Origin: a virus
Length of the DNA: 32,134 nucleotides
Reading direction: 5' to 3' (one strand)
IMG/VR virus record: IMGVR_UViG_3300024265_000157
Span: 1-32,134 of that record
Below, one piece after another: positions 1 to 32,134 of the stretch. The translations under genes and the position numbers were made by a program. Under the pieces are notes generated by a model. That model ran no database searches, was not told the origin of the DNA, and saw only the letters and a program-made list of their open reading frames with translations. Positions within the stretch are counted from its first letter, which is position 1; each line of letters starts with the position of its first letter.

Positions 1-152
1 GTCCTCAACCAGTCTTGCGTGCCGTCCCCTGAGCCCCCATCGACTATAATAAAGGTATAGGGCACATTTCCTACGGACTTGCGGGCACTACGGATCATCC
101 GCTTTAACAGGTCCAATCGGTTATACGTACCACTAACTAGGGATAAACTCAT
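1..152 (-). CDS. Glycosyltransferase family 2, N-terminal fragment (runs off the window)
   Basis: The first 50 codons of a gene that continues past the left edge. The start is the ATG at 152-150, overlapping the methyltransferase stop as ATGA. The N-terminus reads SLVSGTYNRLDLLKRMIRSA, followed by FIIVDGGSGDGTQDWL. This matches the start of the GT-A fold of family 2 glycosyltransferases: a first beta strand with TYNR, then the nucleotide-sugar-binding VDGGS-DGT segment. The family transfers a sugar from a nucleotide donor to a glycan or other acceptor. The DXD metal-binding motif and the acceptor region lie outside the window, so sugar and acceptor are unknown. It is the third gene of a sulfotransferase-methyltransferase-glycosyltransferase run that follows the capsid gene. 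Confidence 0.8.
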   Translation of the reverse strand, partial: MSLSLVSGTYNRLDLLKRMIRSARKSVGNVPYTFIIVDGGSGDGTQDWLR

Positions 153-691
153 TTTGCCACCGCCAATATGTTAAGAGAGATCAACTGGCCATTGACCACC
201 GCCGTGCCGAAATCAATATAGTCTGCACGATGTGCCTGATCAATAGCGCTATCCAGCCAAGCCTCTGCATCGTACTTACCCATACTATGGAACCCTGCCC
301 TTTGTAGATAGGCGCATAAAGTCTCGTAGTCAAAGATAACCTGATGACGGTCCCACGTTGTCCTGCCACCACCGTAAAAGAGGCCCCATAGACGTTCTAG
401 GTGCACTCCTTGGTCCACATACAAGAGAACCATGGCCTCAAAGTCAGGAACCGCCACACGCAGTTCCCCTCCAGGCTTCAAGACCCTGTGCCACTCTTCT
501 AGCACCCCTTGCACAGCCCCCCGATGCGTGTGTTCCAGGACATGGCAAGCGTAGATGGCATCAGCGGTATTGTCTTCCAAGCTGGACAGGTTATCCACGG
601 TAGCTACTATGTCTGGACCCCACTCCTCGTTCGCGTCTACATTGGTGTATCCAGGTATTCTTTTACGTCCACTGCCTAGGTGTAAGTGCAT
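149..691 (-). CDS. Class I SAM-dependent methyltransferase
   Basis: A 180-residue protein with the class I methyltransferase layout: LHLGSG at residues 3-8 (SAM-binding motif I), NVDAN at 17-21 (acidic residue at the end of strand 2), ADAIYACHVLEH at 43-54 (motif with the HVLEH signature of Methyltransf_11) and LKPGGELRVAVPD at 71-83. This subtype is common in glycan and lipopolysaccharide loci next to glycosyltransferases; a sugar or glycan substrate is therefore an inference, and a protein or small molecule cannot be excluded. The start has AAAAGGACG upstream. Its 5' end overlaps the sulfotransferase 3' end by 29 bases and its stop overlaps the glycosyltransferase start, so the three genes are coupled. 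Confidence 0.85.
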   Translation of the reverse strand: MHLHLGSGRKRIPGYTNVDANEEWGPDIVATVDNLSSLEDNTADAIYACHVLEHTHRGAVQGVLEEWHRVLKPGGELRVAVPDFEAMVLLYVDQGVHLERLWGLFYGGGRTTWDRHQVIFDYETLCAYLQRAGFHSMGKYDAEAWLDSAIDQAHRADYIDFGTAVVNGQLISLNILAVAK

Positions 692-1427
692 CGTCCTTTT
701 TGTACCCCCTCTTTTCTAGTATCCAATTGTATAGTTCCCTATCCAATTGGTTGTACTCTTCAATAACTTTGTTCAATTCTATGGAATAGTACTCCTTACG
801 TAGCCTGCCCTGGCTATTTCGGTTCTTATAGATCAAGGGTATCTTCCATCCAAACCTGGCCCTCATCAAGTGAAAGAAGGCATCTAGCTCTTCAGAGATA
901 CCCACCAAGCCAAAGGTCTCCAGGTTGGCCTTGGCCTTGTCCAGATGTTCCCGGGTTATCTCCCCAAAGGGAATCCTCATATCCCCATCTGGGTGGGTCT
1001 GCATCAGTTCGTCATCTCCACATAGGATGCGGACCATACCATTGTTAATGGCCCTGCACTTCCCAGAGGATAGGAATTTCCCCCAGTCGCAACCTACTGC
1101 ATGCACGAATGGATGCATAGTATGCCACTTGAACCGTTCTACGTATCTGCAGAAGGATATTACCCGGTCAGCGGGGTCACGCAGTACCGTTACATATGTA
1201 TATGGCTGGCCGTCCGTTAAGACTTCATGCCAGCCATAGCACATATGTCCACATACCAATTTGAGTTGGGCCTTGGCACTGTCGGACATCTTTGCCAGGG
1301 TTTGCTTGTCTTGTATGACATTGCCCCTTTGGCGGTATATCTCTCCATCTTTAAATAGAGGATGTAAGATACCCAAAGCCGTAGACCCAGCGCATTTCGG
1401 TATGTGTATGTAGATTACGGTCTTCAT
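663..1427 (-). CDS. Sulfotransferase family protein (PAPS-dependent)
   Basis: A 254-residue protein that begins MKTVIYIHIPKCAGSTALG. IPKCAGS at residues 9-15 is the 5'-phosphosulfate-binding loop, and VTVLRDPADRVISFCRY at 79-95 is the 3'-phosphate-binding segment typical of the Sulfotransfer_2 family. The family moves sulfate from PAPS to a sugar or other hydroxyl group. A longer reading frame runs upstream to 1637, inside the capsid gene, but the domain begins at the ATG at 1427, which has a G-rich Shine-Dalgarno stretch (GGGGG) upstream. It sits directly behind the major capsid gene and ahead of a methyltransferase and a glycosyltransferase. Virion glycan decoration or host-surface modification are both possible; the acceptor is unknown. 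Confidence 0.85.
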   Translation of the reverse strand: MKTVIYIHIPKCAGSTALGILHPLFKDGEIYRQRGNVIQDKQTLAKMSDSAKAQLKLVCGHMCYGWHEVLTDGQPYTYVTVLRDPADRVISFCRYVERFKWHTMHPFVHAVGCDWGKFLSSGKCRAINNGMVRILCGDDELMQTHPDGDMRIPFGEITREHLDKAKANLETFGLVGISEELDAFFHLMRARFGWKIPLIYKNRNSQGRLRKEYYSIELNKVIEEYNQLDRELYNWILEKRGYKKDDALTPRQWT

Positions 1428-1448
1428 GAGTCCCCCAAAGGAGCCAGA

Positions 1449-1466
1449 GCGGTGGGGGGTTACCGC
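1449..1466 (-). other. Hairpin between capsid and sulfotransferase genes
   Basis: GCGGT (1449-1453) pairs with ACCGC (1462-1466) around a G-rich loop, 25 bases after the capsid stop codon in the minus direction. No T-run follows, so it is not a standard rho-independent terminator. It could slow transcription, cap the 3' end of the capsid message, or lower expression of the three enzyme genes behind it. Confidence 0.35.
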
Positions 1467-1491
1467 CCCGGCCCCATAAAAACCAATCCAA

Positions 1492-2922
1492 CTAGATTTG
1501 CTCAACCTCATCCAGGTTGCCGCAGTCCCCATAGATCCCCAGGTACGGCTTGAATTGCGTGCCACCCATGTTGTCATAGATGCCGCCGCTACCCGTGACG
1601 TCGGGGTACGTGCCCAGCGGGACGCAACCCACATCATCCAGGCGACCTAGCAGCCATGGCATGATGGAGATATACCGCGTCTTGGTGATGACACGGGCGT
1701 CGAAGCACAAGCCATTGTGGAAGTCCCCAGCCACGATAAAGCGGCCACCATCGGTGATGGTCAGAGGGACGTTACCCACCATCTGCTTGAGCCAGGCCAT
1801 ACTGGCGCCAAAGGTCTTGTTGAAGTCCTGATATTCTCCCCAGAGAATAGTCTGGCCCTCAATGGACCGCACGATATAGATGACGCTACCACGCCAGGCG
1901 GTGACGTTGCCGAAAGGCACTGGCGTGCTTGGCAACTGGGAGTCCAGAACCACCGGGATGCGGTGGCCGTCGATGGGCAGGGACATGGTGCTGAGAATAT
2001 CGTCGCGAATCTTGGCCAGAGCCATGGAATCGTTTCGAGTCTCGGCACTCACTGTGGTATTCTGGCACTTGAGGCCATACTCACAGGCCCAGGCATCAGC
2101 GATGCAGTCCCAGTGACGGGGGTGGATAACGAACATGTCGTCGATGGACGCCACGTTCATATTGGCCGACTGGGCACGGAACTTGACACTGCGCACCATG
2201 GCTGCCATACGTGCAACGATGCTGGGGCTGCCCACAGCGCCGATGATGGCGTTTCCATAGCTATCCACATAGCTATCCAAGCCAGGGGCGGCCAGGCCAG
2301 AGGCGGCGTCGGTCTTGCCGGTGTTGATGATGAGCAAGAGCCCAGGAGCTTCCCAGTGCCCTCCCAAGTTATTGGCGGGGTTTCCCGTCCACAACTCCGT
2401 AGACACGCGGTTACGCAGTCCGTAGCCCATCCCAGCGACTTCCAACAGGAACTTGTCCTTGATCTCTGCTCCCTTGGCGATGATGGTATTGCCAGCGGCA
2501 TCGGTGACGGGGTTGAAGAGCGCCACTCGCTTGTGAGCGAAGGTAGCCCTCAGACCTATCATATCCACCGCGTGCTCGTTGGTTTGCTGGCACAGACGCC
2601 CGAAGCAGGCGCTCTGCACTGCCTCCTTGAAGGACGGCTTGCCACAGGTACCACACAGGGTGGCCTGCTCATAACCACTGGAGCCGATGTACATCAGGCT
2701 GTCGTAGTGCGGCGTTTGTACATCGCTACCAAAGTAGGACAGTTCCTTTTCCAATCCAATAGGACCCACCATGGCGTTAACCACCACGGGGTCGATGCCG
2801 GCCATCCCAAATAGCCCACCATGACCATAGATCGGTGGCGTGTCTAGGGGAGTGCCCGCTGCGCGCATGGCGTTACCTTGGTCCATGACCAAGACGCCAT
2901 CAGAACGAACCTTAATATTCAT
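1492..2922 (-). CDS. Major capsid protein (probable HK97-fold)
   Basis: A 476-residue protein placed directly after a protease and a scaffold-like gene, the standard slot for the phage major capsid protein. It has the strongest Shine-Dalgarno site of the minus arm (GTAGGAGGAT) and a marked preference for C- and G-ending codons compared with its neighbours, as expected for the most abundant protein. No motif proves the fold; the call rests on size, position and expression signals. An unusual cysteine cluster lies at C90, C93, C106 and C111 (CGTC, then SAC and LC), which could bind metal or form disulfides. The N-terminus has GHGGLFGMAG near residue 34, and the C-terminal third is rich in glycine and aromatic residues. 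Long frames on the other strand here are shadows of its codon bias. Confidence 0.85.
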   Translation of the reverse strand: MNIKVRSDGVLVMDQGNAMRAAGTPLDTPPIYGHGGLFGMAGIDPVVVNAMVGPIGLEKELSYFGSDVQTPHYDSLMYIGSSGYEQATLCGTCGKPSFKEAVQSACFGRLCQQTNEHAVDMIGLRATFAHKRVALFNPVTDAAGNTIIAKGAEIKDKFLLEVAGMGYGLRNRVSTELWTGNPANNLGGHWEAPGLLLIINTGKTDAASGLAAPGLDSYVDSYGNAIIGAVGSPSIVARMAAMVRSVKFRAQSANMNVASIDDMFVIHPRHWDCIADAWACEYGLKCQNTTVSAETRNDSMALAKIRDDILSTMSLPIDGHRIPVVLDSQLPSTPVPFGNVTAWRGSVIYIVRSIEGQTILWGEYQDFNKTFGASMAWLKQMVGNVPLTITDGGRFIVAGDFHNGLCFDARVITKTRYISIMPWLLGRLDDVGCVPLGTYPDVTGSGGIYDNMGGTQFKPYLGIYGDCGNLDEVEQI

Positions 2923-2933
2923 GGGTTATCCTC

Positions 2934-3422
2934 CTACCCACTCTTGCCATGGCCAAAGATGACGCTCGATGGCGATTCGCCCTGCCCAAGCTGGCGTACC
3001 TGCCCAGGCTTCCCAGGCTGCCCTGCGTCGTCTGCATCTTTTGCCGTTGCGGCCTTGCTATCCTTGCTGCGGATGTACAAGTCCGAGAAATTCCTGCCCC
3101 CTTCCATCAAGTCCTTGACCTTGGCTGCGTCATCTTGGACTAGATGTGCAAGGGTCTCATCGTGCGTGCGAATGAAGCCATCCATCTCTCGGATAATCTC
3201 CACCATAGGCTCGATTTGCGCCCTTACCTCTTCCAGAACGGCAGTACGTACCCGCTCCACCAACTGTTCCACGGTAATGGTCTCTTCAGAATCCCCTGCG
3301 GGTTCCTGATCCCCATCCTGCTGGCCGTCTTCCTCTGCCGCCGTCTTCTCTGTCGCGGCATCGGCATCAGCTTCAGCAGAACGAAACCAAGGGATGCGGT
3401 CAATCAAACGCTTCTTTGTCAC
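2934..3422 (-). CDS. Scaffold-like head assembly protein
   Basis: A 162-residue protein that starts at GTG (3422-3420) with AGGAGG upstream; the GTG overlaps the protease stop. Residues 16-45 are acidic and of low complexity (Ala, Asp, Glu, Gln). They are followed by a likely amphipathic helix or coiled coil (ETITVEQLVERVRTAVLEEV and onward, residues 47-100), and a flexible Gly/Pro/Gln/Ser tail ending in GHGKSG. An acidic, helical protein of this size between prohead protease and capsid is the usual phage scaffold, which guides capsid assembly and is then cleaved or released. No sequence motif is specific, so the call is based on position and composition. Confidence 0.65.
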   Translation of the reverse strand: MTKKRLIDRIPWFRSAEADADAATEKTAAEEDGQQDGDQEPAGDSEETITVEQLVERVRTAVLEEVRAQIEPMVEIIREMDGFIRTHDETLAHLVQDDAAKVKDLMEGGRNFSDLYIRSKDSKAATAKDADDAGQPGKPGQVRQLGQGESPSSVIFGHGKSG

Positions 3423-4162
3423 TGCATACCTCCTAAGGTTTCCAATGCTTTAGCGGCCCTTTGGCTGATAGGGTTCATGCGGAACTCTGCGGGGGCCACC
3501 GTTGAAGACACCTCCCCAATAGGCCATTCGAGGATGTGCCCATCATCTGCTACACTCATCATATAACTGAAGGTACCACTGGAAGGAAACAAGCCTCCAT
3601 CATCCAGCAGTTCCTGTACTTGCTCCAAATAACGATGCCTGGAGTCCAGTTCCCCCCGCATAAACACTCCTGCATCGTCTATATTTGCGGACTTCCACAT
3701 ACCCACGTTATCCAACTGGATATGCTTATTCATGCCATGATGATACATCCACGGCCATTGGACATGCCAGTCCAAATGGAACTTGGTGTCGGCGTCAAAG
3801 TACGTACCCTCCAAGTCCCTCTTGTTCCGACCACCAAAGAGGACTGTATGGCATTCGTACTCCAGATCACTGCCCTCTACGAACTTGATGGGATTACGAG
3901 CCACGCGACGGGCCACCACCAAGCCGCTCTTGTACTCCACCTCAACCTGCTTCCAATCTGCAGGCTTGGCGAACTCTGGGTCCCCATCGTTGAAGGAGTA
4001 CTTGACCTTGGCGAACTTGCCCTTGACCTTGATGATGACATATTTGTCGAAGATCTCATGGATGTAGGGATAGGGCGTCTCATTACCATACCCACTCTCC
4101 CACCAAGCCATCCGTATTACCTCTCCCCGCTGGTACAAGGACCAGTCTTTCTGTGCAGTCAT
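3419..4162 (-). CDS. Prohead (capsid maturation) protease, S78/U35-like
   Basis: A 247-residue protein. The C-terminal half shows the HK97-type prohead protease pattern: WMYHHGMN (His 141/142) followed by a strand with GVFMRGELD and RYLEQVQELL, then SSGT (Ser 194/195) and HILEWPIGEVSSTVAPAEF at 209-227. These correspond to the catalytic His, the catalytic Ser and the conserved WPI-E-S-T-P-A segment. The enzyme cuts scaffold and capsid proteins inside the prohead. The N-terminal 115 residues have no match that I recognise and make the protein longer than most members. The start at 4162 is chosen because AAGGAGAG lies just upstream; a longer frame to 4210 overlaps the preceding gene. Its stop overlaps the scaffold start (GTGA). 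Confidence 0.8.
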   Translation of the reverse strand: MTAQKDWSLYQRGEVIRMAWWESGYGNETPYPYIHEIFDKYVIIKVKGKFAKVKYSFNDGDPEFAKPADWKQVEVEYKSGLVVARRVARNPIKFVEGSDLEYECHTVLFGGRNKRDLEGTYFDADTKFHLDWHVQWPWMYHHGMNKHIQLDNVGMWKSANIDDAGVFMRGELDSRHRYLEQVQELLDDGGLFPSSGTFSYMMSVADDGHILEWPIGEVSSTVAPAEFRMNPISQRAAKALETLGGMQ

Positions 4163-4184
4163 GATACTCTCCTTACATGGGGCA

Positions 4185-4721
4185 TTAAGTGCCCTCTTTT
4201 TGGGCGGCACGAACTGCCCTTCTGATTATATTCTCCATGTCCCTGCGGAACTCTGGATTATACTCCTTGGCCACCTGCTTCTCAAAGAACTTGCCTGGCC
4301 TTGCCGGGACAAAGAGTTGGTATCGAAATGCAATCCCAGCCGCTCGTAGGGCCGACCTCACCCTTGCTCCCTTTGGAGGTATACCCAATGCAGGCTTATA
4401 CCTCTTAAACCGGTGCAACTTTTGTGTATGCTTTTTCTTAACCTTTATTGTATGCCCTTTCGTGCCCCTGGTTGCCCACTTCCAATACTTGGCCCCTACA
4501 CCCGATGGAAAGGCCTTGACAGAGACACCCTCCTCGTTAATGAGCTTGGTCATTAAGAACTTGACTTCTACCTTCCAATGGGTGATCTTGGCAAGTAAGC
4601 GTTTTTGCATCTTGGGGAATACGGTCTTCACCATTCCCTCTCCAACTACCCTCCGGAAGGCTGGCATGTTAGCATACACGCCCCTGGTCCTGAAGGCCCT
4701 AAAATAAACTACTCCGCCCAT
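4185..4721 (-). CDS. Head-tail or head-morphogenesis protein (HK97 gp10-like candidate)
   Basis: A 178-residue, very basic protein. The region around residues 80-95 (YWKWATRGTKGHTI) and the later VPARPGKFFEKQ resemble the pattern of HK97 gp10-like tail-completion proteins, in which a (Y/W)-E/A-x-GT turn is followed by a PARPF-type segment. Its place between portal and protease is more typical of minor head (SPP1 gp7-like) proteins, so the exact role is uncertain. The start at 4721 has AAAGGGGCG upstream and lies 14 bases after the portal stop; the frame extends to 4787 but that would overlap the portal gene without a better ribosome site. Confidence 0.5.
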   Translation of the reverse strand: MGGVVYFRAFRTRGVYANMPAFRRVVGEGMVKTVFPKMQKRLLAKITHWKVEVKFLMTKLINEEGVSVKAFPSGVGAKYWKWATRGTKGHTIKVKKKHTQKLHRFKRYKPALGIPPKGARVRSALRAAGIAFRYQLFVPARPGKFFEKQVAKEYNPEFRRDMENIIRRAVRAAQKEGT

Positions 4722-4735
4722 TGCACAGCGCCCCT

Positions 4736-6259
4736 TTAATGCGTGCGTGTAGCGGTTGTACGACCGTCTGAGTAGGCACGAACCCAAGGACCATGCGTCT
4801 TGATCATGGCCTTAACATCATAGATCCTGCCCTCTTCGGTTTGCTGGCCCAGGATATGGGGTTCGACAATGTTCCAGTCCACCAATAGGTTCCTGGCTTC
4901 CTCTGTAGAGATCATACCCCCGATACCCACAACGTCGCTGACATCCCCTCCTATTGCAGGAGCCTGCTTCGTGGGCCCTGGCTCCTGCTCCTCTTCTTCC
5001 CCAACATCCACATCGTCGTTGCCGTCCTCTGGGGTCCCCTCTGGCCCTTCCTTCAACTGGTGGTAATAGGCGTTGGGGGATGCTTCCCACATCTTGCGGA
5101 TATTATCAATCTTCAGCTTGGCTATCTCTGCAGCCTGCTGATCCTCGTCGTCGTCTCTGAAGTCGAAACGGAACCGGAGTATGGGGCCAATCCCATAGGG
5201 GCCATTGAATACTCGCTCCACGGCACTAAAAATGGCTCCCTCACCCTTGGCCCTAGCCTTGCGGTGCTGGATTTCTGCCTCCGTTGCTGTCCCTAGGCTA
5301 CCCGAACTAACTGGCCAGTACTCTCTGGGGTCTACCCTGAATCCCAGAGCGAAGGAGTAGATAGCCATCTCCATCTGGGTGCGCTCGTCAAAGGACTCCC
5401 AAAGCTGCCTCATTTGGAACATTTCAGCCGATACAGGGTATGCAGGGTCAATTCCGCAGGCCACCATAACATCCCGCCATACCTTATTGCCAGAGTCATG
5501 TTGCCTGGTATCGTACTTGTCGTTCAAGTCCTTCCACTGCTTATCGGTCATGTTATTGATAAAGAGTATCCCAGCAGGAGGCATACTACTAAGCATCTCT
5601 CGCTTGTAGGTGACTATGTCCATGAGTAGGTGGGAGGTGGCCAAGGTTCTACTCAAGCCGCAGTATCCCCTACCCAACATACGATCACGGCCATCCCTCA
5701 TATCTATGATAGGGGACACGTGGGAGCGGTGCATCTTAATCGTGCCATCCCTTGCTTGGTAGATAAAGGGCCACATAGGATTCCCAGTGTGCCGTAGCTT
5801 GTCCTCGTCAAGATGGGCAAATCCCATAGAGGGTCCCTCATGGTCGTCACGGCTGGTCCTGAAGTTCTCCAGGACGCCACCCCCATCCCGACATAGATAG
5901 CCATGTATCCAAGGAGCGACCATAGACTCCCATCCCAAGCCAAAATCACTTCGGTACAGTAGCATATCCCTTGTAGCCTGGGCCAGGGCAACCGGCCCCT
6001 CCACGAACCAATGGGTGGTTACTATCTTGGACTGCAAGTTGGATACGGCCCCCGCCAGTAGATCATTCCCATACTTGGTGAGGTGCTTTACCAGGTAACT
6101 ATCCCTACCAGCAGAACCATAGGGAGGTATATGCTCATAGTCCCCAACTATGGTCCAGTTGAAGACGCTACTACTGACCTCTTCAGCGGCACCCTGGAAT
6201 AGACTAGTCCCTTGGACGCCAGGGCTTTGTACTGTTACCCCAAATTCAGTCTTAGACAT
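4736..6259 (-). CDS. Portal protein
   Basis: A 507-residue protein directly after the large terminase, in the usual position and size range for a phage portal, the ring through which DNA enters and leaves the head. The body has the mixed alpha/beta character of portals, including a long central region with many aromatic residues and a stem-like helix (LATSHLLMDIVTYKREMLSS). The C-terminal part carries a strongly acidic linker (EDGNDDVDVGEEEEQEPG) before a final domain. There is no short diagnostic motif, so the call rests on synteny, length and overall sequence character. Its start overlaps the end of the terminase gene by 25 bases, with GGGGAATC upstream. Confidence 0.75.
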   Translation of the reverse strand: MSKTEFGVTVQSPGVQGTSLFQGAAEEVSSSVFNWTIVGDYEHIPPYGSAGRDSYLVKHLTKYGNDLLAGAVSNLQSKIVTTHWFVEGPVALAQATRDMLLYRSDFGLGWESMVAPWIHGYLCRDGGGVLENFRTSRDDHEGPSMGFAHLDEDKLRHTGNPMWPFIYQARDGTIKMHRSHVSPIIDMRDGRDRMLGRGYCGLSRTLATSHLLMDIVTYKREMLSSMPPAGILFINNMTDKQWKDLNDKYDTRQHDSGNKVWRDVMVACGIDPAYPVSAEMFQMRQLWESFDERTQMEMAIYSFALGFRVDPREYWPVSSGSLGTATEAEIQHRKARAKGEGAIFSAVERVFNGPYGIGPILRFRFDFRDDDEDQQAAEIAKLKIDNIRKMWEASPNAYYHQLKEGPEGTPEDGNDDVDVGEEEEQEPGPTKQAPAIGGDVSDVVGIGGMISTEEARNLLVDWNIVEPHILGQQTEEGRIYDVKAMIKTHGPWVRAYSDGRTTATRTH

Positions 6260-7716
6260 TCGTGATTCCCCATAGATACGCCGATAATAAGGTCAATAGG
6301 CTTGGCAGTGCGCCCCTGCTGATCCAGCTGGTCGCTTGCCTTTACAAATCGGAACTTCTCCCCAATGGTCTTAGAAGCAGCGTTGTCTACATGCGTTCGT
6401 AGCTCCTGGTTCCCATCGTGGGTTATCATTACAGTCAGGATCATATCGAACAGCTGCTTGTCTGCTATAGCTCGGTCGGACTGCTGCCCAAACTCTCGTA
6501 CCCGTACTATGCCCTCCATACGGATATCGGTCATCAACTTGTGCAGCTGATACTTATCATATACTATGCAGACTACATTATACTTATCCACCCATTCACG
6601 CAGGCACTTCTCTAGCGTGTTGGTTAAGTTAATCTTTTCTCCTGGAGCAGGATACCAAGCTTTGGACTTGCGTACCATAGTCTGCTTGAGGGCGAGGTCT
6701 GGGTCGGTATGCCTGGATATCAATACCGCCGCGGTGGAGTCCTGAGACACCGACGCATCGGCTGCCATTACCACGGGGGTGTGGGCATCTAACTCAGGTA
6801 TCTTCCCACGACAAGCGTCCCACCAGGCAATGTCGATAGCTTTGTCTATGGAGTCTATCCAATAGTTCCGATGGATTCTATCAAACTCCCTGGCTATTAA
6901 CTGGGCCCGTTCCTGGGCATAGTAATCATCCGTCTGCCAAGGCATTCTCCGTGCCGCGTCTCCATCATCCCAATAGCAAAACTGGGAGGCGGGGTCATTG
7001 ACATAGCAAGGAAGTGCACCTGCTCCTTGGAACATTGGATGCCTACGCCCATACTTTACCCCCAATTCATAGAGCGTGTAAAGTACGTTGCTCTCCCCAG
7101 TATACCCTGCATAGGATTCTACCCACCGCATGGCCTTACCCCACCTGGTTGGAGGTATAGTCATCTCAGTCCACAAACGTTCCTTGTGCTGATGAGCATA
7201 TCCCCACATCTCTGACCATACCGTAAAGCCTGGATTGGCCCCAGCGGACCCCTTGGGATCACATGGTATGGCCTCTATGTAGGTACCAGATGGTAAGGTA
7301 ATCTTGGTGTTTGTAACCTTCCAATGCATATCCTGGTTAAGAGCCACGCACTGCTTAATGGCAGATAGGATACGGTCAGTGCTCTGCTTCCCATCATTAG
7401 CCATGCAGTATACTTCGTTATACTTGCCCTGCGTCGCTGCGTACCATGCAGCCACCCCAGCAGCTATACGAGTCTTGCCAGACTTCTTGATAGTGCTATA
7501 GAGCATGGTAGAGTAAGGAAACCTTCCATCCATGCCCTTAATAAGGACTGCCCGGAGTATCTTCTTCTGCACCGGATGGAGTATAATAGGCCCTGGGCCC
7601 AGTTCCTCCCCAGTCCTAGGGTCACGGACGTCTGGAATCCAGAAATTACGCTCTAGCCACCATACTGGGTCCTGCTCCAGGAGGGTGATCAGCTTCGCAC
7701 GTTCTGCGGCCTTCAT
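6235..7716 (-). CDS. Terminase large subunit (packaging ATPase and nuclease)
   Basis: A 493-residue protein that cuts phage DNA and pumps it into the prohead. The ATPase part has STIKKSGKTRIA at residues 74-85 (Walker A) and GFTVWSEMWGYA at 163-174, where Glu 169 fits the catalytic glutamate, but the usual preceding Asp is Ser 168. The nuclease part has VVMAADASVSQDS at 315-327 (first acidic residue Asp 320), CIVYDKYQLHKL at 383-394 (Asp 387) and KPIDLIIGVSMG at 472-483 (Asp 474), in the order expected for the RNase H-like terminase nuclease. It follows the candidate small subunit with a 4-base overlap and precedes the portal. Confidence 0.93.
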   Translation of the reverse strand: MKAAERAKLITLLEQDPVWWLERNFWIPDVRDPRTGEELGPGPIILHPVQKKILRAVLIKGMDGRFPYSTMLYSTIKKSGKTRIAAGVAAWYAATQGKYNEVYCMANDGKQSTDRILSAIKQCVALNQDMHWKVTNTKITLPSGTYIEAIPCDPKGSAGANPGFTVWSEMWGYAHQHKERLWTEMTIPPTRWGKAMRWVESYAGYTGESNVLYTLYELGVKYGRRHPMFQGAGALPCYVNDPASQFCYWDDGDAARRMPWQTDDYYAQERAQLIAREFDRIHRNYWIDSIDKAIDIAWWDACRGKIPELDAHTPVVMAADASVSQDSTAAVLISRHTDPDLALKQTMVRKSKAWYPAPGEKINLTNTLEKCLREWVDKYNVVCIVYDKYQLHKLMTDIRMEGIVRVREFGQQSDRAIADKQLFDMILTVMITHDGNQELRTHVDNAASKTIGEKFRFVKASDQLDQQGRTAKPIDLIIGVSMGNHECLRLNLG

Positions 7717-8456
7717 TCACTACCCCCCTTGGTAGGAGTCACGTTCAGCATGCCCCTGGCCCGCAGGAGTTCCCTGGCAGCCTCTAGTAACTGGTTATCG
7801 TCGTCCCTGATATGCACGTGTAGCTGTTGGGCCACAACGGCCTCCCCCTTCATATCCAATGCCGTCTGCTCCAAGTCCGCCCCCACCTTGGCCAGGTCTA
7901 GTATCTCCTTAATGGTGAGTACGGTCTTGGTCTCTGCAGTGGTTTCCCCAGTAGTTGGGTCCACGCGCTCAACAGTCAAGGTAGTCTGGACGTACTTCAA
8001 AGCAGTGGCTGCCTTGCGTCGCATGTCGGTGCCCAGTATCGCAGTCTCTCTGCGGGCCTTAACCCGCTCCGCCAAGAGTGCGCCCCTGAAGAACTCATCC
8101 TGGTACCTATCGTGCTCTATAACCCGGTCTTTCCATCCGAATCGCTGTGCGATGTTATAAAGCCAGTGCATCACTGGCTCCCCAGTAACACTCGCAATCG
8201 CCGGCTCTGGAAAGAAGTGCAGGTAGACGTTCTTGATGGTCCTGTCGAACGCCGGCATATCCCTGTAGTGTTGGAAGTAGGCCCAGTCCTTGTCACTCTC
8301 TTCTGGCTGGCGCTCCCACAGGTCTAGTCCTACTTGGTAGGTAATGGGACCACCTGTAGGGGTGGCGGCCACGAGCTGACCCTCAATGACCAGAACCTCT
8401 GGCTCTGGCTCCTCCACCACGGGGTCGTTCCATTGGGGCTTACTAGTCCTGGCCAC
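7713..8456 (-). CDS. Terminase small subunit candidate
   Basis: A 247-residue protein immediately upstream of the large terminase (4-base overlap). The segment WERQPEESDKDWAYFQHYRDM (residues 47-67) has the W-ERQ-ES--A---F--YR form seen in many phage small terminases and related DNA-binding packaging proteins, followed by a helical region with GWKDRVIEHDRYQDEF. These proteins recognise the packaging site and regulate the motor. No clear helix-turn-helix could be proved by eye. The start is GTG at 8456-8454, with GTGAGG 7 bases upstream; it overlaps the preceding gene by 14 bases. Confidence 0.65.
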   Translation of the reverse strand: MARTSKPQWNDPVVEEPEPEVLVIEGQLVAATPTGGPITYQVGLDLWERQPEESDKDWAYFQHYRDMPAFDRTIKNVYLHFFPEPAIASVTGEPVMHWLYNIAQRFGWKDRVIEHDRYQDEFFRGALLAERVKARRETAILGTDMRRKAATALKYVQTTLTVERVDPTTGETTAETKTVLTIKEILDLAKVGADLEQTALDMKGEAVVAQQLHVHIRDDDNQLLEAARELLRARGMLNVTPTKGGSE

Positions 8457-8688
8457 GAAGCCTCACCAACTGTACCTCTATCCCCACCCCCGATGCACAG
8501 CCCCCGAAACTGTGTGCGCGTAAGTGCAGGCGCTCCCGGTGGATGATGGGGTCAAGGGGCTGGGCAGCCCAACGCTCTGCGCCCTCGTGGGGACCATAGA
8601 GCTCTGGGACAATCCCTACAATGACGGCTTCTCTCGTGACTATGGTTATACGCTCTCCTGGTTGGCAAATCTCGTTTAGGTCTAACAT
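8443..8688 (-). CDS. Small protein, first gene of the minus-strand operon
   Basis: An 81-residue protein I do not recognise. It begins MLDLNEICQPGERITIV and looks like a small beta-rich domain (RITIVTREAVIVGIVPEL). The start at 8688 is supported twice: a Shine-Dalgarno stretch (AGAAGAGGGG) lies upstream, and the predicted transcription start of the minus promoter (near 8726) falls between it and the alternative in-frame ATG at 8742, which therefore cannot be on the message. It is the first gene of the structural operon and overlaps the small terminase candidate. Confidence 0.6.
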   Translation of the reverse strand: MLDLNEICQPGERITIVTREAVIVGIVPELYGPHEGAERWAAQPLDPIIHRERLHLRAHSFGGCASGVGIEVQLVRLRGQD

Positions 8689-8732
8689 AGTTATGGGCCC
8701 CCTCTTCTGGCGGTTCTGGTTTCTTTCCTTTA

Positions 8733-8773
8733 AGTATACCATATTCAGTATGTGTTAGTCCAGACCCTGCAGT
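8733..8773 (-). promoter_or_regulatory. Promoter of the structural (minus-strand) operon, phage element family
   Basis: Read on the minus strand: ACTGCAGGGTC, then the -35 box TGGACT (8762-8757), an 18-base spacer and the -10 box TATACT (8738-8733) followed by TAA. The ACTGC box lies at the same distance before the -35 box as in the plus-strand promoters at 10393, 11923, 13904, 15799 and 20117. Transcription would start near 8726, giving a 38-base leader before the gene at 8688. Confidence 0.7.
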
Positions 8774-8898
8774 CGGAGCAGTTAGTTATGTTTCCATACT
8801 AGGTACCTCTGGTATTGTTGTGGGTGAAGTGAGCCCTAGGGTTCTATCATGGCATTACGTAAAATATCAAGAGGGGGTAGACTCGTCTCTTTTACCCC

Positions 8899-8927
8899 TT
8901 TACTTTTTCGCGAAAATCGAGTATACT
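8899..8927 (+). promoter_or_regulatory. Sigma70-like promoter of the 9025 gene
   Basis: TTTACT (8899-8904), a 17-base spacer and TATACT (8922-8927), followed by ATATCTAGG. It lacks the TACTGC and CCAATC boxes of the other promoters, so it should not need the factor that reads those boxes. The predicted start is near 8934, with a leader of about 90 bases. Confidence 0.7.
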
Positions 8928-8956
8928 ATATCTAGGTAAGAGAGTAAATAAACGAG

Positions 8957-9007
8957 AGAGGGAAGCAAGAAACTCCCTCTAAAATAGCTAAGAGGGCTAG
9001 GCCCTCT
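8957..9007 (+). promoter_or_regulatory. Two leader hairpins that can exchange partners
   Basis: AGAGGGA (8957-8963) can pair with TCCCTCT (8974-8980), and AGAGGGC (8991-8997) with GCCCTCT (9001-9007) around a 3-base loop. Because the two left arms share AGAGGG and the right arms share CCCTCT, the first left arm can also pair with the last right arm. The leader could thus switch between forms or serve as a protein-binding site 18 bases before the start codon. Confidence 0.45.
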
Positions 9008-9024
9008 AGAAAAGAGTAAGTAAG

Positions 9025-9432
9025 ATGACGACCTCAACGAAAAAGACGACGGTGACGATTATCGAGAAGTCGATTCGGAACGATAGGGCCAGTGATGACG
9101 ACCCATTCGCTAACCTCACTGCCGAACGATTCGCTACCTTCAACGGAATCAAAGACTCCCGCCCCCTGCTCGGGGTAGCCCACGACCTTTATGTAAGGCA
9201 GTTACTTCACGCCGGCCGGATTGAAGGGGTGAAAGTCCAGTTAAAGGGCTATACGAAATGGTTTATCGACCCCGCTAGCATAGCCTACTATACGGCTAAT
9301 AAAGCGCGGAGGAGCGGACTGAGACGGTATCTCTTACGGGCGAATAGTACGGATGAAGCCGCTATTCGGGACGCTCTAGACGCTACGGGAATCGAGTATA
9401 CCTTAGAGATCAGCTATAAGAAAAAAAAGTAA
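9025..9432 (+). CDS. Helix-turn-helix DNA-binding protein, paralogue A
   Basis: A 135-residue basic protein. Residues 48-90 read as an excisionase/MerR-type winged helix: LLGVAHDLYVRQLLHAGRI (helix-turn-helix), then a strand pair with KGYTKWFIDPASIAYY. It is followed by ARRSGLRRYLLR (95-105) and a YKKKK end. The gene at 14070 has the same order (GIAHAQYVRQLV, VWAINPTTVESY, TRSGLRRYLLR, YKKK), so the two are paralogues. Its codons are unlike most of the window: many ACG, TCG, CGA and CGG. It has its own promoter lacking the phage element and a structured leader. Likely a DNA-binding regulator or nucleoid-type protein; its target is unknown. The acidic tail of paralogue B is absent. Confidence 0.7.
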   Translation: MTTSTKKTTVTIIEKSIRNDRASDDDPFANLTAERFATFNGIKDSRPLLGVAHDLYVRQLLHAGRIEGVKVQLKGYTKWFIDPASIAYYTANKARRSGLRRYLLRANSTDEAAIRDALDATGIEYTLEISYKKKK

Positions 9433-9471
9433 CCCCTATAGAACGACCTTAAACCGAATATCCCTCTAAAC

Positions 9472-9505
9472 GGGCGATACCCCTAACGATAGCTAGGGGC
9501 CGCCC
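9472..9505 (+). other. Two-tier hairpin in the 9433-9557 spacer
   Basis: GGGCG (9472-9476) pairs with CGCCC (9501-9505) and encloses CCCCTA (9480-9485) paired with TAGGGG (9494-9499). Only TTTAG follows, so termination would be weak. It lies between paralogue A and the next small gene and may protect or separate the first message. Confidence 0.45.
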
Positions 9506-9557
9506 TTTAGGGGGTGAAAGACTAACCGATTTAACGACTATAGAGAGGAAACGAACG

Positions 9558-9698
9558 ATGATAATGCTAAAAAAAGCGAACCGAGTAGCCACCTTAAAGA
9601 TACGGCTAAAGACGATGCGTATCCTACAAAAAGAAGACGAGACCAGGCAACGTATAGCGGCCGCCCTCAAGAGGCAGGCAGAGAGGATATTTCGATGA
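9558..9698 (+). CDS. Small basic protein, 46 residues
   Basis: Starts MIMLKKANRVATLKIRLKTM and ends in AERIF-R. It is short, strongly basic and likely one long helix (alternating Lys/Arg with Leu/Ile/Ala). A good ribosome site (GAGAGGAAA) lies 7 bases before the ATG, and its stop overlaps the next start (ATGA), which favours a real gene. CpG-rich codons match paralogue A. Function unknown. Confidence 0.55.
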   Translation: MIMLKKANRVATLKIRLKTMRILQKEDETRQRIAAALKRQAERIFR

Positions 9699-9874
9699 CC
9701 TTCGCGATAACTATAGGACTAATGACGAGCGCAATAAGAGTAGCCATAGCAGCATTCGGAATGGACGTGAACGTTAATATCCCTTCCGTTATCTTACTAG
9801 TATTAGCCCTCTTCTTTGCCCACGTATTTAAGTTGGGCCTAGAGAAGATGAAGCAGAAAAGGAAAAGACGATAG
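9695..9874 (+). CDS. Small single-span membrane protein, 59 residues
   Basis: The ATG overlaps the preceding stop. The first 28 residues (MTFAITIGLMTSAIRVAIAA and so on) are mildly hydrophobic; residues 29-48 (IPSVILLVLALFFAHVFKLG) form a clear membrane segment; the tail is KMKQKRKRR-like and strongly positive, suggesting a cytoplasmic C-terminus. Size and layout would fit a small holin-like, superinfection-exclusion or host-membrane-acting protein, but nothing tells these apart. A rho-independent terminator follows 29 bases later. Confidence 0.6.
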   Translation: MTFAITIGLMTSAIRVAIAAFGMDVNVNIPSVILLVLALFFAHVFKLGLEKMKQKRKRR

Positions 9875-9902
9875 ACAATACCATAAACAACCGAATAGTA
9901 CC

Positions 9903-9927
9903 ATACCGGAGCTTGCCGGTATTTTTT
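9903..9927 (+). terminator. Rho-independent terminator of the 9025-9874 unit
   Basis: ATACCGG (9903-9909) pairs with CCGGTAT (9916-9922) around a 6-base loop, followed directly by a run of T. It closes the CpG-rich transcription unit. Confidence 0.85.
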
Positions 9928-10046
9928 CCCCGGCATACGATGAACACCCCCTGCAACCCAGTTAGTGTTGGATGGACACTAACCCCCACACCCACTACGC
10001 GAAATGGCTACGCGAAATACCGCAGCAGGAGCGTCTCCCTTGCCCA

Positions 10047-10354
10047 TGATACTCTATGATACCACCTGCCCATGATACTCTATGATACCCTGTAGTCCCC
10101 CTATGATCACTTCTGGCCATGATACTTTATGATACCCTGTAGTCCCCCCGTGATACTCTATGATGACCACTCCCCTACTCTTCTTATAGTGATCAGGGGA
10201 GTGGTCATCACTGACCATATTATAACGTTAACCGTGGCCACGCCAGAAAAAATATTTTTTTCCTGTGGTAACATTAACGTTAACGTTACCATCGCATCCT
10301 TGCCTCTGCTGCCCTTGACCCCTTACCCCTACTACCCATGATACTCTATGATAC
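10047..10354 (+). repeat. Five copies of TGATACTCTATGATAC
   Basis: Copies start at 10047, 10073, 10120 (one C-to-T change), 10151 (last two bases differ) and 10339. Each copy is itself TGATAC twice at a 10-base distance, about one helical turn, which suggests a dimeric protein binding one face of DNA. The second and third copies are both followed by CCTGTAGTCCCCC, so a unit of about 45 bases was duplicated. Confidence 0.85.
10161..10210. repeat. Perfect 16-base inverted repeat
   Basis: TGATGACCACTCCCCT (10161-10176) and AGGGGAGTGGTCATCA (10195-10210) are exact complements around an 18-base centre. The left arm begins inside the fourth TGATAC repeat. No T-run follows, which argues against a terminator. 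It could form a cruciform or an RNA hairpin, or bind protein. Confidence 0.85.
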
Positions 10355-10363
10355 GCTGCCTCC

Positions 10364-10422
10364 CCAATCCGAGTTTGGTATACTGCCGTGTCTTGACTTT
10401 TGTCCCTCTGTTAGGTTATACT
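10364..10422 (+). promoter_or_regulatory. Promoter of the 10481 gene, phage element family
   Basis: CCAATC at 10364, TACTGC at 10381, -35 box TTGACT (10393-10398), an 18-base spacer and -10 box TATACT (10417-10422). Predicted start near 10429. Confidence 0.8.
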
Positions 10423-10480
10423 ATAGGTATAAGGTTATAATTTAGTTAGCAGCCCTACAGGGGCAAGAGAGGACAGTAAG

Positions 10481-10888
10481 ATGAAAGACTATAGTGTAAG
10501 CGTGATAGTTAATGGGGCAGACCGTACCTTTCACGTAAGGGCATATGACTGGTGCGATGCCCAGGGGCAGGTAGATAAAGCCTATAGGGGCCACCAAGAG
10601 TACGAGATTACAGAGATTGCCGAACTCAGTATCCTGACAGAGAAAGACGCTACCCCCCCTACCCCCCAAGAGGTACCAGGGGTATACTCTAAAGGGGATA
10701 AGAAATACTGGTGGTATATAAGGGCAGACATCCGATGCTACGATAGTATTAACCCCGGTGCCCTGGCAGATGCTTTTAAGACTGCCCAGGATGAAGGGTG
10801 CTATACGGCATCCCAATTAGAGGCCATAGCAGCGGTATTGGTAGACGCTACCACCCATACAGCAGCAATCCAGGGGTTAACTGCCTAG
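10481..10888 (+). CDS. Unknown protein, 135 residues
   Basis: Not recognised. The N-terminal half (VSVIVNGADRTFHVRAYDW and on to ITEIAELSIL) looks like a small beta-alpha-beta domain with an acidic surface; a Pro-rich linker (ATPPTPQEVPG) leads to a C-terminal helical part (ALADAFKTAQDEG, LEAIAAVLVDATTHTAA). AAGAGAGGAC lies upstream of the ATG and the promoter at 10364-10422 lies 58 bases before it. First gene of a series of single short genes with own leaders. Confidence 0.65.
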   Translation: MKDYSVSVIVNGADRTFHVRAYDWCDAQGQVDKAYRGHQEYEITEIAELSILTEKDATPPTPQEVPGVYSKGDKKYWWYIRADIRCYDSINPGALADAFKTAQDEGCYTASQLEAIAAVLVDATTHTAAIQGLTA

Positions 10889-10905
10889 CACAGCCCCCTA
10901 CTAGA

Positions 10906-10920
10906 GTGCGTGTAGGCGCA
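10906..10920 (+). other. Short hairpin before the 10937 gene
   Basis: GTGCG (10906-10910) pairs with CGCAC (10916-10920), directly before the ribosome site GGAAAGGAA. A similar GGCGCAC string lies in the leader at about 11421. It may set the ribosome site free of other structure. Confidence 0.3.
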
Positions 10921-10936
10921 CGGAAAGGAACATAAA

Positions 10937-11290
10937 GTGACCAGGATAAAAGTAACCGACCAATCGTTTGATATGGACATAGCAAAGGTTGAGGAACTAT
11001 TCAACCGTACTATCCCCACGGATGACCCCCCCAAGCCTAGGGCCAAGCGGTATACCATCCTCAAGAATCTCAGCCCTAACAGGCAAGCAGTGATCAACCA
11101 ATGTAAGGCAGCCTTGGTCCGGCAGTTTGGGACTAAAGAAGCGGCCAGATACATCCGTTTCAGGGAAACCAGCGATGGTAGGGGATACCAATATTGGCTG
11201 AAGTACCAGATAGAGCGTACCCCCTATATGGACGACTATTGCCTCCTTGCAGCTGCTCAGAAGTGGTTCGACGGTGCCGAGATCAAATAG
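10937..11290 (+). CDS. Unknown basic protein, 117 residues
   Basis: Starts at GTG with GAAAGGAA upstream. Residues 33-75 (KPRAKRYTILKNLSPNRQAV, then INQCKAALVRQFGTKEAARY) are basic and helical and may bind nucleic acid; the following IRFRETSDGRGYQYWLKYQI resembles a small beta hairpin. No family recognised. It follows the 10481 gene by 48 bases with no promoter in between, so it is probably co-transcribed. Confidence 0.6.
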   Translation: MTRIKVTDQSFDMDIAKVEELFNRTIPTDDPPKPRAKRYTILKNLSPNRQAVINQCKAALVRQFGTKEAARYIRFRETSDGRGYQYWLKYQIERTPYMDDYCLLAAAQKWFDGAEIK

Positions 11291-11303
11291 GCACCCAGGG
11301 GTG

Positions 11304-11365
11304 GTACCCTCACGATATTCTACGAAGACTGTATGGTCAGTGAACGTAGAATATCATGGGGGTAC
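11304..11365 (+). repeat. Imperfect 21-base inverted repeat with a competing short hairpin
   Basis: The left arm 11304-11324 and the right arm 11345-11365 pair over 21 positions with one mismatch and one G-T pair; the core GATATTCTACG/CGTAGAATATC is exact. The left arm also takes part in a small GGGT-GGT-ACCC hairpin just before it, so the two forms exclude each other. No T-run follows. It sits in the untranslated spacer between the genes at 10937 and 11463. Confidence 0.75.
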
Positions 11366-11462
11366 AGACCCGCCCCCCCGCCCTGTAGTATCAACACTAC
11401 TCATCAATACTGCATGTGCAGGCGCACTTTTCCACTAAACACCTAACAGGAAGGACATAACT

Positions 11463-11807
11463 TTGGACAAGCAACTCAAAACACTCTACAGACTCCAGGA
11501 AGCGCAAGACCTGGAAAGAGAATCTGCCTCCACCGACCCTCATCGTCAACGGCTGCTAAAGAGGTATACCAGGGTATCCGCAGTCATCCATTCACCCCAC
11601 CCCTGGGCCCTCTTGGCCCCTATGCGTCGCTATCGCCTGGCCATTATCACCTATCGGCTAGAACGTAACAGGCTCAAGCACCGTCACAAGGCTGTAAGGC
11701 AGATGCTCCAAGCCCGCCAGGCCATTATCTATAAGCTCCTAAAGTCCCACAGGCGCACGTCCCTATCTGAGGTCTATAAGCTATTCGACCTGAAGCCGCC
11801 AAGGTAG
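11463..11807 (+). CDS. Unknown, very basic helical protein, 114 residues
   Basis: Starts at TTG (11463) with AGGAAGGA upstream. About a quarter of the residues are Arg or Lys (for example RRYRLAIITYRLERNRLKHR), and most of it should be helical. Such proteins often bind DNA or RNA, but no family is recognised. The leader contains CACCTAACAGG, similar to the leaders of the 14070 and 14800 genes. Confidence 0.55.
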   Translation: MDKQLKTLYRLQEAQDLERESASTDPHRQRLLKRYTRVSAVIHSPHPWALLAPMRRYRLAIITYRLERNRLKHRHKAVRQMLQARQAIIYKLLKSHRRTSLSEVYKLFDLKPPR

Positions 11808-11812
11808 CCCCC

Positions 11813-11883
11813 TACCCCTGGGCCCACCCCCCTACCCTGCCTCTTCAGCCTGACCCAGGGGTACCATCTTCAGCCTGACCCAG
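11813..11883 (+). repeat. Inverted repeat overlapping a 17-base direct repeat
   Basis: TACCCCTGGG (11813-11822) and CCCAGGGGTA (11854-11863) are perfect complements. TCTTCAGCCTGACCCAG occurs at 11842-11858 and again at 11867-11883, a 25-base period, with the right stem arm inside the first copy. The element starts 6 bases after the stop codon. Without a T-run it may act as a 3' barrier or as a binding site next to the promoter at 11894. Confidence 0.75.
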
Positions 11884-11893
11884 TTCTCCCACC

Positions 11894-11951
11894 CCAATCT
11901 AGATTGGCCATACTACAGCTTCTTGACTTACCACTAGTTCTGGGGTATACT
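11894..11951 (+). promoter_or_regulatory. Promoter of the 12033 gene, phage element family
   Basis: The palindrome CCAATCTAGATTGG (11894-11907), TACTAC (11911), -35 box TTGACT (11923-11928), a 17-base spacer and -10 box TATACT (11946-11951), followed by TAACCTAGGGGGG. The best-formed member of the family; predicted start near 11958. Confidence 0.85.
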
Positions 11952-12032
11952 TAACCTAGGGGGGAATTTTCTCAAAGTTTACCCTATCAGACTACTTACC
12001 AGCCCCTACCAGGGGCAGAGAGGAACAGACTA

Positions 12033-12491
12033 ATGACGGCCATAGAATTAACCCCAGAGGATATCCGAACCATTCGCAACGTCATCTATCGTGAGCAGGT
12101 CATAGCCACTAGGATAGCCCAGGGAGTAGTCACGCTATCTTATCAGGAGCGATACGCGAAAGAGGCTGATGCCCTCCAGAAGATGATAGAAGTCTTCCAG
12201 CCATACGTGGGCAATGACGACACCGTTACTATAACCATCGACGTCGCCAAGCCAGAGGTATCCTTCAAGGATATGATGCTAACTCATCTATACGGCACCT
12301 ATCCCCGATACTATCGCGTTATAGAGAAGTACGTCACAGCCGTGGAGTACGTTGATGCTGGCAGAGGTCCAGAGGTCCAGTGGGAGTATTTTATTAACGA
12401 AGATGGTACCCTGCATACGGACCTGGTCGATGAGGACTTTACCTATTACAGGGATAATATGTACCCTGATCAGGTCTATAGCTGCCACTAA
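12033..12491 (+). CDS. Unknown acidic protein, 152 residues
   Basis: Not recognised. An N-terminal helical half (LTPEDIRTIRNVIYREQVI, YQERYAKEADALQKMIEVFQ) is followed by a beta-rich, Tyr-rich half (VTITIDVAKPEVSF, YGTYPRYYRVIEKYVTAVEY, VQWEYFINEDG). Strongly acidic C-terminus (DLVDEDFTYYRDNMYPD). AGAGAGGAAC lies before the ATG; the promoter at 11894-11951 is 75 bases upstream. Confidence 0.65.
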   Translation: MTAIELTPEDIRTIRNVIYREQVIATRIAQGVVTLSYQERYAKEADALQKMIEVFQPYVGNDDTVTITIDVAKPEVSFKDMMLTHLYGTYPRYYRVIEKYVTAVEYVDAGRGPEVQWEYFINEDGTLHTDLVDEDFTYYRDNMYPDQVYSCH

Positions 12492-12506
12492 CGTACCCTA
12501 CTCATC

Positions 12507-12531
12507 AACCAACCAACCAACCAACCAACCA
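12507..12531 (+). repeat. Tetranucleotide repeat (AACC) in the leader of the 12554 gene
   Basis: Six units of CAAC/AACC type lie 10 bases before the ribosome site AAAGGAGAC. The run is free of structure, like the repeats before the genes at 14800 and 32042. Confidence 0.8.
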
Positions 12532-12553
12532 ACTCACTAGAAAGGAGACACCT

Positions 12554-12733
12554 ATGACAAAGAAAAAGACAGGGCCAGGGCCTCTGCCTCTTCCACCACC
12601 AGTCAATCCAAAGACGCCATCACAGCCACTGTACCCAGTAAAGAACAGCCCTGCTATCCCACCATACCCCATAACCACTACCAGACCACCGGTATCACCA
12701 AACCCAGTACGGCCATTACCAAAGAAGAAGTAG
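12554..12733 (+). CDS. Proline-rich small protein, 59 residues
   Basis: Starts MTKKKTGPGPLPLPPPVNPK and ends PNPVRPLPKKK. About one residue in three is Pro, with Lys clusters at both ends and repeated PxxP patterns; it has almost no acidic residues and no hydrophobic core. It should be unfolded or a polyproline II helix, which suggests binding to another protein (or to nucleic acid through the Lys ends). The ribosome site AAAGGAGAC lies 5 bases before the ATG, better than for most genes here. The other strand has a Gly-rich open frame that mirrors this composition and is not a gene. Confidence 0.6.
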   Translation: MTKKKTGPGPLPLPPPVNPKTPSQPLYPVKNSPAIPPYPITTTRPPVSPNPVRPLPKKK

Positions 12734-12738
12734 GTATC

Positions 12739-12774
12739 AGGGGTAGGGGCAGTCACCACCCCCCTACCCTACCC
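12739..12774 (+). other. Hairpin between the 12554 and 12843 genes
   Basis: GGTAGGGG (about 12743-12750) pairs with CCCCTACC (about 12763-12770) around a 12-base centre. No T-run follows. One of several G/C hairpins that separate the short genes of this region. Confidence 0.5.
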
Positions 12775-12842
12775 TACTAGCCACCAAGGCCACTGACCAG
12801 TCAACTCTTTCACCAACTGGTAACCCCAGAAAGGAAAACCAA

Positions 12843-13193
12843 ATGCAGTTCTATACCGAGCAAGTCCAAGGACCCCATAAGCAAGCTATCACCGATGCCC
12901 TCACAGCCTATCGCGAAGGGGCATGCTCCCAAGCCGCTACCTGGGGTGCCCTCTCGGCCCTCTATATAACCTGCCGGAGGCAGCCTGCCCCCAAGTGGGC
13001 CGACCACGTCACTAGAGGAAAGGCCCACATCGACAATATGCTCGTCTCCTTCTTCCCTCACTATGCTAACCTCTGGGACTCAGGAACGTCTCGTGGGTGC
13101 CTAGAGGGTAGGATTCGCAGGCTGCCAGGGGCAATACTGGGCATTCCTAGCTACGGCAAGCCAGTGACCTATATAGTCTATGGGGACTACTGA
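12843..13193 (+). CDS. Unknown protein, 116 residues
   Basis: Not recognised. Helical N-terminus (GPHKQAITDALTAYREGACS), followed by ATWGALSALYITCRRQPAPK and a C-terminal part rich in Arg and Gly. CAGAAAGGAAAACC lies upstream. Its TGA overlaps the ATG of the next gene (TGATG), so the two are coupled. Confidence 0.6.
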   Translation: MQFYTEQVQGPHKQAITDALTAYREGACSQAATWGALSALYITCRRQPAPKWADHVTRGKAHIDNMLVSFFPHYANLWDSGTSRGCLEGRIRRLPGAILGIPSYGKPVTYIVYGDY

Positions 13194-13438
13194 TGAGAAC
13201 CTACTTCATCTATAAGGATAAGAATGGCATCTCCTGGAAACTATACCCCAGGGGACGCTTCTTAACCCTTATCACCAGCACCAGACGGCTGAATGCCTAT
13301 AGGCAAGCAGCGGCTGACGACGCCAGGGGACGTGGGCACCCTACCCTTGCCAAGGCTATCGAAAAACAAGATATGTTCAAATTTATCGCTGATGCTGGGC
13401 TTATAACCCGACACGAGCGACTAGACAGTAAAGGATAA
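13193..13438 (+). CDS. Unknown basic protein, 81 residues
   Basis: Starts MRTYFIYKDKNGISWKLYPR: a short beta hairpin, then a helical part with RRLNAYRQAAADDARGRG. Coupled to the preceding gene by a one-base overlap. No family recognised. Confidence 0.55.
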   Translation: MRTYFIYKDKNGISWKLYPRGRFLTLITSTRRLNAYRQAAADDARGRGHPTLAKAIEKQDMFKFIADAGLITRHERLDSKG

Positions 13439-13443
13439 ATAAA

Positions 13444-13887
13444 ATGCACCTGTATCAAGTATGCGCAGTATTTGCTGATGGAATACGTTATATAGCTGTA
13501 GAGGCAGACACCGCTCAAGAGGCAAAGGCACGAACTGCCTCAGCCTACTCAGGCGACGATGCATTCTACTATGTTGAAGATGGTCGGGTTATTGAGCCAA
13601 TGGATGCCCTCCTCACGAAAGAGGATCACCCCTTGCCTGGGAGGACTCGCCACCCCACCTTTCCACACCACCATACCCCTGCCCTGCCCCCCTACCCTAC
13701 TCCCCCAGCACCTAGCCTAACCAAGGAGGAGATTGCTTCCATTCATAGGGCATTGAACTGCCAGTATTACTACCTGGAACGGTCTCTCTCCATCTCCACA
13801 TCGTCCACCAACTGCCTCAGCTATAAGGCAGACCTTGCTGCCATTAGGAAACTCCGAGACGCCCTCTGGCACCTCCAATCTAAATAG
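13444..13887 (+). CDS. Unknown two-domain protein, 147 residues
   Basis: Residues 1-60 (MHLYQVCAVFADGIRYIAVE, AQEAKARTASAY) form a small alpha/beta domain like those seen in short phage proteins that sense or bind partners. A Pro/His-rich linker (residues 66-97) leads to a helical C-terminus (LTKEEIASIHRALNCQYYYL, ADLAAIRKLRDALWHL). The ribosome site AAAGGAT lies 8 bases before the ATG, 5 bases after the preceding stop. Its last codons contain the CCAATC box of the next promoter. Confidence 0.6.
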   Translation: MHLYQVCAVFADGIRYIAVEADTAQEAKARTASAYSGDDAFYYVEDGRVIEPMDALLTKEDHPLPGRTRHPTFPHHHTPALPPYPTPPAPSLTKEEIASIHRALNCQYYYLERSLSISTSSTNCLSYKADLAAIRKLRDALWHLQSK

Positions 13888-13933
13888 GCCATACTGCAGG
13901 GTCTGGACCCCGTGCCTACCTATAGGGTATACT
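13875..13933 (+). promoter_or_regulatory. Promoter of the 14070 gene, phage element family
   Basis: CCAATCTA (13875) lies in the end of the preceding gene; TACTGC at 13892, -35 box TGGACC (13904-13909), an 18-base spacer and -10 box TATACT (13928-13933), then TAATCTAGGGGGG. The weaker -35 box suggests greater need for an activator. The leader of about 130 bases is long. Confidence 0.75.
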
Positions 13934-14069
13934 TAATCTAGGGGGGAAGGTGCGCCGTTTAGGGGTATACCCTGACCGCCGCTCCTACCCCATCACCTAA
14001 CTTACGAACCACCTAAAGTTCCACCAAGTACCCCAGGGCCTATGAGCCCTAGAAAGAAGCAATAAGAAC

Positions 14070-14576
14070 ATGCCAAGGAAAGAATTCCCATCCCAGTACG
14101 CTGGTTGGTATCGAATCGCCACTGCAGCCCCAACGATGGGCATTGCCCATGCGCAGTACGTTCGCCAACTGGTCCAGAAAAAGTTCCAACACGAAGACAT
14201 CGTCAACCCGAACACGGGCAACGTGGAGAAGGGCGCCGTCAAGATTGACATGGGCAGCTACCAGGTGTGGGCGATCAACCCCACGACCGTCGAGAGCTAC
14301 CAGACACGCCAGACGACTCGCAGCGGCTTGCGCCGGTATCTTCTCCGCTTTGACTCCAGTGTCATCGAACCAGCAGCCCTTGAGGTCGTCATCCGCCAGG
14401 CCATCGCCACTGCCATCGGCATCGAGCCCGCCGCCCTCACAGCAGAGAACTTCAGCTTTGAGCCTGCCTACAAGAAAAAGGCGAAAAAGCCAGGGAGCAG
14501 CACCAGCGCCATTGATCCATTGGAAATCAGCGACTCTAGCGCCATCGAATTGGACTTTCTAGACGCCTCAGAGTAG
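14070..14576 (+). CDS. Helix-turn-helix DNA-binding protein, paralogue B, with acidic tail
   Basis: A 168-residue protein that aligns with the 9025 protein: GIAHAQYVRQLV (24-35), VWAINPTTVESY (66-77), TRSGLRRYLLR (83-93) and AYKKK (133-137). Compared with A it has an insert (NPNTGNVEKGAV, 46-57) and a C-terminal acidic tail (IDPLEISDSSAIELDFLDAS). The tail resembles the protein-binding tails of ssDNA-binding or regulatory proteins; this is an analogy only. Codons are strongly C-ending, unlike most genes here and unlike paralogue A, which suggests high expression. It has its own promoter of the phage element family and a long leader with CACCTAA repeats; a structured 3' region follows. Confidence 0.7.
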   Translation: MPRKEFPSQYAGWYRIATAAPTMGIAHAQYVRQLVQKKFQHEDIVNPNTGNVEKGAVKIDMGSYQVWAINPTTVESYQTRQTTRSGLRRYLLRFDSSVIEPAALEVVIRQAIATAIGIEPAALTAENFSFEPAYKKKAKKPGSSTSAIDPLEISDSSAIELDFLDASE

Positions 14577-14696
14577 TGCCCTTTGATAGTCAGGTAGCAG
14601 AGAGAGCTACTCTGATGCACCATAGGGCCTCCTTCTGAGCCTGACTAGCCCTTTATTCCCTGGTCCGTACACGCTGGCTGGGGGATAAAGGGTATG
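14577..14696 (+). other. Structured 3' region of the 14070 gene
   Basis: Outer arms GCCCT (about 14578) and AGGGC (about 14634) enclose a TCAGGTAGC/GCTACTCTGA hairpin (one bulge). A second stem CCCTTTAT-CCC (14649-14660) / GGGGATAAAGGG (14681-14692) follows, with the same stem sequence as the terminator at 15198 but no T-run behind it. Probably an RNA 3' end or processing structure. Confidence 0.5.
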
Positions 14697-14706
14697 TCCC
14701 TTATCA

Positions 14707-14774
14707 CCTAACCTAACCACCTAACTACCTAACTACCTAACTACCTAACCACCTAACCTAACCACCTAACCTAA
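14707..14774 (+). repeat. Ten copies of CCTAA in the leader of the 14800 gene
   Basis: CCTAA occurs ten times in 68 bases, partly as an 8-base period (CTACCTAA). It ends shortly before the ribosome site GAAAGGAAAG. It has no G and cannot fold on itself, so it keeps the leader open. Confidence 0.9.
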
Positions 14775-14799
14775 CCTAGCACCTGAAAGGAAAGAAAGA

Positions 14800-15168
14800 A
14801 TGACCCAGACAACAACAATAACACCAGACCTGGCTGCGGCATTAGAATGCCATAAAGAAGAGGTCATAGCAGCACTCGCAACTGCTCCAGGGGCAGACCT
14901 TGGGGCTTTTGACCGTCTCAAGACCCATCCAGACGCTGCCAAGAAGGCTACCTACCTTGACTACCTCAAGAAGGTCCACGCTGCCGTTGAAGAAGACCGC
15001 CCCTGGCCCGATACGCCAGAAGAGCAGGCCCTTGAGGAGGAGGTCTATGAACTCCAGTGCATGGAGCGAGTTGCTATCGCAAAGTCCACCTATCATCACC
15101 TCATCGGCTACCTGCCATCCCAAGACGCGCCACCTATCGTAGCTGCCATCATCAAAGGTAGCTCCTAA
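14800..15168 (+). CDS. Unknown acidic helical protein, 122 residues
   Basis: Not recognised. Starts MTQTTTITPDLAAALECHKE; mostly helical and acidic (PWPDTPEEQALEEEVYELQC). The ribosome site GAAAGGAAAG lies just upstream. It is followed 30 bases later by a strong terminator. No separate promoter is seen between it and the 14070 gene. Confidence 0.6.
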   Translation: MTQTTTITPDLAAALECHKEEVIAALATAPGADLGAFDRLKTHPDAAKKATYLDYLKKVHAAVEEDRPWPDTPEEQALEEEVYELQCMERVAIAKSTYHHLIGYLPSQDAPPIVAAIIKGSS

Positions 15169-15197
15169 CTGCCTAGGTTCCACCGTAGGTATATTCT

Positions 15198-15241
15198 GCC
15201 CTTTATCCCTTTCAACTCCTTGGGGGGATAAAGGGCTTTTT
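15198..15241 (+). terminator. Rho-independent terminator after the 14800 gene
   Basis: GCCCTTTATCCC (15198-15209) pairs with GGGATAAAGGGC (15225-15236), 12 bases, followed by TTTTT. It closes the 14070-15168 unit. Confidence 0.9.
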
Positions 15242-15798
15242 CGTTTCCCCCCCCCTCCCCAAGAAGCACCTGTAGTCTATAAGATATACAAAATATGATC
15301 TTTGGGTCTCGGGGTAATACCGTCTACTAGAGGCTTTAGGTAATTACGTTTTTACTTCTTCATCTTCTCGTACTTACCTATAAAAATATAGATATATAAT
15401 TATTTAATATATATTATTATTATAGTACTCTTTAACTCTTCTGGACCCTCTTTAACCTGCCTCCTTAATCAAAGACATACGTTAATTCCGACTATAAAGT
15501 ATAATTATAAGACTTGAAACGAGACGATTGCCCCCCTATAATTATAATCCCCGCAGGCTTCTCCACCCCTCTGGCCCCTCCAAAAGGCCCCCCTCTAGGA
15601 CCTCCCCAGGGCCCTCTAGAGGCCCCCCAGGGCACCCCTCTAGGACCCTCCCAGGCACCCCCCACCCCTTCACCCTCCAAGACACGCACTCCCCTCTAGC
15701 CCCTGTGCAGGGAGGACCCACTCCTGGTACCTAGAACTTAATCCTCCAAACCCCGCTGGCCGCCCCCCTTCAATCTAACTCGGTCCGCCTGCCCAGTC
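15242..15798. other. Gene-free AT-rich and C-rich region
   Basis: No supported gene in about 550 bases. The left part (15280-15520) is AT-rich, most strongly around 15375-15430 (runs of ATATAT, TTATTATTA). The right part (15531-15760) is one of the most C-rich on this strand and contains three degenerate units of about 22-24 bases built on CTCTAGG/CTCTAGA (about 15590-15660). The semi-palindrome TATAATTATAA occurs at 15500, 15537 and, in the next promoter, at 15822. A proline-rich frame through the C-rich part lacks a ribosome site. An origin or other structural role is possible. Confidence 0.5.
15590..15660 (+). repeat. Three degenerate CTCTAGG-containing units
   Basis: CCCCTCTAGGACC, CCCTCTAGAGGCCC and CCCCTCTAGGACCC follow one another at 22-25 base steps, each followed by C-rich sequence with CCCAGG. 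The middle unit is a CTCTAGAG palindrome. Confidence 0.6.
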
Positions 15799-15827
15799 TT
15801 GACTTATCGTTCGTTATGGGTTATAAT
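15771..15827 (+). promoter_or_regulatory. Promoter of the 15876-20124 operon, phage element family
   Basis: CAATCTA (15771), CTGC (15789), -35 box TTGACT (15799-15804), a 17-base spacer and -10 box TATAAT (15822-15827): the closest to consensus of all. Predicted start near 15834. An ATG at 15816 lies between the two boxes and so cannot start translation from this message. Confidence 0.85.
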
Positions 15828-15875
15828 TATAACCAGGGGAAGGAGATACCTATCCCCATCAGAAAGGATGAGAAC

Positions 15876-16166
15876 TTGATCCCTAAAGAAGTACGCGACA
15901 GGATAGTGGTTACTAAATACCGACAAGGTGCGTCCATAGCAGAGATTATGGCTGCTGCCTCAGTTCGCTGCCCCAACACCCTCTATACGGTATTGAGGGC
16001 TCATTCCATCCCACTACGCCGGCCACGGGACGCAGATAGCTTGGATGCTCTAGTTGGCCCCCTCACCCACTTGCTATTTGAAGAGGGATTGGAGCCAGAA
16101 GAGGCAGCCAAGCAACTGGGGCAGCCGCTCCCACGGATCATGCAAGTCATAGAAGAGAGGTTATAA
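15876..16166 (+). CDS. Small helix-turn-helix-like protein, 96 residues
   Basis: I place the start at the TTG at 15876, with AGAAAGGA 7 bases upstream, because the longer frame begins upstream of the predicted transcription start. Residues 4-45 (PKEVRDRIVVTKYRQGASIA to LYTVLRAHSIP) follow the pattern of a resolvase or transposase-type helix-turn-helix (RDRIV-KY-QG-SI-EI, then a recognition-helix-like segment). A second similar helical repeat follows (LLFEEGLEPEEAAKQLGQPL). Likely a DNA-binding regulator at the head of the operon. Function unknown beyond this. Confidence 0.6.
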   Translation: MIPKEVRDRIVVTKYRQGASIAEIMAAASVRCPNTLYTVLRAHSIPLRRPRDADSLDALVGPLTHLLFEEGLEPEEAAKQLGQPLPRIMQVIEERL

Positions 16167-16167
16167 C

Positions 16168-16248
16168 ATGTTTTGGTTAGCTTGGTTCTACAACCCCATC
16201 ATCACCTATATCTACAAGGTCCAGCAAAAGGGCAAATATGCTATATAA
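16168..16248 (+). CDS. Candidate 26-residue hydrophobic peptide
   Basis: Reads MFWLAWFYNPIITYIYKVQQ and ends KGKYAI: an aromatic membrane-type segment with a basic end. AGAGAGG lies 8 bases before the ATG, and it overlaps the next gene by 11 bases, as its neighbours do. Too short to prove by sequence alone. Confidence 0.4.
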   Translation: MFWLAWFYNPIITYIYKVQQKGKYAI

Positions 16249-16612
16249 GCAACTACCACTTGGAGAGATTCACGACCTGGTAGAGCGATATGCACCTGAT
16301 CGGTTGCGTGGTACTGGTGACCCGTTCCTGGTAATCCATAAGGGCCACACCTATAGCATTACTTATTCCCCTGCTTTCTACTCTGGCAAGGGTGCTTGGG
16401 TCATCTGGGAGCCAGAGGTGCTAACCTTGCCTGAAGAGGCCCCTTCTTTTGCTGAGAGATATGGAGCTGGAGAAGATGGAGCACTGGCCACTCATACCAT
16501 CGAGTGCGTCCTATGTGGGTTCGGGACGGTTACTACTGGCCTCCCAAGGGGATGGCAAAGCCGGGGTGGTAAAGGATATTGCCCCTCATGTATAGACAGG
16601 AATAGAGAATGA
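16238..16612 (+). CDS. Zinc-ribbon protein, 124 residues
   Basis: The C-terminal part carries a CxxC pair at C90/C93 (ECVLCG) and another at C115/C118 (YCPSC), the spacing of a four-cysteine zinc ribbon. The N-terminal 60 residues look like a small alpha/beta domain. Zinc ribbons of this sort bind nucleic acid or proteins; no family is recognised. Its stop overlaps the next start (ATGA). Confidence 0.6.
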   Translation: MLYKQLPLGEIHDLVERYAPDRLRGTGDPFLVIHKGHTYSITYSPAFYSGKGAWVIWEPEVLTLPEEAPSFAERYGAGEDGALATHTIECVLCGFGTVTTGLPRGWQSRGGKGYCPSCIDRNRE

Positions 16613-16926
16613 ATAAACAACAATTGGCAGCACTAGCAGACCAGCTCATAGAGGGAATGGTTATTGTGGGAGAGCACTCCCCTACCCTACCCCCTGGCCC
16701 TGAAGAAGTAGCATATGACTATGTCCTGAGCTTTGGTGAGGGTCTCTTTTACTTGGGGATCACCTTCCTGGAGGGATACTATTGCTACCCAGCCACCAGG
16801 GAACAGCCCAAGGATGAAGGATGGGCAAAGGAAAGAGAAGTGGATACGGACAGTCCCTTCCTTACTGATCTGATCCAGATACTAGAGGACAACAGCATTC
16901 CTCTGCCAGAGGCCCTTGTCTTATGA
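16609..16926 (+). CDS. Unknown acidic protein, 105 residues
   Basis: Starts MNKQQLAALADQLIEGMVIV; acidic, with a Pro-rich stretch (SPTLPPGPEEVA) and aromatic residues (GEGLFYLGITFLEGYYCYPA). No family recognised. Both ends overlap neighbours by four bases (ATGA), so translation is coupled. Confidence 0.55.
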   Translation: MNKQQLAALADQLIEGMVIVGEHSPTLPPGPEEVAYDYVLSFGEGLFYLGITFLEGYYCYPATREQPKDEGWAKEREVDTDSPFLTDLIQILEDNSIPLPEALVL

Positions 16927-17093
16927 TTACTCTTGCCATTACCGCGTGGGTACAACTGTTTATCATGCTCATCATTCTCAAGGAGGACTTGCCCTACGAG
17001 CTAGAGTGCGTCCTTATGGGCATATTCGTCACTGTGGGCCTAATCTCGCCAGCCCAAAGCAATCTTGCAGACCAAAAGAAGGAGCAAAAATGA
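16923..17093 (+). CDS. Small two-span membrane protein, 56 residues
   Basis: Membrane segments at residues 3-19 (TLAITAWVQLFIMLIIL) and 28-42 (ECVLMGIFVTVGLIS), joined by an acidic turn (KEDLPYE), with a basic tail (DQKKEQK). A two-span protein of this size in a phage could be a holin or spanin partner, but no lysis gene is near. ATGA overlaps at both ends support it. A longer frame in another reading frame over the same bases is a shadow. Confidence 0.6.
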   Translation: MITLAITAWVQLFIMLIILKEDLPYELECVLMGIFVTVGLISPAQSNLADQKKEQK

Positions 17094-17173
17094 GTCCCCT
17101 TGCGACGATAATCTTATTTGCAGCAGTAATACTGGTCCCCATCTTGATAGTCCTCCTTGGGGGAAAGAAATGA
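17090..17173 (+). CDS. 27-residue single-span membrane peptide
   Basis: MSPLATIILFAAVILVPILI followed by VLLGGKK: one membrane segment with a Lys tail. It has its own ribosome site (AGAAGGAG) and four-base overlaps with both neighbours, unlikely by chance. Function unknown. Confidence 0.55.
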   Translation: MSPLATIILFAAVILVPILIVLLGGKK

Positions 17174-17349
17174 AGGGACCATCCCAAGTCAAAGAGAGTA
17201 ATAACTTGAAAAGGGCCCTTGCAGACCCAACACTAGATGTGGTGCCCTGCCAAGGATGTAAAACCCCTTTGGTCGTCCCAGTAGGACTCCACGACGAATG
17301 GTGGTGCCCTGGGTGTGCCTTTATAGACCAAGAGGAAGGTCAATCGTGA
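17170..17349 (+). CDS. Small zinc-ribbon protein, 59 residues
   Basis: CQGC (C27/C30) and CPGC (C46/C49), 15 residues apart, form a zinc-ribbon pattern. The start at 17170 is chosen because it overlaps the preceding stop (ATGA), has GGGGGAAAG upstream and excludes unrelated sequence that lies over the membrane peptide. The stop overlaps the GTG of the next gene. Confidence 0.6.
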   Translation: MKGPSQVKESNNLKRALADPTLDVVPCQGCKTPLVVPVGLHDEWWCPGCAFIDQEEGQS

Positions 17350-17600
17350 AGAGGCCACCACCTGGATTACCCTATATCCCAGCGGAGTGTTATGAGGCCC
17401 TGGACGTGTTCACCAATGAGGAGCTTTCTATCTTACACTCGTGGTACGATAAGGATACGGGTGTGTTCCAGTGTATAGGGTTTATGAACCCCCTCACTGG
17501 TAGGATAGCCAAGTGGGCTAACCCTGAGAAGTATAAGGCCCTTGAGGTGCTAGAGGACCAGGTCAGAAAGGAGTGCCCAGTATTAGTACCCTTCTTATGA
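17346..17600 (+). CDS. Unknown protein, 84 residues
   Basis: Starts at GTG (17346), overlapping the preceding stop as GTGA. N-terminus KRPPPGLPYIPAECYEALDV; the rest is helical with ALEVLEDQVRKECPVLVP at the end. No family recognised. The stop overlaps the next candidate start. Confidence 0.5.
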   Translation: MKRPPPGLPYIPAECYEALDVFTNEELSILHSWYDKDTGVFQCIGFMNPLTGRIAKWANPEKYKALEVLEDQVRKECPVLVPFL

Positions 17601-17713
17601 TGCTAACGGCAATAGCATATAGATTCCTGGACCGTATCAAGAGTGCAGGGGCCTGTACCCCAGAACAGGGGGGTATACTCCCCAGGCCAATGGTACGGTC
17701 CAGGGATGTGTGA
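17597..17713 (+). CDS. Candidate 38-residue protein across an inverted repeat
   Basis: Reads MMLTAIAYRFLDRIKSAGAC and ends in RSRDV. It overlaps the preceding stop as ATGA, but most of its length is the inverted-repeat structure at 17627-17707. The structure may be the real feature and the frame incidental. Confidence 0.3.
   Translation: MMLTAIAYRFLDRIKSAGACTPEQGGILPRPMVRSRDV
17627..17707 (+). ncRNA. Candidate structured RNA (three-way junction)
   Basis: CCTGGACCGTA near 17627 and TACGGTCCAGG near 17695 are exact 11-base complements. Between them are two small hairpins, GGGG-CCTGTA-CCCC and GGGG-GGTATACT-CCCC. The layout is a stem with two side hairpins, about 80 bases. It is not a tRNA: the outer stem is too long, and there is no T-arm or anticodon loop. 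No T-run follows. Confidence 0.45.
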
Positions 17714-17744
17714 GTTATTGACTAGACTATAGAAAGGAATAGCT

Positions 17745-17879
17745 ATGAAGCTGCATATTCAAGGATGGGCGACCAGCCCCAAGGAACGGGGCAGACGCAC
17801 CAAGAAGTACAAAGAGTGGCGCAAGCGGCGTAACAAGAGGGCACGGCGGCAACGCAAGGTGAACCAGCAGCATGGATAA
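17745..17879 (+). CDS. Very basic small protein, 44 residues
   Basis: MKLHIQGWATSPKERGRRTK leads to KKYKEWRKRRNKRARRQRKV-NQQHG; about 20 of 44 residues are Arg or Lys. The ribosome site AGAAAGGAAT lies 6 bases before the ATG and the gene overlaps the next start. Highly basic phage proteins of this size often bind DNA or RNA; no family is recognised. Confidence 0.55.
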   Translation: MKLHIQGWATSPKERGRRTKKYKEWRKRRNKRARRQRKVNQQHG

Positions 17880-18195
17880 GACTGGACTGCCGCAGTGGGA
17901 TGGGCCAGGAGGACCACCTGTAAGGGGGGTTCAAGTGGTCTACTTCCCCGATCATGTCTTGGCGACAGGGGTGCTTCTTCGTTATACCCATCCAGGCACC
18001 GAGTTTGGCTTTATCACCAACGTGCGCCCTGAGAAGGGAATGGCCTTTGTACGATACTGGAGCTCTTTTAATCCAGAGGAACTGCGTACCACGGCCAACT
18101 CAGAGTATACACCACTAAAGAATCTATGGCCCAGGATCAGTAAGCCCTGGCCTGTAGTCGATGCACTATTAGAAGAAATGAAAGGAGACAAGTAA
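17872..18195 (+). CDS. Unknown protein, 107 residues
   Basis: Beta-rich core (VRGVQVVYFPDHVLATGVLL, FGFITNVRPEKGMAFVRYWS) like a small SH3-type barrel, then a helical end. Ends in KGDK, encoded by the ribosome site of the next gene (AAAGGAGACAAG). Coupled to it by TAATG. Confidence 0.55.
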   Translation: MDKTGLPQWDGPGGPPVRGVQVVYFPDHVLATGVLLRYTHPGTEFGFITNVRPEKGMAFVRYWSSFNPEELRTTANSEYTPLKNLWPRISKPWPVVDALLEEMKGDK

Positions 18196-18488
18196 TGAAT
18201 ACTGATGCTATCTTTGAGGCTATAAGCCAAGCCGCAAAAGCAATGGCCCTAGACTGTAAGGTGGCAGAGAAAATAGAGCAGATCAAGAGCGTGGCAGAGC
18301 AGAGATGTGGAAATTGCCGACTATGGATGACGTCCCGATGCGCGCCTGAAAAGGAGCATGGGCAGTTCAAAAGCATGAATAGTCCTGGGTGTAATAGTCT
18401 GGCCCCATCCTCTAGCTCACTACAGTTACACGAGCAGTATACAACCGAACTTGAGGCTTTACTAGTGGAAACAAAAGGAGACAAGTAA
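18195..18488 (+). CDS. Unknown protein with a Cys cluster, 97 residues
   Basis: Helical N-terminus, then CGNCRLWMTSRC (C38, C41, C49) and a further Cys at 66 (SPGC). The CGNC-W-C-C pattern fits a zinc site found in many short phage proteins of unknown role. The C-terminus again ends KGDK because the same ribosome-site cassette follows it. Start and stop are both TAATG overlaps. Confidence 0.55.
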   Translation: MNTDAIFEAISQAAKAMALDCKVAEKIEQIKSVAEQRCGNCRLWMTSRCAPEKEHGQFKSMNSPGCNSLAPSSSSLQLHEQYTTELEALLVETKGDK

Positions 18489-18970
18489 TGAGCAAGGAAA
18501 AAACAACCACCTTACGGACAGTACTATTGAAGGAGCTCAAAGAGGCCCAGTGTAAGGCTGGACGTATTCGCAGGGCCCTGAAGGGGACACCCGAAGGGCT
18601 GTTGAGCATGGAGGTCCGGTCTGGGTCTGCCTACTTCTGGAAGTACGAGAAGCGAGTGTATATGACCTATAGGGCTGGCCTGGGAGAAGAGAAGACGACA
18701 CGCTTCCGAGACGTCAGTGCCAGGCTCCTGGAACTTTCAGGTCTAGACCAGGTACCAACCAAGGGCAATAAGTTCTATCGCGGCCTCCAGGAGCAGGAGT
18801 TTCCACTCCTTGATGGGCAGACCATTGTAGAACTATATTGGACCGACAAAGCCTTGGAAGAGATGCCTTGCCATAAGATAACGGTCGTCCGTAACGTGGA
18901 CATCGAATGGTGTGGTGAGGGTGATCCGCCTCTACAAGCCGGTGACGTTATCGTCAAGGAGGACAGGTAG
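18488..18970 (+). CDS. Unknown protein, 160 residues
   Basis: Not recognised. A helical N-terminus (TTLRTVLLKELKEAQCKAGR) is followed by beta-rich, Tyr-rich sequence (GSAYFWKYEKRVYMTYRAGL) that resembles small nucleic-acid-handling domains (an analogy only), and a C-terminal beta part (HKITVVRNVDIEW, LQAGDVIVKED). The last codons contain the ribosome site of the next gene (AAGGAGGAC). Confidence 0.55.
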   Translation: MSKEKTTTLRTVLLKELKEAQCKAGRIRRALKGTPEGLLSMEVRSGSAYFWKYEKRVYMTYRAGLGEEKTTRFRDVSARLLELSGLDQVPTKGNKFYRGLQEQEFPLLDGQTIVELYWTDKALEEMPCHKITVVRNVDIEWCGEGDPPLQAGDVIVKEDR

Positions 18971-18971
18971 T

Positions 18972-19319
18972 ATGGATTTTCAACGCTTTTTCAACGACCC
19001 AGGGGATAGAGACGGTTCCCCCCCTGGGGAGGGTCTGGTTGGATTGCTACTCTTGCAGCATCGTAAGCAAGAACAGTTCCAGGAGGCAGCAGATAACTTG
19101 GCTTGTTTAGAGACCGACGTCAATGACTACCAGAGACGCGTCGAAAATGCCATCAGTGCTCATATGGGCCTTCATGAGCTGGTTACTCTGGTCGTCCATA
19201 GCCCCCACCTACCAGTGGAAGAGGTCTGGCTTTGTAGGCTCGTCCCCGAGCATGGCCCCCTTACTATGACTCGGGTTTCTCAGATTCAGGCTTGCGCGAT
19301 TATGGAGGTGCCATTCTAA
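18972..19319 (+). CDS. Unknown acidic helical protein, 115 residues
   Basis: Starts at the ATG at 18972 with AAGGAGGAC upstream; a longer frame would run into the preceding gene. Helical, with a coiled-coil-like stretch (LLQHRKQEQFQEAADNLACL). The stop overlaps the next start (TAATG). No family recognised. Confidence 0.55.
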   Translation: MDFQRFFNDPGDRDGSPPGEGLVGLLLLQHRKQEQFQEAADNLACLETDVNDYQRRVENAISAHMGLHELVTLVVHSPHLPVEEVWLCRLVPEHGPLTMTRVSQIQACAIMEVPF

Positions 19320-19816
19320 TGAGAACATATATGAAGGATGGACGATGCGCCGTATGTGGAGCATACCGTACCCGGGAGACTCTTCAGAAGTTTCGAGAGG
19401 CAATAGACGCCACCATTGCCCAGGCCCTGGTCACAAAGGCAGATCTGAAGGAGATGACATTTCCAACCGAGTGCTGCCCTGTACCTGAATATATCAGCTT
19501 ACGAGAGTTTGCCTCTGCTTACTATGGCAAGGTCTGGTATCGCAATCCTATTGCGCCCTGGTCGCAAAGGCAGCTACAGGTACACTTTGAGGAGATCATC
19601 TTCATTTCCAAAATGTACCACCTGTACCGATTCGGCAACTACACTGACCTCCAAAGGTACTTTACTGACTATGATAATGGAGACATACTCGTTGCCGACA
19701 TCACTGATGAGGTACTGCCAGCCTATAGGGTACGGGCGGTTGACCCAGATAGTGACCTGGGCAAGCAGGAGATCGCACTCGATGCAATACGTACCATAGA
19801 AATGGAGACGGCATGA
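19319..19816 (+). CDS. Unknown protein, 165 residues, Cys-containing N-terminus
   Basis: CAVCG (C10, C13) and TECCP (C51, C52) could form a metal site. The rest is alpha/beta with many Tyr and Arg residues. The ATG at 19319 is preferred to one at 19292 because it makes the operon's usual TAATG overlap. Its end overlaps the next start (ATGA). Confidence 0.55.
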   Translation: MRTYMKDGRCAVCGAYRTRETLQKFREAIDATIAQALVTKADLKEMTFPTECCPVPEYISLREFASAYYGKVWYRNPIAPWSQRQLQVHFEEIIFISKMYHLYRFGNYTDLQRYFTDYDNGDILVADITDEVLPAYRVRAVDPDSDLGKQEIALDAIRTIEMETA

Positions 19817-20124
19817 AAGCAATCACCAAGCTGCGCACACGTGATATTGGCCTGTGCCGTCTGGAAGACGGAACCGTGGCACTGTATGCCGAAACCGGCA
19901 ATGAGACCTATTTCTATCCTATGGAGAAGTGGTCAGACCCTTACCTTTTAGAGCTAACGCAGTACCTCATCCTCAAGTATGGAGAAGCAACGAGTCCTTA
20001 CCTGGCATTCTTGAAGAAGCAGCAAATAGATATCCAGGAGAGCTTCTTCGATGAGGATGGTAAGCTCCTGCGTGAGAAGGTCATAGTGGCAGTAGATTCT
20101 TACATACTGCAGGGTCTTGACTAA
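19813..20124 (+). CDS. Unknown protein, 103 residues, last gene of the operon
   Basis: Starts MKAITKLRTRDIGLCRLEDG; a small beta domain, then helical (YLLELTQYLILKYGEATSPY). Its last codons (YILQGLD) are encoded by the TACTGC box and the -35 box of the next promoter, so this promoter was built into, or has captured, the gene's end. Confidence 0.55.
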   Translation: MKAITKLRTRDIGLCRLEDGTVALYAETGNETYFYPMEKWSDPYLLELTQYLILKYGEATSPYLAFLKKQQIDIQESFFDEDGKLLREKVIVAVDSYILQGLD

Positions 20125-20146
20125 ACGCCTGTTGATAGTATATAAT
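20105..20146 (+). promoter_or_regulatory. Promoter of the 20191 gene, phage element family
   Basis: TACTGC (20105), -35 box TTGACT (20117-20122), an 18-base spacer and -10 box TATAAT (20141-20146). The CCAATC box is not found at its usual place. Predicted start near 20153. Confidence 0.8.
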
Positions 20147-20190
20147 TAAAGGTAGTCGGTTTTAATTTACTTTTAGGGGATAATATACTT

Positions 20191-20529
20191 ATGACCATGG
20201 CAGTAGCGGCGCTGGTTAAAGGGGACAGCCTATGGGTAGTCCAAATACCCTCGGCAGATATCTATACCATCCAAGAGGTGTCTAGGATACTTGGTACGGC
20301 TGCCCCTATGGTCTATGGATACATCAACAAGGGCAAATTACCTGCCTATATCCTAGACGGGGTCAAGCATGTTAAGCATTCTGACTTGGTCTCCTTTGCC
20401 GCCCGTCGTAGGCAGTTGCGCCGGTCTATAGGTGCCAAGATTAAGCCCCAAAGGATTGTACCTCACCAGAAGGGGGATCCCTCTATCCGTAAAGACTTTA
20501 GTATCCCACTAGAATATGTAGACGAGTAG
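20191..20529 (+). CDS. Helix-turn-helix (excisionase/MerR-like) regulator
   Basis: A 112-residue protein. Residues 24-66 (IYTIQEVSRILGTAAPMVYG, then YINKGKLPAYILDGVKHVKH) fit the HTH_17 excisionase fold: helix, turn, recognition helix, then a wing hairpin and a final helix (SDLVSFAARRRQLRR), rich in Arg. Such proteins act as repressors, activators or directionality factors. It is alone between a strong promoter and a strong terminator, so it is probably made in a regulated burst. AGGGGAT lies 10 bases before the ATG; the ATG at 20197 is an alternative. Confidence 0.75.
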   Translation: MTMAVAALVKGDSLWVVQIPSADIYTIQEVSRILGTAAPMVYGYINKGKLPAYILDGVKHVKHSDLVSFAARRRQLRRSIGAKIKPQRIVPHQKGDPSIRKDFSIPLEYVDE

Positions 20530-20605
20530 TCTGCCAGTATTAGAAGAGGTACTGGTTGGGTTGGGGTGGTTATGGCTTGATCGCTCCAGACTACTCGTCT
20601 TTTTT
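20521..20605 (+). terminator. Long-stem terminator with inner hairpin
   Basis: GACGAGTAGTCTG (20521-20533) pairs with CAGACTACTCGTC (20587-20599), 13 bases, followed by TTTTTT. The first arm contains the stop codon of the 20191 gene. An inner CAGTA/TACTG hairpin lies in the loop. No promoter is seen between it and the next gene at 20632. Confidence 0.85.
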
Positions 20606-20631
20606 CGTTATCATGTCCAGAAAGGACTATT

Positions 20632-21141
20632 ATGAGAATCTTATCAATTGACCCAGGAGAAACAAGTGCATTCGTAATTGGGAATATAAGACCAGCCATG
20701 GCCGGTCGTGACTCCCTTTGCATCACTGATTGGGGTATATGGACGGGTATGGAAGAGCTGGCTGCCCTAGTAGAGAATAACCTCTTTGAGAGGCTGGACG
20801 CCATCGTTATTGAAGACTATAGAGTCTATCCTCACAAGGCCCAGCAGCATGTAGGTAGTCAAGTCTACACGGCCAAGGTAATAGGTCGTATAGAATGGTT
20901 CGCCTTCAAGTCTGCTACCTTTATGTACTACCAAATGGCCGCCCAAGCCAAGGGCAGATGGCCGAACTCCCGTATAAAGCAATACCCTGTATTGAAGAGG
21001 TTTCTATCCCATCCAGGACTCAAGGGACAAGGAGGGGCACGCAAGCATATTCTCGATGCCTATCGTCACCTTTTGACCCACCTAGAGACTGTACAGGAAC
21101 TTGACTTCGATGGCGTGGTAGAATGGACCTACAATGTCTAA
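20632..21141 (+). CDS. RuvC-like Holliday junction resolvase
   Basis: A 169-residue RNase H-fold protein. Acidic residues fall where RuvC has them: Asp 7 in ILSIDPGE, Glu 61 in AIVIEDYRVYP, and the C-terminal H139-x2-D142 (KHILDAYRHLL). RuvC enzymes cut four-way DNA junctions; phage forms resolve branched DNA before packaging. Length is close to that of bacterial RuvC (about 170). It is the first gene of the replication block, with AGAAAGGA before the ATG. Confidence 0.8.
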   Translation: MRILSIDPGETSAFVIGNIRPAMAGRDSLCITDWGIWTGMEELAALVENNLFERLDAIVIEDYRVYPHKAQQHVGSQVYTAKVIGRIEWFAFKSATFMYYQMAAQAKGRWPNSRIKQYPVLKRFLSHPGLKGQGGARKHILDAYRHLLTHLETVQELDFDGVVEWTYNV

Positions 21142-21343
21142 GACAAGACTATCTAAACGTGAATATGTCCAGTCCTTAGAGATAGCTGCCAATGGATACG
21201 ACTTCTATGGTATCGTGGCAGCTGCTATGAGAGAGGCTGATAACAAGAACTTGGAGCGTTTACGTATTGCGTTTCCTGGGGTATATGAGTCGCTCCTTAA
21301 CTGGAAGGGCAAGAAGGTATGGCCCTTGGAGTCGGAATCATGA
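21134..21343 (+). CDS. Unknown small protein, 69 residues
   Basis: Starts MSKTRLSKREYVQSLEIAAN; basic and mostly helical, no family recognised. It overlaps the resolvase by 8 bases and the helicase by 4 (ATGA), which suggests it works with one of them. Confidence 0.55.
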   Translation: MSKTRLSKREYVQSLEIAANGYDFYGIVAAAMREADNKNLERLRIAFPGVYESLLNWKGKKVWPLESES

Positions 21344-22752
21344 ATAGGACACCCTATCCATACCAAGAAGACGGAGTCAAGTTCTTACAAGAGCATAAAG
21401 GTGGATTCTTACTAGATGAGCCTGGTCTGGGTAAGACCTACCAGGCCATCCTGGCTGCCAGTGAAATGGGGCGGCATATCCTTATCATTTGCCCTAACAG
21501 TCTTAAAGCCTGGTGGAAGAAAGAGATCAAGGCAGTGCTTGGGCAGGAGGAGAAGGTACTAACTGCTGGAGTAGGTGGCCGGTTCAAGTACGATGCTGAC
21601 GGCAAGCGGTTGGAATTCGAGATGCGTCTTACATCCTTGAACAGTCGGCACCTCATCCCCAAATGGACCATCGTCCACTATGCAGGAATTCGCATTCAAG
21701 TGGAAGAGTTCAGTAAGCTCCCTTGGGATGTAGTGGTTGTAGACGAGTGCCACTTTATCAAGAACAGGAAGACCAAGCGAGCTATAGCCGTCAAGAAGGT
21801 TACTCCTGAAGGGGCAATCCGAATTGGGGCAACGGCTACTCCCTTCAGTAAGAACCCAGCCGATTGGTGGTCCCAGCTAGAGTGGATGGCCCCAAGCAGG
21901 AATAACTGGCGCTCCTATTGGAAGTTCTATGAGATGTTTGTAGACTATACTATGGAGCAGGGCGACTATGGTAGATACCGCAAAGTTAAGGGCGGCAAGA
22001 ACCTAGACCTCCTGGCCAGGGTAATGGCTAACTACTCCATTCGCAGGACCAAGAAGGTCGTAGCCCCGCAGATACCGCCACTCGTGGATACATACCTTCC
22101 ACTGGAGTTGGAGGGCAGGCAAGAGGTCATCTATAAGAAGCTCAAGAAGGCAGAGGCTGAGGCCCACATCATAGATTCGTCATCAGGTGAAAATAAGCGT
22201 GTCCTGATGGTGAATGTTCTGGCCCGTCTTACTCGACTGGAGCAATGCCTTTCTCATCCTTGGACGTTAGACGGCACGGTTAAGGGGGCAAAGCTGAAGT
22301 GGCTCATGGAATGGAAAGAGGGGTATAAGTACCCTGCAGTTATTGCTACCAAGTATAAGCCAACTGCCAAGTATATCGCTACACTCTTGAGGACTCGTGC
22401 TATAACTGGGGACGTCTCTGTCCGCACACGCCAGGAACTACAGAGTGCGTGGGAAGCGGGGGAGCAGCAGTTCCTGGTGGGCACCATTCATACTATTGGG
22501 ACGGGATTGAACCTGGGTAAGGCTCATACCATAGTCCTGTTCGACCAGGTATACAGCCCCATCCTTATGGACCAGGTACGACAACGGATACACCGCCTTA
22601 CTACTGACCATCCAGTAGAGGCGATTTACTTATATATTCAGAAGACCACCAACGACTTGGTACTCAAGAGCTTTCAAAAGGCTTGGAATACGATGGAACT
22701 AGTCCGGTCTATGGTGGAAGAGTTAACTGGAAGGAGAAATGCAGATGGCTAA
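21340..22752 (+). CDS. SNF2/DEAD-type superfamily 2 helicase
   Basis: A 470-residue protein. Motif I: LLDEPGLGKT (24-33); motif II: VVVDECHFIKN (132-142), a DECH box; motif III: GATATP (163-168); motif V/VI: GTIHTIGTGLNLGKAHTIVL and DQVRQRIHRLT near the C-terminus. This is the SNF2-like translocase layout seen in phage helicases, acting on duplex or branched DNA. The start at 21340 overlaps the preceding stop (ATGA); the frame extends to 21319 without a ribosome site. Confidence 0.9.
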   Translation: MNRTPYPYQEDGVKFLQEHKGGFLLDEPGLGKTYQAILAASEMGRHILIICPNSLKAWWKKEIKAVLGQEEKVLTAGVGGRFKYDADGKRLEFEMRLTSLNSRHLIPKWTIVHYAGIRIQVEEFSKLPWDVVVVDECHFIKNRKTKRAIAVKKVTPEGAIRIGATATPFSKNPADWWSQLEWMAPSRNNWRSYWKFYEMFVDYTMEQGDYGRYRKVKGGKNLDLLARVMANYSIRRTKKVVAPQIPPLVDTYLPLELEGRQEVIYKKLKKAEAEAHIIDSSSGENKRVLMVNVLARLTRLEQCLSHPWTLDGTVKGAKLKWLMEWKEGYKYPAVIATKYKPTAKYIATLLRTRAITGDVSVRTRQELQSAWEAGEQQFLVGTIHTIGTGLNLGKAHTIVLFDQVYSPILMDQVRQRIHRLTTDHPVEAIYLYIQKTTNDLVLKSFQKAWNTMELVRSMVEELTGRRNADG

Positions 22753-23281
22753 AAGGCTATCCACGGGTAAGCCCATTTCTGAGCTCACTGATGAGGAGAA
22801 GAAGGAGCTTGGGCAGCAGATGATGCCGATGATGGGGGAACCCCTTGCCCTGCTGGGTCCACGGCCATGCCAGGCCAGCCTGGAAGAGCTGATTACAACC
22901 GGGCATAGGGCAGAAGAGGCTGTTCGAGCCGAGTGCAGGGCAATAGCAGCGCGGCATCCCTATATGGAGATCCAGGTGAACCATTCCTTTGAAGCCGCGC
23001 ATCGACTGCCTGGACATACGGGTAAGTGCGAGCGGCTTCATGGGCACTCCTATCGGGTACGGGTGATGCTCAAGGGGCTGGTCCGAGAGGATGGTATGGT
23101 CATCGACTTTGGCCATGTTAAGGACGTCCTTGACCAGTTGGACCATCGGTACCTGAATGACTTCATGGAGAACCCTACCGCAGAGCATACCGCCCAGTGG
23201 TTGCTGGAGCGTATCCCATTGGCAACTGCCGTCCACGTATGGGAAGGGTTAGGAGGAGGCAGCGTTGTCGCCAGAATATAA
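22745..23281 (+). CDS. queD: QueD, 6-carboxytetrahydropterin synthase, with N-terminal extension
   Basis: Second step of the preQ0 route: dihydroneopterin triphosphate to 6-carboxytetrahydropterin. Residues 74-178 are a full QueD domain: FEAAHRL (His 86), CERLHGH (Cys 95 catalytic, His 99 and His 101 zinc), VIDFGHVKDVL, LDHRYLND (Asp 133, His 134), PTAEH and VHVWEG (Glu 167). The first 73 residues are a helical, acidic-then-basic extension unlike ordinary QueD proteins of about 120 residues. The start at 22745 has AAGGAG 8 bases upstream; the ATG at 22739 would be only 2 bases from it. Overlaps the helicase and QueE genes. Confidence 0.9.
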   Translation: MAKRLSTGKPISELTDEEKKELGQQMMPMMGEPLALLGPRPCQASLEELITTGHRAEEAVRAECRAIAARHPYMEIQVNHSFEAAHRLPGHTGKCERLHGHSYRVRVMLKGLVREDGMVIDFGHVKDVLDQLDHRYLNDFMENPTAEHTAQWLLERIPLATAVHVWEGLGGGSVVARI

Positions 23282-23873
23282 GATCAATCAGATATTCAGG
23301 TCCATCCAAGGGGAAGGAGCCTTCACCGGCTGGCCGGCCCTCTTTGTCCGGTTCCAGGGATGTAATCTCGACTGCCCCTTTTGCGATACCAAGGACGCCA
23401 TCCCTGCAAACGGGGGAAGTATCCTCCCCCTAGAAAAACTGGTGAAGGCGATAGTATTGCTGGCTCATCCTCATGACCTTATCGTCTTCACTGGAGGGGA
23501 ACCAACTCTACAACCCCTGGACACGCTAGTGGAAGCGCTACTCCTCAAGGGCGACTGGGCTATACATTTGGAGACTAATGGCACTCAGCCTGTCCCCTGG
23601 GACATAGACTGGATAACCCTGTCCCCCAAGCTGCCTGCTCCCGTGTTCAAGGCCAACGTCTATAGAGCCAACGAGATCAAGTGGCTGGTGAGGGAGGAAG
23701 GGGATGTCGACGCACTACGGAAGTGGATAGAGCCATTTGGCCTGCCGCCTGCAGTAGTCGCCGTACAGCCTATATCCCAAGGCAACCAGGCCACTCGTAT
23801 AGCCTATGAAGCATCTATGAAATACGGGTTCAGGTTCTCTGTCCAAGTTCACAAGTACGTAGGAGTACAATAA
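23265..23873 (+). CDS. queE: QueE, 7-carboxy-7-deazaguanine synthase (radical SAM)
   Basis: Converts 6-carboxytetrahydropterin to 7-carboxy-7-deazaguanine. A 202-residue protein starting at TTG (23265) with AGGAGGAG upstream. The radical-SAM cluster is GCNLDCPFCDT (Cys 33, 37, 40, a C-x3-C-x2-C form), preceded by SIQGEGAFTGWPALFVRFQG; FTGGEP at 75-80 is the SAM-binding motif, and LETNG follows at about 106. Size and motifs match QueE. It overlaps QueD by 17 bases and FolE by one, so the three are coupled. Confidence 0.93.
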   Translation: MSPEYKINQIFRSIQGEGAFTGWPALFVRFQGCNLDCPFCDTKDAIPANGGSILPLEKLVKAIVLLAHPHDLIVFTGGEPTLQPLDTLVEALLLKGDWAIHLETNGTQPVPWDIDWITLSPKLPAPVFKANVYRANEIKWLVREEGDVDALRKWIEPFGLPPAVVAVQPISQGNQATRIAYEASMKYGFRFSVQVHKYVGVQ

Positions 23874-24466
23874 TGAATGGATTCCAGTTTCATGATAAGC
23901 CAGACCAAGGAGCAGGGTTGGATAGATGCAAGATAGCCAAGCTCATTCGCGATCTCATTATGGCCCTGGGCGATGACGTCGCCAGGGAAGGACTCAAGGA
24001 TACCCCTATGAGGGTAGCCAAGCTCTGGGAGGGGTTCATCAACTACGACCCTGGTACGATAGAGACTAGCTTCTCTACTGAGTCTGTCAACCAGCTTACC
24101 ATCCTAAGGGTTAACGATGTGTGGTCGATGTGTGAGCACCACCTACTCCCGTTCTGTATGAACATAGTCATAGGGTATCTGGCCCGTGGAAAGTTCTTGG
24201 GAGCGTCCAAGTTCGCCAGGGTATGCTATAAGCACGCCCATAGACTCCAGATACAGGAGCGGTTTGTAGAGGGAGTGGCTGACGAGATTCAAGCACTGAC
24301 AGGCTCTCCAGACGTGGCCGTCTATGCAGTAGGTAGGCATACTTGTATGGAGAGTAGGGGGGTCAGGAACAGTGGCCCTATGATTACGTCCGTTATGAGG
24401 GGGATATTCTTAGCCAATCCAGTAGCCAGGATGGAGTTCCTGGAACTATCTGGGAGGACGGAATAG
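23873..24466 (+). CDS. folE: FolE, GTP cyclohydrolase I
   Basis: Converts GTP to dihydroneopterin triphosphate, the entry step of the preQ0 route. A 197-residue protein with the family's core: GLKDTPMRVAKLWEGF (40-55), MCEHHLLPF (86-94, zinc ligands Cys 87 and His 90), GASKFARV (110-117), RLQIQERF (124-131) and AVGRHTCMESRGV (152-164, zinc ligand Cys 158). Length agrees with bacterial FolE without a long N-terminus. The ATG overlaps the QueE stop (TAATG). Confidence 0.95.
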   Translation: MNGFQFHDKPDQGAGLDRCKIAKLIRDLIMALGDDVAREGLKDTPMRVAKLWEGFINYDPGTIETSFSTESVNQLTILRVNDVWSMCEHHLLPFCMNIVIGYLARGKFLGASKFARVCYKHAHRLQIQERFVEGVADEIQALTGSPDVAVYAVGRHTCMESRGVRNSGPMITSVMRGIFLANPVARMEFLELSGRTE

Positions 24467-24669
24467 TGCTCTTTGCAACCATCTGCGTAAATTCCATTGG
24501 GGGAATAGGGGGGTTGATCAGTGCACCGACTCAGCCCTCCTACACCTCCCTCTTATGGGCAACCTTGGCCGTCGTGGCCTTTATACTCATTCTATATCTT
24601 ATGGGCAAAAAGGGAACAGTCTCATGGGAATGGGATGAGGAAGATGAGGATGATCAGTTCTATGACTAA
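24466..24669 (+). CDS. Small membrane protein with acidic tail, 67 residues
   Basis: Starts at GTG overlapping the FolE stop (TAGTG). One membrane segment at 29-47 (LLWATLAVVAFILILYLMG), then a KKG turn and a strongly acidic tail (WEWDEEDEDDQFYD). The N-terminal part has Gly-rich SIGGIGGLIS. Function unknown; no lysis or export gene is adjacent. Confidence 0.55.
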   Translation: MLFATICVNSIGGIGGLISAPTQPSYTSLLWATLAVVAFILILYLMGKKGTVSWEWDEEDEDDQFYD

Positions 24670-25345
24670 AGCATGTACAACCGTTTGTGGGGAACCGATA
24701 GAGGATGGGTTTCATACCATCGCCTATGCCACCAGTGAAGAATGCCCCAGGCCGGGTATGGCCTCTATTGAGGGCCGCTTTTGCCCTCCAGAGAGGCTCA
24801 ACGATAGGGATGATTGGGTACTGGACCTCAATAGAGGTCATCCCAGGTACAAATATATCAGGGAGATGGTCCTACACGCCCTGAACGACTATGGGTGGTA
24901 CTATGGAGTGCCCCATGCCATTTATACACGGGTGGAGTCTCCAGAGTTCGTCAAGAAGATAGGACGCACACTCCAGAAATGGGCGCTGTGCTTCCCTAGG
25001 TGGTTATATTGGACAGGCATTGGAGATAAGTTGAGGAACTGGGCGACTGCCATATTAACCATCAGGGACAAGCCTATCGAGATTAGGCGGGGATATGCCT
25101 TCCACAACCTGGACATACTCCCTTATGGGCCAGGCTCTGCTGCCCTTGCAGATGCCGACCAGACCAAGACCAGGCACGATATCTACCAAGAGGCATTCGA
25201 TCAGATAAGGGCTACCTACAATGCCAAGCAACTTGAGGGCAGTGACCTGACTCCTATGCCTGGACAGGGGACCACGCTTATCTACATCGTCAGGGAAGCA
25301 CGTAAAGAATTGAGGAGGTTACATGGACTTACAACAGGTAGCTAG
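24650..25345 (+). CDS. Unknown protein of about 230 residues
   Basis: Not recognised. The start at 24650 has GAGGAAG 6 bases upstream; 24662 is the alternative. The N-terminus has several Cys (CTTVCGEP, EECPRPG, GRFCPPER) that may bind metal. The rest is alpha/beta with many Tyr, Trp and Arg (LHALNDYGWYYGVPHAIYTR, RWLYWTGIGDKLRNWATAIL). It lies between FolE and the Cas4-like nuclease. A role in DNA modification is possible from context only; I see no TGT/DpdA signature in it. Confidence 0.55.
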   Translation: MISSMTKACTTVCGEPIEDGFHTIAYATSEECPRPGMASIEGRFCPPERLNDRDDWVLDLNRGHPRYKYIREMVLHALNDYGWYYGVPHAIYTRVESPEFVKKIGRTLQKWALCFPRWLYWTGIGDKLRNWATAILTIRDKPIEIRRGYAFHNLDILPYGPGSAALADADQTKTRHDIYQEAFDQIRATYNAKQLEGSDLTPMPGQGTTLIYIVREARKELRRLHGLTTGS

Positions 25346-26465
25346 GGCAGGCCAACTAGAGATAGACCCTACCATACCAGAGGTGCACATTACTGACTTG
25401 ACGGCGTTTTGTACGTGTAGGCGCAAGTGGGACTTTAGTAGTCTACTACGCCAGGGACGCCAGCCCTCATTCCCTCCAGAGCCCCTACTATTGGGGTTGG
25501 GGGTTCATGAGGCATTGGACCATGGTTATCGAACGAGCGTTGGTACTGGTCTTCCTATGGTATTCGACTTCTTGGCTGCCAGGAAGCGGTTTGATACATG
25601 GCTCAAGCTACGAGAGAAGCGCATTATCAAATATACCGGACCCTTATGGCCCCAAGAGATAGAACTACTGGCAGGGGTAAGGGAATTGGGACTCTGTATG
25701 CTCAAGCACTATTCCCTATGGTCCCCAGGAAGGGACTTTCGGTATACTCTATTGGGTACAGAAATGGCATTCAAGATGCCTATACCCTCCTTATCGTCCC
25801 CAGTGGATGGACGGCCCTCTCCAGAGCTTAACTATGCTGGGCGATTTGACGGGGTAGTAAGGAACCTCTACAACGATAGGCACTATGTACTGGAGTTCAA
25901 GACTGCCAAGTCCATAGACCGTATGTCTGGGGTTTTCCGTGGCATGCAGCCTACTGCGTACATCTGGGCAGCTTCAAAGGTCTATGAAACTCCTATAACT
26001 GGGGTACTTTATCGGATTCTACGAAAAAAGATACCCAGTGACCCTGTCCCCCTCCAGACACTTGGCCGGTTCTCTAGGGCCAAGAGGCAGAAGACCTCCT
26101 GGGAGTGGTTCGAGTATTGGGTGGCTGCTTGGGCAAAGGCCCACGGGGTAGGTGCAGAAGAGGTAGTCGCCCTTAATAACGACGTCAAGGCCATGCTCCA
26201 AGAGAAGGGTAATGAGTTCTTCAAGGAGCAGGCTATCACTCGGAACCCTCAGCAGATTGAGGAGTGTTTGATAGCCTTGACCCATGAGGGAACGCAAATG
26301 ACTGACCCTAGCATTCCTATATATCCCTTGAGTGGCATGCATTGCTCTTGGTGCTCCTTCAAGGAGCCGTGCGACCTTATGAGTATGGGAATGCCCTATC
26401 AAGCTTTATTAGATGCAGAGTATGCTTCCAGGGGTTACTGGGAGAAGGAGGATGCAGGAGAATGA
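25323..26465 (+). CDS. Cas4/RecB-like PD-(D/E)xK nuclease with Fe-S cysteines
   Basis: A 380-residue protein. The nuclease core is GRFDGVV (Asp 176) and YVLEFKTAK (Glu 191, Lys 193), with GMQPTAYIWA (Gln 209), and His 62 in GLGVHEALDHGY. Four cysteines fit a 4Fe-4S cluster of the Cas4/AddB kind: an N-terminal Cys (C30 or C32, FCTCRRKW) and C-terminal C341-x2-C344-x5-C350 (CSWCSFKEPC). Such enzymes resect DNA ends. GAGGAGG lies 6 bases before the ATG. It overlaps the Sak4-like gene (ATGA), which suggests joint action in recombination. Confidence 0.87.
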   Translation: MDLQQVARAGQLEIDPTIPEVHITDLTAFCTCRRKWDFSSLLRQGRQPSFPPEPLLLGLGVHEALDHGYRTSVGTGLPMVFDFLAARKRFDTWLKLREKRIIKYTGPLWPQEIELLAGVRELGLCMLKHYSLWSPGRDFRYTLLGTEMAFKMPIPSLSSPVDGRPSPELNYAGRFDGVVRNLYNDRHYVLEFKTAKSIDRMSGVFRGMQPTAYIWAASKVYETPITGVLYRILRKKIPSDPVPLQTLGRFSRAKRQKTSWEWFEYWVAAWAKAHGVGAEEVVALNNDVKAMLQEKGNEFFKEQAITRNPQQIEECLIALTHEGTQMTDPSIPIYPLSGMHCSWCSFKEPCDLMSMGMPYQALLDAEYASRGYWEKEDAGE

Positions 26466-27346
26466 AAGCAATCGTTTTGGAGAGAACTAAACTGATCAAG
26501 GCCCTCTTTTATGGAGACTCTGGCTCTGGTAAGACCACCCTTGCAGGGACGGCTATGCACCATCCACTTACCCGTCCAATCTTGGTACTCAACGCCAGAG
26601 GGCAGCCCGTGTCGTTAGCAGGGCTTGAGCCCCCTCCCCTTGTAGTGGAGCTTGAGTCCTTCAAGGACTTCAATATTCCCTATCAATGGTTTGCAGATGG
26701 CCAGCAGCGTGGGCTATACCTCAGCAAGGAGTCCAAGGGCATCCCAACAGGGAGAGTACCAGTGCCCGTGGTGGGAGCGATGGCTGAATTTGCCCAGATG
26801 TGCGCGGACTACCTGGACAGGTGGGGGTTCGACAAGTTTCAGACGGTGGTCGTAGACTCTATCACCCACGTACAACGCATGGCCATCGCACAGGCCACGG
26901 GACAAAAGAGTGTGCGCCCTGGGGATATCCCCAAGCCCACGGAGATACAGCACTGGGGCAGCGTATTGCGTATGATGGCTAACTTGACCGATCTGTACTT
27001 CAGGTTAGACGTCAACGTTATCATGACGGCATTGACTCGGCGCGATCAGATCAGGGACATGGATACCACTCTCTTCTGCCCATTTCTTTGGGGCCAGAGC
27101 GCCCTTGAGGTCCCATCACACGCCGAGATATTGGGACGACTGGTAGTGGCTGATACCCTAACGGCTAAACAACGTCAAGACATGGGAATGCCCAGGGATG
27201 CCAAGGCCAAGAACGTTCCATATAACGTCTTACTCACCAAGGGCGGCAGGAATTTCATGGCCAAGTGGCAGGGAGCGATAACACCGCCAGACTCTATTCC
27301 GGCCCCCACAGTAACAAAGATATGGGAGGTATTGACTGCTAAGTAG
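26462..27346 (+). CDS. RecA-like ATPase, Sak4-like recombination protein
   Basis: A 294-residue protein with Walker A FYGDSGSGKTTLAG (16-29) and Walker B TVVVDSITHV (128-137), the RecA-core layout of Sak4 and related phage single-strand annealing or strand-exchange proteins (AAA_24 group). The start at 26462 overlaps the nuclease stop; an earlier in-frame start would reach deep into that gene. Its neighbours, a Fe-S nuclease before and a ssDNA-binding protein after, form a typical phage recombination set. Confidence 0.85.
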   Translation: MKAIVLERTKLIKALFYGDSGSGKTTLAGTAMHHPLTRPILVLNARGQPVSLAGLEPPPLVVELESFKDFNIPYQWFADGQQRGLYLSKESKGIPTGRVPVPVVGAMAEFAQMCADYLDRWGFDKFQTVVVDSITHVQRMAIAQATGQKSVRPGDIPKPTEIQHWGSVLRMMANLTDLYFRLDVNVIMTALTRRDQIRDMDTTLFCPFLWGQSALEVPSHAEILGRLVVADTLTAKQRQDMGMPRDAKAKNVPYNVLLTKGGRNFMAKWQGAITPPDSIPAPTVTKIWEVLTAK

Positions 27347-27406
27347 TCGGGTATAGCATGCCCACCAAATTAACCTAACTATTGTACTATAAAGGAGACT
27401 TTTAGA

Positions 27407-27799
27407 ATGCCGACGTTTGTTGTAGATTTTACCAATGTAGAGGACTTTGAGCCGTTGCCAGTGGACCTGTATGAGGTCGAGATCAAAGAGGTCCAGATCA
27501 AGCAGAGCAAGACCAAGGGCGAACCGATGCTGGGCATCAAGCTGGAGGTCGTCGCTGGAGAGTATGAGGGACGTTCCGTCTTCACCAACCTCATGCTGGC
27601 TGGCCGTGGCCTTGGCATCACCAAGCAAGCCTTCAAGGCCCTCCAGATCCCTGGCGGGGAATTGGACGTGGAGGATATGATCGGGGCTGCATGCACTGTT
27701 CGCCTCACCCAGAACGTTTACAAGATTGAGGACGGCGGTGATGGCCAGACCAGGAATCGCATCTCCGCCTGGATTGACCCAGACAAGCTCTACGCATAA
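27407..27799 (+). CDS. DUF669-like single-strand DNA-binding protein
   Basis: A 130-residue protein, beta-rich, of the DUF669 type often found next to Sak4 and replicative helicases: VDLYEVEIKEVQIKQSKTKG, MLGIKLEVVAGEYEGRSVFT, ITKQAFKALQIPGG and ACTVRLTQNVYKI. The group is believed to bind single-stranded DNA. Codons are strongly C-ending compared with the genes on each side, a sign of high expression. AAAGGAGAC lies before the ATG. A G/C hairpin follows, which could make the downstream primase less abundant. Confidence 0.75.
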   Translation: MPTFVVDFTNVEDFEPLPVDLYEVEIKEVQIKQSKTKGEPMLGIKLEVVAGEYEGRSVFTNLMLAGRGLGITKQAFKALQIPGGELDVEDMIGAACTVRLTQNVYKIEDGGDGQTRNRISAWIDPDKLYA

Positions 27800-27814
27800 A
27801 CCGCCTGGCGCATT

Positions 27815-27842
27815 GGGAGGGGTGGGTAACGCTGCCCCTCCC
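27815..27842 (+). other. Hairpin between the ssDNA-binding protein and primase genes
   Basis: GGGAGGGG (27815-27822) pairs with CCCCTCCC (27835-27842) around a 12-base loop, 16 bases after the stop and about 20 before the GTG start. CCTTATC follows, not a T-run. It may attenuate rather than end transcription. Confidence 0.55.
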
Positions 27843-27861
27843 CCTTATCATTGGAGAAGTC

Positions 27862-30285
27862 GTGGACATATTAGACCTATGCTTTGAAGGACTCAGTAAC
27901 ACCAAATACATAGAGTTATCTATTGGAGGAGTTGGCAAGGTCCACAGACGATGGATAACGGTGAATCAACGGCACGCTCTGAAGGCCCCAGAGGAGCTGG
28001 ACGTCTTCTTTGGTCCTGCCTTGAGAGCCCAGTCGGGGGTCTCAGGTAAGGCCAATTGCTTGGGAACGCAAGTTCTTTGGGTAGATGTAGATAGTATGGA
28101 CCTTATCCCTCCTACCCTTCCACCCACGGCCATCGTACGATCTGGCCATGGTTACCATCTTTACTGGAGACTATTAGAATTCCAGACCGACCGCAAGGCC
28201 ATAGAAACGCTCAATGCGGGGCTAGCTCAGTCGATCAGTGGAGATAGCTGCCATAACATCGACAGGATAATGCGAGTGCCCGGCACCTACAATTGTAAAG
28301 ACCCTGATGACTTCATAAAAGTCATTTGTGATAAGATAGATATACGGAACAGTTACTCAGTGGAAGATATAAAAGCTTCCCTGACCATAGAAGATAAGAT
28401 AGCCAGGAAGATACAGACAGGAGATAGACGGGGATACCCTTCCAGGTCGGAAAGAGACTGGGCTATAATCACTGCCCTCGTATCTGCAGGAGTATCGGAG
28501 CATGGCATAAGACGTATCTTCTCCTGCCACGAGTGTGGAGACAAGTACGAGACCGGAGGGGACAGATACCTCAACAAGACCATCGAAGCTGCCAAGGAGT
28601 CACTTTTAAGTCAGCCAATCTTGGTAACCCAAGTAGCCCAGACTACTCCTGTAGTAGAAAAGGATAATAGCTATTGGATGGCAGTGGGTAAGGGAGCAGC
28701 TCAGGTCAGTACCTTTACCTTGGAACCTTTGCTATTACTAGAAGGGGATGAGGATGCCTACGTATGTAATGTACGGGCTCAGGGCACTACCCACGTATGG
28801 AAGGATGAGATCTTTAAGAAGTCTGAACTCTCTAGCCTCAACCGGCTACGCCCCAGACTGAATAGGGCTGCCTGGAACTGGCTAGGACGGGATTCTCATG
28901 TAGGGATACTAGCCGCCCACCTAATCAAGCAACTACAGGAAAAGGGCATACCCCTGGCCAAGTCCACCCATACGATGGGTCGTCACGAGCTCGTAGACGA
29001 TGACAGGATATATTTCGTGACGGACAAGACCGTGATGGCCAGTGACGGGTCTATCTGGGCAGAGGACAAGGGTTCTCCCTTAGTCTATGTACCTAGAACC
29101 AAGAACCTGCCATCCATTACCGTCCGGAAATTGGGATATGGAAAGAAGGAGGCAGGGGTCATAGCCAAGAACCTGCCCCTCTTACATGACTCTGACCGTA
29201 TTTGGCCGATGATAGGATGGTACGCAAGTGCCCCTATGAAGCCTGCAATAGAAGAGGCAGGGTGGCGCTTTCCCATTCTCAGCGTCTCTGGTACTAAAGG
29301 GAGCGGCAAGACTACCCTGATATTGAGGGTCTTCCTACGGATGATGGGATATGTTAAGCCTAGAGGATATGAGGCCAATACTACTAGGTTCGTACTCCTT
29401 ACCCTTTTGGGTTCGACCAATGCGGCCCCACTAGCCTTCAGCGAGTTTAGGGCTAATATGACTAAAGACTTTTTAAGGTATGTTCTCCTCAGCTATGACT
29501 CTGGAGTAGATGCCCGGGGCAGGCCAGATCAAACCATTACCGAGTATCCATTGCTAGCTCCCTTCTCCTTGGATGGAGAGGATAAGCTACAAGACCCTGC
29601 AGCCTTGGAGAGGATAATATCTGTCCACCTAGCCAAGGATACCATATTAAAGGACAACCCTGCTTGGATAGCCTATCAGAAGATATCCAAGGTTAACCTG
29701 GAAGCATTCGCCTATCCCTACATTCTACACACCCTTCAGGGGGCTGTGCTAGGGCGGTTGGAATCCTCTCAGGGACAGATAGATAGAGCCTTCCCCTACC
29801 CAATGCCGGATAGGATCAGGCGCAACTTGGCAGTGGTTTGGATGGGAATAATGACTATTACGGATTTTATGGGTATGGATATGCCCGATATAGAGGTAAT
29901 GAGGCACGCCCTTGAGAATGTATATATCATTGACCGTGGAAGGGCACCAGTCGCTGCAGATGACTTTGTAGAATTCGTGGTTAACGTGGCGGCCAATAGA
30001 CAAACTAACTTTGCTTATATCGTTACTGACGGGGTCCTCTGGTTTCATGTAACCCCCGCGTATCATGCCTATGCTACCCACGCGGCCCGTATGGGGACGC
30101 CTGCCTTATCCAAGGCTGCTATGGTTAGTCAACTAAATGAGATGATCGTCTTTATCACTGGTCCTAAGGTGATGAGGATAGACGGTAAGATGGTAAGGGC
30201 CCATGGGATAAACCTCCAAAAGGCCCACGATGCTCAACTAGATATACCATCTGATATAATATCTAATGTATGGATTATCAAATAG
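27862..30285 (+). CDS. Primase-helicase (PrimPol/AEP plus P-loop helicase)
   Basis: An 807-residue protein. N-terminal primase (about 25-170) has the archaeo-eukaryotic primase motifs: LWVDVDSMD (Asp 75, Asp 77), SGHGYHLYW (94-102) and DRIMRVPGTYNCK (134-146). Residues 190-250 (RDWAIITALVSAGVSEHGIR, CHECGDKYE) resemble a PriCT linker. The C-terminal half holds SGTKGSGKTTL (476-486), a Walker A of a ring helicase or DUF927-like ATPase. One protein thus makes primers and unwinds DNA. It starts at GTG (27862) with GGAG upstream. It is the largest gene of the window; no DNA polymerase accompanies it here. Confidence 0.88.
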   Translation: MDILDLCFEGLSNTKYIELSIGGVGKVHRRWITVNQRHALKAPEELDVFFGPALRAQSGVSGKANCLGTQVLWVDVDSMDLIPPTLPPTAIVRSGHGYHLYWRLLEFQTDRKAIETLNAGLAQSISGDSCHNIDRIMRVPGTYNCKDPDDFIKVICDKIDIRNSYSVEDIKASLTIEDKIARKIQTGDRRGYPSRSERDWAIITALVSAGVSEHGIRRIFSCHECGDKYETGGDRYLNKTIEAAKESLLSQPILVTQVAQTTPVVEKDNSYWMAVGKGAAQVSTFTLEPLLLLEGDEDAYVCNVRAQGTTHVWKDEIFKKSELSSLNRLRPRLNRAAWNWLGRDSHVGILAAHLIKQLQEKGIPLAKSTHTMGRHELVDDDRIYFVTDKTVMASDGSIWAEDKGSPLVYVPRTKNLPSITVRKLGYGKKEAGVIAKNLPLLHDSDRIWPMIGWYASAPMKPAIEEAGWRFPILSVSGTKGSGKTTLILRVFLRMMGYVKPRGYEANTTRFVLLTLLGSTNAAPLAFSEFRANMTKDFLRYVLLSYDSGVDARGRPDQTITEYPLLAPFSLDGEDKLQDPAALERIISVHLAKDTILKDNPAWIAYQKISKVNLEAFAYPYILHTLQGAVLGRLESSQGQIDRAFPYPMPDRIRRNLAVVWMGIMTITDFMGMDMPDIEVMRHALENVYIIDRGRAPVAADDFVEFVVNVAANRQTNFAYIVTDGVLWFHVTPAYHAYATHAARMGTPALSKAAMVSQLNEMIVFITGPKVMRIDGKMVRAHGINLQKAHDAQLDIPSDIISNVWIIK

Positions 30286-30298
30286 AAAGGACGGAAGT

Positions 30299-30646
30299 AT
30301 GAGGCTGAACGAGTATCAGGAAATGGCCAAGACTACGGCCAATAGGACAGCCAGTCCAGGAGGGAGCTACAATCTGGCTCTATTGAATTGGTCTTTGGGC
30401 TTGGGAGGGGAGTCTGGGGAGTTTCAGAACCTGGTCAAGAAGATGATCTTCCACAGGCATCCAGTATCTGGAGAGAAGCTTGCTGGTGAGCTGGGGGATA
30501 TCCTTTGGTACCTAGCCCTAGCCGCAGATACCCTGGGCTATACACTGGAGGACGTAGCCAAAATGAACCTGGCCAAGTTATCCCATCGCTATCCTGAGGG
30601 GTTCAGTGTAGAGAAGTCCGAAAACAGAGACAAAGAGGGGGGATAG
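30299..30646 (+). CDS. MazG-like nucleotide pyrophosphohydrolase
   Basis: A 115-residue, single-domain MazG fold: GLGGESGEFQNLVKKM (35-50, Glu 38 and Glu 41) and ELGDILWYLALAADTLG (64-80, Glu 64 and Asp 67), the metal-binding EExxE and ExxD pairs. Such enzymes cut NTPs or dNTPs to monophosphate; phage forms may remove unwanted nucleotides or (p)ppGpp. GAAAGGACGG lies before the ATG at 30299; an upstream in-frame ATG lies inside the primase gene. Confidence 0.85.
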   Translation: MRLNEYQEMAKTTANRTASPGGSYNLALLNWSLGLGGESGEFQNLVKKMIFHRHPVSGEKLAGELGDILWYLALAADTLGYTLEDVAKMNLAKLSHRYPEGFSVEKSENRDKEGG

Positions 30647-31261
30647 ATGCCATTCATAAAGGTTGACTTTAATGGAATAAAACCCAAGTTCACGCGTCCA
30701 GACCTACTACAGCACCCTAGCATCCCCAAGTACCTAGCGGGGGTGAACCCCAGGAGGATTATGGGGCGGGAATGGTGGGACGCCCACCGACGAGTTGTCT
30801 ATGAAAGGAATAACTATCATTGCTTTGCCTGTGGAATCTCTGCTGCTGAGGCGCCTATCCATCAATGGCTAGAGGCCCATGAGTGCTATGATTATATGTG
30901 GGAGGAGAAGATACTCAGGTACAGGGAGACCGTGGCCCTTTGCTATAGATGTCATAACTTCATCCATAGTGGCAGACTGTACAATGTTTACCTAGATGGT
31001 AAGGTCACTACGGAAGAGCTACTGAGTGTGCTCCTTCACGGGTTTAAGGTACTTCATAAGGCAAGGCTAGTACCCAGTCAAAAAGCCGTAGAAGTTGCCA
31101 AGGTAGCTAGGGGGGCTCCTGCAGACTATCTTATATACCATGGTATCCAAGCAAGCGACGACTCCGTATGGCATGCAGTAGGCTTATTAGATATGGGATG
31201 GGTCCTGGCTTTTCAGGACAAGAGGTACAATTTCCTTGGAAAGGAGATAGTAGATGAATGA
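30647..31261 (+). CDS. HNH endonuclease-like protein
   Basis: A 204-residue protein. Residues 48-110 carry an HNH pattern: RRVVYERNNYHCFACG (Cys 59, 62), WLEAHECYDY (His 78) and ALCYRCHNFIHSGR (Cys 99, 102, His 103 and His 107). The two CxxC pairs should hold a structural zinc ion. The C-terminal 90 residues are not recognised. It lies between MazG and QueC and may act on DNA that lacks the phage's modified base, or nick it for packaging or transfer; no evidence here decides this. The ATG follows the MazG stop directly. Confidence 0.75.
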   Translation: MPFIKVDFNGIKPKFTRPDLLQHPSIPKYLAGVNPRRIMGREWWDAHRRVVYERNNYHCFACGISAAEAPIHQWLEAHECYDYMWEEKILRYRETVALCYRCHNFIHSGRLYNVYLDGKVTTEELLSVLLHGFKVLHKARLVPSQKAVEVAKVARGAPADYLIYHGIQASDDSVWHAVGLLDMGWVLAFQDKRYNFLGKEIVDE

Positions 31262-31976
31262 CGCCGTAGTTTTACTCAGTGGGGGAATGGACTCCACGAC
31301 AGCCCTATATTGGGCAATCAAGCAGAAGCATATAAGGGTGGCAGCCACTGTCCACTTCACCTATGGTCAGTTAGGCAGTGAATGGGAATTCGCTGCTGCT
31401 GGGCAAGTTAATGTCCGTGCCAGCGATAAGGCAGGATATCCTATTCCTTTGCACCACATCATCCTACCCATGAAGCAGTACAGTCTTTTACAATGGGAGA
31501 ATGCGGACCTGTCCCCTGGACGAAAGGATAGTCATGGTAAACCCTCTACCTTTGTCCCTGGGAGAAACCTCATACAGCTCGCTATGGTCCTACCTATTGC
31601 CTATACCTGCGATGCTGGTCTCATTGTAGGAGGGTGGAACCAGATAGACGTGGACTACCCGGACTGCAGGAGGGGGTTCTTAGAGAGTGCCGCTATTACT
31701 CTTGGCTTGGCCCTTGAGGAGCCAATAGATATCGTCTATCCCCTCATAGACATGGCCAAGAAGGAGATCGTTGCTCTCGGCACGCGCCTGGAGGTACCAT
31801 GGAGCCTTACCCGTAGTTGCTACAGTTCGGATAAGGCCCCTTGTGGAGTGTGCGACTCTTGCCTATTGAGGGTAGCAGCCTTTCACCAGAATGGGATGAC
31901 CGACCCTGCGTATCGTACATTGGAGGGGTGGATCAGTGCCAAAGCCACTGCCTTTGAGCAGGATTATCTTTCATGA
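31254..31976 (+). CDS. queC: QueC, 7-cyano-7-deazaguanine (preQ0) synthase
   Basis: Last step to preQ0: turns the carboxyl group of 7-carboxy-7-deazaguanine into a nitrile, using ATP and ammonia. A 240-residue protein with the PP-loop VVLLSGGMDSTTALYW (5-20), VPGRNLIQLAMVLP, YPDCRRGFLESA (135-146) and the zinc site SCYSSDKAPCGVCDSC (Cys 189, 197, 200, 203). No amidotransferase (Gat) domain is fused. It completes the FolE-QueD-QueE set 7 kb upstream on the same strand. The ATG overlaps the HNH stop. Confidence 0.95.
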   Translation: MNDAVVLLSGGMDSTTALYWAIKQKHIRVAATVHFTYGQLGSEWEFAAAGQVNVRASDKAGYPIPLHHIILPMKQYSLLQWENADLSPGRKDSHGKPSTFVPGRNLIQLAMVLPIAYTCDAGLIVGGWNQIDVDYPDCRRGFLESAAITLGLALEEPIDIVYPLIDMAKKEIVALGTRLEVPWSLTRSCYSSDKAPCGVCDSCLLRVAAFHQNGMTDPAYRTLEGWISAKATAFEQDYLS

Positions 31977-32001
31977 AGCGGGGGAGTGGGGGGACTTCCC
32001 A

Positions 32002-32020
32002 TCAATCAATCAATCAATCT
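32002..32020 (+). repeat. Tetranucleotide repeat (ATCA) in the leader of the last gene
   Basis: Four to five units of ATCA lie 10 bases before the ribosome site AGGAGGTAC, the third such low-complexity leader in the window. A short GGGA-CT-TCCC hairpin stands just before it. Confidence 0.75.
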
Positions 32021-32041
32021 ATTTATGTACAGGAGGTACAA

Positions 32042-32134
32042 GTGAGCAAGTTATTTGAAGAAGAGCAAGGGGTGTTGGATGCCCTACTCGCAGAATGGTA
32101 TGAAGAGATTAAGTCCTTCACCCAGAGTGCAGAT
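32042..32134 (+). CDS. Partial unknown gene at the right edge
   Basis: Starts at GTG with AGGAGGTAC upstream and runs off the window after 31 codons. It begins MSKLFEEEQGVLDALLAEWY and is acidic and helical. Too short to name. Confidence 0.5.
   Translation, partial: MSKLFEEEQGVLDALLAEWYEEIKSFTQSAD

Follow-up and report, generated by a model that had tools for sequence, protein, structure and literature searches.

A Promoter Family with a Shared Putative Regulatory Site Abutting the -35 Box in an Uncultured Bacterial Virus

Introduction

What does a sequence element held at a fixed distance from the -35 box of six promoters do for the virus that carries it, and which protein reads it? The question arises from a virus record of 32,134 bases (IMG/VR IMGVR_UViG_3300024265_000157), analysed here over its full length and called the window. 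A sequence-only reading of this DNA had described six promoters with two extra boxes, one of TACTGC type and one of CCAATC type, and had taken the arrangement as a site for a phage-encoded activator or sigma-binding protein that touches RNA polymerase, read on both arms of the genome. Drawn from nothing but sequence and checked in a related phage, the analysis presented here amounts to a transcription map of an uncultured phage lineage without a close isolate; it also singles out a few proteins and sites for a direct test of a phage transcription switch.

The Phage and Its Relatives

Leftward genes of the window start at about 8.7 kb and include those for the small and large terminase; rightward genes run from 9.0 kb, beginning with small genes and continuing to helicase, exonuclease, primase, and QueC. 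A second record (IMG/VR 3300028610_002108, hereafter G2) is the same phage, with 99.97% identity across 22.6 kb, and adds 6.8 kb to the right arm. A syntenic relative (IMG/VR 3300018080_000221, hereafter G1) has 54,147 bases arranged in two divergent arms and is complete by assembly, since it carries a 123-base end repeat; its proteins are mostly 25-78% identical to those of the window. Searches for isolate relatives returned no close phage record for the terminase, helicase, primase, and three candidate regulators, a host scan of about 85,000 genomes with the terminase profile returned no relative, and no tRNAs were found as a clue to the host.

In the complete G1, family searches for integrase, resolvase, HTH_3, and sigma region 4 domains all came back empty. 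With neither an integrase nor a CI-like repressor in G1, there is no sign of lysogeny, and a lysogeny-repressor reading is unsupported on the same grounds; the virus is probably lytic. Two regions (22739-24466 and 31254-31976) hold QueD-like, QueE, GTP cyclohydrolase, and QueC-like genes (QueE and GTP cyclohydrolase assigned through their G1 orthologs), which together make up a preQ0 synthesis set and therefore suggest 7-deazaguanine modification of the phage DNA.

A 17-Base Block Shared by Six Promoters

Promoter A (10376..10422, plus strand) consists of an upstream block (10376-10392), a -35 box TTGACT (10393-10398), and a -10 box TATACT (10417-10422), and serves ORF 10481. Promoter B (11906..11951, plus strand; block 11906-11922, TTGACT 11923-11928, TATACT 11946-11951) serves ORF 12033, promoter C (13887..13933, plus strand; block 13887-13903, TGGACC 13904-13909, TATACT 13928-13933) serves ORF 14070, and promoter D (15782..15827, plus strand; block 15782-15798, TTGACT 15799-15804, TATAAT 15822-15827) serves the ORF starting at 15876. 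Promoter E (20100..20146, plus strand; block 20100-20116, TTGACT 20117-20122, TATAAT 20141-20146) lies inside the 3' end of ORF 19813 and serves ORF 20191 and the replication genes; promoter F (8733..8779, minus strand; block 8779-8763, TGGACT 8762-8757, TATACT 8738-8733) serves the left (terminase) arm. Two open reading frames as listed begin within these promoters: minus-strand ORF 8443-8742, whose start at 8742 falls inside promoter F and for which comparison with G1 suggests a start near 8688, and ORF 15816-16166, whose start at 15816 falls inside promoter D and whose likely start is 15876 (TTG).

All six promoters fit the sigma70 type, in which the hexamers are near TTGACA and TATAAT at 16-18 bases; the -10 box is TATACT or TATAAT at a spacer of 17 or 18 in every case, as previously read. 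The -35 box is TTGACT in four, the remaining two having TGGACC or TGGACT in place of TTGAC. Aligned on the -35 box, the consensus is GGcCATACTGCAGgGTC-TtGACT-N17/18-TATAmT.

The distance of 12 bases claimed between the TACTGC-type box and the -35 box checks at every pair of coordinates (10381/10393, 11911/11923, 13892/13904, 15787/15799, 20105/20117, and, on the minus strand, 8774/8762). The box holds its position but is not a separate element: it is really the left part of a 17-base block, CATACTGCAGGGTC, that combines it with the next six bases and touches the -35 box. Those six bases read AGGGTC in half of the promoters, with TC at -2/-1 in all six and G at -3 in five. Block positions -10, -9, -7, -2, and -1 are invariant, and -14, -11, -8, -5, and -3 agree in five of the six. 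Promoters C and F, in which the -35 box is weakened to TGGAC, each have an exact ACTGCAGGGTC, and a GTC-TK-GAC dyad, continuous with the block, lies over the -35 box in five window promoters.

A matrix scan of the window found the block nowhere outside the six promoters; a fixed-distance extra element thus occurs at several promoters and not elsewhere, as in promoter classes that carry a phage-activator site. With leave-one-out matrices spanning the block and the -35 box, each held-out site outscores every non-member among about 64,000 window positions, and the best non-member scores 11.3, versus 25.1-29.7 for the six members. The information in the block is 22.1 bits; 20,000 random sets of six positions, with the offset left free, reach no more than 14.4. 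Nearly all of the strongest sigma70-like sites in the window have the block. Judged by these sequence statistics, the six sites form a real promoter family with a shared putative regulatory site.

Not every member is an independent copy. Promoters B and C (copies 11894 and 13875) share 77% identity across 81 bp and so probably go back to one duplication, which brings the number of independent copies nearer to five than six. A TAA-CTAGG motif said to follow several promoters is present, but just in these two copies; restricted to probable duplicates, it is not independent evidence. One could extend the explanation suggested by this pair to the whole family, so that recent duplication of promoter pieces, with no shared factor, accounts for the likeness; however, spacer identity is near random for most pairs of copies (12-50%, one pair 69%) while the block persists, and G1, with proteins as diverged as noted above, retains equivalent promoters, so such an origin is very improbable.

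Conservation and Drift in a Relative

The sequence-only reading had staked itself beforehand on conservation in relatives, and this was looked for and found: G1 has five promoters of the same plan, four before orthologous genes and one more loosely placed. They lie at 48175 (plus strand, left arm; orthologous to promoter F), 46331 (minus strand, before the 10481 ortholog; orthologous to promoter A), 44777 (minus strand, before the 14070 ortholog; orthologous to promoter C), 37410 (minus strand, before the 20191 ortholog; orthologous to promoter E), and 43248 (minus strand, near the 15876 ortholog; roughly equivalent to promoter D). Further sites, also expected on that reading, are limited to these five in the complete G1, and the extra 6.8 kb of G2 has none.

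Applied to G1, the matrix of the window block placed two of the sites at the top and one lower, and two more were read upstream of orthologous genes. With a matrix trained on the five G1 promoters (block plus -35 box), the six sites of the window come out 1, 2, 3, 4, 5, and 8 among 64,224 positions; in simulated windows, the chance matches expected at those scores number 0.02 to 0.5 for five sites and 3.4 for the sixth. Taken without the -35 box, the block is only weakly kept between the two genomes (ranks 8 to 1075 of 64,236). In G1 the motif has drifted, most copies retaining GG near -17/-16, CTG near -10, and C at -1. Three G1 promoters have TTTACT as the -35 box, and four add a spacer element, CAGCCTG, which GCCTGTTGATAG in window promoter E (20117) resembles; the G1 promoter with TGGACT has a poor block. 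Such fast divergence of the site between relatives would allow study of the co-evolution of a regulator and its site.

G1 was the one match in a search for the G1-type promoter pattern, and no such promoters were seen in L051 and L052, which are more distant relatives by primase, or at other loci. A pattern match in IMGVR 3300025608_000258 (L010/G3) was rejected as chance, having one site and none of the related proteins. The strict promoter pattern occurs in 5 scattered contigs among about 85,000 genomes, approximately the estimated chance number, and none of these has several sites.

This distribution bears on whether the host itself reads the block, as an extended -35 element for a host sigma factor or as the site of a host activator, with no phage regulator involved. 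The presence of the block at nearly all of the strongest sigma70-like sites would fit, as would the sixth base of the -35 box, a T in nearly every promoter of the two phages, including one that lacks the block. However, that promoter, before gene 9025, is itself conserved; the two phages, of one lineage, differ in the motif; and the strict pattern, at about chance frequency among the scanned genomes, never occurs several times in one. We regard a host-read block as unlikely.

A Dyad That Marks a Subclass

The CCAATC-type boxes at 10364, 11894, 13875, and 15770 each lie 29 bases before the -35 box, in agreement with the earlier reading. They belong to dyads at promoters A (10364..10378, plus strand; CCAATCCGAGTTTGG, from the sequence and an information test), B (11894..11907, plus strand; CCAATCTAGATTGG), C (13875..13888, plus strand; CCAATCTAAATAGG), and D (15770..15783, plus strand; TCAATCTAACTCGG). 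The copy at 11894, correctly described before as a palindrome, is a perfect one and, as read from its letters, is an extreme copy of the dyad. Four of the six window promoters, two of them probable duplicates, therefore have the dyad, and promoters E and F are without it. Information in the CCAATC region of the four sites is 20.9 bits, versus at most 17.4 in 3,000 sets, in which the random sets chose four of six and the offset freely.

TTGG at the place of the dyad is kept in the G1 promoters at 46331, 44777, and 43248 and is missing from the left-arm and 20191 promoters in both genomes, a rough match of the subclass between the two; the G1 promoters do not retain the left half, CCAATC. Being promoter-specific in both genomes and without a conserved left half in G1, the 29-base dyad is a feature of a subclass.

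Five CCCATGATACTCTATGATACC-type repeats lie at 10043-10363, along with a TTAACGTTAACGTTA palindrome at about 10266-10291; the last copy of the repeats (10335-10363) abuts the dyad of promoter A. The repeats were not seen in the equivalent part of G1 and are possibly an origin, a partition site, or an operator array.

Candidate Regulators

A promoter without the block (TTTACT-N17-TATACT; 8899..8927, plus strand) precedes gene 9025, which opens the right arm. It is conserved in G1 (TTTACT-N17-TATAAT at 48026-), and the block is absent from it in both genomes. Gene 9025 (9025..9432, plus strand) encodes a predicted winged helix-turn-helix (HTH) protein with a MerR/excisionase-like fold, a candidate regulator on the basis of its model, fold matches, paralog, and orthologs. 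The model has a mean pLDDT of 79.9, with the HTH and wing mostly at about 88-93. Of the viral proteins with a name that it matches by fold, nearly all are HTH, MerR-like, or excisionase proteins, though at E-values no better than 2e-3; a fold search of the PDB gave nothing significant.

A paralog with 34% identity to the 9025 protein (14070..14576, plus strand) is found behind promoter C, and both genes have orthologs in G1. Two other proteins are also candidate binders of the block: a small predicted DNA-binding protein with a G1 ortholog (15876..16166, plus strand; PHROG 1303), directly behind promoter D, and an HTH_17 (MerR/excisionase-type) protein (20191..20529, plus strand; Pfam 9.5e-9, above cut-off), directly behind promoter E. 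The 9025 family has no significant profile match to the latter.

Between the two divergent promoters, at 8826-8885, the segments GTGAGCC..AGGGTT.TATCA and TTACGTAAAA..TCA.GA.GGGGTA are strongly conserved with G1; they lie upstream of the 9025 promoter and may be a second regulatory site.

A Proposed Mechanism

The reading that we tentatively prefer, at something short of even confidence, is that these are sigma70-type promoters for the host polymerase whose shared 17-base site is bound by a phage DNA-binding protein (likely 9025/14070), which is probably an activator. Of the earlier proposal, the promoter family on both arms is borne out, as are its retention in G1 and the phage DNA-binding proteins nearby; the activator itself is putative. 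No match to sigma70 region 4 was found in the window or its relatives (G000, G001, and G002) by a search that a highly diverged copy would escape, and a phage sigma factor is for this reason disfavoured.

Transcription from sigma70 promoters starts about seven bases after the -10 box; assuming that start, the block spans roughly -53 to -37 and the centre of the dyad is near -58. At such places, activators make contact with sigma region 4 or the alpha C-terminal domains. Host polymerase alone would make the 9025 protein first, from the block-less promoter. This protein (and/or its paralog 14070) would next occupy the block, which directly adjoins the -35 box; four promoters offer a second site, partly palindromic, with its centre at about -58. 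Once bound, 9025 would touch sigma region 4 or the alpha subunit, and transcription would rise in the packaging arm, the operons of small genes, and the replication operon. That a protein binds, which protein it is, and that it activates are all points we infer from the sequence.

The exact ACTGCAGGGTC at both TGGAC promoters (two cases) is as expected if the block compensates for a weak -35 box. With most -35 and -10 boxes close to consensus, there is no obvious need for an activator, and the GTC-TK-GAC dyad over the -35 box means that an occluding repressor also fits. The block might then be an operator, at which a phage protein covering the -35 region shuts the promoters off and sets timing by repression. 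The near-consensus boxes, the way in which the block abuts or overlaps the -35 box, and the several small HTH proteins directly behind such promoters, as in autoregulation, are consistent with this possibility; nevertheless, off-promoter copies are absent, unlike in stoperator systems, G1 shows no sign of lysogeny, and two promoters pair a weakened -35 box with the best block. We consider an operator somewhat unlikely.

The activator reading can be taken further: in a lytic lineage, a diverged winged-HTH protein made from the sole block-less promoter might assist host sigma as a general co-activator of almost all other phage promoters, those of the packaging and of the replication arm included, and its site abutting the -35 box might evolve fast between relatives, one of which gained a spacer element. 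We judge this combination, taken as a whole, unlikely.

Comparison with Known Systems

At several promoters controlled by lambda CII, activator repeats adjoin the -35 region, and TTGC repeats flank a poor -35 box. The window family resembles these promoters in having putative activator repeats by the -35 box at several promoters, but it has no TTGC repeats.

T4 middle promoters use a MotA box together with AsiA in sigma appropriation; the box, centred at -30, takes the place of the -35 box (PMC2988021). There, as in the window, a class of promoters for host polymerase is set apart by a phage-specific element next to a sigma70 -10 box; in contrast, the window promoters keep a -35 box, with the element directly upstream of it, and hence are not MotA promoters. 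Late promoters of phage Mu are activated by C from a site upstream of the -35 region, and these serve late genes only (PMC4461284). An activator site in this place, with one phage protein for several promoters, is what we propose for the window; compared by description, the two differ in that the window block serves packaging, small-gene, and replication operons. The temperate phage L5 has more than 20 operator/stoperator sites, many of them away from promoters (PMC9283540). Like the block, these are asymmetric, phage-specific, of similar length, and oriented with transcription; however, all six window sites are at promoters, and lysogeny genes were not found. Having no copies off promoters, the window family differs from the L5 stoperators.

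No described promoter of this exact layout was found in the literature, which is no proof of absence. By analogy, the window family most likely works like known promoter classes with a phage activator site near the -35 box, such as the T4 middle and Mu late promoters.

Other Features

Short tandem AACC and CCACCTAAC/CTACCTAAC runs (12507-12530 and 14701-14790) are found shortly before ribosome-binding sites, and G1 also has an ACCC run before a gene. A 28-base inverted repeat with a 6-base loop and 82% complementarity lies between genes (11304-11365); it is possibly a terminator or a processing hairpin.
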